Source of the DNA: Deltaproteobacteria bacterium
GTDB taxonomy: Bacteria > Desulfobacterota > GWC2-55-46
Direction: 5' to 3'
Length of the DNA: 64,000 bases
Assembly: GCA_016234935.1 (NCBI GenBank)
Contig: JACRNL010000010.1
Coordinates: 186,001 to 250,000, forward strand
Shown here: in pieces, positions 1-64,000 of the stretch
How the letters are laid out: each line of letters opens with the position of its first letter
Position numbering within the stretch: the stretch's first letter is position 1
The notes under the pieces: generated by a model
What the model was told of the DNA's origin: nothing
What the model saw: the letters and a program-made list of their open reading frames with translations, nothing else
Databases searched by the model: none
Translations under genes and position numbers: made by a program

Positions 1-1
1 G

Positions 2-1150
2 TCAGTGGTGCGCGTCTTCATCGCCCGGCACGGTGACAGGGACAGAGGGGAAAAGCTTTTGAAAGATGATAAACGAGAGTATCACGGCCGCGCCGCCGCC
101 GAAAAAGAGGGAAATAAGCGTCCACTGCTCATATGCCGCGAGGTTGCCGTCGGAGAATACAGGCATTATCATAAGATAGCGGTTCAGCCACATGCCCAGA
201 CAGACTATGACCGCTACCGCGGTCAATGAAATCGAACAGAGCTTTATCTTCCTTATGACCGTCCCCAGGAACGGCACTGCGAAACTGCCGAGCATCATGG
301 CCGCAAACGGCAGGGCATAATTGCCCTGTCTGCCCTTGAAAAACGGCCCTGTGAGGTTCGGCAGGTCTCCATACCAGATGACTATATTCTGCGACCAGAA
401 CATGTATGTCCAGAGCATGGCAAAGCCCATGATCATGATGCCGTATGCGTCAAGGCGCCACCTGTCAGCCGGCTCGCCCGGCGCCCTTGGGATAAAGCGG
501 CGAGAGAGCGCGAAAAGAAAGGCCGACCCCATAAGGAGGTTGCCCACCCAGTAGTATGGCGGAAATATGGAGCTGTCCCAGTGCTTGATGATCATCATGC
601 CGAAGTCCCAGGCGGTGTTCGTGTTGTGCATGATGTAAAGGATTATCACAAAGGCGGACATGATGTTCAGGCGCTTTTTCAAGCCCTCGTTTACGCGGCC
701 TTCATGCTCCTCGTCCCTGCCGGTCCTGAAATAAACGAAGCTCATGACGTAGAAGAGCGACATGCTTATGATGGTTCTCCAGAGGAAAAACTTCTTGCCG
801 AGCCATGGGCTCAGCTCATGCCCGCCGTGGCCGCTGGCGGCGTCCGGATGCATCCACCAGAAGAGATGTTCCATCCCGCCGATGTAGATGATTATAAATG
901 TGATTGCCGCGACAGGTATAAAGGAGAGCGTCAGTATCTCGCCGAGGCGTGAAAAATACCTGCCCCAGCCGGACTTGGTTAACCGCATTATCGCCGAGAT
1001 GACTATCCCTGTCTGCGTTATGCCCAGGAAATACACATAGGTGATGGCCAGGGCCGCCCAGAGCGTGCCTGTCTCGGCGGCAGTCGAGATGTTATAAGCA
1101 AACGCCGCTATGCTGTTTACGAATAATATCAATAAGACCCAGAAGAGCAT
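2..1150 (-). CDS. actF: Alternative complex III subunit ActF (NrfD-like quinol-interacting membrane protein)
   Basis: This is an integral membrane subunit of alternative complex III, the quinol:cytochrome c oxidoreductase that replaces the bc1 complex in many bacteria. The 382-residue protein is almost wholly hydrophobic, with about ten membrane segments, starting at residues 1-25. A His/Gly-rich loop near residues 98-115 (GHGGHE) precedes the charged KKFFLWR segment. Two NrfD-like subunits are diagnostic of this complex, ActC and ActF, and this is the second and shorter one. It is the last Act gene visible; its stop codon lies at the window edge, so more operon genes may follow outside. It is separated from actE by 124 bases without a recognisable gene. 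The start ATG has only a weak ribosome binding site. Assignment is by family resemblance and operon position, and is confident. Confidence 0.88.
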   Translation of the reverse strand: MLFWVLLILFVNSIAAFAYNISTAAETGTLWAALAITYVYFLGITQTGIVISAIMRLTKSGWGRYFSRLGEILTLSFIPVAAITFIIIYIGGMEHLFWWMHPDAASGHGGHELSPWLGKKFFLWRTIISMSLFYVMSFVYFRTGRDEEHEGRVNEGLKKRLNIMSAFVIILYIMHNTNTAWDFGMMIIKHWDSSIFPPYYWVGNLLMGSAFLFALSRRFIPRAPGEPADRWRLDAYGIMIMGFAMLWTYMFWSQNIVIWYGDLPNLTGPFFKGRQGNYALPFAAMMLGSFAVPFLGTVIRKIKLCSISLTAVAVIVCLGMWLNRYLMIMPVFSDGNLAAYEQWTLISLFFGGGAAVILSFIIFQKLFPSVPVTVPGDEDAHH

Positions 1151-1274
1151 ATTTTGTCCCGTTATGTCTATTTGCCGGCAACCGTCCCGTTGGCCGCGCC
1201 GCCGATTCCGGCCGATTTTCCGGCCCCTTGGATTTATGTTATATGCCGCCTGAATCCCCGCCGTTATCCGGCCC

Positions 1275-1859
1275 TTACTTCCCCTTGAACTCTTTCTTGA
1301 CGTAGTTCACTATGTGCCACCTGTCATCCGCCGGGACAGAGTCCGCGTAACCGGGCATGATGGCCAGACCGCCGTTTGTTATGGTGAAAAATATGTCGCC
1401 GTCCGGCTTGGCCAGCACGTAATCAGAAGTAAGGTCTGTCGGCGCGACGTACTTCTGCCCGACAAGGCCGTCTCCCTTGCCGCCGTCTCCGTGACAGGTC
1501 GCGCAAAAGATGGCGTACCTTGCCTTTCCGCGCTCAACGGATGTGTTGTCCGCCGGAAAAGGGTTTTTAAGCCTGGCTGCCGCGTCCCTGTCCTTTGCGT
1601 AATAGGGCTTGCCCGCGGTCGTGACCGCGCCTTCGGGCTGCGGCGGAGCAGGCTCCTTCTGCGCCCTGTGGTTCGGCTGGTTGAACAGATCCCATGACCA
1701 GGGCATGGCCGCGGCGTTGTCCGGCACGGACATTATGGCCAGCGCGCAGGCGATTGCCGTAATCCCACGTTTTAGACCCCCGCTTAAAATATGCGGGGGC
1801 AGGCATTCGAGGACTTGCCCGAGGGCAGGCTTAAATGTTTTAGCAGCCTCAGCTTTCAA
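1275..1859 (-). CDS. actE: Alternative complex III subunit ActE, monohaem cytochrome c
   Basis: This is a monohaem cytochrome c with one CATCH haem-binding motif (about residue 118) and a C-terminal MPGY, where Met is the likely sixth ligand. It fits ActE, an electron-carrying subunit of alternative complex III facing the periplasm. The start is a TTG that overlaps the end of actD by 11 bases. The hydrophobic signal core (GITAIACALAIMSV) begins only at about residue 32, an unusually long n-region. The extra residues are encoded by a palindromic repeat (1776-1837) that also occurs elsewhere in the window outside genes. No start codon lies between the repeat and the signal core, so translation must run through the repeat unless the gene is broken. 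Function is confident; the exact N-terminus is less so. Confidence 0.87.
   Translation of the reverse strand: MKAEAAKTFKPALGQVLECLPPHILSGGLKRGITAIACALAIMSVPDNAAAMPWSWDLFNQPNHRAQKEPAPPQPEGAVTTAGKPYYAKDRDAAARLKNPFPADNTSVERGKARYAIFCATCHGDGGKGDGLVGQKYVAPTDLTSDYVLAKPDGDIFFTITNGGLAIMPGYADSVPADDRWHIVNYVKKEFKGK
1776..1837. repeat. Palindromic repeat (family Z) inside actE
   Basis: The sequence opens with CCCCCGCTTAAAATATGCGG, continues through GGCATTCGAGGACTTGCC and ends GAGGGCAGGC. Related copies lie near 10.4, 12.7, 13.1, 18.7, 28.4, 38.3, 44.5, 51.0 and 57.8 kb. Here it is in frame within the 5' coding region of actE. Confidence 0.75.
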
Positions 1860-2358
1860 TTCTCTCGATCTCCCCTGCGCCGTGTTCTTTAAGTATCTTT
1901 TCCACCAGCGGGATATTGTCTTCCCTGACGCCCTCTACGAGAAGGCCGAAACCGTCAACCGCTATCCTTGGGTGAAACGGCTTTTTGCTTATAACCGGCA
2001 TCCTGCAGAGCACAAAAAAACCGAAGAGCGTCCAGAGGACGCCGAAAAGTATCGTGGTCTCGTAAGAGACAAGCAGCGTCGGCGTAGCTGCAAGGATAGG
2101 CTTGCCGCCCCTTGGCAGTATGTAGAGCACCGACAGGCCGAAGGCCACGACCCACCCGAATATGAAGCCGTTTATAGCGCCGAAGCCCGTAAACCACCTG
2201 AGCCAGTTCTTCCTTGGGCCGAACTCATGTTCGATCTCATGGCCAAGCGGTATCGGCGAGATTATCTGGAAGCCCCAGCCGGATGCCTTGCACCTGTGCG
2301 CGGCCTCAAGGAGGGTGTCCACATGATCAAATACAGCGAGAACCGAGTTTGTAGCCAT
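1849..2358 (-). CDS. actD: Alternative complex III subunit ActD (DUF3341 membrane protein)
   Basis: This 169-residue protein matches the DUF3341 family, the ActD subunit of alternative complex III. The N-terminal third is soluble and compact (VLAVFDHVDTLLEAAHRC). Two membrane segments lie at about residues 60-82 and 98-120, with a short soluble C-terminal tail after them. ActD is known as a peripheral or membrane-anchoring subunit without a cofactor, and no cofactor ligands are visible here. It is 14 bases downstream of actC, and its stop overlaps the TTG start of actE, which implies coupled translation. The length is normal for the family. Confidence 0.88.
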   Translation of the reverse strand: MATNSVLAVFDHVDTLLEAAHRCKASGWGFQIISPIPLGHEIEHEFGPRKNWLRWFTGFGAINGFIFGWVVAFGLSVLYILPRGGKPILAATPTLLVSYETTILFGVLWTLFGFFVLCRMPVISKKPFHPRIAVDGFGLLVEGVREDNIPLVEKILKEHGAGEIERIES

Positions 2359-2372
2359 AATTATTACCTGTG

Positions 2373-3696
2373 TTAATGATGCTTCCTGTTCTTCATCGGA
2401 ACGCCGATGTCCTCTTTCACCTCAAACAACGCGATTATCGGGAAGACCTTCACGAACATCATGAACATGGAGATGAACATCATGAGCGTGCCGAGGCTTA
2501 TGGATATTTCAACCCATGTCGGGGCGTAGTCCTGCCACATCCACGGGAGGAACTTCCTTGAAAGCGAATTCGGGATGATCAGATACCTTTCAAGCCACAT
2601 CCCCACGAGCACGAGGACGGGCACTACGAACCTGCCGAATACCGAGCCGCGCACTTTTCTTACAATGTAAACAAGCGGCAAAACCGTGTTGCAGAAAATC
2701 ATCAGGATGAACAGCTGCATATAGGGAGGAGTGGCCAGCTTGAACTTCAGGTGTTCAATCTCCTGCGACGTGTTCGCGTAAAGGCCGGTGACGACCTCCA
2801 TAAGCGTAAGGTAGCTCCACATAAGCGACAGGACAAGGACGAAAAGGCCTATCCTGTCGTAGTGGTAGTCAGTTACGTATTTCTTCATCACGGGATACGC
2901 CTCCCTCATAATGGAAAGCATGAGGAGAACGCCTGCAAACCCGGAAAGCAGAGCGCCTGTGACGAAGTAAGGCGCGAATACGGTCTTTGAATAACCCGGC
3001 ACGAGCGACAGGGCGAAGTCCCACGACACGACGGAATGGACGGAGACGACCAGCGGCATGATGAAGGCCGAGAAGAACATGCAGGCCTTGTTCTGCGTGT
3101 ACCACTGCGCGTCGGTGCCCCTCCAGCCGAATGAGAGGAACTCATAGAGCTTCTTCCTCCAGCCCGACGCCGTGTGGCTGAGGGCCGCGAGGTCCGGCAC
3201 GAGGCCGAAGTACAGGAACACTATGCTGCTCGTCGTGTATGTGCCTATTGCAAAAACGTCAAATGTCAGAGGGGAGATGAAGTTGGTCCACAGCTGCCTC
3301 TGCGTCGGGTAAGGGAATGTCCAGTAGAAGTTCCAGGGCCGCCCCATGTGTATGAAGATAAAAAGGGTGACGAGCATCAGGGCGAAAAAGGTCATGGTCT
3401 CCGCGCCCCTTGAGATGGCCCTTCTCCACGGGGTCTGCGTGATGAAAAGCATGGCGGAGATAAGCGTGCCCGCATGGGCCACGCCGACCCAGAAGACGAA
3501 GTTCACGAGGTAGATGCCCCAGAATACCGGCACGTTAAGGCCGCTTACTCCCTGACCGACGTATATCTGATAGGCCCAGGGCAGGATAAAAAGAACCGCC
3601 GCTCCGGCGCCAAAGAGGCCGCAGATAATATAGTAGCCGATCCCGGACCTGGTGATTATTCCGTAGATGTCCTCGTTGACGTCTTTATATGACATG

Positions 3697-3722
<26 letters not shown>
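2373..3722 (-). CDS. actC: Alternative complex III subunit ActC (NrfD/PsrC-like)
   Basis: This is the large NrfD-family membrane subunit of alternative complex III, the probable quinol site next to the iron-sulphur subunit. It has 449 residues with about ten transmembrane segments, and a soluble N-terminal stretch of about 30 residues before the first helix (GYYIICGLFGAGAAVLF). NrfD-type subunits carry no haem; quinone binding is family knowledge. The ATG at 3722 overlaps the upstream ferredoxin gene by 26 bases. A second ATG at 3695, one base after that gene's stop, is an equally plausible start and would shorten the protein by nine residues. It is part of a tightly packed operon. Confidence 0.9.
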
Positions 3723-4476
<754 letters not shown>

Positions 4477-4489
4477 GGCGGCCTTTTCC

Positions 4490-6745
4490 TTATCCCTTAA
4501 TCCTCTCAAATTCCGCAGGGGTCATGGTCTTGACTATGTCCCTGCCGAGCTCCCTCGCGGCGCCTTCCTGCTTGACGAGCCTTCCATTGCCAATCTTTGT
4601 TACCTTGACCCGCGTCGAATTGACGGCTATCTGACCGGTCTTCGGGTTTTCCTTAAAAGGAAGTATCTCTATGGGATTCGCTCCCCTGTCCTTTGCGTAC
4701 CTTCCGTACTGCCTGTGCCCCTGCCCTATGGGAACGGCTATGGTATCGGGCCTTATGCCGGGGGCGAGATAGGCCTGCGCCGTTATCTTGCCGAAGGGAG
4801 ACTCAATGCTTACAACGTCGCCTTCGCTTATGCCGAGGCTCGCGGCTGTTTTTCCGTTTATCTCCACCCAGCTTCCCCATACCACCGAGGTCATCGGGTC
4901 AGGCATCTCCTGAAGCCACGGCGAGAGCGCGCCGCTTCCGTCGCGCATGGCCGCCTGAGGATAGAGCATCAGGTAGAACGGATACGCCTTCTCATCGCCT
5001 TCAAATTCGGCGGCAACGGATTTAGAAAGGTGCTCCTTGACCGCGTGGACTGAAACGGCCGCGCAGCGCGGTTTTACGGATTCAGCCCCCCACCAGCCGC
5101 CCTCTGAAAGCGTCCTGATCCAGAATTCATCGAATGTCGGCGCGCCCGCCGCCATTGCCCTGTTCTTCGCGTACATCTCCTTCCATGAGCCGCGCAAATA
5201 GTCCTTAAACTCCGCGGAAGGCATCCGCGCGGCGGTCTTGCCTCCAACCGCCTTGCCGACCATGATGAAAATGTCGCCAAGACCCTTTGTGTCGTAGAGC
5301 GGGCTTACGACCGGCTGCATGACGGTAGCCGGAGCAAACCCTGCGCCGGGCTCCGAGAACTCGTCTCCCCAATCCTCAAGCGGATGGTGCGGAGGCAGTA
5401 TAATATCCGCATATGCGGTGGTCTCGTCAATATAGCTTGAAAAGCTCGCTATGAACGGTATCTTTGCCAGCGCATCTTCCACCTTCGCGGCCTTAGGGGC
5501 CGTAAAAACCGGGTTTGAGCCGGAAACTATAAGCGTCTTTATCCTGCCGGCCTCGGCGTCGGCGGCAAACCTTGAGAGGCTGTTTTTGGGACCGGTCATA
5601 GGGTGGGGCGCGGACGCCAACGCCTCCGGCGACGGGATAACGCCGCCCTTTATGCCGATGTTCCCGGCCACATGGTTTAAAACGCTCACCGCCATATGGC
5701 AGGACGGGCCGTTTTCATACCCTTCGAGGTTGCCCCCGCTTATGGCAAGGCTCGGCCTCGCCTGAGCGAACTCTTTGGCGAGCGAATATATCCGCTCTTC
5801 ACTGACGTCGACGGTCTTTGCGGCCTCTGACGGGCGGTATGCGCCAAGCGCGGAGCGCCACGACCCTGCGTCCCCTGCCCTTGAAAGACCTTTTTCAATG
5901 ATTGCGTATGCAATGGAAAGGGACAGAACGCCTTCCGTGCCCGGACGCGCGGCAACCCACTCGTCGGCGTTAGCCCCGGTGAGCGACATGCGCGGCTCGA
6001 CCTGAACGAGCTTGCCCCTGCCATTGCCGCCCTGCCTCATCTGGCCGTAGGCATGGCCGTAAGAGACAGGGGAAAGCCATGCGCTTGAAAAATCGGCGCC
6101 GAATGACAAAAGGTACCGCGTGTTTTCTATATCGTAATGAGGTATGGCGGAAAGGCCCATTGACGCGTGATTTGCGAATTCAAGGTTTCCCGGTCCAAGC
6201 AGATCATGGCGGATTATATTAGGCGATCCGAAGCCCGACATGAAGCTTGACGCCACAGTATGCTGATGGCCGCGCCGCCGCATATCCGAGGTGAGCAGAT
6301 AGAGCTGTTCCGGCTTCTTATTAAGCTCCGTCAGATTCTTTGCAAGCGTGGAGACGGCATCGTCCCACGAGATCTCCACGAACTGCCCCGTGCCGCGCTC
6401 GCCGCTCCTCTTCATCGGGGCCTTTATCCTGTCGGGATTGTAAAGGCCCTGCACGCCGGCCTGTCCGCGCATGCAGAGCTTGCCTTTGTTGACAGGATGC
6501 CTGGGGTTGCCTTCTATCTTCCTTGCGCGCCCGTCCATTACCTTGACGAGGATGCCGCAACCGGCCGAACATTCGGTGCAAAACGTCGCGTAATACGCGC
6601 CGACGCCTGGAATAATGTCCTCAGGCGGTATGAGATACGGAATAAGCTTATTTCCGGGCGACTGCGTGACCTTGCCGAAAAGATACCCAAGACCGGTTCC
6701 TGCGCCGCCTATGCCTATGTATTTTAGAAAGTCCCTGCGTTTCAT
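4490..6745 (-). CDS. actB: Alternative complex III molybdopterin-oxidoreductase-like half of ActB (split gene)
   Basis: This 751-residue protein belongs to the molybdopterin oxidoreductase superfamily and corresponds to the N-terminal part of ActB. It begins with a twin-arginine export signal (MKRRDFLKYIGIGGAG), then an N-terminal iron-sulphur motif (CTECSAGCGI, with a fourth Cys in KGKLCMRGQ). The body is a long Mo-protein-like fold, ending in the cap domain (GDVVSIESPFGK). In characterised alternative complex III this domain has lost its molybdenum cofactor; whether it has here cannot be told by eye. It is followed 13 bases later by the FeS half and preceded by the pentahaem gene, an arrangement also like QrcABC of sulphate reducers. 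Confidence 0.87.
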   Translation of the reverse strand: MKRRDFLKYIGIGGAGTGLGYLFGKVTQSPGNKLIPYLIPPEDIIPGVGAYYATFCTECSAGCGILVKVMDGRARKIEGNPRHPVNKGKLCMRGQAGVQGLYNPDRIKAPMKRSGERGTGQFVEISWDDAVSTLAKNLTELNKKPEQLYLLTSDMRRRGHQHTVASSFMSGFGSPNIIRHDLLGPGNLEFANHASMGLSAIPHYDIENTRYLLSFGADFSSAWLSPVSYGHAYGQMRQGGNGRGKLVQVEPRMSLTGANADEWVAARPGTEGVLSLSIAYAIIEKGLSRAGDAGSWRSALGAYRPSEAAKTVDVSEERIYSLAKEFAQARPSLAISGGNLEGYENGPSCHMAVSVLNHVAGNIGIKGGVIPSPEALASAPHPMTGPKNSLSRFAADAEAGRIKTLIVSGSNPVFTAPKAAKVEDALAKIPFIASFSSYIDETTAYADIILPPHHPLEDWGDEFSEPGAGFAPATVMQPVVSPLYDTKGLGDIFIMVGKAVGGKTAARMPSAEFKDYLRGSWKEMYAKNRAMAAGAPTFDEFWIRTLSEGGWWGAESVKPRCAAVSVHAVKEHLSKSVAAEFEGDEKAYPFYLMLYPQAAMRDGSGALSPWLQEMPDPMTSVVWGSWVEINGKTAASLGISEGDVVSIESPFGKITAQAYLAPGIRPDTIAVPIGQGHRQYGRYAKDRGANPIEILPFKENPKTGQIAVNSTRVKVTKIGNGRLVKQEGAARELGRDIVKTMTPAEFERIKG

Positions 6746-6834
6746 CCGTTACCTGCTGCGGTATTTTAAACTTATTAAACTGCTTATCGTCTCTTACGCT
6801 GCCCATTCCAGTGAATGGAAAAGGGGTTAGTCCG

Positions 6835-7359
6835 CTACTGATGGCACGTCCAGCAGTCTTTGCCGTTCACGACTTCCCTCTTTTCATGACAGTTGAGACA
6901 CCAGCCCATCTGAAGGGAAGACACGCGCTTTACCCTGCTCATGGATGCTACGTCGCCGTGGCAAAGCTTGCAGTCAAGCCCTGCCTTGATATGCCTCTTA
7001 TGGGTGAAGCCCACGTGGTCGGGAAGATTATGCACCTTTACCCACGCAATGGGTTCCTTCCTTTCCCAGTAGCCTGTAAGTTTTATTATTTCAGGAGAAT
7101 CGGTTTTGATGATCTTGTGGCAGCCCATGCACCTTTGCACGTTGGGCACGCCGGAAACTCTTGATCTGTCCGCATATATATGGCAGTAGATGCAGGGTAT
7201 CTTGTTGTCGCCCGCGTGTATTTTGTGGCTGAAGTTGATTGGCTGAACAGGGTCGAGGTCCGGGGAATAATAGGTATTCAGAGCGTAACCTATGCCAAAG
7301 GCCGCTCCGAAAACGACTACGCCTGCCGCGACGTATATGATCGCCTTTATATTTAACAT
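6835..7359 (-). CDS. actA: Alternative complex III subunit ActA, pentahaem cytochrome c
   Basis: This small multihaem cytochrome of 174 residues has five CXXCH motifs (CIYCH, CMGCH, CKLCH, CLNCH, CWTCH), matching the pentahaem ActA. The N-terminus is a single hydrophobic segment (about residues 5-27, IKAIIYVAAGVVVFGAA) that may stay uncleaved and anchor the protein. A QPINFSHK motif and an FTHKRH motif supply typical c3/c7-type His ligands. It is the first gene of the Act operon on the minus strand, with a promoter-like sequence about 120 bases upstream. QrcA of sulphate reducers is a related possibility, but the downstream actD, actE and actF genes favour alternative complex III. Confidence 0.88.
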   Translation of the reverse strand: MLNIKAIIYVAAGVVVFGAAFGIGYALNTYYSPDLDPVQPINFSHKIHAGDNKIPCIYCHIYADRSRVSGVPNVQRCMGCHKIIKTDSPEIIKLTGYWERKEPIAWVKVHNLPDHVGFTHKRHIKAGLDCKLCHGDVASMSRVKRVSSLQMGWCLNCHEKREVVNGKDCWTCHQ

Positions 7360-7478
7360 AATCCTGTGCTACCTGTTGCCGCAGACACCACTCCCTCCAC
7401 TATCTAACAGTCAAATGGATTTTTGCGCTGACAGGACTGAAACTTTAATATAAAAACTATAACCCGATGGTTGTGAAT

Positions 7479-7505
7479 ATTATAACAATTGGAATATCAT
7501 GTCAA
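7479..7505 (-). promoter_or_regulatory. Probable sigma-70 promoter of the alternative complex III operon
   Basis: On the minus strand a perfect TTGACA (7500-7505) is followed 15 bases later by a perfect TATAAT (7479-7484). The spacer is two bases shorter than usual. Transcription would start near 7472, leaving a leader of about 110 bases before actA. The same AT-rich gap must also hold the promoter of the divergent P-type ATPase gene, for which only a weak CTGACA/TATAAA pair (around 7429-7456) is seen. Confidence 0.55.
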
Positions 7506-7595
7506 GCCGTATTTGTGCCGCACAGGGCAAGACGAACAGCCTTTGACCGGGGAGGCATCGCTCCCAAGACCGCCGGCCTTGACACCTTCATTTTT

Positions 7596-10304
7596 ATGGA
7601 GTTTACTGAAAATATGAAATGGCACGCAAAAACAGCAGACGAAACCATAAAAGACCTCGGCGCGGACAGTATAAACGGGCTGTCCTCGGCCGAGGCCGCC
7701 GGGAGGCTTGAAAAATACGGGCCCAACATCCTCGCGGGAAAGAAACAGCAGTCCCGCCTTTTAAAATTCCTCGGCCAGTTTACGGAGTTCATCGTCATTA
7801 TCCTTATCGCCGCGGCCGCTATCGCCGGCGCGCTTGGCGAATGGGTGGACGCCGGGGCGATAATGGCGATTGTCATTTTAAACGGCATTATCGGCTTTGC
7901 GCAGGAGGAAAAGGCCGAGCGCGTCATCGAAAACCTCAAAAAGCTGTCTTCCCCCACGGCAAAGGCTGTGCGTGACAAGGCCGCTTCCATTATCCCCGCC
8001 GAAAGGCTCGTGCCCGGCGACATTCTGCTCCTTGAAGCCGGAGACATCTGCCCGGCTGACTGCAGGGTAATCGAATCCATCTCCTTTAAAATCGACGAAT
8101 CCGCGCTCACTGGCGAGTCCCATGCCGTTGACAAGGAGACAGCCGCGCTCAGCGAGGACACGCCGGTTGCCGACAGGATAAACATGGTCTTTCTGGGCAC
8201 AAAGGCCGCTTCAGGGCGCGCCCGCGCCGTGGTGACCGCCACCGGCATGGCAACGGAGATGGGCGCGATAGCAAAGATGATAGAGGCGGTAAAGCCTGAG
8301 CCGACCCCGCTTCAAAAGCGGCTCTCCGGCTTTGCGAGGTCTCTTGTCTGGGCCGCTATTGCCATATGCGCGGTCATATTTTTCATCGGCATACTGCGCG
8401 GGGAAAGGGTCGTTGTGATGTTCCTTACCGCGGTAAGCCTTGCCGTCGCCGCCGTGCCTGAAGGCCTTCCGGCCGTGGTCACCATTACCCTTGCCCTCGG
8501 CGTCCAGCGCATGGTAAAGAGGCACGCGCTCATAAGAAAGCTCCCTTCCGTCGAGACCCTCGGCTCGGCCACGGTCATTGCCACGGACAAGACCGGCACC
8601 ATCACAAAAAACCAGATGACCGTTAAAAAGGTCTACCTCGCGGGAAGCGGCGCGGCCGTTGACGTTGGAGGCTCCGGCTACGCGCCTGAAGGCCGTTTTT
8701 ATATAGGTTCAAACGAGCTGCGCGCCAATGACGACCCGGCGCTGATGCTCCTTATAAAGGCCGGACTTCTTTGCGGCACCGCGGAGCTTAAACGGGACGA
8801 AAACAACGGCCTCGCCTGCATCGGAGACCCCACCGAGGGCGCGCTTATAACCCTCGCGATGAAGGCCGGGCTTACAAAAAGCGGCCTGGCGGACGAACTC
8901 GTCATATCCGGAGAGATGCCCTTTGACTCCGCCACGAAGATGATGTCAACCGTCTATAAAAACAGCTCAGGCAACAGGTTTTACGCATTCGTAAAAGGCG
9001 CGCCGGAAAAGATCATCGCCTTGTCCGGCCGTGTATTTACTGCCGGCGGCGGACGCGCCATGTCGGACGATGACAGAAAGATAATCCTTCAGGCAGGCGA
9101 TGCGATGGCGGCTGACGCCATGAGGACGCTGGCCTTTGCCTGCATCGAATCAGATGCGCCTATTGACCCCGCAGGGCTTTGCCTGCCCGGCGCGGACATG
9201 GTCTTCGTCGGCCTTGCGGGCATGATAGACCCGGCACGGGAGGAGGCGCGCGCCTCCGTTGAAACGGCGCGGCGCGCGGGGATAACCCCTGTCATGATAA
9301 CCGGCGACCACAAACTTACCGCGCTGGCCATAGCCAAACAGGCTGGGATATTCATTGAAGGCGACATGGCCGTCGCGGGGGATGAACTTGACAAGATGTC
9401 CGAGGATGAGTTTTCAAGACAGCTGCCGCGCATAAAGGTCTACGCGCGCGTAAACCCGGAGCACAAATTAAGAATAATAAAGGCATGGAAAAATAGAGGC
9501 GAGACAATCGCCATGACAGGCGACGGCGTAAACGACGCACCCGCCCTGAAAGAGGCCGACATCGGCGTCGCAATGGGCGTGACAGGCACGGACGTCGCCA
9601 AAGAGGCGTCGGACATGGTGCTTACCGACGACAACTTCGCGTCCATAGTGGCGGCGGTGGAAGAAGGCCGGGGCATCTTCTCAAACATCAGAAAGGTCGT
9701 CCATTTCCTCATCTCATGCAACATCGGCGAGATACTGACCCTCTTAATCGCGTCCATCGCCGGCATGCCCCTGCCGCTCCTGCCCGTTCAGATACTGTGG
9801 ATGAACCTCGTCACCGACGGCCTGCCCGCCATCGGCCTTGCCATGGAGCCTGCCCAGGCCGGGATAATGAACAGGCCGCCGCGGGAAAAAACCGAAGGCA
9901 TCGTCACAAGGAAACTCTTTTGGATAATGCTCCTGCAAGGCGCGTTCATGGCCTTTTGCACGCTCGCGGCCTACGCTGTTTATCTTTATTATTTTCATGA
10001 AGAGGCCGCCAGGGCGCGCACCGTCGCCTTCATGGTGCTGGTCCTTTGCCAGAAGTTCCACATCTTCAACTGCCGCGACATGGAAAGGTCGGCCTTCAGA
10101 CTCGGCTTATTTTCAAACAGGATGCTGAACGCCGCGGTGGGCTTCATCATCGTAAGCCAGATATTAATAGTGTATCTTCCGGGCCTGCAATTAGTATTCA
10201 AGGTATCGCCGCTTCGGCCGCTTGACTGGCTGATCGTCATCGCCTTCTCAATACAGCCGTTGGTGTGGATGGAGGCGGTGAAGCGGCGGAGAGGGAAGGG
10301 GTAA
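7596..10304 (+). CDS. Cation-transporting P-type ATPase (Ca2+ / PMCA-SERCA type, P2)
   Basis: This P2-type ATPase of about 900 residues exports Ca2+ or a similar cation at the inner membrane. All catalytic landmarks are present: an N-terminal cation-ATPase domain (WHAKTADETIKDL), the actuator TGES, the PEGLP ion-site motif in M4, the phosphorylation site DKTGTITKNQ, GDGVNDAPAL in the hinge, and NLVTDGLPA in M6. The frame is open to 7467, but the upstream codons do not look like protein of this family. Start candidates are ATG 7596 and ATG 7614; the latter has GGAG 12 bases upstream and begins MKWHAK. It stands alone on the plus strand, divergent from the respiratory operon. Family assignment is firm; ion specificity is inferred. 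Confidence 0.88.
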   Translation: MEFTENMKWHAKTADETIKDLGADSINGLSSAEAAGRLEKYGPNILAGKKQQSRLLKFLGQFTEFIVIILIAAAAIAGALGEWVDAGAIMAIVILNGIIGFAQEEKAERVIENLKKLSSPTAKAVRDKAASIIPAERLVPGDILLLEAGDICPADCRVIESISFKIDESALTGESHAVDKETAALSEDTPVADRINMVFLGTKAASGRARAVVTATGMATEMGAIAKMIEAVKPEPTPLQKRLSGFARSLVWAAIAICAVIFFIGILRGERVVVMFLTAVSLAVAAVPEGLPAVVTITLALGVQRMVKRHALIRKLPSVETLGSATVIATDKTGTITKNQMTVKKVYLAGSGAAVDVGGSGYAPEGRFYIGSNELRANDDPALMLLIKAGLLCGTAELKRDENNGLACIGDPTEGALITLAMKAGLTKSGLADELVISGEMPFDSATKMMSTVYKNSSGNRFYAFVKGAPEKIIALSGRVFTAGGGRAMSDDDRKIILQAGDAMAADAMRTLAFACIESDAPIDPAGLCLPGADMVFVGLAGMIDPAREEARASVETARRAGITPVMITGDHKLTALAIAKQAGIFIEGDMAVAGDELDKMSEDEFSRQLPRIKVYARVNPEHKLRIIKAWKNRGETIAMTGDGVNDAPALKEADIGVAMGVTGTDVAKEASDMVLTDDNFASIVAAVEEGRGIFSNIRKVVHFLISCNIGEILTLLIASIAGMPLPLLPVQILWMNLVTDGLPAIGLAMEPAQAGIMNRPPREKTEGIVTRKLFWIMLLQGAFMAFCTLAAYAVYLYYFHEEAARARTVAFMVLVLCQKFHIFNCRDMERSAFRLGLFSNRMLNAAVGFIIVSQILIVYLPGLQLVFKVSPLRPLDWLIVIAFSIQPLVWMEAVKRRRGKG

Positions 10305-10333
10305 GGGAGCCGCTGAATTCCAAGCCGGTCATA

Positions 10334-10353
10334 CTGGACGCCTGAGCGTCCAG
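10334..10353 (+). terminator. Hairpin after the P-type ATPase
   Basis: CTGGACGC and GCGTCCAG form a perfect 8-bp stem around a CTGA loop, 30 bases after the ATPase stop codon. No T-run follows, so it may be a processing or stabilising hairpin and not a true intrinsic terminator. Confidence 0.4.
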
Positions 10354-10368
10354 GATTGCGTTCCCACG

Positions 10369-10414
10369 CCTGCCCTTTGAAAGGGTTCAACCCTCGCGTG
10401 TCTGAAGCGGGGGC
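10369..10414. repeat. Composite palindromic repeat (families Y and Z)
   Basis: A CCCTTTGAAAGGGTTCAACC unit (family Y) runs directly into CCTCGCGTGTCTGAAGCGGG (family Z). It lies between an outer imperfect inverted repeat, GTTCCCACGC and GCATGGGAAC. The element fills the gap between the convergent ATPase and dinB genes. Confidence 0.6.
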
Positions 10415-10449
10415 CGGAGCATGGGAACAATAAACGACAAAACAGCCCC

Positions 10450-11673
10450 TCACCCCTCCACCCTCTTCACTCCTTCCGGTCGCCATGAAGGCGAGATGAC
10501 CCAGGGCTGTTCGCCGCTTTCAAGGAGGCTGCCCCAGGTCAGGGTGAAGCCGCCGAATCTGCCGTTGACCTCGTCCATGGCCGAGAGGAGTTCCTCTCTT
10601 TTTCTTTCATCCTCGAAAAGGGGGATTTGGCGGGGGTTTTTTACAATGCCTGAGACGCAGACGCCGAGGAGGCGGATGGCGGAGCGCAGCCTTATTGCCG
10701 CGAGTATGCCCTTGGCCGCGTTATAGACGGCGCGGGTGTCGTTTGTCGGCGCGCTGAGCGTGGTCTGCCTTGTGAACGTGAAAAAGTCCGGATAGCGGAG
10801 CGTCAGGCTTACCTTCCTGCCCTTGAGGCCGTGCCTCCTTGCGCGCGCACAGACCATCTCGGAGAGCTTTAAAAGATGCCTGTTTATGATTACCTTGTCC
10901 GAAATGTCGGCGGGCAGGGTCGTTGAATGGCCTACGCTCTTTGCCTCTTCCTCCTCGCCTATCGCCGCGACGGGGCTGTCATATATCCCCTGCCCCATGA
11001 AGTGGAGCCTCTCGCCTATGATGCCGAACTTCTGCCTGAGGATGCCGACGGGGTATGCGCCAAGCTCCGCGCAGGTCATTACGCCGAGCGCGGCGAGGCG
11101 CTCTGTGAGGCGCGGGCCTATGCCCCATAGTTCATTCACGGGCAGGTCTTTCAATACCCCGGCAACGTCTTCGGGTTCTATGATGACGAGGCCGTCCGGC
11201 TTTTTCATGTCAGAGGCGAGCTTTGCGAGCAGCTTATTGGGCGCGATGCCTATGGAACAGGTGAGGCCAAGGGCGTCCATTACGCGCTTTTTCATCGCCC
11301 GCGCGATATCCCGGGGCTCTCCGAAAAGCCTCAGGCTCCCTGTGATGTCAACAAAAGCCTCGTCAATGGAATACGCCTCGACCATCGGGGAAAACCCTTT
11401 CAGGATGCCGAATATGCGCACCGACGCGTCAACGTACTTCCTGTTGTCGCCTATGACGAAGATAATGGACGGGCAGAGACGTTTTGCCTCGTATTTATTC
11501 ATGCCGGTCTTTACGCCAAAGGCCCTTGCCTCATACGAGGCCGTGGTGACGACCGTCCTTTCGGCGGAGCCGACAACGGCAATGGCCTTGCCCCGGAGCG
11601 CCGGGTTCGCCCGCTGTTCGACCGAGGCGAAAAAGGCGTTCATGTCCATATGGAGGATGATTTGGCCGCTCAC
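10450..11673 (-). CDS. dinB: DNA polymerase IV (Y-family translesion polymerase)
   Basis: This Y-family polymerase of 407 residues copies damaged DNA with low fidelity. Motifs in order: HMDMNAFFASVEQ with the first catalytic Asp near the N-terminus; YSIDEAFVDIT with the DE catalytic pair (about residue 103); the finger/palm motif CSIGIAPNKLLAK; and the helix-hairpin-helix LWGIGPRLTERL (about residue 183). A little-finger domain follows. QIPLF near the C-terminus resembles a beta-clamp-binding motif. The start is GTG, overlapping the stop of a 17-codon upstream frame by four bases. No LexA box is obvious upstream. Confidence 0.93.
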   Translation of the reverse strand: MSGQIILHMDMNAFFASVEQRANPALRGKAIAVVGSAERTVVTTASYEARAFGVKTGMNKYEAKRLCPSIIFVIGDNRKYVDASVRIFGILKGFSPMVEAYSIDEAFVDITGSLRLFGEPRDIARAMKKRVMDALGLTCSIGIAPNKLLAKLASDMKKPDGLVIIEPEDVAGVLKDLPVNELWGIGPRLTERLAALGVMTCAELGAYPVGILRQKFGIIGERLHFMGQGIYDSPVAAIGEEEEAKSVGHSTTLPADISDKVIINRHLLKLSEMVCARARRHGLKGRKVSLTLRYPDFFTFTRQTTLSAPTNDTRAVYNAAKGILAAIRLRSAIRLLGVCVSGIVKNPRQIPLFEDERKREELLSAMDEVNGRFGGFTLTWGSLLESGEQPWVISPSWRPEGVKRVEG

Positions 11674-11723
11674 GCCGGAGCCTTGAACTTCACGGGCATG
11701 ACCTCGCTGTCAAAAATTGCCAT
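11670..11723 (-). CDS. Possible 17-codon leader ORF overlapping dinB
   Basis: A short frame (MAIFDSEVMPVKFKAPA) ends in a TGA that overlaps the GTG start of dinB as GTGA, the usual geometry of coupled translation. An AAGAGAG sequence lies about 13 bases upstream of the ATG. The same frame stays open further upstream for about 20 codons without a convincing start. It is either a leader peptide, the remnant of a longer gene, or chance. It is not recognised as any family. Confidence 0.22.
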   Translation of the reverse strand: MAIFDSEVMPVKFKAPA

Positions 11724-11783
11724 GACTTTGACGTGCTCTCTTAAGTCTGCTGGAGCGTGGAAACGATAAATAAAAGAAAATGA

Positions 11784-12590
11784 CTACGGCTGCTTTTGAG
11801 GGCTTAGGGCAGGGATGATATTTGCCTGCGGGTCCGCCTGTTGGCTTTCCGCGGCAAGGGGGCTTGCCGCGCCGTCTGTCCCGCCTTCATCTTCCTCGTC
11901 ATAATCCTCTATCACTATGCCTCTTTTGACCATGATATCATAGATCATCGCCGCGCGCTTCGTGACGAACTGCTGGTCTCCGGCGGCGTTGTATCTTATC
12001 GGATTGGGAAGAACCGCAACAAGACGGGCGGCCTGCTCAGGCGTCAGATAAAGGGCGGTCTTGTTGAAATAATGACGGGAGGCGGCCTCTGCGCCGTAGA
12101 TGCCGTCACCCCACTCGGCGACGTTCAGGTAAAGCTCCATGATGCGCCTTTTGGAAAGCGTCCGCTCCATCTTCCACGTTATCAAGAACTCCCTGAACTT
12201 TCTAAGGAGCGACCTTTGCGGCGTAAGGTATAGGTTCTTGACAAGCTGCTGGCTTATGGTGCTCCCTCCGGCCTTGAACTTTTTGGCCTTTATGTTCTTC
12301 TCAAGCGCCTCGCGCATGCCCTCGAAGTCAAAACCTTCGTGGCTGTAAAATTTATCGTCCTCGGCAATGACGACCGCCTTTACGAGATACGGCGACACAT
12401 TCGCCAGAGGCGACCAGACCTGATAGACCGTGTGTCTTTTGGCCTTCTTCTTGCGCGCCTCGTTATACTCCATCATCGAGGTCTTTTTCGGGTTCTCCTT
12501 CCTGAGCCTTGACACGTCCGGCAGGACGAGGAAATACAAAATCGCCGCAAGCGCGGCAAAGACCGCCGATATGTAGAGAAGTTTTTTCAT
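11784..12590 (-). CDS. mtgA: Monofunctional biosynthetic peptidoglycan transglycosylase
   Basis: This glycosyltransferase family 51 enzyme polymerises lipid II into glycan strands at the outer face of the inner membrane. A single N-terminal membrane segment (residues 1-24, KLLYISAVFAALAAILYFL) is followed by the catalytic domain. Visible motifs are EDDKFYSHEGFD with the catalytic Glu, GGSTISQQLVKNLYL, KFREFLITWKMERTLSK, and LNVAEWGDGIYGAE. There is no transpeptidase domain, so it is the monofunctional type. The C-terminal 40 residues are acidic and low in complexity. It is monocistronic, and the upstream side is a repeat-rich gap. Confidence 0.9.
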   Translation of the reverse strand: MKKLLYISAVFAALAAILYFLVLPDVSRLRKENPKKTSMMEYNEARKKKAKRHTVYQVWSPLANVSPYLVKAVVIAEDDKFYSHEGFDFEGMREALEKNIKAKKFKAGGSTISQQLVKNLYLTPQRSLLRKFREFLITWKMERTLSKRRIMELYLNVAEWGDGIYGAEAASRHYFNKTALYLTPEQAARLVAVLPNPIRYNAAGDQQFVTKRAAMIYDIMVKRGIVIEDYDEEDEGGTDGAASPLAAESQQADPQANIIPALSPQKQP

Positions 12591-12675
12591 TTCAATATTC
12601 TGCCGCTACGTATAAAAATCCCGTCCTCATTCAAGGAGGCTGATTTGTCTTCACCTTAGCCGCTTCCCCCTCACT

Positions 12676-12702
12676 CCCCGCTTTAGACACACGGGGACAG
12701 GC
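12676..12702. repeat. Palindromic repeat, family Z
   Basis: CCCCGCTTTAGACACACGGG followed by GACAGGC. It matches the consensus seen at 13.1, 18.8, 28.4 and 57.9 kb, with a few changes in the right arm. Confidence 0.65.
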
Positions 12703-12864
12703 TCTACCCTCTACCTCATCCCCCACCCTACCCTCCCCCGTGAAGGGGGAGGAGAAATGGAAGGGGTCATCGAGGGAGAGGAGAAAAAAAGATTCAAAAA
12801 ATTCCCCCCTCCTTCTAAACGGGAAGATTTAAAATGTAGATGGAACAGGCAAGGAATTGAAACA

Positions 12865-12919
12865 AAAAAGGCTTATGGGGTTGAACCCCCTCAGGGGGTT
12901 TTCTCCCTCAAGCCTTTTT
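12865..12919. repeat. Nested palindrome: family Y inside an A/T-flanked stem
   Basis: An outer perfect 11-bp inverted repeat (AAAAAAGGCTT and AAGCCTTTTTT) encloses the family Y palindrome GGGGTTGAACCCCCTCAGGG. The A-run on one side and T-run on the other would make a bidirectional intrinsic terminator, suitable for apgM on the minus strand. Confidence 0.65.
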
Positions 12920-12966
12920 TGCTGAGCGCCCCCCCTGCCCTTGCAAGAGGAGAGGAGAAAAAAATC

Positions 12967-13045
12967 GTAGTGCGAGACTTCTATCGAGCTTGTTGCAATC
13001 AAGCAAGGATGCGGCAAAAACAGCGAGGCTGAAGTCTCGCACTAC
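12967..13045. repeat. Inverted repeat, family V
   Basis: A perfect 15-bp inverted repeat (GTAGTGCGAGACTTC at 12967-12981, its complement at 13031-13045) surrounds 49 bases. A related arm pair occurs at 18679-18813. Confidence 0.65.
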
Positions 13046-13080
13046 AATATATGAATCTTGACAACACAGTTGCTCCCCCG

Positions 13081-13110
13081 TCCCCCGCTTTAAACACGCG
13101 AGGGCAGGCA
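13081..13110. repeat. Palindromic repeat, family Z
   Basis: CCCCGCTTTAAACACGCGAG followed by GGCAGGC is a near-consensus copy, 48 bases upstream (in minus-strand terms downstream) of the apgM stop codon. Confidence 0.65.
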
Positions 13111-13157
13111 AGGGGAAGGAGATAAGGAAGCGGCCATATCCGGATTTGATATTTATG

Positions 13158-14381
13158 TCAGACCTGTTCAATCTTCCCAAAGAACTCTTCGATAAAATAT
13201 GCGCAGTCATCGAAGAAAACGCCGTTTTCTCCGGCGACGCGCTCGCAGAACTTTACCTTGCCCATTGGGTTTGATGTGTCGCTTGAGACATAAAGCGCGA
13301 ACGGCACAGGGTCGGAGGTGTGCGTCTTAAGGGCTATGGGCGTAGGGTGGTCTGTCAGGGCAAGAACGGTATATTCCCTGAACTTATGCACGCCCTTCAG
13401 GATCGGCCCGACTATTTTTTTATCAAAGTCTTCTATGGCCTGCAATTTGTCCTTCAGGTTGCCGTTATGTCCTGCCTCGTCCGGCGCCTCGACGTGCACG
13501 CATACGAAGTCCTTTGTTTCAAGCGCCTCGAGCGCGGCCTCGGCCTTGCCCTTGTAGTTCGTGTCAATGTAGCCTGTCGCGCCGGGGACGTTTATCACCT
13601 CAAGACCGGCGTATATGCCTATGCCCTTCATGAGATCAACCGCCGTGATGATAGACCCTTCAACGTCGAACCTTTGCTTAAGCGTCGGCATTGCCGGGGC
13701 TGTCCCCTGCCCCCAGAGCCAGATGGACGCAGCCGGTTTTTTCCCCGCGCTTATCCGTCTCTTGTTCACAGGGTGGTCTTTCAATACTGCCTGCGAAAGC
13801 TCGATAAGCTCTTTAAGTTTGTCCTCGCCCGTGCCAACCGGGAAATGTCCGGCCACTTCCTTATCGGAGATGTCGTGCGGCGGCGTTGTCTTTATGTTTC
13901 TAACCCCTTCCGGCGCGTCCTTCCATACCATCAGATGGCGGTAGGATGTGCCGGTGTAAAACCTCACGCCGCGGCTTGCAAGCTCCTTGTCAAGGGTCTT
14001 GATTATCCCGTCGGCGTCCTCAGTGGTGATGTGTCCGGCGCTGTAATCGTCCATAACGGCCTTGCCGTTCTTATCCACGATGGTCACAAGGTTGCACCTG
14101 AAGGCCATGTCTTTTGCCCCGAGCTTAACGCCAATGGAAGCGGCCTCCAGCGGCGCGCGCCCTGTGTAATACTTTGCCGGGTCATAACCGAATATGCTGA
14201 GATTGGCAACGTCGCTCCCCGGAGGAAAGCCCTTCGGCACAGTCGCGAAAAGGCCGAGCAGGCCCTTTGTCCCTATGGAATCAAGGTTCGGCGTGGCGGC
14301 GAACTCCAGCGGCGTCTTGCCGCCCAGTTCGTCAATCCGGTTGTCCGCCATACCGTCGCCGATGAGGATTACGTATTTCAT
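13158..14381 (-). CDS. apgM: Cofactor-independent phosphoglycerate mutase, archaeal type (ApgM)
   Basis: This is a 2,3-bisphosphoglycerate-independent phosphoglycerate mutase of the short archaeal type (407 residues), interconverting 3- and 2-phosphoglycerate. It belongs to the alkaline phosphatase superfamily. Metal and nucleophile motifs are visible: ILIGDGMADNRIDELGGKTP at the N-terminus, PPGSDVANLSIFGYD with the presumed Ser nucleophile, HVEAPDEAGHNG, and the late metal motif LTDHPTPI. It is the last gene of an alaC-hom-thrC-apgM neighbourhood, interrupted by the TPR gene. In some genomes the same family is mis-named homoserine kinase; its place next to hom and thrC makes that reading worth keeping in mind. 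Confidence 0.9.
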   Translation of the reverse strand: MKYVILIGDGMADNRIDELGGKTPLEFAATPNLDSIGTKGLLGLFATVPKGFPPGSDVANLSIFGYDPAKYYTGRAPLEAASIGVKLGAKDMAFRCNLVTIVDKNGKAVMDDYSAGHITTEDADGIIKTLDKELASRGVRFYTGTSYRHLMVWKDAPEGVRNIKTTPPHDISDKEVAGHFPVGTGEDKLKELIELSQAVLKDHPVNKRRISAGKKPAASIWLWGQGTAPAMPTLKQRFDVEGSIITAVDLMKGIGIYAGLEVINVPGATGYIDTNYKGKAEAALEALETKDFVCVHVEAPDEAGHNGNLKDKLQAIEDFDKKIVGPILKGVHKFREYTVLALTDHPTPIALKTHTSDPVPFALYVSSDTSNPMGKVKFCERVAGENGVFFDDCAYFIEEFFGKIEQV

Positions 14382-14573
14382 GTTCTTTTTCCTTTGGTCT
14401 CTTTTAAAGAGCGCCTGACGAGTTCAGGTTTGCAACCTGAACCTTTTATTTCGTAATAGCAAATAAAGCACCGTCTTACTTCACACGAACTATCGGATCA
14501 ACTTACAAACTTGAACCCGCACTTGAGAGGGGGGTATTACTTGAACGGGGCAATCTACATAGCCGCCACCGCC

Positions 14574-16238
14574 TCATCTCAATGCTTCCACTCCCTTCAC
14601 ACCTTTACATCCTTCATCATGACCAAGTGCGCAGGCTTTTTTAAAATTCTCCAACGCCTTGCCATTTTGGCCTTTCTTGTAAAACATAATCCCGAGATTA
14701 AAGTAGGCAAGAACGTCATCCGGTTTTAGCGATATGACCTTATTGTAGTCCTCTATGGCCCTATCGTGTTGGCCTTTTTCAAAATACGTATTCCCTCGGG
14801 CAGAGTAGGCTTCGGCGTAGTCTATCTTTAGCGATATGGCCTTGCTGTAATCCTCTATCGCCCTGTCATATTGGCCTTTATTCTTATACGCATTTCCGCG
14901 GTTATAGTAGGCATCGGCGTTATCAGGCTTCGAAGATATAACCTTGGAGAACTCTGCTTTCATTTCCTTCACCTGCCGGCATCCATCATTATCGCCAAGC
15001 TCACAGTTCTTTTTATAATCAGCAATTGCCATGTCTTTTTGACCTTTAGCCCTATACGCGTTCCCACGGTTATAGTAGGCAATGGAGTTATTCGGCATTA
15101 GCGAGATTGACATGTTGAAATCCTCTATTGCCTTGTGGTATTGGCCTTTTTTATTATACACATTCCCGCGGCTAATGAAGACACTGGCGTAATCCGGCTT
15201 TAGCAATATGACTTTATCGTAATCTTCTAACGCCCTGTCGTGTTGGCCTTTATCCCTATACACATTCCCGCGGTTATAGTAGGCATCGGCGTAATCAGGC
15301 TCTATAGCTATGGCCTTGTTATAGTCTTCTATGGCCCTGTCGTATTGGCCTTTATTCTCATACGTAACCCCGCGGTTACTGTAAGCCTTGGCGTTATACG
15401 GCTGTAAAGATATAACTTTATTTAAATCCTCTAAGGCCTGTTCGAATTTTTTCATAGCCAAATACGTTAACCCTCGGTTTTCATAGCCAATGGCAACATA
15501 AGGCGGTTTTAAAGATATGACCATGCTAAAGTCATAAACTGCCTTGTCGTATTGCTTAAGATTTAAATACGAAACCCCGCGGTTAACGTAGTGCCGCGCG
15601 GCGTAAGCAGGGTCCAGCTCAATAGTTTTAGTATAGGGGGCTATGGCGTGTTCATAGTCTCCTGAACTAAACAAAAACCACGCCTTATCATTCCAAACCG
15701 TCGCGCTCAGGACATTGGCCAATTTCATGTAAGCAAGTTGTTTTGCCTTGTCGTTTTTTTCGCTATCCAGCTCGGACCCGAGCCTTTCTATATCTATTAG
15801 AGCAATCTCGGTGTGCATTTGTACCTGATCAGCTTCTTCAGCCCTACCATCTTCGTAGAACCGGGTTACTGATTTTACGACCTTGTCAATGTCGGCATTT
15901 ATACGTGCCTTTAAATAATAGGTTTTGCCGTCCCATTTTTCGTCGAATATCTCAGACAGCGCTGAGGCTGCAGCAAGGCCATTGACCTCATCCTGTGTTA
16001 ATTTAAAGTTCTTAACCACGGTTTCGCGCTTAAGATACGCGCCAAGCTCCGCATTGACGAGCCTCTTTGCGTGCACAATCGCTATAGTACTGGCGGTGAA
16101 CTCATTGTCTATCTTGCCCGCCTTATAGATATATTCCTTAACAAAGACCTTTTCAGCGGAAAACGAAACACCGGAGAGGATGAATAAAAATAAGATTGCA
16201 ATCGGAAAGACCCACCTTGCCGCTCTCATAACAGCCAT
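14574..16238 (-). CDS. Exported tetratricopeptide (TPR) repeat protein
   Basis: An N-terminal signal peptide (residues 1-26, FPIAILFLFILSGVSFSA) is followed by a domain of about 130 residues with the motif WDGKTYYLKARINADIDKVV. About ten TPR units of 34 residues follow, many with the consensus AYYNRGNAYKNKGQYDRAI. Units 7 and 10 diverge and carry a Sel1-like CELGDNDGC/CALGHDEGC turn. The near-identical units suggest recent expansion at DNA level. The start at 16238 (ATG, GAGGTG 6 bases upstream) is chosen because the longer frame runs into thrC. The role is likely protein-protein scaffolding in the periplasm. DNA here is more AT-rich than the flanking metabolic genes. Confidence 0.85.
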   Translation of the reverse strand: MAVMRAARWVFPIAILFLFILSGVSFSAEKVFVKEYIYKAGKIDNEFTASTIAIVHAKRLVNAELGAYLKRETVVKNFKLTQDEVNGLAAASALSEIFDEKWDGKTYYLKARINADIDKVVKSVTRFYEDGRAEEADQVQMHTEIALIDIERLGSELDSEKNDKAKQLAYMKLANVLSATVWNDKAWFLFSSGDYEHAIAPYTKTIELDPAYAARHYVNRGVSYLNLKQYDKAVYDFSMVISLKPPYVAIGYENRGLTYLAMKKFEQALEDLNKVISLQPYNAKAYSNRGVTYENKGQYDRAIEDYNKAIAIEPDYADAYYNRGNVYRDKGQHDRALEDYDKVILLKPDYASVFISRGNVYNKKGQYHKAIEDFNMSISLMPNNSIAYYNRGNAYRAKGQKDMAIADYKKNCELGDNDGCRQVKEMKAEFSKVISSKPDNADAYYNRGNAYKNKGQYDRAIEDYSKAISLKIDYAEAYSARGNTYFEKGQHDRAIEDYNKVISLKPDDVLAYFNLGIMFYKKGQNGKALENFKKACALGHDEGCKGVKGVEALR

Positions 16239-16279
16239 AGACACCTCAGTTGTTGTGTGGTGTATCTGTGCACCACGTC

Positions 16280-17353
16280 CTAAAACCCCATCACCTTCAA
16301 AATCTTCTTTATATCCGCCGCTACTTTTACCGGTTTGGCGGATGAGCTTATGGCCCTGTCGGGGTCTTTGAGGCCGTGGCCCGTGAGGGTGCAGACGACC
16401 GTGTCGCCATCGGCGAGGACGCCTTCTTTTTTCATCTTTATCGCGCCGGCTACGCTCGCGGCCGAGGCAGGCTCGCAAAAGACGCCTTCGCGCGCGGCAA
16501 GGAGCTTGTACGCTTCTATTATCTCATCATCCGTCACGGCGTCTATCACGCCGCCGCTTTCATTCTTCGCGGCCACCGCGGCCTCCCAGCTCGCGGGATT
16601 GCCTATCTTTATCGCGGTGGCGATGGTCTGCGGGTTCTCAATCGGATGGCCGACGACTATCGGCGCGGCCCCTTCGGCCTGAAAGCCCATCATCTTGGGA
16701 AGGTTCGATATAAGCCCCTTTGCCTCGTATTCCTTGTATCCCTTCCAGTATGCCGTGATATTCCCGGCGTTGCCGACGGGCAGGAAGTGATAGGTCGGCG
16801 CGTGGCCGAGATGCTCGCATACCTCAAAAGCCGCGGTCTTCTGCCCTTCGATGCGATAAGGGTTTATTGAATTAACGAGCGTCACGGGATAGTCTTTTGT
16901 TATCTCTTTTACGATGCGCAGGGCCTCATCGAAGTTGCCCTTTATTTGCAATACTAACGAGCCGTGCATAATGGCCTGTGAGAGCTTGCCAAGGGCTATC
17001 TGCCCCTCAGGCACGAGGACAAAGGCCTTCATCCCTGCCTTTGCAGCATAGGCCGCGGCGGCGGCTGAGGTGTTGCCCGTGGAGGCGCACATGACGGCCT
17101 TTGCGCCCTCTTCCCTGGCCTTTGAAACGGCCATTGTCATGCCGCGGTCTTTGAAAGAGCCGGTCGGGTTAAGCCCTTCGTACTTCAGGAGAAGCCGTAT
17201 GTCTCCGAAGATATCCCGCAGATTCGTTGCTTCGATGAGCGGCGTGTTGCCTTCCTTTAACGTAGTTATCGCGTCGTCGCTTATCTCCGGCAGAAAGTCG
17301 CGGAACTCCCTGATGATGCCTTCCCAGATGCCTTTTTTAGTTAGCCGTGCCAA
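16280..17353 (-). CDS. thrC: Threonine synthase
   Basis: This is a PLP-dependent fold-type II enzyme converting O-phosphohomoserine to threonine. The PLP lysine lies in [10 protein letters not shown] (about residue 67), the phosphate loop is the later [13 protein letters not shown], and [12 protein letters not shown] binds the cofactor ring and substrate. The 357-residue length is that of the short bacterial class. The start is a TTG at 17353, overlapping the hom stop by 17 bases; it is supported by the strong GAGGAGA ribosome binding site just before it. It is co-transcribed with hom. Confidence 0.93.
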
Positions 17354-18656
17354 GGTTCTCCTCTATTCTGACGAACACCGGTTTTTCGAATATTATGTCC
17401 ATTTTGCCGATCTCCTCAACCGCGCCCCTCAATTCCTTTTCAAGCGCGTTGTGCGTAAGTATAACGAGCGGCACCGCGCCGCCGACCTTCCTGTCTTTTT
17501 GTATGACCGACGAGATGCTTATGTTGTGCGCTCCAAGCACGCCCGCTATTTTTGAAAGCGCGCCGGGCTTGTCAATGGCGAGAAACCTCAGGTAATATGG
17601 TATCTCCAGGGTGTCTATCGCCTTTATGCGGACGTCTTTAACCGCGTCTTCCACGTAGGAAAGCGGCGAGAGGCGGCTCGATATGCCCTTTTTCATGTTC
17701 CTCGCTATGTCTATAATATCCGCCGTAACCGCGCTGGCCGTTGGCATCATCCCCGCGCCGAGGCCGTAGAACATCACCGAGCCGACCGCGTTTCCGCGCA
17801 CGTGAACCGCGTTAAAAACGCCGTCAACCGTTGCCAGCGGGTGCGTTGCCGGTATCATCGTCGGGTGGACTCTGGCCTCGAGCTTCCCCTCAACGGACTT
17901 TGCGATTGCAAGGAGCTTTATGCGGTAGCCGAACTCCTTGGCAAACTTTATGTCAATCGAACTTATATGCCGTATCCCCTCGGTGTAGATGTCTTCAAGT
18001 TTTATATAGGTGCCGTAGGCAAGGTTAATCAGTATGGCGAGCTTATGCGCCGTGTCTATGCCGTCAACGTCATACGACGGGTCTGTCTCGGCATACCCTT
18101 TTTCCTGCGCCCTGCGAAGCACGTCCTCGAACTTTCCGCCGTCGTTGGTCATCTTCGAGAGGATATAATTCGCCGTGCCGTTTATGATGCCGTAGATGGA
18201 ATCTATCTTATTGGCCGCAAGCCCTTCACGAAGCGATTTTATAATAGGTATGCCGCCAGCAACAGACGCCTCAAAGCCGATGTCAAGCCCCTTTGCCGAG
18301 GCCTTTTTAAATATCTCCTCTCCATGCGTTGACAAAAGCGCCTTATTGGCCGTGACGACGTGCTTACCCTTGTCAAGCGCGGCTAAAATAAAGTCCTTGG
18401 CGATGGTCGTCCCGCCGACAAGCTCGATGACAATCGAAATCTCCGGGTCATTTATAACGGCCATAGCGTCATCGATTAAAACGCCGTCGTCAAGCTTTAC
18501 GCCCCTGTCGCGCGCCGTGTCCTTGTCAGCAACCCGCTTAAGGCAAATCTCCGCCCCGACCCTGTCCTTTATGACGGCCGCGTTTTCCTTCAAAACCTTC
18601 ACAACGCCCGTTCCGACCGTGCCAAAACCTATAAGACCTACGTTTATCTTTTGCAT
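17337..18656 (-). CDS. hom: Homoserine dehydrogenase with C-terminal ACT domain
   Basis: The enzyme reduces aspartate semialdehyde to homoserine, the branch point to threonine and methionine. An N-terminal Rossmann fold ([14 protein letters not shown]) comes first. The catalytic region includes [15 protein letters not shown] and [22 protein letters not shown]-terminal ACT domain (about residues 350-430, [17 protein letters not shown]) probably senses threonine for feedback control. The length of 439 residues is standard. The start ATG lies 183 bases downstream of alaC across a repeat-rich gap, and its 3' end overlaps thrC. Confidence 0.94.
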
Positions 18657-18678
18657 GGTTTTTTTATCTGCCTCTGAA

Positions 18679-18813
18679 CGTAGTGAGAGGCTTCAGCCTC
18701 GCTTCCCCGCTTAAAGCCTGCGGGGACATGGTTTTGCGCCGCCCTTGCCTGATTGCAACAGGCGAGACTAAAGGCCTGCCCTCGCATGTCTAAAGCGGGG
18801 GTCTCGCGCTACG
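18679..18813. repeat. Composite repeat (family V arms enclosing two family Z copies)
   Basis: CGTAGTGAGAG (18679-18689) and CTCGCGCTACG (18803-18813) are imperfectly complementary outer arms like those at 12967-13045. Inside lie the GAGGCTTCAGCCTC palindrome, a family Z copy CCCCGCTTAAAGCCTGCGGG (18705-18724) and a second one, CCTGCCCTCGCATGTCTAAA, from 18776. A T6 run follows the right arm. The element fills the alaC-hom gap. Confidence 0.65.
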
Positions 18814-18839
18814 TTTTTTATTCCGGCCATCCCCCCCCT

Positions 18840-20018
18840 TCACCCTTCCATCAGCTTCTTCACGCCCTTTGCGGCCTGGCGGATGCGGTGTTCGTTTTCC
18901 ACGAGGGCAAGGCGCACGTAGTCGTCGCCGTATTCGCCGAAACCTATGCCCGGGGAGACAGACACCTTTGCCTTTTCAAGCAGGAGCTTGGCGAATTCAA
19001 GGGATTTCAATGCCTTGAACTGCTCAGGTATCTTTGCCCAGACGAACATGGTGGCCTTTGGTTTTGCGATCTCCCAGCCTGCCTTGACAAAGCTCTCCAC
19101 CATGACGTCGCGCCTGTGTTCGTAAGTCTTGCATATCTCCGCTACGCATGACTGGTCGCCGTTAAGCGCGATTACGCCTGCTATCTGTATGGGCTGGAAC
19201 ATGCCGTAGTCAAGGTAGCTCTTCATGCGGGTGAGCGCGGCAATGAGTCTTTTGTTGCCAACGGCAAAGCCGACCCTCCAGCCGGGCATATTGTAGCTCT
19301 TTGAAAGCGTGAAAATCTCAACGGCGACGTCCTTGGCGCCGGGGACTTCCATGATGCTCGGGGCCTTGTAGCCGTCAAAGACTATGTCCGCGTAGGCAAG
19401 GTCGTGTATGACCATCATGTTATGTTCTTTGGCGAATGCGACTATCTTCACGAAAAAGGCCTTGTCAACGCATTCGGTCGTCGGGTTGTGCGGAAAGTTG
19501 ATGACAAGGAGCTTGGGCTTTGGCCACGTCTCTCGTGTCGCCCTTAAAAGCTCGTCAAAAAAGTCAACCCCGGGCAAAAGCGGGATGCTGCGTATGTCGC
19601 CGCCGGCTATGATGACGGAATATTTATGTATCGAATATGTCGGGTTCGGGACAAAGACCACGTCGCCCGGCTCTACAATGGCCAGCGCTAAATGCGACAG
19701 CCCTTCCTTCGAGCCTATCGTGGCTATTGCCTCGCCGTCCGGCTCAAGGTCTACGTCAAAACGGCGCTTGTACCAGTCGCATATCGCAAGGCGCAACTTG
19801 TAAATGCCCTTTGACGCGGAATACCGGTGGTTACGCGGGTTTTGCGCGGCCTCGATGAGCTTGTCAACTATATGCTTCGGGGTAGGCATGTCCGGGTTGC
19901 CCATGCCGAAGTCAATGATGTCCTCGCCGCGCTTACGCGCTGAGTTCTTTAAGTCGGTAACAATGTTGAAAACATACGGAGGAAGCCGTTTTATCCTGTA
20001 AAATTCGTCGTTTGACAT
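18840..20018 (-). CDS. alaC: Class I aminotransferase, AlaC-type (glutamate-pyruvate transaminase)
   Basis: This fold-type I PLP aminotransferase (392 residues) most resembles the alanine aminotransferase group adjacent to hom in deltaproteobacteria. Motifs: [12 protein letters not shown] at the substrate arm, [23 protein letters not shown], and [13 protein letters not shown] with the Schiff-base lysine. The C-terminus [15 protein letters not shown] carries the substrate-carboxylate Arg. Pyruvate-alanine exchange is the likely reaction; LL-diaminopimelate aminotransferase is a related alternative because that family shares these motifs. Its neighbours hom and thrC suggest a common amino-acid operon. 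Confidence 0.85.
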
Positions 20019-20109
20019 ATGTTTAAATAAACCTTGTGTTGCTGGATTTTTTCATAAATAGAACGCAGCCATAGCGTCATTTACCGTGATTTTTAGCTCG
20101 TTCTTTTAG

Positions 20110-20233
20110 CAGGCTGCTGAAAAAGCCTCATCTACTGCGTTGTCTTCGTCGTTCGGAACGAACGGCGTAGTGATACCTACGCCTCATTCCTCGCTTCTCG
20201 ACGCCTTGTATCTGAGGCTTTTTGAGCAGCCTG
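20110..20233. repeat. 124-bp imperfect palindrome, copy A
   Basis: The 21-bp arms begin CAGGCTGCTGAAAAAGCC (20110 onward) and end GGCTTTTTGAGCAGCCTG (to 20233). They pair perfectly except for one G-G mismatch. Inside is a second hairpin, GGCGTAG and CTACGCC (20164-20183). A second copy of the same length lies at 56258-56381 on the other strand. This copy sits directly downstream of lipA. The direct repeat TTTAGCAGGC is found at 20105 and 20262. Confidence 0.85.
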
Positions 20234-20243
20234 CGCGAGTATA

Positions 20244-21140
20244 TTAGTTTTTCAGCAACCCTTTAGCAGGCATCATGCCGTCTTTTTCCAAAAACAGGCT
20301 CTCCGCGTTGTATGAGCTTCTGACAAACGTCCCTGCGTAGACCTGTTTTATGCCGATTGACCTGCCGTAGACTTCGTACTCTTTAAAGACATCCGGCTCG
20401 ACGTATTCCTTCACTTCAAGGTGGCTGCGCGTCGGCTGGAGATACTGGCCTATGGTCACGGCGTCGCACCCTGCCGCATACAGGTCGCGCAGGACAGCCC
20501 TTACCTCATCCTTTGTCTCGCCAAGCCCGACCATTATGCCTGACTTCGTCAAAACCCCGTGACGGGGCTCAACCCCGGACCCCTTTGCCGAACTCAGCAC
20601 GTCAAGCGACCTTAAATAGTTAGCCTGCGGCCTGACTGTTTTGTAAAGTGACGGGACTGTTTCGAGATTGTGGTTGAAGATATCAGGACCGGCGTTAAGC
20701 ACGGTTTTAAGCCGGATGCCCATGTAATCAGGCGTTAAAACCTCCACTAAAATCGCGGAAATGTTATCCTTTATCGCCTTTATTGTCAAGGCAAATTGGC
20801 CCGCCCCGCCGTCCGCAAGGTCGTCCCTCGTCACCGACGTCACGACCACATGGCGGAGTCCAAGTTCCTTTGCCGTAAGCGCGATGTTTTGCGGCTCATG
20901 CGGGTCTACGTCAAGCGCAGGCGCGGACTTGTTCACCGCACAAAAGCCGCACCTCCTCGTGCAGACGTCGCCAAGTATCATGAACGTAGCCGTGGGCTTT
21001 GAAAAGCACTCGCCTATGTTCGGACACCTTGCCGATTCGCAAACAGTATGAAGGTTTCTCCTGCGGAGGACCGCCTTCATTCCATGAATATTGGCCGGAT
21101 GGCCAAGGCGCTTTTTAGCCCAGGAGGGTAGACGCTTCAT
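20244..21140 (-). CDS. lipA: Lipoyl synthase
   Basis: This radical SAM enzyme inserts sulphur into protein-bound octanoate to form lipoyl groups. Both cluster motifs are intact: the auxiliary cluster CESARCPNIGEC and the radical SAM CTRRCGFC, plus the C-terminal FVRSSYNAES whose Ser ligates the auxiliary cluster. The 298-residue length is normal. Two oddities were seen. The loop before LTKSGIMVGLGET carries SGVEPRHG, encoded by a palindromic repeat (20553-20578). The last residues GLLKN are encoded by a half-arm like that of the adjacent 124-bp palindrome. No lipB or lipoylated-protein gene lies nearby. Confidence 0.94.
   Translation of the reverse strand: MKRLPSWAKKRLGHPANIHGMKAVLRRRNLHTVCESARCPNIGECFSKPTATFMILGDVCTRRCGFCAVNKSAPALDVDPHEPQNIALTAKELGLRHVVVTSVTRDDLADGGAGQFALTIKAIKDNISAILVEVLTPDYMGIRLKTVLNAGPDIFNHNLETVPSLYKTVRPQANYLRSLDVLSSAKGSGVEPRHGVLTKSGIMVGLGETKDEVRAVLRDLYAAGCDAVTIGQYLQPTRSHLEVKEYVEPDVFKEYEVYGRSIGIKQVYAGTFVRSSYNAESLFLEKDGMMPAKGLLKN
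20553..20578. repeat. Family Y palindrome in frame inside lipA
   Basis: CCCCGTGACGGGGCTCAACC lies within this stretch. On the gene strand it reads GGGGTTGAGCCCC followed by GTCACGGGG, matching the family Y consensus GGGGTTGAACCCC plus CTCAGGGG seen at 12.9 and 24.3 kb. Confidence 0.65.
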
Positions 21141-21174
21141 AATTTCTTAAAATAACATTTCAGATTGAAAATCA

Positions 21175-21233
21175 CAAGCGCAAGGTTTTTAAGTTTACCC
21201 GGCGGCCCCCTCGCAAGCGCAGGGTTTTTAAGT
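21175..21233. repeat. Two direct repeats upstream of lipA
   Basis: CAAGCGCAAGGTTTTTAAGT (21175-21194) and CAAGCGCAGGGTTTTTAAGT (21214-21233) differ by one base and start 39 bases apart, within the lipA upstream region. A regulatory role is possible but untested. Confidence 0.5.
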
Positions 21234-21264
21234 GTCGGCTCGCAAACGTGAACAACGCAAAAAC

Positions 21265-21298
21265 ACAGGCCGCAAGCTTTAACTGCCTTGCGGCCTGT
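21265..21298 (-). terminator. Intrinsic terminator after the triple-repeat protein gene
   Basis: ACAGGCCGCAAG and CTTGCGGCCTGT form a perfect 12-bp stem with a 10-base loop. On the minus strand it is followed by GTTTTTG. It ends the M1 peptidase / triple-repeat transcription unit. Confidence 0.8.
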
Positions 21299-21328
21299 TT
21301 GTGCATATGCGGTTTTACGGCGCTGCGG

Positions 21329-22267
21329 TCACTTATTCACAGCCTCTTTTATGGCCTTGATGAGGAGCAGGGTTGATTCCCTGAACTTCTGGACCGCCTG
21401 CTTGAGGTCGCCGGCGTCCCTTGCAGAAGTGGCCTCAGCCTTAAGGCTTTGGGCGTCGTCAAGGAGCTTTTGCGTAGACTCGTCGTCGTCCTTCATTACC
21501 TGAGAGGCGAAAAATATGTAGGTGTCGTTCCTTTTAGCCTCGTACGCGAGGGCATCCTTGTCAGAGGCGAACTCAGTCCTTGGGTAGGTGATAGAATCGC
21601 CCTGCGCCTTCTTTATGTCCTTCACGGATTGAGTCGCTTGCAGATACGCGTCGTCTATGAGCTTTAAGGCGTTGTCGTAGTCGTTTATGGCCACCGACTT
21701 CTTGGATTCTTTAAGAAGTCTTCTCGCCTCGCCGAGTTTCTGGCGGGCGGCGCTGTCTTCTTTTTCGGCAAGGAGGCGGTCGGCTGTCATGATGAAGGTC
21801 TCTACCTCGACGATGCCCGTAGTGATCATTGACTCTTTTCTGGCATGGTCCTGGCCTTCGGACATTTCGAACTCTTCCTGAATGATCGCGTCGCGAAGCG
21901 ATCTGTCCTGCGTGCCGGCAAGGGTTATGGCGTAGAGGGCCATGCGGGTTGATTCGCTAATGTCTTCGAGGGCAAAGGCCAGGTCATGTTTTTTGTAGTG
22001 GTAGGCGGCCTCGGCGGAAAGGGTCTGCGCCTTTTTAAGAAATGACTCGGCATCCTGGTTTTTATTGGCCGCGATGGCCTTTTGGGCGGCGGTCATAAAA
22101 ATCTTGTTGGATTTCATCCGGGCGTCAAACCGCTGAACCATCTCAAACTCTTCAGCGGCGGAATTGTCCTGCGCAAAAACTGCGCCAGGGCATGACATGA
22201 CCGAGATGAACGCCGCCATGAGCATGATCTTTCTCAAAATAAAATATACCGGTATCCGCTTCGTCAA
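21329..22267 (-). CDS. Exported alpha-helical protein with three internal repeats, function unknown
   Basis: This 312-residue protein is not recognised as a named family. A signal peptide is clear (LMAAFISVMSCPGAVFAQ). The rest is charged and helical and contains three copies of a roughly 65-residue unit, at about residues 50-115, 150-215 and 245-310. Each has the pattern: a short F-hydrophobic-A helix, then A-x-x-L followed by a Lys-rich turn, then D-hydrophobic-x-x-A-hydrophobic, ending T-x-x-hydrophobic. Compare AAYHYKKHDLAFALEDI, SKKSVAINDYDNALKLI and ATSARDAGDLKQAVQKF. The spacing resembles degenerate TPR-like helical pairs. The start is TTG, overlapping the M1 peptidase stop (TTGA), so the two are translationally coupled and probably work together. 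Confidence 0.8.
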   Translation of the reverse strand: MTKRIPVYFILRKIMLMAAFISVMSCPGAVFAQDNSAAEEFEMVQRFDARMKSNKIFMTAAQKAIAANKNQDAESFLKKAQTLSAEAAYHYKKHDLAFALEDISESTRMALYAITLAGTQDRSLRDAIIQEEFEMSEGQDHARKESMITTGIVEVETFIMTADRLLAEKEDSAARQKLGEARRLLKESKKSVAINDYDNALKLIDDAYLQATQSVKDIKKAQGDSITYPRTEFASDKDALAYEAKRNDTYIFFASQVMKDDDESTQKLLDDAQSLKAEATSARDAGDLKQAVQKFRESTLLLIKAIKEAVNK

Positions 22268-24432
22268 GGCAGTATTTCCTTTTTTAACCTGTTTTCCGCC
22301 GGGGCGCGTCCTTTTTCGACCTTCCTGTCATTGGCGATAATGACGTAACTCTCATCTAAGAAAAAACGCATGCGTTTTATCTTCTCAAGGGTTTCATCAG
22401 GGCCGCCAACGGCCGCAAAGACGCCTATTCCGCCTATGGGATTATCGGCGCTCTTTACGGCCAGACCGACCGTGAAGGAGGCGGCTGGATAGCTCTTGCC
22501 GTTTATGACGAACGGATCGCCTATCGCATTGAGATACCCCTTCAAATAGGACTGTATGACGGCAAATGCGCGGTTCTCCGAAGGGCCGCCGAGCACGAAT
22601 ACGGACCCGTTTTTGACGTGCTCCTGCATATCCTCATCGTCGTCCGTCACGAGCGTGAGATCAAAGTCCTTCGCAAGAAGCTCCGCCCCCGCAAGATATT
22701 TTTCGCGCGCCTCTCCGGCAGACGGCACCACTACGACGGCCTTCCTGTCGCCGAAGACAGCCCCGAACGATGGCGGTATCTCCGCGCTTGAAAGGAGCCT
22801 GAAGTTTTCATAATCAGGGTCTACCTCGACTGAAACAGGCTTTGATGAAAGCTCGGTGTATGCCTTGTAATCCTCGCCGCTGACAGCCATGGTCTTTTTT
22901 ACGAGGCCGTCCTTTTCCGTTTTAAACCCTATCGGCAGCGTCATGATATAGGCAGGGGCCTTCTGTTTTATATTGAAGGAGACAACGTAAGGAGCCTTGC
23001 CGCCGGTTACTTGCACGTTTTCAACGGCAAGTTCAGGGCCGCCGGTCCTGCTGAGCCACTGGTCAAAAAACCAGTAAAGGTCTTTGCCGGACGTTTTTTC
23101 AAAGGCGTTCATGATGTCCTTCCATGCGGCCTTCTTAAAGGCCATTCGGGAATAGAACTCTTTTAGTCCGGCATTGAAGGCATCCTCTCCTATATAATTA
23201 TACAACATATTCAGTACCATCGTGCCTTTATTGTATCCCACCGCCCTTGCGGCCTTGGTGGTGGCATCGGAAAAGTCCGCAAGGGACGTCTCGTCAGGCC
23301 CTGCGAAGTTCTTGTAGCCCCAGAGCTTGGTTGTCCTGAAGTCACGCGCCTCTTCCAGCCCTTTTTTCCTCGCAAGCGCATAGTCCGCCGTAAATGTGGT
23401 CAACGCCTCTGTCCAGTTTCCGCCGGCGCTCTCAGGGAAGACGGAGTTGCCCCACCAGTTGTGGGCTATCTCATGGCCGAGCGACGTGTCGGGTATGAAA
23501 GGCAGTCTTATCACCGTAGAGCCCAGAAGCGTGAACGACGGCATGCCGTAGCCGGTCGGGAGGAAGCTCTCAACTACCGCGAACTTCATGAATGGATAGG
23601 CGCCGAACATGGCGGCATACATATCGAGGTATTCCCGCGTCTTTTTGATGTAGAGTTTGGAGAGGGCGTCGTCTTTATTAAGGAAGAACGTATAGATGTC
23701 TATGCCCTTGTGCTTCTCCTTTTCAACATGGAACCTGGCGGCCACGATGTCAATGCCGGCCAAAGGCTTATCGCTTTTCCAGCGGTTCATGACGGTCTTG
23801 CCGTCCGTCTTTACATCCCTTCCCGCCGGCACGCGCGCGCCTTCGCTTACGGCGGAATATCCCACGGGCAGGCTGACGGTCAGTTCAAAAGGCGTCAGCG
23901 CCCCTTCTTCATGCGGATACCAGTTCGCGGAAGACAGCAGCAGCGCGCCTTCCTCGCCGATAACGCCGTCATCAAGGTAGGCCACGCCGCGCTGGACGTT
24001 TTCCCGCGCGCTGTCAACGGGCTGGAACTTTCCTTTGAAGCTCACCTTCAGCTTTAACTCGACGGGGGTTGGCGATTTCGGCAGGTCTATCAATACCTCC
24101 TGCCGCCGGTTGTCTAATTCATTAGCCGTGAATGTTAAAGCTGCCCCTCCGTTTTCAACGGACTCGACCACGGACATTCCCCTTAAGAGCAGGCGCAGCT
24201 TTTGGGCGCCCTCCCTGACGGTGACAATGTCCGTCCCTTTAAGCTCGCGGTCTTTAAGATCAAGCGTAATGTTTATTTCGTGCATAAGCACGGCTTGAAG
24301 GGGTTGAACCCCCTCAGGTGATTCAGCCCCGTTTTCAGGTTTATCCGCGGCAAAAGACGCGGTGGCGGACAAAAGCGTCAAAAAGAAGGCAATGGCAAGG
24401 ACGGAAATAGTTCTAAGCTGCATCTTTTTCAT
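22264..24432 (-). CDS. M1-family metallopeptidase (aminopeptidase N-like), exported
   Basis: This 722-residue protein starts with a signal peptide (TISVLAIAFFLTLLSATASFA). The gluzincin zinc site HEIAHNWWG is followed by the third ligand Glu in GGNWTEALTTF. The Tyr and C-terminal helical parts of M1 enzymes follow (YNKGTMVLNMLYNYIGEDAF). The classical GAMEN exopeptidase motif is not obvious; the equivalent strand reads YGMPSFTLLG, so strict aminopeptidase activity is uncertain. A C-terminal domain of about 200 residues (KAVVVVPSAGEAREKYL) is extra. After the signal peptide the segment ESPEGVQPLQ is encoded by a palindromic repeat. It overlaps the next gene by 4 bases. Confidence 0.85.
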   Translation of the reverse strand: MKKMQLRTISVLAIAFFLTLLSATASFAADKPENGAESPEGVQPLQAVLMHEINITLDLKDRELKGTDIVTVREGAQKLRLLLRGMSVVESVENGGAALTFTANELDNRRQEVLIDLPKSPTPVELKLKVSFKGKFQPVDSARENVQRGVAYLDDGVIGEEGALLLSSANWYPHEEGALTPFELTVSLPVGYSAVSEGARVPAGRDVKTDGKTVMNRWKSDKPLAGIDIVAARFHVEKEKHKGIDIYTFFLNKDDALSKLYIKKTREYLDMYAAMFGAYPFMKFAVVESFLPTGYGMPSFTLLGSTVIRLPFIPDTSLGHEIAHNWWGNSVFPESAGGNWTEALTTFTADYALARKKGLEEARDFRTTKLWGYKNFAGPDETSLADFSDATTKAARAVGYNKGTMVLNMLYNYIGEDAFNAGLKEFYSRMAFKKAAWKDIMNAFEKTSGKDLYWFFDQWLSRTGGPELAVENVQVTGGKAPYVVSFNIKQKAPAYIMTLPIGFKTEKDGLVKKTMAVSGEDYKAYTELSSKPVSVEVDPDYENFRLLSSAEIPPSFGAVFGDRKAVVVVPSAGEAREKYLAGAELLAKDFDLTLVTDDDEDMQEHVKNGSVFVLGGPSENRAFAVIQSYLKGYLNAIGDPFVINGKSYPAASFTVGLAVKSADNPIGGIGVFAAVGGPDETLEKIKRMRFFLDESYVIIANDRKVEKGRAPAENRLKKEILP
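24296..24318. repeat. Family Y palindrome in frame near the M1 peptidase N-terminus
   Basis: GAAGGGGTTGAACCCCCTCA (24298 onward) matches the intergenic copy at 12877-12900. It is read in frame right after the signal peptide cleavage region. Confidence 0.65.
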
Positions 24433-24614
24433 ACGTTAACCTCATGGAGATATGATTTGTGCTATAATTTATCAATATTAAAGATACCAGAACAACAGCC
24501 TTTGTCCATATAACGATAGATGTATATTACAGAAGTTGTCTTAAAATATTTCTATAAACAGATGAATTTTATTAAATTTGCCGCTAACCGTTTTTTAATC
24601 TTGATATCTTACAA

Positions 24615-24620
24615 TATAAT
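24615..24620 (+). promoter_or_regulatory. Candidate -10 element for the 56-residue peptide gene
   Basis: A perfect TATAAT lies in very AT-rich DNA about 80 bases before the ATG at 24700. No good -35 box is seen at the right distance; a TTTTTTA run is the nearest. Confidence 0.3.
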
Positions 24621-24699
24621 GAAACAACTTGCAAACTCGCTTCTAATGCGGCCGGCACAGGCGGCTGTGAGTTAAATAAGCGGAAAAGGAGACAGGGAT

Positions 24700-24870
24700 A
24701 TGGCCACGAAAATGGACCTTGGCGAGATTATTACCTTTGAGGATATGATTACGGAAACGGATTTAACGGAGTTGATGGATTCAACGCCGGCCTCTTTGAG
24801 GCCGGCCGGAACGCGGTCAGTTTATTTCCTTGTCGGGAGTTCGTGTATCATCTGCAAGAACGGCAAATGA
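24700..24870 (+). CDS. 56-residue peptide with acidic N-terminus and Cys-containing tail, function unknown
   Basis: The peptide begins MATKMDLGEIITFEDMITET and ends SSCIICKNGK. It has an acidic, helical first half, a Pro/Arg hinge (TPASLRPAGTRS) and a short hydrophobic and Ser/Cys tail with a CxxC pair. The ribosome binding site AAAAGGAGA is near-ideal and 7 bases from the ATG. A strong intrinsic terminator starts 60 bases after the stop, so this looks like a true monocistronic gene. A 9-bp perfect GC hairpin (GCCGGCCTC, loop TTT) lies within the coding sequence at 24786-24806. The leader-plus-tail layout is like a ribosomally made, modified peptide precursor, but no modifying enzyme is nearby. 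A small metal-binding or regulatory peptide is equally possible. Confidence 0.6.
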   Translation: MATKMDLGEIITFEDMITETDLTELMDSTPASLRPAGTRSVYFLVGSSCIICKNGK

Positions 24871-24930
24871 TTTTTCATCTCTTTACTTCGCGTCATCGGC
24901 GGGCAGCGCCTTGTTTTTAAAGCCGTCACA

Positions 24931-24970
24931 AAAGACCATGCTCATGGCGGGCATGGTCTTTTTGTTTTTT
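24931..24970 (+). terminator. Intrinsic terminator of the 56-residue peptide gene
   Basis: AAAGACCATGC and GCATGGTCTTT form a perfect 11-bp stem, followed by TTTGTTTTTT. Confidence 0.85.
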
Positions 24971-24986
24971 CAGATGACGCAAAAAC

Positions 24987-25022
24987 AAAGCAGGCAGGCC
25001 TTTCATAGGGCCTGCCTGCTTT
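24987..25022. terminator. Bidirectional terminator, probably serving hemC
   Basis: AAAGCAGGCAGGCC and GGCCTGCCTGCTTT make a perfect 14-bp stem with an 8-base loop. T-runs follow on both strands. On the minus strand it lies 38 bases after the hemC stop codon. Confidence 0.8.
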
Positions 25023-25059
25023 TTATTTTAATGACAAAAATACGGCTTGCAGCACGCCC

Positions 25060-26004
25060 TCACGCCCCGCCCGGAGGGTTCACTTCGTAGAGGTTTTTGA
25101 GTATATCCCACGCGCCCATCTTGAGGAGCTTTTCAGCTAGGGCCACGCCGAGATCTTCGGCCTTGTCCCTCGGCCCTTCGATGACGTCCTTCACGAATGT
25201 CTTGCCGTCGGTTGAGGCTACAAGCCCTCTCAGCCTGAGGGTGTCTCCCTTCAACTCCCCATACGCGGCTATAGGAACCTGACAGCCGCCTTCGAGCCGC
25301 CTTAAAAGCGCCCTTTCCGCCCTCACCGCGCATGAGGTGTCAGCGTGGTTGAAAAACGCGGCAAGGTTGTTTATATAGTCATCGCCTGCCCTGGTCTCTA
25401 TGCCGAGCGCGCCCTGCCCTATGGCCGGAAGGCTTACCTCGGTAGAAAGCAGTTCGGTTATGCGCGAGTGCATGCCGAGCCTGTTGACCCCGGCACCCGC
25501 AAGGATTATCGCGTCATAGTGGCCGTCGTCCAACTTTTTCATGCGCGTGTCGAGGTTGCCGCGAAGGTGCAGCATCTCAAAGTCCGGCCTCAGATGCAGG
25601 AGCTGAGACTGGCGACGGAGGCTTGACGTCCCTATCTTGGCGCCCTTCGGGAGATCAAGCAGTTTCACGCCATTCCTTGAAAACACCGCGTCTCGCGGGT
25701 CTTCCCTCTCGGTAATGGCGCGCAGTATCAGGCCGTCCGGAAATACCGTCGGCACGTCCTTCATGGAATGGACGGCCAGGTGCGCCCTGCCGTCAAGCAG
25801 GGCCTCTTCTATCTCCTTAACGAAAAGCCCCTTGCCGCCGACCTTTGCCAGAGGCACGTCGAGTATCTTATCCCCTGTCGTCTTTATCTTTTCAAGCGAC
25901 ACCTCGGCCTCAGGGTGCCTTTTTTCTATCTCTGACTTTACCCAGTTCGCCTGCCAGAGCGCGAGCTTGCTCGCGCGCGTGCCTATGACTATCTTCTTTT
26001 TCAT
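25060..26004 (-). CDS. hemC: Porphobilinogen deaminase (hydroxymethylbilane synthase)
   Basis: The enzyme polymerises four porphobilinogens into hydroxymethylbilane for haem and sirohaem. The 314-residue protein starts KKIVIGTRASKLALWQ, with the substrate-binding Arg/Ser loop GTSSLRRQSQLL. LRGNLDTRMKKL is present, and the dipyrromethane cofactor Cys is in RLEGGCQVPIA (about residue 242). The C-terminal domain is complete. It lies 69 bases downstream of hemA in the same direction, so the two are likely co-transcribed, ending at the bidirectional terminator. Confidence 0.95.
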   Translation of the reverse strand: MKKKIVIGTRASKLALWQANWVKSEIEKRHPEAEVSLEKIKTTGDKILDVPLAKVGGKGLFVKEIEEALLDGRAHLAVHSMKDVPTVFPDGLILRAITEREDPRDAVFSRNGVKLLDLPKGAKIGTSSLRRQSQLLHLRPDFEMLHLRGNLDTRMKKLDDGHYDAIILAGAGVNRLGMHSRITELLSTEVSLPAIGQGALGIETRAGDDYINNLAAFFNHADTSCAVRAERALLRRLEGGCQVPIAAYGELKGDTLRLRGLVASTDGKTFVKDVIEGPRDKAEDLGVALAEKLLKMGAWDILKNLYEVNPPGGA

Positions 26005-26073
26005 TCGATGATCCCTTTTCGTGCCTTCAGGCAGTTTTCAATGCAACAAAACAACCGGCTTTTCAAGCCGCGT

Positions 26074-27408
26074 CTATTCCTCTTTATTGTTGGCTTCTTT
26101 ACTGCCTGCCTCTTTGTCGTTCGCCCTGTTCAGTTTTTCAAGGGCCTCGTTAAGGTCGAATATCTTTCTCACGGTGTCGATATACAAATCCCCCTCGACC
26201 TTGTTCGCGTCTTTTTTGAGGTGAATGATCGGATTGTGGATTATCTTGTTCACGATGGACGAGGTCATGGCCTCAAGTATCTTCCTGTCCTTTTCAGAGA
26301 GGTTTTCAAAGGATGACATGGCCTTTGATATCTCGTTTTTCCTTATCTCGTCGCAAAACTGCCTGAGGGCGATAATGGTCGGCACCACGTCAAGGGACTT
26401 CGCCCAGCGGTAGAACTTTTCTATCTCCTCGACAATTATCGTCTCCGCCTGCTTTGCCTCGCCGGCCCTCTCGCTCAGGTTCGCCTTCACGACGCCCTGA
26501 AGGTCGTCTATGTCGTAGACGTAGGCGTTGTCTATGCCGTTGACGAGCGGGTCTATGTTCCTGGGCACGGAGATGTCTATGAAGAACATGGGCTTGTTCC
26601 TCCTGTGCTTCATGACCTCTTTGACGTCGTCCGGCTTTATGATGAAGCTGGACGCGCCGGTGGAGGCTATGACTATGTCGGCGTCTTTCAGGTAATGCTG
26701 GTATTCGCGGAACATTATCGCCGCGCCGCCGAAGCTCCTTACGAACTCCACGGCCTTTTCATAGGTGCGGTTTGCCACCATTATGTCGCTTACGCCGTTT
26801 GAAAGGAGGTGTTTTGCCGCAAGCTCGGCCATCTCCCCGGCGCCTATGAGCATGGCGGTCTTGCCCCTCAACTCGCCGAATATCTTGCGCGCGAGCTCGA
26901 CGGCGGCAAAGCTTATAGAGACGGCGGATTCGCCTATGCGCGTCTCCGTCCTTATCCGCTTTGCCACCTGAAAGGCCTTGTGGTAGAGCTTATTAACGAT
27001 GACGCCCGCCGTGTTGTGCTCGACGGCATAGCTGTAAGAGTCCTTCACCTGCCCCAGTATCTGCGGCTCGCCGACTATCATGGAATCAAGCCCCGCGCCG
27101 ACGCGGAAGAGGTGCTTTACGGCCTCCTCGCCGCAGCGGGAGTACAGGTGCTCGTCAAGTTCGCTGATAGGGATATTGTGATAATCGGACAAAAATCTCT
27201 TTATCTGCCACTCGCCCTTTTCCATGTCCGGCGTGACGGCAAGCACCTCCACCCGGTTGCAGGTGGAAAGGATTACCGCCTCGTTAAGACCGTAATGCGC
27301 CAATAACCTTTTAAGAGGCTGGCCAATGGTATCGGCGGGAAAGGACAGCTTTTCCCGTATCTCGACAGGAGCTGTTTTATGGTTGAGTCCGACTATTACG
27401 ATGTTCAT
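26074..27408 (-). CDS. hemA: Glutamyl-tRNA reductase
   Basis: This is the first committed step of C5-pathway tetrapyrrole synthesis: NADPH-dependent reduction of glutamyl-tRNA to glutamate-1-semialdehyde. The 444-residue protein begins VIVGLNHKTAPVEIREKL, has the catalytic Cys in LSTCNRVEVLAV (about residue 50), the Rossmann loop MLIGAGEMAELAAKHL, and VANRTYEKA. The helical dimerisation domain is followed by a low-complexity acidic tail (EAGSKEANNKEE), a little longer than usual. Gene order ccsA-hemA-hemC is the deltaproteobacterial arrangement. Confidence 0.95.
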   Translation of the reverse strand: MNIVIVGLNHKTAPVEIREKLSFPADTIGQPLKRLLAHYGLNEAVILSTCNRVEVLAVTPDMEKGEWQIKRFLSDYHNIPISELDEHLYSRCGEEAVKHLFRVGAGLDSMIVGEPQILGQVKDSYSYAVEHNTAGVIVNKLYHKAFQVAKRIRTETRIGESAVSISFAAVELARKIFGELRGKTAMLIGAGEMAELAAKHLLSNGVSDIMVANRTYEKAVEFVRSFGGAAIMFREYQHYLKDADIVIASTGASSFIIKPDDVKEVMKHRRNKPMFFIDISVPRNIDPLVNGIDNAYVYDIDDLQGVVKANLSERAGEAKQAETIIVEEIEKFYRWAKSLDVVPTIIALRQFCDEIRKNEISKAMSSFENLSEKDRKILEAMTSSIVNKIIHNPIIHLKKDANKVEGDLYIDTVRKIFDLNEALEKLNRANDKEAGSKEANNKEE

Positions 27409-27486
27409 TTAAATGCCTTCGCAGGGTGTCCACACCCTGACCGTAAGTAAAATGGCGCGGCGGGCCGGCTCATGGCGCAGACCATG

Positions 27487-28311
27487 TCATTTAAAGCCGT
27501 GCGCGCCTCCCATTATGAGCCTGATAATGAAAAACGACCCGATAAGCACCAAAAAGGCGATACCTGAGAATATAGCGGCCGTTCTCCCGCGCCAGCCCGA
27601 CGTAAGCCTGCCGTGCAGGAGCGCGGCGTACAAAAACCATGTTATCACCGACCATATCTGGCGCGGCTTCCAGTCCCAGTAGCTCCCGTAGGTATACTGC
27701 GACCACACGGCGCCGGAGATTATCGCGAGCGTCAGGAGCGTAAAACCGTACTGAAGGAACTTGTAGTTCAGCTCATCGAGCGTGTCGAGCGACGGCATTA
27801 TGAAAAAAAGGCCCTTTAATTTCCTCGTCTTCAGATAGCGCTCCTGTATGACGTACATGACGCCCAGAAAAAAAGCTATCGCGAAAAAGGCGTTGCCTAA
27901 AAAGGCGATGGTCACGTGCATGAAGAGCCAGAAACTTTTAAGCGCCGGAGAGAGCTGGATTATCTCTCCGGGCATGAAGGCCGCGGTAATGATAAGTATG
28001 AGCGCGAAGGGCGTGACGAACGCGCCGAGCGTCTTTTGTCTATATCTGAATATAAGGTATAAGTTCGTGATTACGACGAGCCACGAGAAAAATATGAGCG
28101 ACTCGTGAAGGCTCGTTACAGGCATCCTGCCGGAATATATGACGCGGCCTGCAAGGGTCAGCGTATGCAAGGCGAAGGCGCCGAAAAGCAGCCTCTCGGC
28201 AACGGCGATGACCCTGTCCTTATGCGTAAAAAGATAGGCCAGGTATACGCACGTGGCGGCCGCGTAAAGGACAGCCGTCATTAGAAAGAATATGGAGCCC
28301 GCTGTGGACAA
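27487..28311 (-). CDS. ccsA: CcsA/HemX-type cytochrome c assembly membrane protein
   Basis: This polytopic membrane protein (274 residues, about eight segments) belongs to the CcsA/CcmC/ResC haem-handling superfamily. The conserved tryptophan-rich loop appears as YGSYWDWKPRQIW (about residue 210), flanked by membrane helices. His residues near FHPLH-like positions (MPVTSLHESL, FWLFMHVTIA) are candidate haem ligands. It may deliver haem for c-type cytochromes, which fits the many c haems of the Act operon. The HemX subgroup next to hemA is also proposed to modulate HemA level, so either role is open. Confidence 0.87.
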   Translation of the reverse strand: MSTAGSIFFLMTAVLYAAATCVYLAYLFTHKDRVIAVAERLLFGAFALHTLTLAGRVIYSGRMPVTSLHESLIFFSWLVVITNLYLIFRYRQKTLGAFVTPFALILIITAAFMPGEIIQLSPALKSFWLFMHVTIAFLGNAFFAIAFFLGVMYVIQERYLKTRKLKGLFFIMPSLDTLDELNYKFLQYGFTLLTLAIISGAVWSQYTYGSYWDWKPRQIWSVITWFLYAALLHGRLTSGWRGRTAAIFSGIAFLVLIGSFFIIRLIMGGAHGFK

Positions 28312-28316
28312 TTTAC

Positions 28317-28344
28317 CTCTTGAAGGGGTTTAAAACCCCTTTTA
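28317..28344. repeat. Family Y palindrome upstream of ccsA
   Basis: CTTGAAGGGGTTTAAAACCC is centred here, in the gap between siroheme synthase and ccsA, close to the ccsA ribosome binding region. Confidence 0.6.
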
Positions 28345-28376
28345 CCCTTTGTCAGCCGCCTTCCTGAGCGGCGTCT

Positions 28377-29078
28377 TTATTTTTTTGCCTTAATCGGAGC
28401 CTGCCCTCGCATGTCTGAAGCGGGGGAAGAAGAAAAACCTTCACCAAGAAGGTTTTTAAGCAAGGCGTCTATCTTAGTCCTGTCGTTAGCGCGTATCAAA
28501 TCCAGCAGCGGCGAGTCTATTAACGCATTGATTACTCTTTCTTTTTTAACACGATTTACGCCTCTTTTCAATAAGTTATTGCGCGCCGCGCCGATGATCT
28601 CCGTAAATAACGCGTATTCCATGCCGATAATCTTTTCAAGATATTCCCTAACCCTTTTCGCAAGCGCAGGGGCCTTGCCGCCGGTGGATATTGCTATCGT
28701 CAGATCCCCCCTCTCGATGGCCGACGGGACGATGAACGAACAAAGGGCCGGGTCATCAACCGTGTTTACAGGTATGCCCCGCCTTGCGGCCTCCTTAAAG
28801 ACCGCCGCGTTTACGTCTTTTGAGTCCGAGGCGGCTATGACAATGGCCGCGCCCTTTAAACAGCCCTTTTCGAAGCGGCGGCTTATATGTTCGACCTTGC
28901 CCGCAAGGGCAAGCCCTTTTAGCCTCACGGTCAGCCGGGGGCTTATGACCGAGACCAGCGCGCCCGCGGACAGGAGTCCAAGCGCCTTGCGCTCGGCGAC
29001 CTTTCCGCCGCCGACAACAGCGCATCTTTTGCCCCTTATATCGAGAAAAACAGGATAGTATCTCATCAGCTCTGCCAA
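28377..29078 (-). CDS. Siroheme synthase N-terminal-type protein (precorrin-2 dehydrogenase/ferrochelatase)
   Basis: This 233-residue protein matches the Met8p/CysG N-terminal module. It oxidises precorrin-2 with NAD and probably inserts iron to give sirohaem. The N-terminal Rossmann fold reads YPVFLDIRGKRCAVVGGGKV; NTVDDPALCSFIVPS, with the conserved Asp of the active site, and GDLTIAISTGGKAPALAKR are intact. No uroporphyrinogen methyltransferase half is attached. The last residues (SSPASDMRGQAPI) are encoded by a family Z repeat, so the C-terminus has been extended or replaced. It is the promoter-proximal gene of the haem cluster, divergent from etfB. Confidence 0.9.
   Translation of the reverse strand: MAELMRYYPVFLDIRGKRCAVVGGGKVAERKALGLLSAGALVSVISPRLTVRLKGLALAGKVEHISRRFEKGCLKGAAIVIAASDSKDVNAAVFKEAARRGIPVNTVDDPALCSFIVPSAIERGDLTIAISTGGKAPALAKRVREYLEKIIGMEYALFTEIIGAARNNLLKRGVNRVKKERVINALIDSPLLDLIRANDRTKIDALLKNLLGEGFSSSPASDMRGQAPIKAKK
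28399..28427. repeat. Family Z repeat forming the 3' end of the siroheme synthase gene
   Basis: GCCTGCCCTCGCATGTCTGA plus AGCGGGGG is nearly identical to the intergenic copies at 18.78 and 57.85 kb. Here it encodes the last dozen or so residues of the protein. Confidence 0.7.
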
Positions 29079-29187
29079 TTATGACCTGATAAGATTAAAA
29101 ATCAATAAAATATTCCTTTAAAAGATTGTAATGTGCCGCGCACGGCAGGTGTTGCCTTTTCCGCGATTTTGCGATAGTAGTCATTGT

Positions 29188-29958
29188 ATGGACATTATCG
29201 TCTGCATAAAGAGGATTCCGGACACTGCCGCGAAGGTCGAGATAGACGCTGGCGGCCTTGAGATTAAAAAAGACGTCCCGTGGGTCATGAACCCTTATGA
29301 CGAATTCGCGGTTGAAGAGGCCCTGCGGATAAAGGAAAAGTTCGGCGGCAAAGTCACGCTCCTCCACGCCGGAGCGGAAGGCGGAGAGGAAGTCCTTAAA
29401 AAAGGCCTGGCAATGGGGGCGGATGAGGCGGTTTATATCAAAGACCGGTCGCTTGCCGCCCTGGACAGCATGGCCTTTGCAAAGGTTCTGTCCGCCGTTA
29501 TAAAAACAAAACCATTTGACGTCATTCTTTGCGGCAGGATGGGCATGGACACGGCCTCCGGCCTGCTTGGCGGCGCGCTTGCCGCGCTCTTGAAGATACC
29601 TTGCGTTCCGGCCATCAAAAAACTGACGATATTCCCGCAGAAAACAGCCTTAGCCGCGCGCGAGATAGAAGGGGGCATGGAGACCGTCCAATGCCCTTTG
29701 CCTGCCTTATTTACAGCGCATAAAGGCCTTAACGAGCCGAGATATCCTTCCCTTTCCGGCATAATGCGCTCAAAAAAACAGGAGATAAAATATATAACGC
29801 CCGCATCTCTTGGCATCATGCCAGACGTTGCAGACTTAAAAAGAACGGCCCTTTCCTACCCGACAAGCTCGCGTAAATCCGCTATACTTAAAGGCGACGC
29901 AAGCGCGCAGGCGAAGGAAGCAATTAAATTCCTCAGAGACGAGGTGAAGATAATTTGA
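29188..29958 (+). CDS. etfB: Electron transfer flavoprotein beta subunit (FixA/EtfB)
   Basis: This is the nucleotide-binding subunit of the ETF heterodimer, which takes electrons from acyl-CoA dehydrogenases or NADH. Of the 256 residues, the start DIIVCIKRIPDTAAKVEID is typical, and so is VPWVMNPYDEFAVEEALR. A later REIEGGMETVQCPLPAL and EPRYPSLSGIMRSKK complete the family signature. The start ATG at 29188 is chosen because upstream codons are not ETF-like. The stop overlaps the TTG start of etfA. The order etfB-etfA-fixC-fixX is that of FixABCX complexes. Confidence 0.93.
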   Translation: MDIIVCIKRIPDTAAKVEIDAGGLEIKKDVPWVMNPYDEFAVEEALRIKEKFGGKVTLLHAGAEGGEEVLKKGLAMGADEAVYIKDRSLAALDSMAFAKVLSAVIKTKPFDVILCGRMGMDTASGLLGGALAALLKIPCVPAIKKLTIFPQKTALAAREIEGGMETVQCPLPALFTAHKGLNEPRYPSLSGIMRSKKQEIKYITPASLGIMPDVADLKRTALSYPTSSRKSAILKGDASAQAKEAIKFLRDEVKII

Positions 29959-30920
29959 TCTGGGTGCTCGGCGAACTCAGGGGTTCCTCCATCGCCCCTT
30001 CCACCTTCGAGGCGCTTTACGCCGGGCGCATCCTGTCCAAGGGATTGAAGACAGGGCTAAACCTCGTCTTCGTCGGACACGACATAAAAATCCAGCCTGA
30101 AGCCATACTGAAAAAAGCCGATAAAATCTACCTGTTGGAGCATGAACTTCTCAATGTTTACACGTCTTCAGCCTGCGGAGCGGCTGTCGAAAGGTTCCTT
30201 GCGGACAAGGACGCCGCCGCTATCATAACGCCCGCTTCGCTCTTTGGCAGGGACGCGGCCCCTGCCCTTGCAGTGCCGCTCGATATGGCCTGCATTGCGA
30301 ACGTCAGCTCTCTGGATGCAAGGGATGGGATAATACTTGTCAAACGTCCGCTCTACGGCGGCAAGATAATCGAAACGCTTTCGCTGAAAGGGCGCGCGGT
30401 CATTTCCGTCATGCCGAGGGCCTTCAAGGCCGCCGAAGACATGGACTATGACGGCGAGATAATCAGCGTTGATGCATCGCTTGGCGAAACGGATTGCCCC
30501 GTAAGCGTAAAAGAAACGGTAAAAGAAGGCGGCGCAAGGGACATCACCGAGGCTGACATTCTTGTGTCCGGCGGAAGGGGCATGGAAAACGCGGAAAACT
30601 TCAGTCTGCTAAAGGAACTCGCCGACGCGCTTGGCGGACAGGTTGCCGCGTCAAGGGCCGCCGTGGACGCCGGGTGGGCGCCGCCTTCCATTCAGGTGGG
30701 ACAGACCGGCAGGACCGTTGCCCCGAAGCTCTACGTAGCCTGCGCCATCTCCGGCGCGCCTCAGCACCTTGCCGGAATAAGAGGCGCGAAATACGTCATC
30801 GCCATAAACAAAGACCCTGACGCGCCCATATGCAAGGAGGCCGACCTCTGCATGACCGGCAACGTCTTCGAGATCATACCTGCATTGATAAAGGAAATAA
30901 AGGCGGCGGCTTTGAGATAA
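29955..30920 (+). CDS. etfA: Electron transfer flavoprotein alpha subunit (FixB/EtfA)
   Basis: This is the FAD-binding subunit of the ETF (321 residues). The C-terminal FAD domain shows VSGGRGMENAENFSLLKELA, the motif QVGQTGRTVAPKLYVAC and the SGAPQHLAGI loop, ending in NKDPDAPICKEADL. The start is a TTG (29955) within TTGA, overlapping etfB by four bases, with GAGGTGAAG upstream. EtfA of bifurcating systems keeps this FAD site, so the motifs alone do not separate bifurcating from simple ETFs. Confidence 0.93.
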   Translation: MIWVLGELRGSSIAPSTFEALYAGRILSKGLKTGLNLVFVGHDIKIQPEAILKKADKIYLLEHELLNVYTSSACGAAVERFLADKDAAAIITPASLFGRDAAPALAVPLDMACIANVSSLDARDGIILVKRPLYGGKIIETLSLKGRAVISVMPRAFKAAEDMDYDGEIISVDASLGETDCPVSVKETVKEGGARDITEADILVSGGRGMENAENFSLLKELADALGGQVAASRAAVDAGWAPPSIQVGQTGRTVAPKLYVACAISGAPQHLAGIRGAKYVIAINKDPDAPICKEADLCMTGNVFEIIPALIKEIKAAALR

Positions 30921-30968
30921 AAGGGCGGCCTTCCATCTTAATAAAAGGATTTCAAAGCGTATCTCGTT

Positions 30969-32270
30969 ATGGCCGATAGATTCGACTGCATCATAGTGGG
31001 CGCGGGCCCTGCCGGCTGCGCGGCGGCGTATAAATTGGCCTCAGACGGCATGAGCGTCATCGTCTTTGAGCGCGGGGAGTATCCCGGCTCGAAGAACATG
31101 TCCGGCGGCATACTTTACTCGACCATCCTGAATAAACTCATCCCTGAATTCTGGAAGGAGGCGCCTGTTGAGAGGCACGTAACCAGGCGCAGATATTCCA
31201 TGCTCTCAAAGGATTCCGAAGCCGCGCTTGACGTTAATATAAACGCCTTTAGCGAGCCGCCATACAACAACAGTTTTACGGTCCTGCGCGCAAAGTTCGA
31301 CAGGTGGTTCGCCAAAAAAGCCGAGGACGCGGGCGCGCTGATTGTCACCGAAGCCGTGGTGGACGGCTTCATAACGGACAATGAAAAAATAACGGGCGTA
31401 AAGGTTAGGATGGAAGGCGGAGAAGTCCTTGCCGGCGCGGTCATCCTCGCTGACGGGGCGAATTCGCTCCTTTCCGAAAAGGCCGGGCTGAGGGAAAAGC
31501 CCGCCGCAAAGGAGATGATACTCGGCGTGAAGGAGATAATAAGCCTTCCGAAAGAGGTCATAGAAGACAGGTTTTCCCTTGAAGGCGGTCAGGGCGCGGC
31601 GCTGGAGTTCTTCGGCCAGTGCCTTGGCGGCTTTGCCGGACAGGGTTTCATCTACACGAACGCGGACTGCCTGTCCGTTGGCATAGGATGCCCGATTTCC
31701 GTTTTACAGGAAAACGGCCTGAAGCCGGCGGGCCTTATCGAGGCATTCAAAAAACACCCGTCCGTAAGAAATCTCCTGCGCGGCGGACGCATTGAAGAGT
31801 ACGGCGCCCACATGATACCCGAAGGCGGCTTCAGCGCCATGCCGGAGCTTACGAAAGACGGCCTTATCCTTTGCGGGGACGCGGGGGGGCTTGTCAACCC
31901 GTCGCTTTACAAGGAAGGCTCAAACCTCGCAATGGCCTCCGGCGTATTTGCCGCCGAGACGGTCATTGAGGCGAAAAAGAGAGGCGATTTCTCAAAGGCC
32001 GCGCTTGACGCCTACGTGGAAAAACTTGAAAACAGCTTTGTCCTCAAAGACATGAAAAGATTTAAAGACGCGCCTGAAATCCTGCGCAAAGCGCCTGAAC
32101 TTTTCAAGGAGTATCCGGAGGAGCTTTTAGAGCTCCTCAGACTGCATTTCACCGTATCCGAGGCAAGCAAAGACGAAGTTCATGGTGAACTTCGCAGGTC
32201 TTTTAAGGGCAAAGTCCCGGCGTGGAGGCTCCTTAAAAACCTCTGGAAGCTGAGGAGGATTATCTCATGA
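30969..32270 (+). CDS. fixC: FixC/EtfC-type flavoprotein (ETF-quinone oxidoreductase, FAD subunit)
   Basis: This 433-residue flavoprotein belongs to the geranylgeranyl reductase/ETF-QO group. It binds FAD through CIIVGAGPAGCAAAYKL and contains GILYSTILNKLIP, ILADGANSLLSEKAGL and LCGDAGGLVNPS. It lacks the fused iron-sulphur domain of mitochondrial ETF-QO; that domain is the next gene, as in FixC/FixX. It passes electrons from ETF to quinone at the inner membrane surface. Its stop overlaps the fixX start (ATGA). Confidence 0.9.
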   Translation: MADRFDCIIVGAGPAGCAAAYKLASDGMSVIVFERGEYPGSKNMSGGILYSTILNKLIPEFWKEAPVERHVTRRRYSMLSKDSEAALDVNINAFSEPPYNNSFTVLRAKFDRWFAKKAEDAGALIVTEAVVDGFITDNEKITGVKVRMEGGEVLAGAVILADGANSLLSEKAGLREKPAAKEMILGVKEIISLPKEVIEDRFSLEGGQGAALEFFGQCLGGFAGQGFIYTNADCLSVGIGCPISVLQENGLKPAGLIEAFKKHPSVRNLLRGGRIEEYGAHMIPEGGFSAMPELTKDGLILCGDAGGLVNPSLYKEGSNLAMASGVFAAETVIEAKKRGDFSKAALDAYVEKLENSFVLKDMKRFKDAPEILRKAPELFKEYPEELLELLRLHFTVSEASKDEVHGELRRSFKGKVPAWRLLKNLWKLRRIIS

Positions 32271-32593
32271 GCAACCCCCTGAGGGGGCCGAGCCCCGGCC
32301 TTGAACCGCTTGAAGAAAAGACTCTGGCTGAAAAACTCTTTCTCGTCAGGTTCAAGGTTGACTCCGCGAGCCACCTTATCCTCAATAAAGACTTATGCCT
32401 TGATTGCACCGTGCGCGCCTGCCTTGTCATCTGCCCGTCAGAGGTCTATAAATGGACGGAGGGCAGGCCGGAGATAACCGTTTCATACGAAGGATGCCTT
32501 GAATGCGGCGCCTGCAGAATTGCCTGCGCCAGCGGCGCGATAGACTGGCGCAGCCCCAGAGGGGGCTTCGGAGTTTGTTATAAATTCGGGTAG
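32267..32593 (+). CDS. fixX: FixX-type ferredoxin
   Basis: This small iron-sulphur protein (108 residues) partners FixC. Cys-rich segments are CLDCTVRACLVICPS and CLECGACRIACASGAI, giving probably one [4Fe-4S] cluster plus extra cysteines as in FixX. The N-terminal residues NPLRGPSPGLEPL do not look like FixX and are encoded by a family Y palindrome (32274-32300), directly after the start codon. The true family homology begins around KLFLVRFKVDSASHLIL. The ATGA overlap with fixC shows that the repeat-containing start is the used one. Confidence 0.9.
   Translation: MSNPLRGPSPGLEPLEEKTLAEKLFLVRFKVDSASHLILNKDLCLDCTVRACLVICPSEVYKWTEGRPEITVSYEGCLECGACRIACASGAIDWRSPRGGFGVCYKFG
32274..32300. repeat. 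Family Y palindrome at the very start of fixX
   Basis: AACCCCCTGAGGGGGCCGAG followed by CCCCGG, read in frame from codon 3. It matches the reverse-orientation copies in the M1 peptidase and lipA. Confidence 0.65.
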
Positions 32594-32632
32594 CTGCAAA
32601 ACTTCCCTTTTTTCAAATGGGATAGTTTTATT

Positions 32633-32710
32633 CCTCCCCAGCACCACTTTCCATTATCGAGAGTTTTTGCTTAATACAAACATTGGCAATAGAAAGTGGT
32701 GCTGGGGAGG
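32633..32710. repeat. Perfect 19-bp inverted repeat in the fixX/acyl-CoA dehydrogenase gap
   Basis: CCTCCCCAGCACCACTTTC (32633-32651) and its exact complement (32692-32710) surround 40 AT-rich bases; pairing extends a few more bases inward with one mismatch. There is no T-run after either arm, so it is not a standard terminator. It may be a miniature inverted-repeat element or an mRNA-stabilising structure. Confidence 0.75.
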
Positions 32711-32792
32711 ATAGGGAGGATTTAAGACGTTGCAGTATGGCAGGATGATCATTAAAGACATGCGGTGAAAGACACCATTATGGAATCCCCTT

Positions 32793-32832
32793 AGCCCCTT
32801 GAAGGGGTTCAACCCCCTTTTACAAAGGGGGG
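32793..32832. repeat. Family Y palindrome upstream of the acyl-CoA dehydrogenase
   Basis: GCCCCTTGAAGGGGTTCAAC, then CCCCTTTTACAAAGGGGGG: two adjacent palindromes just before the gene's leader. Confidence 0.6.
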
Positions 32833-32864
32833 ACACGTCGAAATATTAACCTTTGGAGGGCACA

Positions 32865-34019
32865 ATGGACTTTGAGCTTAGCGACGAGCAAAAGATGATA
32901 AAAGAGACCGCCAAACGCTTCTCCGACGAGGTCATCGCCCCTGTTGCGCGGGAGAACGACATCCTTGAACGCTTCCCTTCGGATATTCTGAAAAAACTCG
33001 CCGCGGTCGGCTTTCTTGGCGGCCCTGTGCCGCCGGCCTACGGCGGGGCCGGCCTTGACTTCATAAGCGACGCCATCATATTCGAGGAAATCGGCAGAGG
33101 CTGTTCGTCCGTAAGGACTATCCTCTCGGTGCAGGTATCGCTTGTCGAGCTTATCATCCTGAAGTGGGGCACCGAGGCGCAGAAGAAAAAATACCTGCCC
33201 AAACTATGCAAAGGAGAGCTACTCGGCTCGTTCGCCCTCACGGAACCGGGGGCGGGAAGCGACCCGGCAGGCTTGAAGTCAACGGCCTGTAAAAAAGGCA
33301 GCGGGTGGGTCTTGAACGGCTCAAAGACATGGATATCCACCGGCGGCGTGGCCGACGTCTGCATAGTCTTTGCCCTGACCGACCCGTCAAAAGGAAGTAA
33401 GGGCATCTCCGCCTTTATCATCGAAAAAGGAATGGCAGGCTTCACCACGAAGGAGATAAAGGGCAAGCTCGGATTAAGGGCGGCGGACACGGCGGAGCTT
33501 TTTTTTAAAGACTGCCCCATGCCCGGGGACGCGCTTTTGGGAAATGAGAACGAAGGGTTGAAGATAGCCCTGTCCGCGCTTGACAACGGCAGATACGGAG
33601 TGGCCGCCGGCTGCGTGGGCATCATGCAGGGGTGCATTGACGCATGCGTAAAATACTCGAAGGAGCGCATGCAGTTCGGCAAACCCATAGCGTCCTTCCA
33701 GCTCGTCCAGGACATGATAGCGCGCATGGCCGTTGACTGCGACGCCGCGCGGCTTCTGGTCTACCGCGCCGGACATCTCAAGAACAAGGGCGTGAGGAAC
33801 ACGCTTGAGACCTCGATGGCAAAATACTTCGCCAGCGAGGCGGCCGTTCGCGCCGCCACCGACGCCATACAGGTGCACGGCGGCTACGGCTACTCCAACG
33901 AATACCCCGTCGAAAGATACCTGAGAGACGCCAAAGTGGCGACCATCTACGAAGGCACGTCGCAGATACAAAAACTCATAATCGGGGAAAACCTTTTAGG
34001 GGTAAGGGCGTTTGTGTAG
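32865..34019 (+). CDS. Acyl-CoA dehydrogenase (short/medium-chain type)
   Basis: This FAD-dependent enzyme oxidises an acyl-CoA to the enoyl-CoA and passes electrons to ETF. The family layout is complete: the N-terminal helix MDFELSDEQKMIKETAKRF, the flavin loop FALTEPGAGSDPAG, NGSKTWISTGGVAD, the middle beta domain, the C-terminal helices with QFGKPIASFQLVQDM, and YEGTSQIQKLIIG bearing the catalytic Glu (about residue 364). The start ATG 32865 follows a GGAGG ribosome binding site. Neighbouring etfBA-fixCX genes are its likely electron acceptors. The exact chain length cannot be judged; butyryl-CoA is plausible given hbd and thiolase genes further on. Confidence 0.92.
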   Translation: MDFELSDEQKMIKETAKRFSDEVIAPVARENDILERFPSDILKKLAAVGFLGGPVPPAYGGAGLDFISDAIIFEEIGRGCSSVRTILSVQVSLVELIILKWGTEAQKKKYLPKLCKGELLGSFALTEPGAGSDPAGLKSTACKKGSGWVLNGSKTWISTGGVADVCIVFALTDPSKGSKGISAFIIEKGMAGFTTKEIKGKLGLRAADTAELFFKDCPMPGDALLGNENEGLKIALSALDNGRYGVAAGCVGIMQGCIDACVKYSKERMQFGKPIASFQLVQDMIARMAVDCDAARLLVYRAGHLKNKGVRNTLETSMAKYFASEAAVRAATDAIQVHGGYGYSNEYPVERYLRDAKVATIYEGTSQIQKLIIGENLLGVRAFV

Positions 34020-34051
34020 GGAAGGGAATGGCTATTACACTTCAGGGCAAA

Positions 34052-34282
34052 TCAGCAATCCTTAACAAGATCAAAAAATCTTTCTCTACTCATGCAAGCG
34101 GTTCTCATGTTGCTTTTAATGATATCTATCCCGACTTCGGAATATTTAGGAATTATTACTGGACGAGCAACCCCTGACTTCACCATAACGATATGATCTC
34201 CGCGTTCTCTGTCTTTACGGAAACCATCTTTTTCAAAAACACAAACTAACTTTTTCCAGTGAAGGGCAGTTAGGCGTGGCAC
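34052..34282 (-). CDS. hicA: HicA-type toxin (mRNA interferase)
   Basis: This 76-residue HicA/YcfA-family protein has a double-stranded-RNA-binding-like fold that cleaves mRNA. The pattern is WKKLVCVFEKDGFRKDRERG, then the catalytic His in GDHIVMVK, then the PKYSEVGIDIIKSNMR helix and SRERFFDLV. The start is GTG, overlapping hicB by 13 bases. The order antitoxin-then-toxin matches one of the two known HicBA layouts. It lies in DNA more AT-rich than its surroundings, which suggests horizontal acquisition. Confidence 0.85.
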   Translation of the reverse strand: MPRLTALHWKKLVCVFEKDGFRKDRERGDHIVMVKSGVARPVIIPKYSEVGIDIIKSNMRTACMSRERFFDLVKDC

Positions 34283-34611
34283 TGATGATGTTCGTCCTTT
34301 TTATGTATGATATTAAAAGGTATCGGAATATCAAGGCTTTCAAAACGAGATGGAAAGGGTTTTTTGGCAACCCGTTTCCCTATAATTCCCATTCTTACAG
34401 GAACAAAACCACTTTCCTTTAGAACTTCATCAAGTGTGCCTCTTTCTAAACATGACAAAAAGAACAAGCTTAAAGCTTCAACAAGATTATCCAATGCCTT
34501 TTTCTTGGTTTCGCCCTGAGAGCAGACATCAAGAATAGGGCAATATGACACATAAAACCTACCCTTTTTCTTGACAGTAGCCGGAACTTTCATTTTCATT
34601 GCTATCTGCAT
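34270..34611 (-). CDS. hicB: HicB-type antitoxin
   Basis: This 113-residue protein has the HicB degraded-RNaseH fold: YVSYCPILDVCSQGETKKKA followed by LDNLVEALSLFFLSC. It would neutralise HicA and may repress the operon. A GGGGG-rich ribosome binding site precedes the ATG at 34611. The C-terminal tail (DEHHQCHA) has no clear DNA-binding domain, so autoregulation is uncertain. The upstream 228 bases are strongly AT-rich. Confidence 0.85.
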   Translation of the reverse strand: MQIAMKMKVPATVKKKGRFYVSYCPILDVCSQGETKKKALDNLVEALSLFFLSCLERGTLDEVLKESGFVPVRMGIIGKRVAKKPFPSRFESLDIPIPFNIIHKKDEHHQCHA

Positions 34612-34839
34612 CTCATTACCCCCATATTTGAAAGATCAACATAATTAACCCTATTAACAACCTTCTGTCAACTTTTATTATATATTATATATTGCATTTT
34701 TTCTACCCCTTGTCTGCACACACCATTTTATCGTTGCAGCCTTGGACACTCCAGCGCCAATTGTATGCCAGACTTTGCCCTATTACGTAATTTTTAAATT
34801 TTTTTTCCTTACCCCTTAAGACAGAGGTGAGCCTCCCCC
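34612..34839. other. AT-rich intergenic region upstream of hicBA
   Basis: No gene was seen. The stretch includes TTATTATATATTATATATTG and other A/T runs in contrast to the GC-rich surroundings, and probably holds the hicB promoter. It ends at the stop of the next minus-strand gene. Confidence 0.5.
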
Positions 34840-35583
34840 CTACTCCCCCACCTCGGCCCTTGCGTCCCTGTCAAACGGGTTTGTCCTTATGGCGAGGGAA
34901 AAGAGATACGGGTAGCTCCCCTTCAGGTGCTTCATATAGAAAAGCCACTCCTTCACGAGCGCGGCGTACGCGCGTTTGATGTCGCCCTTCAGATGAATGA
35001 CGTCGGCATCCGGCAGTCTCATCAAGTCGTCCCTGTGCTCAAGCTCATCAACAAGATGGAAGACCGCAAAGAGCAGGTCTGTGAAGGATTCATGCTCAAG
35101 GAGGGACGGGTTCTCCAGCATGCGCACCAGAAAATCCCGCTTTGTCGCTAAAAATGCCTTTAACCCTTTAAGGTCTGACATGCTGACGTCAACGTCATAC
35201 TCATAGGTCAATATGCGCAGGGCGACGGCGTTGAACTCATCGTCCGTGCCGTGCGGGTTCAGAACAAGCTCTTTTCTTATCCGCTCGATATTGCGGTCAT
35301 GGGACGAAAACCGAACAAGAAGATGCGTGCCCATTTCGCTGAAAAAGACGCCTATGACCATATTGAGCTTTTCAAGCCTCTCTTTAGCCTCACGGACTGA
35401 GAGGAACTTTTCTATTATCACGGTGACTATCAATACCTCGAGGGGAAGAAAGGCGAGGTCCGTAAGGAAGTAGATAAAGATGTGATGGTAGTCCCTGAAT
35501 ATCGCATAGTGGGCGAGATACAGCAGGGACGACGTTGCGACAAGGGCTGCGCCTGCGGCCAACTGCCATTTAAAACTTTTCAT
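34840..35583 (-). CDS. Membrane-anchored protein of unknown function
   Basis: This 247-residue protein is not recognised as a named family. Two N-terminal membrane segments (about residues 8-28, LAAGAALVATSSLLYLAH, and 35-62, IFIYFLTDLAFLPLEVLIVT) are joined by a short loop. A charged, helical cytoplasmic domain of about 185 residues begins with a coiled-coil-like REAKERLEKLNMVIGVFFSE. Conserved-looking His/Asp/Glu residues occur (VDELEHRDDLMRLPDADVIH), but no catalytic motif is apparent. It is monocistronic, with hbd-glk upstream ending at a terminator. Confidence 0.75.
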   Translation of the reverse strand: MKSFKWQLAAGAALVATSSLLYLAHYAIFRDYHHIFIYFLTDLAFLPLEVLIVTVIIEKFLSVREAKERLEKLNMVIGVFFSEMGTHLLVRFSSHDRNIERIRKELVLNPHGTDDEFNAVALRILTYEYDVDVSMSDLKGLKAFLATKRDFLVRMLENPSLLEHESFTDLLFAVFHLVDELEHRDDLMRLPDADVIHLKGDIKRAYAALVKEWLFYMKHLKGSYPYLFSLAIRTNPFDRDARAEVGE

Positions 35584-35647
35584 GTATGATACTACTCTCC
35601 CTGTAACAACGGCTTGTGCTCACGCCCGCCGGGCGTCTGATGTCAGG

Positions 35648-35704
35648 AAAGGCCGTCATGGAGTCTGCCGGGATTACAGACGGCAGCGGCGCATCACGGC
35701 CTTT
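35648..35704 (-). terminator. Stem-loop after hbd
   Basis: AAAGGCCGT and ACGGCCTTT form a 9-bp stem closing a structured loop with an inner TCTGCCG/CGGCAG-type hairpin. On the minus strand it follows the hbd stop by 5 bases and is followed by a short T-run. Confidence 0.55.
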
Positions 35705-35709
35705 ATGCT

Positions 35710-36543
35710 TCAGGCGTACCTGTAAAACCCCTCTTTCGTCTTCCTGCCGAGCTTGCCTTCTTTTACAAGGGCGTCGAGCATGGCCGTGGGCTTGTAGCGT
35801 TCGTCTTTAAGCCCGTCATAAAGGGTCGTCATGATCTCTTTGCATACGTCAAGGCCGATGAAGTCGGCAAGTTCTATAGGCCCCATGGGGTGGTTCATGC
35901 CGAACTTCATGACGATGTCAATGTCCTCTTTTTTCGCGGCCCCGCTCTCAAGAAGCCTCAATGCCTCGCCGATGAGCGCGAACAGGAGGCGGTTCGAGAT
36001 AAAGCCGGGCGAGTCGTTTGTGAGGGCCGTGACCTTCTCAATGCTGCCGGCGGCCTCCATCACGGCGGCTACCGTCTCGCCTGACGTCTCGTCCCCTTTT
36101 ATGACCTCCACAAGCAGCATGACCTTCGGCGGGTTCATGAAATGCATTCCGGCAAAACGCGCCGGGTTGTCAACGGACCTGGCAAGCTCGTTTACGGAAA
36201 GGGCCGAAGTGTTCGTGGCAATGATCGCGTCTTTCCGGCAGATGCCGGAAAGGGCCTTAAAGACCTTTTTCTTGACAGCCATGTCCTCAAGCACGGCCTC
36301 GACGACAAGGTCGGCTTCTTTTACGTCCGCCATGTCCGTGGTTGTCGCAATCATGCCGCTGACTTTATCCCACAGTTCCGGCCGCGTATGCTCCTTTATG
36401 CGCCCAAGGGCGGCCTTCAGGACTGTCTCGTCAATATCCACAAGCGTCACCTGATAGCCGTGGAGGGCAAAGACCTGAGCGATGCCGCCGCCCATAGTCC
36501 CCGCCCCGATGACGCCGATTTTGCGAATCTTCCTTGCGTTCAT
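35710..36543 (-). CDS. hbd: 3-hydroxybutyryl-CoA dehydrogenase
   Basis: This NAD(P)-dependent 3-hydroxyacyl-CoA dehydrogenase has 277 residues, the short monofunctional form. The Rossmann loop is KIGVIGAGTMGGGIAQVFA. The catalytic His is in FAGMHFMNPPKVM with the partner Glu downstream (VEVIKGDETS), and NDSPGFISNRLLFALIGEAL precedes the C-terminal dimer domain, which includes GMNHPMGPIELADFIGLD. It interconverts acetoacetyl-CoA and 3-hydroxybutyryl-CoA. It overlaps the glk gene by 4 bases, a curious pairing of fatty-acid and sugar metabolism. Confidence 0.93.
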   Translation of the reverse strand: MNARKIRKIGVIGAGTMGGGIAQVFALHGYQVTLVDIDETVLKAALGRIKEHTRPELWDKVSGMIATTTDMADVKEADLVVEAVLEDMAVKKKVFKALSGICRKDAIIATNTSALSVNELARSVDNPARFAGMHFMNPPKVMLLVEVIKGDETSGETVAAVMEAAGSIEKVTALTNDSPGFISNRLLFALIGEALRLLESGAAKKEDIDIVMKFGMNHPMGPIELADFIGLDVCKEIMTTLYDGLKDERYKPTAMLDALVKEGKLGRKTKEGFYRYA

Positions 36544-37580
36544 GGTTGACCTTTCATGAGGCTGTGCGCGTGGAATGCCGCTCCGAGAAGCGCGGCCTTT
36601 TCATTTTGTATTACATAGACCGGAATAGCGTCGAGCAGCTTTTTAAAACGTCCCTTTGCGCTGAAGGATTTTATGAAAATAGCCGCCGCTTCCCTGTCGG
36701 CAAAGACCTTTGGGCTAATGCCTCCGCCAAGGTATACGCCGCCGGTGGCCATTGCCTTGAGGGCGAGATTTCCCGCCTCGGCGCCGTAGACTGAGATGAA
36801 AAGCTTATAGGCCTTTACGCAGTTGCCGTCCGTGCGCCTTACGGCCTCGTCAAAGACAACCGCCGCGCCGTCCTTTTCAAGCGCGAACCTCCCGGCGAGG
36901 CGTTTTGTCTCTTTGCCGCCAGACCTTGCCCTGAAAAAACGGTAGAGTTCCTGAAGCCCCGGGCCGGAGACAATGCGCTCGCAGCTTACGTGGCCGTATT
37001 TTCGCGCGAGATAGCGGTAAAGTTCCATCTCGACGGCGGATTGCGGAGCAAAGTCCGTGTGTCCGCCTTCAGAGGCCGAGGGTATGAGCGCGGCGTTGCT
37101 CCTGAAGAGTATCGCCTCGCCAAGGCCCGTGCCCGCGGCAATGAGCGCGGCGTTCGCGGGCTTTGCCCTGCCCTTTTTGAGGACTGATATATCGTTTCCG
37201 GAAAGAAGCCTTGCGCCGCAGCCAAGGGCGACGAGATCGTTGATAATCTCAAACTTTTTTATGCCGAACCTTTTCCCAAGCGCGCGTCCGTCAACGCGCC
37301 ATGAGATATTCGTAAGACGGCCCCTGTTATTCTCAACCGGACAGGCCACGCCAATGACCGCGGAGCATATCTCCGCGGCCGCGCCTGTCTCGGCTAAAAA
37401 AGAGGCCACCACGCCGCCGATGGTCTTGAAGTCGGCGTTAACAAACCTGTTGACCTTCAATTCCCTGAGCCTGTTCCCCCCTTTTTTAAAGGGAGGCGAA
37501 GGGGGATTTATCTCGAAAAGCCCAAGATAGGTCTTTGTGCCGCCGGCGTCGCCAGCGAGTACGAGCCTGTTTTTGCTCAT
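36540..37580 (-). CDS. glk: Glucokinase (Glk family)
   Basis: This ATP-dependent glucokinase of the COG0837 type has 346 residues. Motifs: the N-terminal phosphate loop LVLAGDAGGTKTYLGLF; IGVACPVENNRGRLTNI; the active-site Asp in FEIINDLVALG; AALIAAGTGLGEA; and SEGGHTDFAPQ. Near residue 24 the segment NPPSPPFKKGG is not part of the family. It is encoded by a family W palindrome (37474-37509) inserted in frame between the first two beta strands of the ATPase fold. Its length and surrounding motifs imply the gene is intact. Confidence 0.9.
   Translation of the reverse strand: MSKNRLVLAGDAGGTKTYLGLFEINPPSPPFKKGGNRLRELKVNRFVNADFKTIGGVVASFLAETGAAAEICSAVIGVACPVENNRGRLTNISWRVDGRALGKRFGIKKFEIINDLVALGCGARLLSGNDISVLKKGRAKPANAALIAAGTGLGEAILFRSNAALIPSASEGGHTDFAPQSAVEMELYRYLARKYGHVSCERIVSGPGLQELYRFFRARSGGKETKRLAGRFALEKDGAAVVFDEAVRRTDGNCVKAYKLFISVYGAEAGNLALKAMATGGVYLGGGISPKVFADREAAAIFIKSFSAKGRFKKLLDAIPVYVIQNEKAALLGAAFHAHSLMKGQP
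37474..37509. repeat. Family W palindrome in frame inside glk
   Basis: CCCCCCTTTTTTAAAGGGAG (37476 onward) and then GCGAAGGGGGATTT. Other copies lie at 45479-45505 and 46421-46457 on both sides of panB. It encodes PPSPPFKKGG in glk. Confidence 0.7.
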
Positions 37581-37601
37581 ATCGTCATGATTTCAGTAAG
37601 G

Positions 37602-37694
37602 GATGACCCCTTCCTTTTCTCCTCCCCCTTGATGGTGGAGGGCAGGTCGATGACCACTTCCTTATCTCCTCCCCCTTGATGGGGGAGGGCAGGG
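37602..37694. repeat. Tandem direct repeat of about 47 bp
   Basis: Two units beginning GATGACC(C/A)C and containing TCTCCTCCCCCTTGATGG start at 37602 and 37649. A related start (GATGACCCCTTCCTTCTCTC) recurs at 41209, upstream of tal-pgi. Confidence 0.6.
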
Positions 37695-37709
37695 TGGGGG
37701 TGAAAGTTG

Positions 37710-37751
37710 CCCCTTGAAGGGGCTGATCCCTCTCAGGGGGCTAAGCCCCCT
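37710..37751. repeat. Family Y double palindrome
   Basis: CCCCTTGAAGGGGCTGATCC followed by CTCTCAGGGGGCTAAGCCCC. It is part of a repeat-filled gap (37581-37837) in which no gene is seen. Confidence 0.6.
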
Positions 37752-37837
37752 CACCCTACCCTCTCCCGCGAGGGGAGAGGGAAAAAAGGATTTGAAAATT
37801 ACGCAATATGGCACAGTCTAACAGGGGATGTTCGTTT

Positions 37838-38260
37838 TCACTGTCTGAATACGCCGTGACAACGTATGCAGGCGTCAAGGAGCCTGTGCGTCAATCTCCT
37901 TACGGCCTTTATATTGTCCTTTTTAGACGCCTTTATCAATTGCTCGAGCTTCTTATGAAAACTTGCGTCATACTGCTCGAAAAGTTTAATTTTCCCGCCG
38001 TTCTTCGGCAATTTTATCTCTCCCTTTTCAAGGGCCGCGTGCGTCTTTTCCTTTAAAGCGTGAAGCTCATGGAAATGGCCTTCAACGGCGGAGAGGTTGC
38101 CGAGCGCGACGTCGCCAACCAGATTTTTAAAGGCCGCGTCAAGCCGGCGCATCTCCTCCTTCAGAGGATTGTCCGCTGCCGGCGCGCTTGAGGCAAGCCC
38201 TGAAATTACGCATACGCAGACCGCTGCAATAATCTTCTTAACGGGCCTGTTGCCGTTCAT
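37838..38260 (-). CDS. Small exported cytochrome c with C-terminal haem site
   Basis: This 140-residue protein has a signal peptide (KKIIAAVCVCVISGLASSAPA) and a helical body. The single haem motif CIRCH lies at the extreme C-terminus, four residues before the stop. This layout matches the four-helix cytochrome c'/cytochrome c556 class. The start at ATG 38260 has the ribosome binding site GGGAGGCGG. No redox partner is adjacent; the large Act cytochrome operon is elsewhere in the window. The role is unknown: an electron carrier or a gas/stress sensor are both family options. Confidence 0.85.
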   Translation of the reverse strand: MNGNRPVKKIIAAVCVCVISGLASSAPAADNPLKEEMRRLDAAFKNLVGDVALGNLSAVEGHFHELHALKEKTHAALEKGEIKLPKNGGKIKLFEQYDASFHKKLEQLIKASKKDNIKAVRRLTHRLLDACIRCHGVFRQ

Positions 38261-38284
38261 TTTCCGCCTCCCTTTTTTCCTGCC

Positions 38285-38338
38285 CTCGATCATGTCCTCG
38301 AATGTATCTATCGAGGATGTTTCTATCGGGGGATCGAG
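38285..38338. repeat. Palindromic repeat (family Z-like) at the tal-pgi stop codon
   Basis: CCTCGAATGTATCTATCGAG (38296 onward) is nested inside CTCGATC/GATCGAG outer arms. It recalls CCTCGAATGTTTCTATCGGG at 51.0 kb. The fusion gene's TAG stop (38323-38325) lies within it. Confidence 0.6.
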
Positions 38339-41190
38339 TCCTTGATCAAGGCGATGACCTTTTTAAGGGTATCCTTATTCATGTCTTTAATGTTAAAGAG
38401 CGCCGTCCTTCTGCCCGTTGATTCAAGGGCGTCAATATCGCCGGCGGCCTGTGAAGCGATAAGCTCGCCGAAGCTGAAGCGGCTTTCGGGCAGCGGGATG
38501 GCGTCTTTGTTGTCATGTGTGAATATCAGGAAGACTCCGTTATCAGCGCCGCCCTTATGAAGCTGTCCGGTGGAATGCAGATATCTCGGCCCGAAGCCGA
38601 ACTGAACGGCTCTGCCGGTCAAATCCCGTATTGCCTTTTGCAGGCCGCCCAATGCCTTTCGAAGCCGCGCGTCCTGCGTCGAGCAGTACGCAAGCACGGC
38701 AAAATAATCGCCATCCCGCGGCAATGAAAAGAACTTCTTTAACGCGGCCTTCAGGGCAGGCTTTTTCCTCTCCTTCATCCGCTTGAACGCGCTCTTGCCG
38801 ATATAGAGGTCAAACCCGGCGCCTTTGAACTCTGCCCCCCCCGGCGTGCGGATCAAGCGCGCGCCTTTTTTTGTTTTTTTCTCAAGCCGCGCCCTTGCGA
38901 GCTTCTTTGCAAGCTCTACGTCCGGCTGGTTAAACGGGTTTATAGCAATGAGGCTTCCAGCCGCGGCAGTTGCAATTTCCCACCTTAAAAATTCCCCGCC
39001 AAGCTCATGGAGGTCGCTGAGATGAAACCTTATGACAGGATGTCCCGCCTTTGCAAGGGCGTCGAGTTTACGGTCTATCAATGAGTCTTCGCCGCCGATG
39101 CCGATATGCGCGAAGACCCTGTCCGCGCCGTATGAGCCCTTCAAACCGAGAGTCTCCCCGGCTACCGGCACAATCCCTCTGCCCTCCTTGCCTGTGGATT
39201 CCGCAATGAGCTGCTCAAGCCACAGGCCAAAGGCCGATAACGCATCGGGGAGTATGAACGTGAGCTTGTCCCTGCCCTCCCTGCAGAACGCCGCAAGGGC
39301 CGCGCCGAGCTTGAGGCCCGGGTTTTCGATCACAAGGACGGACGGGTTAGTCGCCGCATCCATGCGCTCCGCATGATAGAGGAGTTTTCTTATGTCGACG
39401 CCGGCGGCGGCCGCAGGCACAAGGCCGAAAAAAGAAAGGGCGGAAAAACGTCCGCCGATGTCCGGCGGGTTCAGGAAAAGCCGCATGAATCCGTACTTCC
39501 TTGAAAAGCCCTCAAGCATGGAGCCGGGGTCGGTTATGGCAACGAAGTTTTTCCCCGCGTCATCACCGGCGGTTTGCCTGAGCCTTGCGTAAAAATATTC
39601 GAACAATGAGAGCGGCTCTATGGTGGAGCCGGACTTGCTTGATACGATAAAAAGGGTCTTTGCCGGAAGGACCGCCTTCTCTACGGCCCTTATCGCGTCC
39701 GGGTCGGTGGAATCAAGGACTATGAGCCGGGGGTATCCGCCGCTCTTTCCGAATATCTCGCCGAGCATAAGGGGCGCAAGGCTTGACCCTCCCATGCCGA
39801 GGAGCACTGCAAAGTTAAAACCGCTCCTGACCTCATCGGCAAATGAGTTTATCTCGTCAATATGCGCGCTCATCATCTTCGGCAAGGCGAGCCAGCCGAG
39901 GGCGTTCTTTATCGCCGCCCGGCCGTCAGGCCCGGTTTTCCACAGGCTTGCGTCCTTCTCCCAGAGCCTCCTTGCGAAGTCCATTGCCTCAAGCCTTTTA
40001 ACTTCAGACAGGACGCGCTCCTCAAAACCTGAAATTATGTAATCCACCCTTGGCGCGCCCCTGCCTTTGGCAATCTCTTTTATCTTCGCGGCAATGCGTC
40101 CGGCAAGCAGGTCGTAAGAGTCTGCAAAGGCCTTTAGACCCTCGTCTTCGAGCCGTGAAGTGATAATGTCATAATCTATATCACAGGAGGCCAGAGCGCT
40201 TATTATCCCCTGGGCCTCATCGAGCCCCTGGGTCAGCGTGGGCGCCACCTTGCCGTGGTCATGGAAAGCGGTGATGGTCTGAAGCGGCATGGTGTTTATC
40301 GTATCCCTGCCGACAAGCCCCTCGACATACTTCACGTCGCTGTAAACCGGGCTCTTCGTGCCTGTCGAGCCCCACAGGAGCCTTTGCGGCCTCGCGCCCT
40401 TTTTGACAAGGCTTTTAAAACGCCTGTCCTCGAATATCCCGCGATATTTGACGCCCGCGCATTTGGCGTTGGCAATGGCGGCCTTCCCAATAAGGGCATT
40501 CAGGCCGGGCCTTGATTCGTTAGCCGCCGCTGTCTTTGCCTTTTCTTCGATTATCGCGTCAACGAGCGTATCCACCCGGCTTACGAAGAAGCTCGCCACG
40601 CCGAATATCCTGTCAAGGGGTTTGCCCTCTTTCGCCCGCCTTTCCAGGGCGCGCACGTATGCGTTCGCCGTCTCTTCGTACCGTTTCACCGAAAAAAGAA
40701 GCGTTACGTTTATGTTGTATCCTTCGTAGACAAGCTCCTCTATCGCCGCGACCCCCTCGGCGGTGGCAGGGACTTTCACCATGACGTTTTCCCTGCCTGC
40801 GAGCAAGTGCAGACGGCGCGCCTCTTCTATCGTCGCTCCTGCGTCGCGCGCCAGGGACGGACGGACCTCTATGGAGACGAAGCCGTCGGTGGCGCCCGAA
40901 GCCTTGTAAACCGGCAGAAGGATATCCGCGGCAAGCCTTATGTCGGCGGCGGTAAGTTCGCTGAGGATTTCATGTTCGGTGAGGCCGTTTTTAACGAGGC
41001 GGGCGATATCGCCGTCGTACTCCGTCCCTGCCGAGACGGCCTTTTCAAAGATGGTGGGGTTTGACGTAACGCCGGTCACGCCGTATTCGTCCATCATTCT
41101 CCTGAGCTCGCCGGAGGTTAGGAGCGACCTTCTGATGTTGTCAAACCAAATGCTCTGGCCGAAGTTCTTAAGTTCGATTAGCGGATTCAT
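38323..41190 (-). CDS. tal-pgi: Bifunctional transaldolase / glucose-6-phosphate isomerase fusion
   Basis: This single 955-residue polypeptide joins two sugar-phosphate enzymes. Residues 1 to about 370 are transaldolase: TSNPTIFEKAVSAG, the Schiff-base Lys in NVMVKVPATAEGV, NINVTLLFSVKRYEE and GVASFFVSRVDTLVD. From about 390 on it is glucose-6-phosphate isomerase: LLGMGGSSLAPLMLGEIFG, VSSKSGSTIEPLSL, the late Glu/His region and NPFNQPDVELAKKLA. Such fusions are known in several phyla. It links the non-oxidative pentose phosphate pathway to glycolysis, with transketolase 202 bases upstream. The stop codon comes from a repeat. Confidence 0.93.
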   Translation of the reverse strand: MNPLIELKNFGQSIWFDNIRRSLLTSGELRRMMDEYGVTGVTSNPTIFEKAVSAGTEYDGDIARLVKNGLTEHEILSELTAADIRLAADILLPVYKASGATDGFVSIEVRPSLARDAGATIEEARRLHLLAGRENVMVKVPATAEGVAAIEELVYEGYNINVTLLFSVKRYEETANAYVRALERRAKEGKPLDRIFGVASFFVSRVDTLVDAIIEEKAKTAAANESRPGLNALIGKAAIANAKCAGVKYRGIFEDRRFKSLVKKGARPQRLLWGSTGTKSPVYSDVKYVEGLVGRDTINTMPLQTITAFHDHGKVAPTLTQGLDEAQGIISALASCDIDYDIITSRLEDEGLKAFADSYDLLAGRIAAKIKEIAKGRGAPRVDYIISGFEERVLSEVKRLEAMDFARRLWEKDASLWKTGPDGRAAIKNALGWLALPKMMSAHIDEINSFADEVRSGFNFAVLLGMGGSSLAPLMLGEIFGKSGGYPRLIVLDSTDPDAIRAVEKAVLPAKTLFIVSSKSGSTIEPLSLFEYFYARLRQTAGDDAGKNFVAITDPGSMLEGFSRKYGFMRLFLNPPDIGGRFSALSFFGLVPAAAAGVDIRKLLYHAERMDAATNPSVLVIENPGLKLGAALAAFCREGRDKLTFILPDALSAFGLWLEQLIAESTGKEGRGIVPVAGETLGLKGSYGADRVFAHIGIGGEDSLIDRKLDALAKAGHPVIRFHLSDLHELGGEFLRWEIATAAAGSLIAINPFNQPDVELAKKLARARLEKKTKKGARLIRTPGGAEFKGAGFDLYIGKSAFKRMKERKKPALKAALKKFFSLPRDGDYFAVLAYCSTQDARLRKALGGLQKAIRDLTGRAVQFGFGPRYLHSTGQLHKGGADNGVFLIFTHDNKDAIPLPESRFSFGELIASQAAGDIDALESTGRRTALFNIKDMNKDTLKKVIALIKDSIPR

Positions 41191-41392
41191 TCGCAGGCTC
41201 CCTGTGAAGATGACCCCTTCCTTCTCTCCTCCGAGGGTGGGGAAATGGCGTTTGCCGTAATGTCGGCGGCCTCCACGGCTTCAAGCATAACGAGAATTGA
41301 TTTTTGATAAGTATAGCAGAGAGTCAAAGGGCAAACAAGGTTGGACGCGCGCAAACGAGAGACGCCTTAACACGTGGAAAATACTCTTTAAC

Positions 41393-43453
41393 TTAAATCC
41401 TGTCCAGGAAAAGCCCTTTTTTACGATTGATGAGCGCCATTGCCTGTTTGCAGATATTGTCCACCGTGAGGCCGAACTTCTCGTAGATTGTCTTATAGGG
41501 GGCGGAGGCGCCGAAGTGGTCTATGCCTATAACGCCGCCATCCGCGCCTGTGTAGCGGTGCCAGCCCATTGGGGAGGCGGCCTCCACGGCTAATCTAATC
41601 GTAACGTGCGGCGGCAGGACTGACGCCCTGTACGCGTCGTCCTGGGCCTCGAAAAACTCCCAGCATGGCATGCTGACTACCCTTGTCCTTATGCCGCGCC
41701 CTGCAAGCTCGCCGTGCGCGCCGAGGACGAGTTCAACCTCGGACCCTGTGGCCATGAGGATAAGCTCCGGCTCCCCTTCCTTCGTGTCGGCCAGCACATA
41801 GGCGCCGCGCCTGAGGCCTTCCGCGGACGGGTATTTTTGCCTGTCAATGGTAAGGACGTTCTGGCGCGTCAGCGCGAGGGCCACCGGGCCTGTCTCATGC
41901 GTAAGGGCGGCCTTCCACGCCTCGACTGTCTCGTTGGCGTCGGCGGGCCTTATTACGGTCATGTTCGGTATGGCGCGAAGGGCGGCAAGCTGTTCAACGG
42001 GCTGATGCGTGGGGCCGTCCTCGCCGAGGCCGATGGAATCGTGCGTAAAGACGTATATGACGCGCTGTTTCATAAGCGCCGCGAGCCTTATGGCCGGACG
42101 CATGTAATCCGAGAAAATAAGAAAGGTCCCGCCGTACGGAATTATCGCGCCGGAGAGCGCGATGCCGTTCATGATGGCGCCCATCGCGTGCTCGCGCACG
42201 CCGAAATGCAAATTACGCCCGGCCGTGCCGGGTAAAAAATCAGCAAAACCCTTCAGATGCGTGTTGTTCGAAGGCGCGAGGTCCGCCGAGCCGCCGATGA
42301 GAAAGGGCGTCCTTGACGCAATGGCGTTAAGGGTCTTCCCTGACGCGCTCCTCGTGGCCATGGGGCCGTCTTTTGCCTCGAACTTCGGCAGGTCTTTAAG
42401 CCAGAGCGCGTCGAACCTGCCCGCGAATATGCCTGTAAGCTCCTTTGCCAGATCGGGATATTCCGCCGCGTAACGCTTGAACAAGGCGTTCCATTCCTTC
42501 TCGGCGGCCTCGCCCTTTGCGAGCGCGCCCCTGTACGAGTCAAGGACTTCCGGCGGTATGTGAAAGGCCGGCTCGAGCGGCCAGCCTAATTTTGCCTTCG
42601 TGAGCCTTATCTCGTCATGGCCGAGAGGCGCGCCGTGGGCCTCGGCGGAGTCCTGTTTGCCGGGGCTTCCAAAGCCGATGTTCGTCCTTGCGATGACAAG
42701 AGACGGCCTCAGAGTCTCGGCGCGCGCGGCGCCAAGCGCCTTTGATATGCCGGAGAGGTCATTGCCGTCCGTCTTTAAAACCTGCCAGCCCAGGGCCTCG
42801 AAACGCTTGCCGACGTCTTCGGAAAAGGCGATGTCCGTCGAGCCTTCAATGGTAATCTTGTTGTCGGAATAGAGGCAGACTATGTTGCCGAGCTTTAAAT
42901 GGCCTGCCAGAGAAGCCGCCTCGTTTGACACCCCCTCCATCATGTCGCCGTCGCTGGTTATCGCGTAGATGTGATAATCGAAAAGAGAAAAGCCGGGCTT
43001 GCTATATCTGCCGGCGAGGTATTTCTGCGCCATTGCCATGCCGACGCCCGTTGCAAAACCCTGCCCCAACGGGCCGGTGGTGGTCTCGATGCCTATCTCC
43101 GGGTGGTATTCCGGATGTCCCGGCGTGAGGCTCTCCCACTGGCGGAATCTTTTAAGCTCGTCAAGCGGGAGGTTGTAGCCCGTGAGGTGCAGGAGAGAAT
43201 AAAGGAGCATGGAGCCGTGTCCGGCGGAAAGCACGAAGCGGTCGCGGCCCGGCCATTTCGGATTTTTCGGGCTGTGCCTCAAAAAGCGCGTCCACAGCAC
43301 GTGCGCCATCGGAGCGTCGCCCATGGGCATGCCGGGATGTCCGGAGTTCGCCTTTTCAACGGCGTCCACGGCAAGAAATCTTACGGTGTTTATGGAAAGT
43401 TCGTCAAGCGTTGAAAAGGCGTGCGGCGGCGCAGAATTGTCTTTTGTAGCCAT
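41393..43453 (-). CDS. tkt: Transketolase
   Basis: This thiamine-diphosphate enzyme of 686 residues transfers two-carbon units in the pentose phosphate pathway. N-terminal motif: [19 protein letters not shown]. The thiamine-binding segment is [15 protein letters not shown]. The middle Pyr domain contains [17 protein letters not shown] with the catalytic Glu, and [20 protein letters not shown]. The C-terminal domain is complete. It is adjacent to tal-pgi in the same direction, which makes a functional pathway pair. Confidence 0.95.
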
Positions 43454-43480
43454 TATCCCCTCTTGCGGGTTTTTTTAACT

Positions 43481-44119
43481 CTAAACGGCCTTTATCTTAA
43501 CGCCGTCTTTGATTGAAGCGGCTTCAGGCACGATGATCCCGCCTGTCATTATGCATTTGAAGGCGTCTTCCACGCTCATGTCAAGGTGGATAGCCTCCTT
43601 TTCCGGCACCACCATGAAAAAGCCCGACGTCGGGTTGGGCGTGGTGGGAAGAAACACGTTGATCATGCCGTCGCCGATGAGCGTCCTGAGCTCGCCGCGG
43701 GTCTTGCTGGTGATAAAGCCTATGGAATAGACCCCTTTCCTGGGGAACTCGATAAGGACGACCTTCCTGAAGCCCTGTCCGTCTTTTTCCTTGGCGAAGA
43801 AGGTCTCCATGAACTGCTTGGTGCCGTTATAGAGCATGCGCATGACCGGAATCTTGGCGACTATCTTCTCTCCGAGGGCGAGAAGCCTCTTGCCGGCGAA
43901 GTTCGACGTAAACGCGCCGACGATGAAGATGCCCGCGAGCGTAAATAAAAGCCCCACGCCCGGAATGTGCCCCAGATAGGTGTCAGGACGGAGCGCCGAG
44001 GGAAGGATGTTCACGGCGTTGTCCACGGACCGCACGATAAGCGTAACGATGTATGCCGTGATGTAGAGCGGCACAACGACGAGAAGGCCGGTTATGAAGT
44101 ATCCCTTTAACCTGTTCAT
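43481..44119 (-). CDS. DUF502-family membrane protein
   Basis: This 212-residue protein matches DUF502: two N-terminal membrane segments ([20 protein letters not shown] and [16 protein letters not shown]) around a short loop. The conserved [19 protein letters not shown] and [10 protein letters not shown] follow, then a soluble C-terminus. The function of the family is unknown. It overlaps panD by 4 bases (ATGA), so it is translated with the pantothenate gene, although no pathway link is known. Confidence 0.88.
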
Positions 44120-44493
44120 AGGTGGCCGGCCAGCGCTCCGCTTACATTTTTGATTGCGTTGTTTTTGTCGACGTATACCAGCGCCGGCGAGTGTCCGGCG
44201 GCTTCGGACTCGTCAACGGACAGGTAGGCCGCGATTATCACGAGGTCTCCCTTTTTGGCAAGGTGGGCCGCCGCGCCGTTTATGGAGATAACGCCGGAAC
44301 CCCTGTCGCCCTTTATAGCGTAGGTGGTCAGACGGCTACCGTTGGTGATGTTGTATATCTGCACCTGCTCAAAGGGATATATCCCAGCGGCTTCCATCAA
44401 CGCCTCGTCAATTGCCACCGACCCTTCGTAATCAACGTTCGAACAGGTCACCGTAGCCCTGTGTATCTTGCTTTTAAGCATAATGCGCTGCAT
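44116..44493 (-). CDS. panD: Aspartate 1-decarboxylase (pyruvoyl enzyme)
   Basis: The enzyme makes beta-alanine for pantothenate. Self-cleavage occurs between Gly and Ser in the motif [17 protein letters not shown] (Ser about residue 25), forming the pyruvoyl group. The 125-residue length fits when the start is taken as ATG 44493, preceded by AAGGAGG. The frame is open upstream to 44595 but the extra residues (PCPAGFKRG) come from a repeat and have no family match. It is followed by a DUF502 gene. Confidence 0.94.
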
Positions 44494-44524
44494 CTTACGA
44501 ACGCCTCCTTGACGTGAAGCCTTT

Positions 44525-44550
44525 CCCCGCTTAAAGCCTGCGGGGCATGG
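44525..44550. repeat. Palindromic repeat (family Z) in the panD leader
   Basis: CCCCGCTTAAAGCCTGCGGG plus GCATGG is nearly identical to 18705-18730. It lies in the leader region between panC and the panD start. Confidence 0.65.
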
Positions 44551-44633
44551 TTTTTTAAATGCCTTATAAAACCGCCGATACGCCGCAAAAATCATCTTAA
44601 ATCATACATTAAATCCAACGGAAATGCCATAAA

Positions 44634-45476
44634 TTATGCGATGAGCGTATTGTCGATAAGTCTTGTCCTGCCCACGCGCGCCGCTACGGCCAGGAGCGCC
44701 TCTTTTTCTACGCGCCGGACATCCTCAAGCGTCATGGGGTCGCATATCTCCACGTATTCTATCGCTATAACGCGTTCTTTAGCTATTATCTCCCTTACCT
44801 TTTCAATTATTGCAAGGCTTTGCCTCTGGCCGCACTCTGCCGCCTGCCTTGCGGCCTGAAGGGCGCGCGGTATGGCACAGGCCGCCCGCCTTTCTTCAGG
44901 CGACAGATAGGTATTCCTCGAGCTCAAGGCAAGGCCGTCTTCCTCGCGCACGGTGTCAACGCCGACTATCTCAACCCCTGCGTTCAGATCCTCCGCAAGC
45001 CTTTTTATGATAACGAACTGCTGAAAATCTTTTTTTCCAAAGACGGCCTTGTGCGGCCTTACGATGTTGAAAAGCTTCAAAACGACCGTGGCCACCCCCT
45101 TGAAATGCCCCGGCCTCGCCCTGCCGCAAAGCCTTTCGGAAAGCCCTTCAACCGTCACGAACGTCCTTGAGCCTTGCCGGTACATCCCTGCGGCATCGGG
45201 GATAAATACCACGTCAACACCCGCTTCTTTCGCGGTCTTCAGGTCGCGTTCAATGTCCCTTGGATAGGCGTTAAAATCCTCTTTCGGCCCGAATTGCGCG
45301 GGATTTACGAATATGCTGAGGACAAGCAGCGAGCCTTGCCTTTTACCGGTTTCAATCAGCTTGACGTGGCCTGCGTGCAAAAAGCCCATCGTTGGCACGA
45401 GCACGACAGTCTCTCCCTTTGCCCGCGCCGTCTCGCCGCAGGCCGTCATTTCATCTATGTCTTTGATTATTTGCAT
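44634..45476 (-). CDS. panC: Pantothenate synthetase (pantoate-beta-alanine ligase)
   Basis: This ATP-dependent ligase of 280 residues joins pantoate and beta-alanine. The nucleotidyltransferase HxGH motif appears as VPTMGFLHAGHVKLI; further motifs are FVNPAQFGPKEDFNAYPRD, FGKKDFQQFVIIKRLAEDL and ALSSRNTYLSPEERR. It is transcribed between panB and panD on the minus strand. The 5' gap to panB contains a family W palindrome and a half-arm of the 124-bp palindrome. Confidence 0.95.
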   Translation of the reverse strand: MQIIKDIDEMTACGETARAKGETVVLVPTMGFLHAGHVKLIETGKRQGSLLVLSIFVNPAQFGPKEDFNAYPRDIERDLKTAKEAGVDVVFIPDAAGMYRQGSRTFVTVEGLSERLCGRARPGHFKGVATVVLKLFNIVRPHKAVFGKKDFQQFVIIKRLAEDLNAGVEIVGVDTVREEDGLALSSRNTYLSPEERRAACAIPRALQAARQAAECGQRQSLAIIEKVREIIAKERVIAIEYVEICDPMTLEDVRRVEKEALLAVAARVGRTRLIDNTLIA

Positions 45477-45478
45477 AT

Positions 45479-45540
45479 AATCCCCCCTCGCCCCCCTTTA
45501 AAAAAGTAGGGAACTGTACCCGGGGTTTTTCAGCAGCCTG
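45479..45540. repeat. Family W palindrome plus a half-arm of the 124-bp palindrome
   Basis: TCCCCCCTCGCCCCCCTTTA (45481 onward) is a family W unit. GGGGTTTTTCAGCAGCCTG (45522-45540) matches one arm of the 124-bp palindrome and abuts the panB stop codon. Confidence 0.65.
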
Positions 45541-46350
45541 TTAATAGGAATGTTCTTTCGTTGGGAACGTGCCGTCTTCGACGTCTTTAATATAATCCCT
45601 GACAGAGCTGGTGACAACATCGGCAAGCTGCGCGTATTTCTTGACGTATTTAGGCGGTTTGCCTTCAAACGGCGTAATGCCGAGCATGTCGTTCACCACA
45701 AGCACCTGCCCGCCGCAATGCGGCCCCGCGCCGATGCCGATGGTAGGCACATTAAGCGCGCCTGTTATCTCCTTTGCAAGCTCCATTGGAACGCCTTCTA
45801 TCACAATGGAAAATACGCCGGCGTCTTCAAGCGCCTTGGCGTCTTTTAATATCTCGCGCGCCTGGCTGCGGCCCTTTCCCTGCACGCGGTAGCCGCCCAT
45901 CCTATGGACGGACTGCGGCGTAAGCCCTATATGCCCCATCACGGGAACGTCCATGTCAATGACCGCATTTACGGCGTCAATGACCCTCCTGCCGCCTTCC
46001 ATCTTCACGGCCCCGGCGAACCCTTCCTTCACGAGCCTCGCGGCGTTCCTGCACGCGTCCGCCGGACTTGTTTGATAGCTTCCAAACGGCATGTCGCCGA
46101 CGATAAGGGCGCGCCTTGCCCCGCGCGCCACAGACCGTGTATGATAGACCATCTCGTCAAGAGTCACCGGAAGCGTGGTCTCGTGCCCGGCCTCGACCAT
46201 GCCCGCGGAATCGCCGACGATTATCATGGGTATCCCGGCGGCGTCGAGCATGGCCGCCGTCTGGAAGCCGTAGGCGGTCAGGACGGGTATCTTCCTGCCC
46301 TCCGCCTTCATCGCGGCTATGTCAAGAATGGTTATCTTCTTCATGTCCAT
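45541..46350 (-). CDS. panB: 3-methyl-2-oxobutanoate hydroxymethyltransferase
   Basis: The enzyme makes ketopantoate from alpha-ketoisovalerate and methylene-tetrahydrofolate. The 269-residue protein shows ITILDIAAMKAEGRKIPVLT, IIVGDSAGMVEAGHETTLPV, VKMEGGRRVIDAV, MGHIGLTPQSVHRMGGYRVQ and the catalytic Glu in VIEGVPMELAKEI. Start ATG 46350 (or 46344) is used; the longer open frame begins with TPPRPPLKKGG, which is repeat-encoded and not part of PanB. A TATAAT lies immediately before the start, so a very short leader is possible. Inverted family W repeats flank the gene. Confidence 0.94.
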   Translation of the reverse strand: MDMKKITILDIAAMKAEGRKIPVLTAYGFQTAAMLDAAGIPMIIVGDSAGMVEAGHETTLPVTLDEMVYHTRSVARGARRALIVGDMPFGSYQTSPADACRNAARLVKEGFAGAVKMEGGRRVIDAVNAVIDMDVPVMGHIGLTPQSVHRMGGYRVQGKGRSQAREILKDAKALEDAGVFSIVIEGVPMELAKEITGALNVPTIGIGAGPHCGGQVLVVNDMLGITPFEGKPPKYVKKYAQLADVVTSSVRDYIKDVEDGTFPTKEHSY

Positions 46351-46383
46351 TTTATTATAGCCCAACAATACGGCCCTGACCAC

Positions 46384-46411
46384 AAAAAAACCCTCCGAAT
46401 ACTCCGGAAGG
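46384..46411 (-). terminator. Intrinsic terminator of the deoxynucleoside kinase gene
   Basis: On the minus strand CCTTCCG and CGGAGGG pair (one G-T wobble) around GAGTATT and are followed by seven T residues. It separates the kinase gene from panB. Confidence 0.7.
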
Positions 46412-46420
46412 CCGCTATAA

Positions 46421-46457
46421 TTCCCCCCTTTTTTTAAAGGGGGGCGAGGAGGGGTTA
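46421..46457. repeat. Family W palindrome upstream of panB
   Basis: CCCCCCTTTTTTTAAAGGGG followed by GGCGAGGAGGGG. It is an inverted copy relative to 45479-45505, so the two bracket panB. Confidence 0.7.
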
Positions 46458-46472
46458 GAATCGCCAAAAAAA

Positions 46473-47114
46473 CTACTTTGATCCGGCTGGAATATAGTGC
46501 TGCGACCCGCCCTTCATGGTTCTTATTTCCTTCACGAGGTTCATGAAGTCTTCCTTATCGTTGACGAAGTCTATATCCGTCGTGTTGACGACGAGAAGGG
46601 GCGTGTCCGTGTAGTAAAAAAAATAGCGGTTATAGGAGTCTATGAGCTTTTCAAGATACTCTTCCTTGACGTTCTTCTCATAGTCCTTGTTCCTGATGCC
46701 GATCCTGTCAAGAAGCACGCCGGTCGACGCCTGAAGGTATATGACGAGGTCCGGCTTGGGGATGCGCGTATCGAGCAGACGGTAGACCTGCTCATAAAGG
46801 GCCAGCTCGTTCTCGTCGAGATTAAGATACGCGAATATCCTGTCTTTTGCGAAAAGATAGTCCGAGACGACGGCAGAGTCGAACAGCTCCTGCTGGAACA
46901 TGTCTTTTTGCTGCTGGTACCTGCTTAAAAGGAAAAAAAGCTGCGTCTGTAAGGCGTACTTCTTGATATCCTCATAGAACTTCGGCAAAAAGGGGTTTGC
47001 GTCGACCTCTTCGATAAGCGTTCTGCCGTTGAATTCCCTGGCGATAAGCTCCGCAAGACTGGACTTGCCTACGCCAATGGGGCCTTCTATCGCAATATAC
47101 TTGAATTTTTCCAT
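46473..47114 (-). CDS. Deoxynucleoside kinase family protein
   Basis: This P-loop kinase of about 213 residues belongs to the deoxyadenosine/deoxyguanosine kinase family. The P-loop is YIAIEGPIGVGKSSLAELI, followed by EEVDANPFLPKFYED, the ERS-like segment in SDYLFAKDRIFAYLNL, and the lid Arg-rich region RIGIRNKDYE. Start ATG 47114 is used because the P-loop then lies at the usual distance. In deltaproteobacteria it is often found next to panB-panC, as here. It salvages deoxynucleosides. Confidence 0.88.
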   Translation of the reverse strand: MEKFKYIAIEGPIGVGKSSLAELIAREFNGRTLIEEVDANPFLPKFYEDIKKYALQTQLFFLLSRYQQQKDMFQQELFDSAVVSDYLFAKDRIFAYLNLDENELALYEQVYRLLDTRIPKPDLVIYLQASTGVLLDRIGIRNKDYEKNVKEEYLEKLIDSYNRYFFYYTDTPLLVVNTTDIDFVNDKEDFMNLVKEIRTMKGGSQHYIPAGSK

Positions 47115-47254
47115 TATTCCAATAGGTTTCCAATGGTTTAAATCAGCATAAGACAAATTATCTCAGGCACGGGTAAAAGTCAAGACCCGTAAAACTCGCG
47201 CTGTTTTTTTGATGTTTCGGTCTGTCCTCACGCCGAAAAGCGGCCTTTCCGTCC

Positions 47255-48421
47255 TCAAAAAGCCCTTACCGCCATGCTCATCGCGCCGCCGCCGCCGAGG
47301 CACATGGTCGCAAGGCCGAGTTTTTTTCGCCTGTTTTTAAGGGCGTGCACGAGCGTTACAAGGCATCTGGCGCCGCTTGCGCCGATGGGATGGCCAAGGG
47401 CGATGGCCCCGCCGTTGACGTTCACCTTTGCCCTGTCAAGGCGAAGCTCTTTTATCACGGCAAGGGTCTGCGCGGCAAAGGCCTCGTTTTCCTCGATAAG
47501 GTCAAAGTCGGCAATACTGAGACCGGTCTTTTTTAAAAGTTTTTTCACCGACACGACCGGCGCGAGCGTATACCACCTTGGGTCGAGATGTCCCGATGAC
47601 CAGCCGATGATCGACGCAAGAGGTTTTATCTTCAGCCGCTTGGCAACGCTTTTAGACGCGAGTATCAAGACCGCCGCGCCGTCGTTAAGCCCCGGAGAGT
47701 TTCCCGCGGTTATGGTTCCGTTTTCCTTGAATACCGGCCTTAAACGTCCGAGCGCTTCGATGGTAGTGTCCCACCTTATCGTCTCGTCAAACGAAACCGG
47801 CGCATGGCCTTTTATTCTGACAGGCACTAATTCGTCCTTGAAATATCCCCTTTTCGCGGCCGACTGCGCGTTCATCTGGCTTTTAAGGGCAAAGGCGTCC
47901 TGCGCTTTCCTTGTGATGGAATATCTCGAAACGGTAAGCTCGCAAAGCTCGCCCATGTGCTCGCCGTAATAGCAGTCCATGAGGCCGTCGTGGAGCATGG
48001 CGTCCGCGACGGCCGAATCCCCGTATTTCCTGTCCCTCATGCCGGTCAGCAGGAACGGCGCGTTGCTCATGCTCTCCATGCCGCCGGCGACGACTAATTC
48101 GGCGCTGCCGGCCATTATAGCCTCGGCCCCAAGCGCGACGGCCTTAAGCCCGGATGCGCAGACCTTGTTTACCGTAAACGCGGCAACGGTCTCAGGCAGG
48201 CCTGCCTTTAACGCGGCCTGGCGCGCCGGGTTTTGCCCCAATCCGGCGGAGATGACGTTGCCCATGATAACCTCGTCTATGCGCAAGGGGCTTATCCCCG
48301 ACCGTTTTAAAGCCTCCTTGATGACGAGCGAGCAAAGCCTTGGGGCGCTCAAATGCGACAGAGAGCCCAAAAACCCGCCCGCCGGAGACCTGCAAGCGCC
48401 TATGATTACGGCATCAGCCAT
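47255..48421 (-). CDS. thlA: Acetyl-CoA acetyltransferase (thiolase)
   Basis: This thiolase of 388 residues acts on acetoacetyl-CoA. The nucleophilic Cys lies in TVNKVCASGLKAVALG (about residue 88). The CoA-site His is in ALGHPIGASGARCLVTLVHA, and the second catalytic Cys in LATMCLGGGGAMSMAV. The NEAFAAQ motif is present. It is 9 bases downstream of a crotonase gene in the same direction. Together with hbd and the acyl-CoA dehydrogenase it completes a short-chain beta-oxidation or butyrate-type set. The biosynthetic direction is equally possible. Confidence 0.93.
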   Translation of the reverse strand: MADAVIIGACRSPAGGFLGSLSHLSAPRLCSLVIKEALKRSGISPLRIDEVIMGNVISAGLGQNPARQAALKAGLPETVAAFTVNKVCASGLKAVALGAEAIMAGSAELVVAGGMESMSNAPFLLTGMRDRKYGDSAVADAMLHDGLMDCYYGEHMGELCELTVSRYSITRKAQDAFALKSQMNAQSAAKRGYFKDELVPVRIKGHAPVSFDETIRWDTTIEALGRLRPVFKENGTITAGNSPGLNDGAAVLILASKSVAKRLKIKPLASIIGWSSGHLDPRWYTLAPVVSVKKLLKKTGLSIADFDLIEENEAFAAQTLAVIKELRLDRAKVNVNGGAIALGHPIGASGARCLVTLVHALKNRRKKLGLATMCLGGGGAMSMAVRAF

Positions 48422-48430
48422 GCGTGCCCC

Positions 48431-49174
48431 TTATTTTTTCCTTGCGAGGAATTCATCCATGAGCCGCTTCGGGTCGTCATAGGAGAACATCCTGCCGAAT
48501 GCGTCTATTTCCCTGCCGGGCGTGCCGGAGTTTATCAAGGATTTAGCCGCCGCGAGGCACTGGACGGGCTTTGACGCTATCGCCCTTGCAACGGCCATTG
48601 CCTCGTCCATGAGCTTGTCCTTTGCGACGACTTTATTCACCAGACCAATGGCCAGGGCCTCGGCCGCGTTGACCCTGCGCCCCGTGAAGATCATCTCTTT
48701 GGCTTTGAGGCCGCCTACCCTCCTTGAAAGCCTCTGCGTGGCGCCGCCTCCCGGTATTATGCCGAGATTTATTTCAGGCTGGCCGAACACGGCGGCCTCT
48801 GACGCTATGACTATGTCGCAGGCAAGGGTAAGCTCCGCGCCGCCGCCCAGCGCAAAGCCGTTCACCGCAGCTATGACCGGACAGGGGAATTCCTCTATGA
48901 TATTCATCGCCCTGTGAAAAAGGGCCGCGAAGGCACCGGCGTCCTTTTGCGAAAAGACGGACATCTCCTTAATGTCCGCCCCTGCGATAAAGGTTCCGCC
49001 CTCGGCGGTTATCACCACCGCCTTCACTTCATCGGCCCGGAGAGAGTCCATCGCGTCAATAAGCCGGACGAGCGCGGCGGTGGAAAGGATATTCGCCCCT
49101 GGGCTGCTGAAGGTAAGGACGCTGACCTCGCCCGCTTCAAGCCTGAAAAAATCGCAGGTTTTGACGATAGGCAT
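48431..49174 (-). CDS. Enoyl-CoA hydratase (crotonase family)
   Basis: This crotonase of 247 residues hydrates enoyl-CoA to 3-hydroxyacyl-CoA. The oxyanion-hole and catalytic segments are FIAGADIKEMSVF, AVNGFALGGGAELTLACD and FGQPEINLGIIPGGGATQRL, with both Glu residues in place. NAAEALAIGLVNKVV and the C-terminal helices complete the fold. It is 9 bases upstream of thlA. Hydration of crotonyl-CoA is likely but chain length cannot be read from sequence. Confidence 0.92.
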   Translation of the reverse strand: MPIVKTCDFFRLEAGEVSVLTFSSPGANILSTAALVRLIDAMDSLRADEVKAVVITAEGGTFIAGADIKEMSVFSQKDAGAFAALFHRAMNIIEEFPCPVIAAVNGFALGGGAELTLACDIVIASEAAVFGQPEINLGIIPGGGATQRLSRRVGGLKAKEMIFTGRRVNAAEALAIGLVNKVVAKDKLMDEAMAVARAIASKPVQCLAAAKSLINSGTPGREIDAFGRMFSYDDPKRLMDEFLARKK

Positions 49175-49209
49175 AAATTATTTTCCTTATGCGGCGGATG
49201 GCCGCCGCA

Positions 49210-50445
49210 TCAGCCTTGCCCGGTCTGCGCCTGCCCGGCACGGCTGGCAGCCGGAAGCCTCACCATCGCGATAGTGCCGATGCCGGGGGCCGATTCGAAC
49301 TCCAGAGCGCCGCCGTGTTCCTTGATTATTGAATAGGATATCGAAAGCCCCAGCCCTGTGCCGCCCATGTCCGTCTTGGTGGTGAAAAACGGCTCGGTGG
49401 CGCGGACGGCAACCTCTTTGGGCATGCCGCCGCCTTCATCCTTTACCTTTATTATAACGGAGTCCGTGGCCGCGTCGTAAAATGTGCCGAGCCACACGCC
49501 GCGTCCTCTGCCGCCGAGGGCATGGAGCGAATTCATGATGAGGTTTATTATCACCTGCTCTATCCTCTGCGCGCTGCCCTTTACCGGCGGCAAGTCCGCG
49601 GCAGGAGCGAAGGTGAATATGTCCGTGTAGCGCGTTATCTCATTTGACAACAGGCGCACGGCGGCGTCAACCGCCCTGTTGACGTCAAATTCGCGGTGAA
49701 GGTCGGCGGACTCGATCCGTGAAAAATCCTTGAGGCCGTCTACGATATCCTTAATGCGCCTGGCGCCGTCGGCGATGCCGCTCAAAAGCTCCGGCACCGT
49801 TTTCTTCATCTCGGAAAACGGCAGGCCGCCGAGCATAAAATCGCCGTTTGAGCGGTAATAGCCTTCAAGAATGGCCGCGGCGTCCTTCCATGCGTCGGAA
49901 AGAAGCTCCGCATTCAGCATTATGTAGTTGTTGGGGTTGTTTATCTCATGGGCCACGCCGGAGGCAAGGGTTCCAAGGGAGGCCATCTTGTTGGCATGGA
50001 CGAGCCGTTCGTTAATGGCCCGGACCTCTTCCTCCATACGCCGCCGGCCGCCGCGGTGAGCGGCTTCCTTCAATTCGCGCTCCACCGCGGGGACGAGCCG
50101 CGAAAGGTTGCCCTTGGTTATAAAGTCCTGCGCGCCGGCCTTCATCACGGACACGGCAATGTCCTCGCTTACAGCGCCTGAAATAAGTATGAACGGTATG
50201 TCCTGTCCGGTTTCCTTCAGCAGCCTGAGCGCGTCGAGGCCGCTCAGCTTCGGCAGGGAAAAATCCGCGATGACTATTCCCCAGGGTCTGTCCCCGGGCG
50301 CGCCTTCAAGGGCATGTCTCAATGCCTCCGGCGTCTCGACGCATAAAAAATCAACCGAGAAACCTCCGCGCTTCAACTCGCGCACGAGCAGCGCGGCGTC
50401 GTCTGCGGAATCCTCCACTATCAGCGCGCGAAGTTCACCTGACAT
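49210..50445 (-). CDS. Response regulator receiver fused to a histidine kinase
   Basis: This 411-residue protein has an inverted hybrid order: an N-terminal receiver (ALIVEDSADDAALL, phospho-Asp in VIADFSLPKLSGLD, Lys in DFITKG) and then a kinase. The phospho-His box is GVAHEINNPNNYI; ATP-binding boxes follow as INLIMNSLHALG (N), KDEGGGMPKE (G1) and GGTGLGLSIS (G2). No membrane segment is visible, so it is cytosolic and probably receives phosphate from the kinase at 51089-53704 via the adjacent single-domain regulator. The ATG at 50445 is preferred to 50463 because of an upstream AAGGA. Confidence 0.88.
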   Translation of the reverse strand: MSGELRALIVEDSADDAALLVRELKRGGFSVDFLCVETPEALRHALEGAPGDRPWGIVIADFSLPKLSGLDALRLLKETGQDIPFILISGAVSEDIAVSVMKAGAQDFITKGNLSRLVPAVERELKEAAHRGGRRRMEEEVRAINERLVHANKMASLGTLASGVAHEINNPNNYIMLNAELLSDAWKDAAAILEGYYRSNGDFMLGGLPFSEMKKTVPELLSGIADGARRIKDIVDGLKDFSRIESADLHREFDVNRAVDAAVRLLSNEITRYTDIFTFAPAADLPPVKGSAQRIEQVIINLIMNSLHALGGRGRGVWLGTFYDAATDSVIIKVKDEGGGMPKEVAVRATEPFFTTKTDMGGTGLGLSISYSIIKEHGGALEFESAPGIGTIAMVRLPAASRAGQAQTGQG

Positions 50446-50515
50446 CTCTTGCCATCCTTGCATCCGGGACTTTTCGGGGCACCCATCCGGAGGATGGGTC
50501 GGCCTGCATAAACCC

Positions 50516-50974
50516 TCAGTGCCGTTTTACAGGGGGGGCCTCGTTCAGGACGAGCCAGTAGAGGCCGAGCTGTTTTATGGACTCGGAAAACTGCGCGAAG
50601 TCAACGGGCTTCCTGATGTAGCTGTTGGCCCCGAACTCATAGCCGGATACAAGGTCGCGCTCCTCCTTGGAAGAGGTAAGTATGACAACCGGCAAAAGCC
50701 TTGTCTTCTCGCTGGAGCGTATCTTCCTCAGCACCTCAAGCCCGTCCACCTTCGGGAGCTTCAGATCAAGAAGCACCAACTGCGGCAGGATGCCGGCGTC
50801 GCGCTCTTTGTATGAACCGTCGGCAAAAAGCCAGCCAAGCGCGTCCTCGCCGTCCCGCGCCACCACCACTTCATTCAGGATATTGTTCTTCTTGAAAGCC
50901 CTGAGCGTGAGGGCAACGTCGTCCGGATTGTCCTCTACGAGCAGTATCACCTTTTCCTTTGCGGTCATCTCCAT
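50516..50974 (-). CDS. Single-domain response regulator (Rcp1/CheY type)
   Basis: This 152-residue receiver domain without an output domain is of the Rcp1 class that partners phytochrome-like kinases. The acidic pocket is VILLVEDNPDDVALT, the phospho-Asp is in QLVLLDLKLPKVDGLEVLRK, the Thr/Ser is in VVILTSS and the Lys is in YIRKPVDF. An Rcp1-type insert separates the first helices. It lies between two kinases on the minus strand and probably relays phosphate between them. Confidence 0.9.
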   Translation of the reverse strand: MEMTAKEKVILLVEDNPDDVALTLRAFKKNNILNEVVVARDGEDALGWLFADGSYKERDAGILPQLVLLDLKLPKVDGLEVLRKIRSSEKTRLLPVVILTSSKEERDLVSGYEFGANSYIRKPVDFAQFSESIKQLGLYWLVLNEAPPVKRH

Positions 50975-51011
50975 ACAGTCCTTTAACGCCGTTTATTGCA
51001 GCTCTTCCCAT

Positions 51012-51070
51012 ACCCCCGCTTAAGCTTGCCCTCGAATGTTTCTATCGGGGGACACGCGAGGGCAGGCTTG
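51012..51070. repeat. Nested palindromic repeat (family Z)
   Basis: CCCCGCTTAAGC is followed by CCCTCGAATGTTTCTATCGG (51029-51048) and then GACACGCGAGGGCAGGC, one palindrome inserted into another of the same family. It lies in the gap between the kinase and the single-domain regulator. Confidence 0.65.
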
Positions 51071-51088
51071 TATTTTCCGACAATAAGC

Positions 51089-53704
51089 TTACAGTGTAAA
51101 GTAAAATATCGCGCCTTCGCCCTCGGCGCCCTCCGCCCAGACCCTGCCGCCGTGCCGGTGTATGATGCGCTGGACAGTGGCAAGGCCTATTCCGGTGCCG
51201 GAGAAGTCGGCCACCGCGTGCAGGCGCTGAAAGGCGCCGAAGAGCTTGTCAACGTAGTTCATGTTGAACCCGGCGCCGTTGTCGCGCACGAAGTAAACCG
51301 TCTTCCCGCCCTCCTCGCCCATGCCGCCGAACTCTATGATTGCATTCTCCTTTTTCGAAGTGAACTTCCATGCGTTGCCGAAGAGGTTCTGCAGCGCAAC
51401 GCGCACGAGACGCTGGTCCGCGTTGACCTTAAGCCCGGCGGATATCAGGAAATCAACCTTTCTGCCGGGTTCGTTCTTTGTAAGTTCGGCGGCCACGCCC
51501 CAGGCAAGAGCGCTTAAGTCAATATCTTCCCTGTGGAGCGACGCCCTCACGACGCGCGAGAGATTGAGCAGGTCGTCGATAAGCATATCCATCCGCCGGC
51601 TTGCGTCCCTGACGCGCTTTAAGTAGTCATGTCCGTGGTCATCGAGCCTGTCGCCGTAATCCTCCAGCAGGGCGTTGGAAAACCCGTCAATAATGCGCAG
51701 CGGAGCCCTGAGGTCATGAGCGACCGAGTAGCTGAAGGCCTCAAGCTCCTTATTGGCGTTGCGAAGCTCCTCAGTGCGCCTCATCACGCGCCCTTCAAGT
51801 TCGGCGTTTAAGAGCCTTGCCTCGTCCTCGGCCTTCTTTCTGTCGGTAATGTCCTGAACCGTGCCGGACATCGTCACGGCCTTGCGGCCTTCATCACGCG
51901 CCACCTCGCCCTGTTCATGGACTACGCGGACATCCCCGCCGGGAAGCACTATCCTGTGGTCTATTGAATAGGGTTTTGCCGTATCAAGCGCCTCCTGGAC
52001 TGAATTTTTTACGAACTCCCTGTCCATGGGATGGACGCATTTCAAAAATGCCTCATGTGTCTTTTCGAACGACTGCCTGTCGAGTCCGAAAACGTTGTAT
52101 ATCTCATCCGACCAGTGAAGCTCGTTTTTAACGATGTCCCAGTCCCAGTTGCCGATATGCGCCATGCGCTGGGCATTGGCAAGGGAGGCCTCGCTCTTTT
52201 TCAAGGCCTCGTGCGAGCGCCTCAGGTCCGTTATGTCGGTGGCAACGCCGCATACGGCATACGGCCTTCCCTGCGCATCCTTTAGGCTGAACTTGATTGT
52301 GATGTAATCCCGCAACTCGCCGCCGGCAGAGGGGGCACGCTCTTCTATTTCGATGGGACGGCCGGACTCAAAGGCCCGCCTGTCATCATACGCGAGCCTG
52401 TCGGCCAAATCCTTTGGAAAAATATCATAGTCGGTCTTTCCAAGCATGTCGGCGCTATTAACGTCAAACACCTCCTCGTATCTGCGGTTTAAAAGGAGGT
52501 AGCGGCCTTCGCGGTCTTTAATGGAGATAATATTGGCGGTGTTGTCGAGCACGGCCTTCAGGCGCTCCTCGCTGTTTTTCAGCGCGAAGGTCCTTTCCTT
52601 TATCCCGCCGGCCATTGAGTTAAAAGACCATGCCAGAGAGCCTATCTCGTCAGCAGAGGAGACCGGAACGTTTATATCGTAATTGCCGTCCGCGATTTCC
52701 TTTGCCGCGGATGAAAGCCCTTTGAGCGGCATGATGACGCCCCTTGCGATATAAACAAGCAGGCCGATTATCACCATTATGACCGCGCCAAAGGAGGCCA
52801 GAAGGTACTTCTGCATGTTGAACACCGGCCGGAGCGCCTCGTCCTTGTCTATCTCCACAACAAGGGTCCAGCCCAGAGAGGGAATACATCTGGCGGAACC
52901 CGCGACCTCGACGCCTCTGTAATCCCTGTAAAAACCGGTCATCTCCTCCCCCACGGCAAGACATCTGCCGACAGGGGCCGTGTCTACCCGCGTCGTCAAT
53001 GGACTGCTCTCAAAAAAACGCGACTTGGTAAGCATGAGCCTGCTCCTGTTGACAACGTATGTCTCCATTGTCCTGCTTCCCTTCCTTACATCCATCGCAA
53101 AGGGGCCGCGCGCCTCGCCGGTTAATATCCGCGAAAACTGCGAGGCAGGCATGAAGCCGGTGAGCACGCCTATGGGCTTGCCGGTATGCCTGCTGTATAC
53201 AGGCGTTGAAAAGGCCAGCTCAGGCTCTCCTCCGTAGCCGTCATCCCTCTCTATGACGGCCGCGGCGTCCCTGCCTTTTAAAAAAAATTCCTCCATGGAG
53301 ACGTCTTTGCCGATAGTTCCTTCGGCGGTGGACGCCGCGATACGGCCTCCGGGCGAGAAGACGCTTATGCGGTTGATGTTCCTGTCAAGCGGGAGCTTGT
53401 TTTTAACGATGTAGCGGCTGAGCGCCCTGCCGTCCGGACGGCCGTCCTTCACGAGCATTTCAAGCTCATCCCTGATAAAACCGTCGCTTGCGAAGTCGGC
53501 CATCCTTCTTTCGTTCATCTCAAGAAATGCAAGAATACCGCCGCCGGCGTTCCCGGCGATAATATTCAGATCCTTGAGTATGAGCCTCTCAAGATGACCT
53601 TTTGTCTTATTGTAGCTGAGAAAAAAAACGAAGAGTATCGACGCCAGCACCGCCGCAAAGATCAGAATTATCTTGTATGAAAGGGAAAGGAAGATTTTTG
53701 ACAT
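51089..53704 (-). CDS. Membrane sensor histidine kinase (Cache-HAMP-PAS-PAS-HisKA)
   Basis: This sensor kinase of about 870 residues has, in order: a membrane segment (IILIFAAVLASILFVFFLSY), a periplasmic double-Cache-like sensor with substrate-recognition-like GGEPELAFSTPVYS, a second membrane segment (ASFGAVIMVIIGLLVYIA) and HAMP. Two PAS domains follow (RYLLLNRRYEEVFDVN; ELHWSDEIYNVFGLD), then HisKA with the phospho-His in FSYSVAHDLRAPLR and a HATPase domain ending NAGAGFNMNYVD-like RDNGAGFNMNY. The start at 53704 lacks a good ribosome binding site; it is chosen because a membrane helix follows directly. Its HisKA subtype is that of bacteriophytochrome-like kinases, whose usual partner is the Rcp1-type regulator next door. 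Confidence 0.88.
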   Translation of the reverse strand: MSKIFLSLSYKIILIFAAVLASILFVFFLSYNKTKGHLERLILKDLNIIAGNAGGGILAFLEMNERRMADFASDGFIRDELEMLVKDGRPDGRALSRYIVKNKLPLDRNINRISVFSPGGRIAASTAEGTIGKDVSMEEFFLKGRDAAAVIERDDGYGGEPELAFSTPVYSRHTGKPIGVLTGFMPASQFSRILTGEARGPFAMDVRKGSRTMETYVVNRSRLMLTKSRFFESSPLTTRVDTAPVGRCLAVGEEMTGFYRDYRGVEVAGSARCIPSLGWTLVVEIDKDEALRPVFNMQKYLLASFGAVIMVIIGLLVYIARGVIMPLKGLSSAAKEIADGNYDINVPVSSADEIGSLAWSFNSMAGGIKERTFALKNSEERLKAVLDNTANIISIKDREGRYLLLNRRYEEVFDVNSADMLGKTDYDIFPKDLADRLAYDDRRAFESGRPIEIEERAPSAGGELRDYITIKFSLKDAQGRPYAVCGVATDITDLRRSHEALKKSEASLANAQRMAHIGNWDWDIVKNELHWSDEIYNVFGLDRQSFEKTHEAFLKCVHPMDREFVKNSVQEALDTAKPYSIDHRIVLPGGDVRVVHEQGEVARDEGRKAVTMSGTVQDITDRKKAEDEARLLNAELEGRVMRRTEELRNANKELEAFSYSVAHDLRAPLRIIDGFSNALLEDYGDRLDDHGHDYLKRVRDASRRMDMLIDDLLNLSRVVRASLHREDIDLSALAWGVAAELTKNEPGRKVDFLISAGLKVNADQRLVRVALQNLFGNAWKFTSKKENAIIEFGGMGEEGGKTVYFVRDNGAGFNMNYVDKLFGAFQRLHAVADFSGTGIGLATVQRIIHRHGGRVWAEGAEGEGAIFYFTL

Positions 53705-53892
53705 AGATAGGTTGACGGGGAGATCAAAGATGAATTTTTCGAATACCCCCGTGACCAGCCTTTCGGAAGAGATCCGGCTTGCGGTATTTAAAAGACTGAC
53801 GGCGATGACCTCGGCGGCCCGCAATTTGCCGGAGTCCGTTCCATTGCGACGCCGCCGTCAAGGAACATTGGAATACGGCGAACAACCGGCAA

Positions 53893-53920
53893 AGCCCCTT
53901 GAAGGGGCTCAGCCCCCCTG
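53893..53920. repeat. Family Y palindrome in the leader of the sensor kinase gene
   Basis: AGCCCCTTGAAGGGGCTCAG plus CCCCCCTG, in the long untranslated region of the kinase gene, about 190 bases before its start. Confidence 0.6.
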
Positions 53921-53928
53921 TATGCGAG

Positions 53929-53955
53929 TCTATACGACGAGGCCGGCCAAGTCAA
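53929..53955 (-). promoter_or_regulatory. Candidate sigma-70 promoter for the sensor kinase operon
   Basis: On the minus strand TTGACT (53950-53955) and TATAGA (53929-53934) are separated by 15 bases. They lie between spoVG and the kinase gene. The spacing is short, so confidence is modest. Confidence 0.35.
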
Positions 53956-53979
53956 CAGCCTCTCAAGCCGACTTGACGC

Positions 53980-54336
53980 TTACAATCCGCCGGACTGCGT
54001 CAATGACGCCGCCAGTGAGGAAGACGCCGGCCAGGCGGCGTCGGCTCGGCGCGCGTCCGCGGCGCCGGTTTGAGACCTTTGCCGCATCACGTTGTTATAT
54101 TCCTTCATTATCTCTCCGTCAAACATCTCTCTCGTAGCCTTGTCAATGGGATGCATGAGGTCGCGGTAAGAGCCGTCCTTCATCTTCTTTGCGGGCATCG
54201 CGACGAAGGCGCCGCTGGCGCCTTCTATTATCTTCAGGTCGCGGACGATGAAGCAGTCGTCGAGCTTTACCGTTACGTAAGCCTTGAGTTTGTCATTGCC
54301 GGCCACCGGCAGAACCTTGATCTCCGTAATACGCAT
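53980..54336 (-). CDS. spoVG: SpoVG family regulator
   Basis: This 118-residue SpoVG homologue begins with the family signature MRITEIKVLPVAGNDKLKAY and VTVKLDDCFIVRDLKIIEG, followed by AFVAMPAKKMKDGSYRDLMH and HPIDKATREMFDG. SpoVG is a nucleic-acid-binding global regulator first known from Bacillus, but found in spirochaetes and deltaproteobacteria also. The start has the strong site AAAGGAGGTG. The C-terminal 35 residues are Ala/Ser-rich and not part of the core. It follows the RpoS-like sigma gene by 48 bases, probably in one transcript. Confidence 0.92.
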   Translation of the reverse strand: MRITEIKVLPVAGNDKLKAYVTVKLDDCFIVRDLKIIEGASGAFVAMPAKKMKDGSYRDLMHPIDKATREMFDGEIMKEYNNVMRQRSQTGAADARRADAAWPASSSLAASLTQSGGL

Positions 54337-54384
54337 GATCTATAGCACCTCCTTTTTGATGTTCAGCGCGCTGCCTCGCACACA

Positions 54385-55419
54385 TTAAATAGCGTCAAGC
54401 GACGTGATATTGGAAGACTCCATGAACCTTCTGAGCTTTCCCAGGGCCTTTACCTCTATCTGCCTGACCCTTTCGCGCGTTACGCCGAAGGATTCGCCGA
54501 TAACCTCAAGGGTTGCCGGCCCGTCGTCGTCAAGCCCGAAACGCAGCGTTATTATCCGTTTTTCATTTTCATCGAGCATGCCCAGCCATTGCCGTATCAT
54601 GCATGAGCGTTTTTCATCGCCGACGATCTCGACAGGGCCTTTGGCGTCCTCGTCCGTGAGCATGCTGAGCTGTGTCTGCTCCGGGTCGCCGTTTATGCTC
54701 GCGTCGAGCGAATAGCTTTTTTTGCCGACATTGTCCAGCTTCTTCACATACCTGCCGGACAGGCCCGTTTTACCGGAAAGCTCCGATATGCTGGGCTCCC
54801 TGTTGAGGGTCCTCGTAAGCTCTCTGGCGGCCCTTGAAATCTTCAGCAGGTCGTTGGCCACATGTATGGGCAGACGCACTATGCCTGATTGGTTGGTGAT
54901 GGCCCTCTCAACCGACTGCCGTATCCAGTAGGTGGCGTATGTCGAAAATCTGCACCCCTTCGACGCCTTGAACCGCTCGACCGCTTTAATAAGCCCGATG
55001 TTGCCCTCCTCTATGAGGTCGGTCAGCGGCAATCCTCTATTCAGATAGCGTTTTGCCATATTAACGACAAGCCGCAGGTTGGCTTCTATCATCCTGCCCC
55101 TGGCCGTCTGATCGCCCTTTGCCACCCTCCTTGAAAGGGCTGTCTCCTCCGCCGGCGTCAGGAGCGGTATTTTCCTTATGCTGCTGAAGTAGAACCGGAC
55201 AGAGTCCGTGTGGGCGACGTCTAATGCTTCTTTTACCGTCTCTTTAACTTTGTCCGGCGCGCCGCAAACCATAACTTCTTTTCTTCCACGCGGCCTGCCC
55301 GGGTCCTTGCGCGCGGCCACTGTGCGTTTGACGGATAGGTTGTACGGCAGAGGCCAGCCTCCGCGATAAGGCATATTGCCAGGCGAGACTTCTTTCGCGG
55401 CTTCCCGTGTCTTGGACAT
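54385..55419 (-). CDS. rpoS: RNA polymerase sigma factor, sigma-70 group 2 (RpoS/RpoD-like)
   Basis: This sigma factor of about 344 residues has region 1.2 (DSVRFYFSSIRKIPLLTPAE), region 2 with the -10 recognition helix in FSTYATYWIRQSVERAI, region 3, and region 4 with RIITLRFGLDDDGPATLEVI and GVTRERVRQIEVKAL. It lacks the large region 1.1 and non-conserved region of RpoD, so it is a group 2 factor like RpoS. The start ATG 55419 has the strong site AAGGAGAGG; the open frame to 55578 overlaps the upstream regulator gene and is not needed. It is followed by spoVG. Confidence 0.88.
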   Translation of the reverse strand: MSKTREAAKEVSPGNMPYRGGWPLPYNLSVKRTVAARKDPGRPRGRKEVMVCGAPDKVKETVKEALDVAHTDSVRFYFSSIRKIPLLTPAEETALSRRVAKGDQTARGRMIEANLRLVVNMAKRYLNRGLPLTDLIEEGNIGLIKAVERFKASKGCRFSTYATYWIRQSVERAITNQSGIVRLPIHVANDLLKISRAARELTRTLNREPSISELSGKTGLSGRYVKKLDNVGKKSYSLDASINGDPEQTQLSMLTDEDAKGPVEIVGDEKRSCMIRQWLGMLDENEKRIITLRFGLDDDGPATLEVIGESFGVTRERVRQIEVKALGKLRRFMESSNITSLDAI

Positions 55420-55525
55420 TTTCCCTCTCCTTGATAAAGTTTTTTTAAAACTTGTCGAGAGCGCTGCTTCGGGCCGAAAAAACAGATCCGGACGCGGCGT
55501 TTTTTTTGAGAACGCCAAGACCGGT

Positions 55526-55957
55526 TTAAGCGGTAATTTTTTGACAACCGACGGCTTTATCCAAATTCGAGCTGCCATGAAATGGCCTCATGAGCAGCAT
55601 ATTTACCTGCCTGGAAAAGTCCGCCAGCTTTAACGGCTTTTCCATGCAGTTCAGATCGAATCTTTTTAAAAAATCACGAAATTCTTCCGTAACGCAGCAT
55701 GTAACGAACAAAAACCTGTCCTTGAGATAAGGATGCTCCTCCACCGCATACATATAAAAGTGCGGCCCGTCAATATTCGGCATATTGACGTCCGAGATTA
55801 CCAGATCAAACAAGCCGTTCCTTAAGATGGCAAACGCGTCAAATGCGTTCGACGCGGTTGAAATCTGATGGCCGCCGAGCGTAAGCATGTCGGCAAACAA
55901 ATCCCGCAAGTCCTTTTCGTCGTCAACAATCAATATCCTCTTCGATTCTCTATTCAT
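55526..55957 (-). CDS. Single-domain response regulator
   Basis: This CheY-like receiver has 143 residues from ATG 55957, which has the ribosome binding site AAGGGTGAAG. Residues for phosphorylation are in place: RILIVDDEKDLRDLFA, LVISDVNMPNIDGPH with the phospho-Asp, FVTCCV at the switch residue (Thr) and the Lys in MEKPLKLADF. No output domain follows. It is transcribed ahead of the RpoS-like gene, 106 bases apart. A sigma-54-type promoter lies 65 bases upstream, suggesting control by the adjacent NtrC-type activator. Confidence 0.9.
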   Translation of the reverse strand: MNRESKRILIVDDEKDLRDLFADMLTLGGHQISTASNAFDAFAILRNGLFDLVISDVNMPNIDGPHFYMYAVEEHPYLKDRFLFVTCCVTEEFRDFLKRFDLNCMEKPLKLADFSRQVNMLLMRPFHGSSNLDKAVGCQKITA

Positions 55958-56021
55958 AAACTTCACCCTTTTTAACTTTACGAGGCCATTTAGGAAATAC
56001 ATCTCCATGTATATATAACAA

Positions 56022-56037
56022 AGCACGAACTGTGCCA
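56022..56037 (-). promoter_or_regulatory. Candidate sigma-54 promoter of the single-domain regulator gene
   Basis: On the minus strand TTGGCACAGTTCGTGCTT contains GG and GC separated by exactly 10 bases, the -24/-12 spacing. TGGCAC is perfect; the -12 box reads GTGCT instead of TTGCA. It lies 65 bases before the regulator ATG, with an NtrC-type activator gene next door. Confidence 0.5.
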
Positions 56038-56076
56038 AGCCCATGCAATATGATATTTATCTGCTTTTACAGAGAG

Positions 56077-56096
56077 ATACGGTATTTCAGCCGTAT
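56077..56096. promoter_or_regulatory. Possible activator-binding palindrome upstream of the sigma-54 promoter
   Basis: ATACGGTATTTCAGCCGTAT is an inverted repeat with perfect 6-bp arms, about 40 bases above the -24 element, where NtrC-type activators commonly bind. Confidence 0.4.
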
Positions 56097-56257
56097 TTCA
56101 AGAGACGTTGCGGGTAAGACAAAATTTGCAGGGCTTTCGTAATAATACTGGAAAAAGCTGAAAAATCGGTGAGTTGTGCGGAAGAATCAAAAAGATAAGA
56201 GCAAAAAATGTCGCAAGGGTTTATAAGAGCAGATTGCTCGAAAACACTTATGTCCTT

Positions 56258-56381
56258 CAGGCCGCTCAAAAAGCCCCAGCTACTAGGCGACGAGAAGCGA
56301 AGAATGAAGGCGTAATGCGAATTACGCCGTAATGATGAGCGACGAAGGCAACGACGTAGATGGGGCTTTTTCAGCGGCCTG
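56258..56381. repeat. 124-bp imperfect palindrome, copy B
   Basis: The arms begin CAGGCCGCTCAAAAAGCC (56258 onward) and end GGCTTTTTCAGCGGCCTG (to 56381). It is the same length as copy A (20110-20233) and lies in the opposite orientation. Arm differences from copy A are compensatory and the G-G mismatch is kept. The inner hairpin is GGCGTAAT/ATTACGCC. The right arm overlaps the 3' end of the NtrC-type regulator and supplies its TGA stop. Confidence 0.85.
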
Positions 56382-57819
56382 ACCTTCTCGACAATCGCTT
56401 ATTCAAAGCCTGCCTGGTTATGCCAAGGAGCATTGCGGCTATACCCTGGTTGCCCCCGGCAAGTTCAAGGGCCCTGGCTGTCAACTGCTCCCCGGCCTCT
56501 TTCAGAGTCGGCAGGTTCTCCGAGGAGCATGCGTCAAAGACCGACCCGTTAACAGACCGGCCCGATACGGCCCTCGGCGGCATTCTACCGCCGCCAATGG
56601 CGTTTTTAAAGCTCTCGAGGGATAATACGCCGGACTTATGCCTTGCCACGGCGTCGTGTATCATGGCCTGAAGTTCGCGCACGTTGCCAGGCAGGTGATA
56701 GCTTCTTAAAAGCGTAACAAGCTCCGGCGGAGCCGTCGGCCGTTTCTTATTCATGGCCCTGGCGGCCTCTTCGATGAAACGTCCCACGAGAAGCGGGATG
56801 TCCTCCGGCCTTTCACGAAGGGGCGGTATGAAAACCTGATGCGCGGCAAGACGGTAGTAGAGGTCTTTACGGAACTTTCCCGCGGCCATGAGAGCGGATA
56901 GATCATGGTTCGTGGCCACCACTACGCGCACGTCGCTCATCATAGGCGTATCCGAACCAAGGGGGTAGTACTTCCTTTCCTGCAAAAGACGCAGGAGCTT
57001 GACCTGCGACGAATCTCCGGCGTCGCCAATCTCGTCAAGAAAGAGCGTTCCCCCGGCGGCCTCCAGAATAAGGCCGCCGCGCGCCGCGTCCGCTCCCGTA
57101 TACGCGCCCTTTACATGTCCGAAAAGGGCGTCTGAGAACATCGTATCGTCAAGCCCCGCGGCGTTCACCGCGACGAAGCCGCCCTTGGGCCTGCTGATGT
57201 CGTGAACGGCCCGCGCTATCAGCTCCTTGCCCACCCCGGTTTCGCCGGTGATGAGGACGGGCCTGTCCGAAGGGGCGATGGCCTCGACATACTGGAATAT
57301 GGCGCGCATCTTCCGGTTGACCGTGACGATGCCGGCAAATGCGTCCTCATGCGCTAGGCCAGCGGACAGAAGCCTTGTTTTAAGTGAAGACACCTCGCTC
57401 CGCAGCTCGGCGACCTCGGTGGCCCTTCTGATGCTGGACTCAAAGCGCGCCTTTTCAACCGGCTTCACCAGATAATCAAACGCGCCCGAGCGCATGCACT
57501 TGACCGCGGTGTCAATATCGTTCTTCGCGGTTATGATTATGACCGGCAGGTGCGGCCATGCGGCGGTCAGATCGCCAAGCAGCTCCGTGCCTGAACGGTG
57601 CGGCATGGACAGGTCAAGCAGAACGACGGACACAGGCGCGGAATCATCCGGCATGGACAGACGCTTCGTCCTGGCCAGAAGAAGCGGCATCACCTCGCGG
57701 CTGTCCGGCGCGGCAATGACGTCTTTAAAGCCCATGCTTTTAAGCATGACGCCAAAGCTCGTCCGTATCTGCGGCTCGTCGTCGGCAACGAGCGCCGTTA
57801 ATGAGATATGATAGGACAA
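56371..57819 (-). CDS. Sigma-54-dependent response regulator (NtrC family)
   Basis: This 482-residue protein has a receiver domain (LVADDEPQIR; phospho-Asp in VVLLDLSMPHRSGTELL; Lys in DYLVKPVEKARF) and a central AAA+ domain (Walker A ITGETGVGKELIARAVH, sigma-54-contact loop GAYTGADAARGG, Walker B GGTLFLDEIGD). A C-terminal Fis-type helix-turn-helix (ELAGGNQGIAAMLLGITRQ) completes it. The GAFTGA loop has Tyr for Phe, a tolerated variant. The receiver has an insert of about 15 residues before the phospho-Asp. The start is TTG with GGAGG upstream. The C-terminus is read out of the adjacent 124-bp palindrome. Confidence 0.9.
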   Translation of the reverse strand: MSYHISLTALVADDEPQIRTSFGVMLKSMGFKDVIAAPDSREVMPLLLARTKRLSMPDDSAPVSVVLLDLSMPHRSGTELLGDLTAAWPHLPVIIITAKNDIDTAVKCMRSGAFDYLVKPVEKARFESSIRRATEVAELRSEVSSLKTRLLSAGLAHEDAFAGIVTVNRKMRAIFQYVEAIAPSDRPVLITGETGVGKELIARAVHDISRPKGGFVAVNAAGLDDTMFSDALFGHVKGAYTGADAARGGLILEAAGGTLFLDEIGDAGDSSQVKLLRLLQERKYYPLGSDTPMMSDVRVVVATNHDLSALMAAGKFRKDLYYRLAAHQVFIPPLRERPEDIPLLVGRFIEEAARAMNKKRPTAPPELVTLLRSYHLPGNVRELQAMIHDAVARHKSGVLSLESFKNAIGGGRMPPRAVSGRSVNGSVFDACSSENLPTLKEAGEQLTARALELAGGNQGIAAMLLGITRQALNKRLSRRSGR

Positions 57820-57837
57820 AACCCGTTCCTCCCGTAC

Positions 57838-57889
57838 ATGTCCCCGCAGGCCTGCCCTCGCGTGTCTAAAGCGGGGGCTTTAAGCGGAG
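57838..57889. repeat. Palindromic repeat (family Z), double copy
   Basis: TGTCCCCGCAGGCCTGCCCT, then CGCGTGTCTAAAGCGGGGGC and TTTAAGCGG, upstream of the NtrC-type regulator. The right part matches the copies at 18.78 and 28.4 kb almost exactly. Confidence 0.65.
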
Positions 57890-57996
57890 AAGCTATCTTC
57901 AGGCAATATGCAATTGTAAACCCAATCAGGGATAATGTCCATGCACAGCGAGGCAGCTCAGACAAACGCGGCGGATACGGCGCTCTTGGCGGCCCG

Positions 57997-60297
57997 CTAA
58001 ATCCGCACCCTCTTGAGAAGCGCGGAGTTCATAACGACGGAAAGCGAGCTCAGCGCCATTGCCGCCGCCGCTATGATGGGGTTTAAGAAACCAAGCGCGG
58101 CAATGGGAATGCCGACGGTATTGTAGATAAAGGCCCAGAAGAGGTTCTGTTTTATCTTCTTCATGGTCGCGCGCGAAAGCCTTATGCCGCCGACCACGTC
58201 CCTCAGGTCGTCGCGCAGCAGGATGATGCCGCCGGTTTCCTTTGCGACGTCCGAGCCGCTCCCGATGGCTATGCCGATGTCAGCCTGCGCAAGCGCCGGG
58301 GAGTCGTTTATGCCGTCTCCAACCATTGCCACGACCTTGCCTGAGCCTTGAAGTCCCTTTATCACACCTGCCTTTTCGCCGGGAAGGACGTTGGCGATAA
58401 CGTTGTCTATCCCGGCAAGCCTTGCCACGGCCTTTGCGGTGCGCTCATTGTCGCCGGTAAGCATAATGACCTCTATGCCTTCCTTCTTAAGCTCTGCCAC
58501 GGCCTCGCCGGAGTGTTCCTTCAGGGTGTCGGCCACGGCGATTATACCGATAATATTATTCCTGCCCGCGATGAGCATCGCTGTCTTGCCCTGCTCTTCA
58601 AATATTTTAAGTTTTTCCTCAAAACTTCCGGCAGCTATCCCGTTTTTTTCCATAAGCCTTCTGTTGCCCAGAAGGATGGTCCCGCCTTTATAGCCGACCT
58701 TTACGCCGTGACCTGGCACGGCCTCGAAGGACTCCGGGTCGGGAATATCCAAGCCCTTCATTTTGGCCATCTTTAAAATAGCCTCTCCAAGCGGATGCTC
58801 GGAACCCTTCTCGGCCATTGCCGCGTAAAGGAGGACTTCATCTTCAGACGCGTCAAAGCCCACCGTATCGGTTACGGAAGGCTCACCCTTTGTAAGCGTG
58901 CCTGTCTTGTCAAAGACAATGGTTGTAAGTTTCTGCGCCCTCTCTAAATACTCCCCTCCCCTTATCAGTATTCCGGCCTCAGCGCCCTTGCCTACCCCGA
59001 CCATCAAGGCCGCGGGGGTGGCTATGCCAAGGGCGCAGGGACAGGCTATAATAAGGACTGCTATGAAACTCAAAAGCCCCTGAGGAAAATTCCCGAGGGC
59101 CCACCAGCCGAAAAACGAAAGGAATGCAACCACGACCACGGATACGACGAAATAACCTGACACCTGATCGGCTATCCTCTGTATGGGCGCGGAGGAGGCC
59201 TGTGCCTCCTCTACTAACTTTATTATCTGGCTAAGGGTGGTCTCGGCTCCGATCCTTTTTGCCTTGAACTTTAACATGCCGACCTTGTTTAGCGTCGCCC
59301 CTGTGACCTCATCGCCGGTCCTCTTCTCAACCGGGATGCTTTCCCCTGTTATCATCTTCTCGTCAACGGCAGACGACCCTTCTATGACGACCCCGTCGGC
59401 CGGTATCTTCTCTCCGGGACGGACAACTACGATATCGCCAACCTGCACGTATTCCGCCGGAATTTCCATCTCAGCGCCTTCTCTGATAACCCTCGCGGTT
59501 TGAGGCTTGAGGTCTAATAATTTTCTTACCGCTGCCGAGGATTTTTTCTTTATAATTTCCTCCATGTATTTTCCAAGAAGGACGAATGCGATGATGACGG
59601 CGGAGACCTCGAAATACACATCCCTCTCAGCCACCTTCACCGGCAGGATATTAGGAGCGAAGATGACTATGACCGAATAGACATATGCCACGCTGGTGCC
59701 GAGCGCGATAAGGAAGTCCATGTTTATCATCCGGCTTTTAATCGCATTATATGCGCCCTTGTAAAAGCCCCATCCTCCTATGAACTGTACCGGCGTGACA
59801 AGGATAAAGAGCCACACGCCCCAGGTAAACCACGGAAACTGGGGTATCGGCGCCCAGGTTACAATCGTCGCGCCGGCCGCAAGGCCTATGAAAAAAGACG
59901 CCCTTAAGATGGCAAGGGCAAGGACTCCAAAAAGTGCGATTGAGACCCGCCGTTTCATCTTCCTGAGTTCTTCTTCCGGGGCCTCGAAAGTCCTGAAACA
60001 GCCGTCAGAGCAGAAATAATACATTCTCCCGCCCATCTCTTTCTTGAGGGATTTGCGCTTGTCTACGACCATCCCGCAAATAGGGTCTTTGGCGGTGTCA
60101 TGCGCGTGCGGGCCTGCTTCTTTCATCTGCACGTGCGCTTCTTCTGCTCCAAGAGGGCGCGCGAACGCCTCTGGCGAAGCGTCAAAACGCGCCTTGCACT
60201 TAAGATTGCAAAAATAAATAGTCTCGCCTTTATAAGCGCTCTTGCCGGCGGCCTTTACAGGGTCGACTTCCATGCCGCAGACAGGGTCTTTTGCCAT
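57997..60297 (-). CDS. copA: Copper-type P1B-ATPase with two N-terminal YHS (metal-binding) domains
   Basis: This 766-residue heavy-metal P-type ATPase has no HMA (CXXC ferredoxin-like) domain at the N-terminus. It carries instead two YHS/TRASH modules: [10 protein letters not shown] with [12 protein letters not shown], and [10 protein letters not shown] with [12 protein letters not shown]. Eight membrane segments carry the signature [13 protein letters not shown] (Cu+ class). Catalytic motifs are [23 protein letters not shown], the SEHPLG nucleotide-site motif and [19 protein letters not shown]. It probably exports Cu+ or Ag+. It opens the metal cluster towards the left, with a strong AAAAGGAGA site. 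Confidence 0.92.
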
Positions 60298-60308
60298 ATA
60301 ATCTCCTT

Positions 60309-61058
60309 TTAAACGCTCTTAAACGCCTTCCAGAAGCCTAAAAAACCGCCCCATGAACCAACCTTGTCTGCACGAGGGAAGCCGCCGCGCAATATCAAAT
60401 CGCCAAGTTTGCCTTCTATCTGGTCTTTTGTAAATGGCCAGAACTTTAGCGGCCACGACAGGACCCACCATAAGGGGTTTGTGGGCCTGTCAACGTCAAC
60501 AAGGACAAAACGGCCTCCGGGCTTAAGCACCCTGTGCGCCTCTGACAATACCTTGACTTTAAGCTCAGGCGGGAGATGATGGAGCATTGCGCTTGAAAGG
60601 ACGCAGTCAAAGCGGTTACCCTCAAACGGAAGGTTTTCCGCAACCGCGAGCCTGAACTGCGCCCTGCTCCCTTCGGCGGAAGCGTTCTTTTTGGCTTCAG
60701 CTATCATCCTGGCCGCAGGGTCTATGCCGATAACCTCACCTTGCGGCCCAACCGCCTGAGCAACAAGCCGGGTAAGCACCCCTGTGCCGCACCCGATATC
60801 CAGCACGCTCTCGCCTTCCTTTAAACCGGCATGACGAATCATTGTCTGCCTGAACGCCCGGCCAAGGCCTATTATCAGGCAGTATCTGTCATAGACAGAC
60901 GCAACCAAATCAAGCGGCATGCCCGGCGTATGGAGTGTTTCAGGTGACAAACTGCGGGGATGACGGCACATCCATATCATGCCATAAAGGATAATAACCG
61001 GTAATACGAGGAGAACAGCCGCGAATACCACCACCCATATCAAAAAGCTGCTCAGCAT
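60309..61058 (-). CDS. Class I SAM-dependent methyltransferase, membrane-anchored
   Basis: This 249-residue protein has one N-terminal membrane segment ([19 protein letters not shown]) and a UbiE-like Rossmann methyltransferase domain. The SAM site is [18 protein letters not shown] with acidic [16 protein letters not shown], and later motifs are [13 protein letters not shown] and [15 protein letters not shown]. The substrate is unknown. It lies 11 bases upstream of the copper ATPase start (in the direction of transcription), so co-transcription is likely. Confidence 0.85.
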
Positions 61059-61079
61059 AAAGACCCCTGTGGCGGCAAA

Positions 61080-61343
61080 TCAAGGCTTGCCTAATTTCAT
61101 ATTGAAGAGGTTATAAAGCGGCGCAAACACAAGGCCGGCGTAGATGCCGTAAAGAAAAGTTTCTACAAGCCCAAGAAAGAAACTCCCCCATGTCAGCCAG
61201 GTGAAACCGGGAAGGAGCCTGTACCATGCCTCAAACATAGCATGCGCCGGGAATATGAGGTCGTATATAACACAAAGCACATAGGAGAAGCTCAAAAATG
61301 ACCCTGCCGAAAACCCCACTACCTTCCAGTCTAAATATTTCAT
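61080..61343 (-). CDS. Small membrane protein (DUF5676-like)
   Basis: An 87-residue protein with two to three membrane segments (KVVGFSAGSFLSFSYVLCVI; FTWLTWGSFFLGLVETFLYG; AGLVFAPLYNLFN). The central FTWLTWGSFFLGLVE motif is typical of small membrane proteins (DUF5676) found next to heavy-metal ATPases; function unknown. It belongs to the metal cluster by position. Confidence 0.7.
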   Translation of the reverse strand: MKYLDWKVVGFSAGSFLSFSYVLCVIYDLIFPAHAMFEAWYRLLPGFTWLTWGSFFLGLVETFLYGIYAGLVFAPLYNLFNMKLGKP

Positions 61344-61374
61344 GGCAATCCCCCCGACTTAAAAGAATTTCAGC

Positions 61375-61587
61375 TCAGCATCCGCCGTGTCTATGTTCCG
61401 ATTTCTCTTTTTTCCGGTTTTCCGTGTCTGATTCTTTGCCATGCTCATGGCCGGAACCACCTTTTTCAGTATCCGAACCGCCTCCATGACCGCCATGGCC
61501 TCCTCCGCAGCAACCTCCACCCTTCATCATGAAGTAGAAGAGAGCGCCTATGATGATCAACCATAAAATAGGTCCGAATTTATCCAT
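61375..61587 (-). CDS. Small membrane-anchored Gly/His/Cys-rich protein
   Basis: This 70-residue protein has a single membrane segment (ILWLIIIGALFYFMM), then a GGGCCGGGHGGHGGG stretch and a charged, His-rich tail (HEHGKESDTENRKKEKSE, ending HRHGGC). The SDTE tetrapeptide occurs twice. The His and Cys content suggests metal binding at the membrane. Similar proteins occur in copper and heavy-metal clusters, but no biochemical role is established. A fine ribosome binding site (AAGGGGG) precedes the ATG. Confidence 0.75.
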   Translation of the reverse strand: MDKFGPILWLIIIGALFYFMMKGGGCCGGGHGGHGGGSDTEKGGSGHEHGKESDTENRKKEKSEHRHGGC

Positions 61588-61640
61588 ACTTACCCCCTTA
61601 AAGAACCGATTGCCATTTGGAAAAGATTAATTTTTACTTC

Positions 61641-62780
61641 TTAACATGGATTTTCCTTGCTTCCGCATCTGCACCAGACGCAGGCGCAATCCCCGGCATG
61701 ACACCCCTTGTCTATAAGCCTGCTTTTATACCTCCAAGCGGCTATCGGATAAAGCAATGGCTTGAAAAAAGACGGATTATAATGCCTTCTTAACTCCTCT
61801 ACCGGATTTCCACTGGAAAATCTTCTTATAAAATATGCATAACCCTTGTTCCCGAGCCTTTCGAATAAAAACCTGTTTACAAGGGCAGTCCTCTGCATCG
61901 GCAAGAGTTCCTTTTTCAATAAAGAAGCATAGTCAATGCCTTCAATAATGCTTTTTGCCGCGAGATAGCCCGACGCCATCGCGTATCTCATCCCGAAACC
62001 CCACAGGCAGTCCTGAAGTCCAGCCGCTTCGCCGACATAATACTTGCCATTTTCAAATACCGGTTTTCCGAAGAAGAAGTTGCCGTAACCGCCGAATTCT
62101 TTTGCTCCCTTGATATTAACGGCTGGAAAGACCCTCTGGAACGCTTGAAGCGTCCTCTCGAAACATTCCTTCTCTCTTTTAAACTCCCTGAAGATACAGG
62201 CGGCAATGGTACCCTTGCCGCCATGAATCAGAAGGTATGCGTAACCTTTTGGGGCGAGCCTGTCGTCTAGGATAACCGCGGCGGTATCTTCCATCGTTGT
62301 ATTGAATATAATTCCCCTTGCGACCGCATCCGCCGCCTTCGGGCCTATGCCGACGATGCCGCCCCTTTTCAGCATATCAACCTTTTTGTTAAAAACAACC
62401 TTTGCGCCAGCATCAAGGCATGCCTTCAACAGCATGCTGTCAAGTGAACCCGGGCCGGTTCCGCGCTCAACGAGATAAAAGAAAGGCCTTTCGCATCTTA
62501 CGACGGTCATATTCAGGTTTGAGTCGAAGACGGTTATTTTTTTGTATGGTTGAAAGATGAAGTCCGCGCCGGGCTTAACCAGTATACCGATCCTCTTCAA
62601 AAGGTCTGCGGCGTCCTCGTGCGAACTCCAATTTTCAATCCCCTGAAAATCACCGTGAAACCTGTGCCCCGCGTCAGGGTTCTCATCGTAGACCGTTACG
62701 TCATAGCCCGCCTTTGACAGGTTGATCGCCGCTACGATGCCGGCAGGGCCGGCGCCGGCTATTTCAATCAATCTTTCCAT
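61641..62780 (-). CDS. FAD-dependent oxidoreductase (geranylgeranyl reductase-like) with Cys-rich C-terminal tail
   Basis: This 379-residue flavoprotein begins IEIAGAGPAGIVAAINLSKA and YDVTVYDENPDAGHRFHGD, and has the second FAD motif YYVGEAAGLQDCLWGFGMRY, as in the geranylgeranyl reductase/FixC family. The substrate cannot be told. The last 20 or so residues (CHAGDCACVWCRCGSKENPC) hold seven cysteines, not a usual part of these enzymes, and suggest metal or cluster binding. Its place among metal-transport genes supports a role in metal redox or detoxification, but this is inference. Confidence 0.8.
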   Translation of the reverse strand: MERLIEIAGAGPAGIVAAINLSKAGYDVTVYDENPDAGHRFHGDFQGIENWSSHEDAADLLKRIGILVKPGADFIFQPYKKITVFDSNLNMTVVRCERPFFYLVERGTGPGSLDSMLLKACLDAGAKVVFNKKVDMLKRGGIVGIGPKAADAVARGIIFNTTMEDTAAVILDDRLAPKGYAYLLIHGGKGTIAACIFREFKREKECFERTLQAFQRVFPAVNIKGAKEFGGYGNFFFGKPVFENGKYYVGEAAGLQDCLWGFGMRYAMASGYLAAKSIIEGIDYASLLKKELLPMQRTALVNRFLFERLGNKGYAYFIRRFSSGNPVEELRRHYNPSFFKPLLYPIAAWRYKSRLIDKGCHAGDCACVWCRCGSKENPC

Positions 62781-62812
62781 TTACGAAACACCCTATTCTT
62801 GCGCAGCCCCTC

Positions 62813-63394
62813 TCATTTAGCAGGCCTCTTAACTGTCTCGAACCTGAATACCCTTTCATCTACCCCGGCCACGCCTTTTACCACTAATTCCACTGATTTT
62901 AGCGTTGAAACATCAGCGTCTTTAAACTCAAGGAGCGCCTCCCTATGGTGGCCAGAACCGGCTGCGGAGACCTGGGCCGCCTTGAATTCCCTTCCTGAGT
63001 CATCCCTCAGAACCGCGACTTCGCTGAGACTGTATTGGTCAAGATCAACGGAATGGGTATCGAGCGCCACCTCAAAGACAGGGGCGTTGCTCTTTCCCGG
63101 GTTTCTGTAGGTAACCTTTACCTTCACCCCGGCCGCCTCGGCTTCTTTTATATGCCAGGCTCCGGCTGCGTGGTTCTTCTTTGCGTTTTTATCTTCAGCG
63201 GTCTTCATCGAATTACCCATCCCGTCGCCCATATGCCCTTCCATATGCCTGTCCGGCATCTGGGCGCGAGAACAGACCGGATTTAAAAGAATCATGGCCA
63301 TAACCGCCATCGGGATTAAAAGAACCGTGAACATAAACGCAACAGCAATGCGAATTATAACTGCCTCCTTTTTAGTCTTTAGTTTTAATCTCAT
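62813..63394 (-). CDS. Exported protein of unknown function with His/Met-rich segment
   Basis: This 193-residue protein has an N-terminal signal or anchor (IAVAFMFTVLLIPMAVMAMI), then a Met/His-rich segment (MPDRHMEGHMGDGMGNSMK) reminiscent of copper-binding peptides. A beta-rich domain of about 110 residues follows (FEVALDTHSVDLDQYSLSEV, GSGHHREALLEF). The domain appears conserved in other exported proteins, but I cannot name a function. The Met/His region and neighbours suggest periplasmic metal binding. Confidence 0.75.
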   Translation of the reverse strand: MRLKLKTKKEAVIIRIAVAFMFTVLLIPMAVMAMILLNPVCSRAQMPDRHMEGHMGDGMGNSMKTAEDKNAKKNHAAGAWHIKEAEAAGVKVKVTYRNPGKSNAPVFEVALDTHSVDLDQYSLSEVAVLRDDSGREFKAAQVSAAGSGHHREALLEFKDADVSTLKSVELVVKGVAGVDERVFRFETVKRPAK

Positions 63395-63397
63395 CTT

Positions 63398-63808
63398 CTA
63401 CTTACCCTCCGTCTCCGCCCGGTGATTACCGGCATGGTACTCCTCAACGGTTTTCATGGATTCAAAATACAATGCCCTTCCGTCCGGCGCCTTGGATATA
63501 TAGGCCTTCGCCTTGTCAACTTCTCTGCCCGTTACAGGGTCTTTTGAAAATCTGAAAGACCGGATTTTCTTCAACTTCCCAACGCACCCCTCGCAGCAGC
63601 CGTAATATGTCTTGCCGTTGACCTTCACGGGTATCTGGATCTTCCCCATGACCGTATCGTTTACCATACATACCTGGTCTGTCTTGACGGTCATAACGTC
63701 AGCCGCAGTTTTTACATCTGCGGAGTAAGAATTTTGCCGCAGCAAAATGACGCCCATAATTGTCATTACAACAAAAACCAACTTTCTTGCCGCTCGATAC
63801 CGACGCAT
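63398..63808 (-). CDS. Exported TRASH/YHS-like metal-binding protein
   Basis: A 136-residue protein. The start ATG 63808 has the strong site GAGGAGGCGGCT and is followed by a signal peptide (LVFVVMTIMGVILLRQNSYS). The body has a TRASH-like motif, VCMVNDTVMG with GKTYYGCCEGCVGKL, and a second segment DPVTGREVDKAKAYISKAPD ending LYFESMKTVEEY, a YHS-like pair. Such proteins bind metals in the periplasm. The upstream open frame to 63985 is not needed. It is four bases upstream of the His/Met-rich protein gene. Confidence 0.8.
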   Translation of the reverse strand: MRRYRAARKLVFVVMTIMGVILLRQNSYSADVKTAADVMTVKTDQVCMVNDTVMGKIQIPVKVNGKTYYGCCEGCVGKLKKIRSFRFSKDPVTGREVDKAKAYISKAPDGRALYFESMKTVEEYHAGNHRAETEGK

Positions 63809-63890
63809 AGCCGCCTCCTCGTGTTTTTGTATTTTCTGCGTATGATGAAATACCGGCACTTTCAGATACCGGCCGTAATCCCATGCCCGA

Positions 63891-64000
63891 TTATCCCTGC
63901 CTTCCACCGGCCATTCTCGGTATGAACATCGGTGTCTTTTTTTTATACTCGATGTAAGCGGCTCCGAACTCCTTTTCCATGTCATCCTCCTCTATCTTTG
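63891..64000 (-). CDS. 3' end of an isoprenylcysteine carboxyl methyltransferase (ICMT)-like gene, cut by the window edge
   Basis: The last 35 codons of a frame entering from the right edge read KIEEDDMEKEFGAAYIEYKK and end KTPMFIPRMAGGRQG. The pattern E-x2-hydrophobic-x2-FG-x2-Y-x-x-Y-K4-P-x-FIPR is the C-terminal signature of the ICMT/phospholipid methyltransferase family of small membrane methyltransferases. An ATG at 63980 with GAGGAGG upstream could be a false start inside the gene. Only the tail is visible, so the start, length and substrate are unknown. Confidence 0.65.
   Translation of the reverse strand, partial: KIEEDDMEKEFGAAYIEYKKKTPMFIPRMAGGRQG

Follow-up and report, generated by a model that had tools for sequence, protein, structure and literature searches.

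A conserved 56-residue small protein of uncultured groundwater bacteria and its putative two-component-controlled promoter

Within a 64,000 nt stretch of DNA from a deltaproteobacterium (hereafter the window, to which coordinates without a further label refer) lies a free-standing open reading frame of 56 codons. From its layout, i.e. an acidic helical front, a Pro/Arg hinge and a Ser/Cys tail, a sequence-only reading had proposed that it encodes the precursor of a modified peptide (RiPP). The locus raises the question of whether the frame is a gene and, if so, what kind of protein it makes and how its expression is controlled.

The gene and its product

The features of the gene are the following.
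24700-24870, plus strand: 56-aa small-protein gene encoding MATKMDLGEIITFEDMITETDLTELMDSTPASLRPAGTRSVYFLVGSSCIICKNGK, identified by family profile and codon evidence
24684-24692, plus strand: Shine-Dalgarno sequence AAAAGGAGA of this gene, 8 nt before the ATG, read from the sequence
24930-24969, plus strand: strong intrinsic terminator of the gene, of which 24930-24962 comprises 14 pairs plus a T-tract

The reading frame, ribosome binding site and strong terminator described by the sequence-only reading were all confirmed in the sequence. A search with the single 56-aa sequence gave weak matches in four related genomes. The homologues that had been proposed as a check were found using a family profile built in two rounds, which matched proteins of 55-65 aa in 19 of the 30 genomes from the window's taxonomic family. 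The profile found none in 18 genomes from other families of the order, and across 395 genomes of the phylum the matches outside the family were partial and at chance level. No significant match to the 56-aa protein was found in Pfam, NCBIfam, PDB sequences, Rfam, phage or plasmids. In pairs of close relatives the differences at codon positions 1/2/3 numbered 9/8/31, 7/7/24 and 13/9/33, and each of the 12 start sites compared is preceded by a Shine-Dalgarno sequence. The profile matches, the predominance of third-position changes and the conserved ribosome binding sites together place the frame beyond chance. A broken frame among relatives had been named as grounds for abandoning the gene; none was seen, and the gene stands. 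The named relatives of the neighboring M1 peptidase gene come mostly from 'Deltaproteobacteria' metagenome bins, many of them from groundwater. Judged by its sequence conservation, the frame is a real, conserved gene of uncultured groundwater bacteria.

The protein has two conserved blocks connected by a variable linker, with mean pairwise identities of 0.41 (N-terminal), 0.15 (middle) and 0.36 (C-terminal). The N-terminal block is an amphipathic acidic helix (pattern MAxKMxxxEFxSFEExL), bearing out the acidic helical front; the proposed Pro/Arg hinge falls in the least conserved part of the protein. The C-terminal block is a hydrophobic hairpin (pattern GVYfLLxxSxVLL).
24820-24858, plus strand: conserved C-terminal hydrophobic beta-hairpin, residues ~41-53, VYFLVGSSCIICK, with strands predicted by AlphaFold2 (at low confidence in the window protein)

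The fold predicted by AlphaFold2 is a helix plus a hairpin, with a pLDDT of 55 for the window protein and 73 for a relative, whose hairpin reaches about 92. A fold search with the relative's model, the better of the two, gave no match. The window protein is soluble (the best 19-residue hydropathy is 0.86) and has no signal peptide. The tail, whose conservation was to be checked, is conserved as a hydrophobic hairpin, but its Cys residues are not; family members contain from 0 to 3 of these, at no fixed position.

A RiPP precursor would comprise an N-terminal leader and a Ser/Cys-rich C-terminal core, with its maturase encoded elsewhere. The shortness of the protein, its acidic helical front and its Ser/Cys tail are in keeping with this, as is the position of the gene in one genome (G008), directly upstream of genes for ATP-grasp-like, TldD and TldE proteins. 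Against it, the C-terminal block keeps its hydrophobic pattern and it is the middle that varies, so that both ends are conserved where a conserved leader and a variable modifiable core were sought; the number and position of Cys residues are not maintained; and there is no match to a Pfam or NCBIfam precursor. No modifying enzyme is conserved beside the gene among the neighbors in the 19 genomes. The ATP-grasp gene is found in 11 of the 30 genomes, adjoins the small gene in G008 only, and its operon with TldDE does not co-occur with the small gene. An ATP-grasp relative, the one RiPP-type enzyme sought in the window's genome, is absent. As the ATP-grasp gene is unlinked to the peptide outside G008 and missing from the window's genome, the precursor explanation is unsupported, and we consider it very unlikely. 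The G008 cluster was dropped as a one-off.

We note separately an operon of ATP-grasp-like and TldD genes (L045:416-4790, where TldE is also present, and L144-L152) in up to 11 of the 30 family genomes. The ATP-grasp-like protein scores below the Pfam cut-offs.

The first part of the small protein is not confined to this family.
24700-24768, plus strand: N-terminal module, residues 1-23, common to a second, widespread small-protein family (A5)

Alignment of the small protein with A5 by hhalign placed residues 1-23 on residues 1-23 (probability 88.8, E 2.5e-6). The module scores 15.9 bits compared with a background maximum of 9.0 among 1036 N-termini. Scores of at least 6 bits against the A5 N-terminal profile were obtained for 10 of 18 members of the small-protein family and for 2 of the 1036 unrelated N-termini. 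In the window's genome the module is seen once. The likeness to A5 (consensus MAEKLDPKEIVSFKELLMSN..EALxxLLxEKGIITkEEF) covers the first ~23 residues; the C-terminal half EALxxLLxEKGIITxEEF is absent from the window protein, which has a beta-hairpin where A5 has a helical SHOCT-like segment. A5 proteins (L157-L181) are ~58 aa in length, widespread in the phylum, set among diverse neighbors and present in up to four copies per genome; the family has no Pfam match above cut-off.

The promoter box

Upstream of the gene are two elements on the same strand.
24583-24602, plus strand: promoter box GCTAACCGTTTTTTAATCTT, made of two half-sites that follow each other head to tail, 11 nt apart, of the type YYTAAT-N5-YTTAAT
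24610-24615, plus strand: -10 element TACAAT, 7 nt after the box

The TATAAT pointed out by the sequence-only reading is present at 24615-24620, but the register common to the relatives uses the TACAAT that overlaps it. This activated promoter was missed by the first promoter scan because its -35 is non-consensus.

Comparison of upstream regions places the box before the small gene in 11 of 19 genomes, and in all 11 the spacing from box to -10 is 7-8 nt. The upstream regions that later trained the matrix were also those in which the box was first spotted by eye; the strength of the box was scored by leaving out one genome at a time. In this analysis the window box scored 23.5, compared with a maximum of 19.2 for 596 control upstream regions. 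The box exceeded all 596 controls in 10 genomes, and for G011 p was 0.0017. G008 also carries the box, although it lay outside the training of the matrix and its gene has moved. The remaining 8 of the 19 genomes (genera g5 and g10) lack the box; these genomes retain the gene, whose regulation has therefore shifted in some of the family. A second-round matrix took in four tiny-peptide sites of G000 from the first rounds. An equally good site at window 4442 is located inside a coding sequence and was taken to be due to chance, which shows that a matrix score is not specific by itself.

The tandem half-sites overlap the -35 region at the correct spacing to the -10 element, as for regulators of the OmpR/PhoB type. 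The 11-nt repeat geometry could also be that of a Pho box, in which case the gene would belong to the PhoB regulon and the neighbor PhoX, convergent with it in G017, G023 and G026, would reflect phosphate starvation. Yet exactly those genomes lack the box, and it is also missing from the pstSCAB-phoU operon of the window's genome (L235), where the best score is 11.4. We therefore rejected the Pho regulon, which is the least probable of the explanations that we considered.

Other box sites and a candidate regulator

A matrix made from the orthologues only, combining box and -10, was scanned over 1.07 Mb, i.e. about half of the window's genome. The window gene ranked second among the sites, between the following two loci.
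L216 6867-6953 and 7051-7137: tandem 28-aa peptide genes, with the best site for the orthologue-only matrix
L225 7058: box before an operon for a cytochrome b561, an OmpR-family regulator and a histidine kinase, ranked third

The next sites precede genes for tiny hydrophobic peptides at L247 (38 aa), L229 (34 aa) and L212 (a tandem pair of 29 and 41 aa). Besides the window gene, the strong sites in the 1.07 Mb thus comprise six tiny hydrophobic peptide genes, the b561/regulator/kinase operon and one site in a coding sequence. No match to a known family was found for the tiny peptides. The two 28-aa genes (L216:6776-7216) are near-identical, separated by three silent changes and two conservative ones, and each has its own box and -10. 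The terminator region at L216 has a sub-threshold Rfam match to NsiR1.

About 0.80 Mb of G002, a genome from a different genus, was also scanned. Five of its top nine sites precede ORFs of 26-39 aa with a membrane span, four of them in one array. Such an ORF follows 21 of 7761 random intergenic positions (0.27%), so the enrichment in G002 has a binomial p of about 2e-11. The other sites lie before a HAD-like ORF, a secreted protein, a CheY-like protein and, in one case, no ORF, from which it follows that the regulon is not exclusively one of tiny peptides. The sites before the CheY-like regulator and the secreted protein are the box-like sequences at L301:7731 (minus strand) and L287:11599 (plus strand), respectively. 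Once more the box is found at the two-component operon.
L269 15888: box before the orthologous b561/regulator/kinase operon of G002

Between the two genera the regulators share 80% identity and the kinases 63%. Computation shows that the gene is conserved, that the box is conserved, and that the box is present at tiny-peptide genes and at a two-component operon in two genera. We single out the b561-operon regulator as the candidate for the box chiefly because its own operon carries the box in both genera.

At least seven tiny membrane peptides are arrayed behind lexA and dinB in G002 (L264:15600-17300, minus strand). No ORF occupies the roughly 190 nt after the box at L264 16925, a stretch that closes with a terminator-like hairpin and could be a small RNA.

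In half-sites and 5-bp spacing, the box consensus TCTAATCTTCCTTTAATCTT matches the PmrA box TCTTAATATTATCCTAAGC, which consists of head-to-tail half-sites CTTAAT/CCTAAG with 5-bp spacing (PMC3973317). The likeness to PmrA/PmrB thus extends to half-sites, spacing and an OmpR-family regulator. The differences are that the regulator here scores 188.6 bits, below the PmrA model cut-off of 330, that the operon contains a b561 cytochrome, and that many tiny peptides, several of them in tandem, are among the targets. The best-scoring models for regulator and kinase are those of the heavy-metal type (CopR/CusR/SilR; TIGR01387 and TIGR01386), at 253.9 and 273.8 bits; both scores are below the curated cut-offs of 279.2 and 292.55, and membership is not claimed. 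This suggests that the candidate regulator may resemble PmrA and heavy-metal type systems in its working, without assignment to either.

TisB is a single-span stress peptide, and the tiny peptides here are alike in size and hydrophobicity. The same likeness, again of size and hydrophobicity, applies to DinQ (PMC3567139) and to PmrR and MgrB (PMC3533512). The tiny peptides have no family match, and the window protein is itself soluble. The tiny peptides might be toxin-like and depolarize the membrane in the manner of TisB or DinQ, with the 56-aa protein serving as an antidote or being co-regulated but unrelated. Single-span peptides of 26-41 aa in tandem arrays would fit this, as would the position of the G002 array after lexA and dinB. 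However, most of the tiny peptide genes are preceded by an activated promoter of their own and a strong Shine-Dalgarno sequence, and the peptides match no known family. On balance we find this explanation improbable, if less so than the RiPP precursor.

Possible function of the small protein

Beside the small gene, and transcribed away from it, is a peptidase gene.
22264-24432, minus strand: divergent M1-type metallopeptidase with a signal-peptide-like N-terminus and a HEIAHNW zinc site (PF01433, E 4.3e-13)

The divergent pair is kept in 16 of 19 genomes, whereas the gene on the 3' side of the small gene differs from one genome to another (hemC, a PcrA-type helicase, PhoX, PAP2 or a membrane-fusion protein). 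The sequence-only reading had remarked that the neighboring peptidase could act on an exported peptide; the linkage is indeed conserved, but does not support that mechanism. From the shared intergenic region the small protein could instead be a dedicated partner or regulator of M1, affecting its expression, export or activity, and the persistence of the pair amid differing 3' neighbors is consistent with this. Several observations do not favor such a role. In G008 the small gene does not adjoin M1 within the stretch read and still retains its box, and in G017 a two-component cluster separates the two genes. Moreover M1 appears to be secreted whereas the small protein has no signal peptide, and no box faces M1. 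We therefore regard a dedicated M1 partner as unlikely, though it is the strongest of the rival explanations. A helical repeat protein encoded downstream of M1 (window 21329-22267, minus strand) is conserved alongside it in L039, L040, L041, L043, L044 and L047, and has no Pfam match above cut-off.

Taken as a whole, we consider it probable that the small protein is under a promoter switch controlled by a two-component system. The small soluble 56-aa protein would be made on demand from a sigma-70 promoter in which the tandem half-site box YYTAAT-N5-YTTAAT takes the place of the -35 region. We infer both the binding of a regulator to this box and the signal that triggers it; the box is most likely bound by the OmpR-family response regulator of the b561/regulator/histidine-kinase operon, which itself bears the box. 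The same switch would drive the single-membrane-span peptides of 26-41 aa, some in tandem arrays. The wider proposal is that, in this uncultured family, a two-component system of PmrA-like kind, partnered by a cytochrome b561, has as its main output tandem arrays of single-span membrane peptides together with the 56-aa soluble protein; for and against this we find the evidence about evenly balanced.

What the product does is a more tentative matter. It may work as an adaptor or connector, in which the N-terminal amphipathic helix would dock onto its partner, with the hydrophobic hairpin at the C-terminus as a second contact or as the core of an oligomer. The leading candidates for the partner would be the M1 peptidase pathway or the sensor system of the two-component pair. 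The small proteins known to be controlled by two-component systems are isolated cases (PmrR, MgrB and PmrD). The PmrA/PmrB system has both a membrane peptide (PmrR) and a small soluble connector (PmrD), and the likeness lies in small membrane and soluble proteins tied to such a system (PMC3533512); in sequence we claim no likeness to either PmrD or PmrR.

For this locus the two-component small-protein explanation takes the place of the RiPP precursor. The analysis puts forward a specific box, a regulator that may bind it and a set of genes that may be its targets, all open to direct testing, and the box gives a sequence handle on unannotated tiny genes in uncultured bacteria. If the proposal is correct, a regulon in which tiny peptides account for most of the detectable targets, with several arranged in tandem arrays and the majority driven by activated promoters of their own, would be out of the ordinary.
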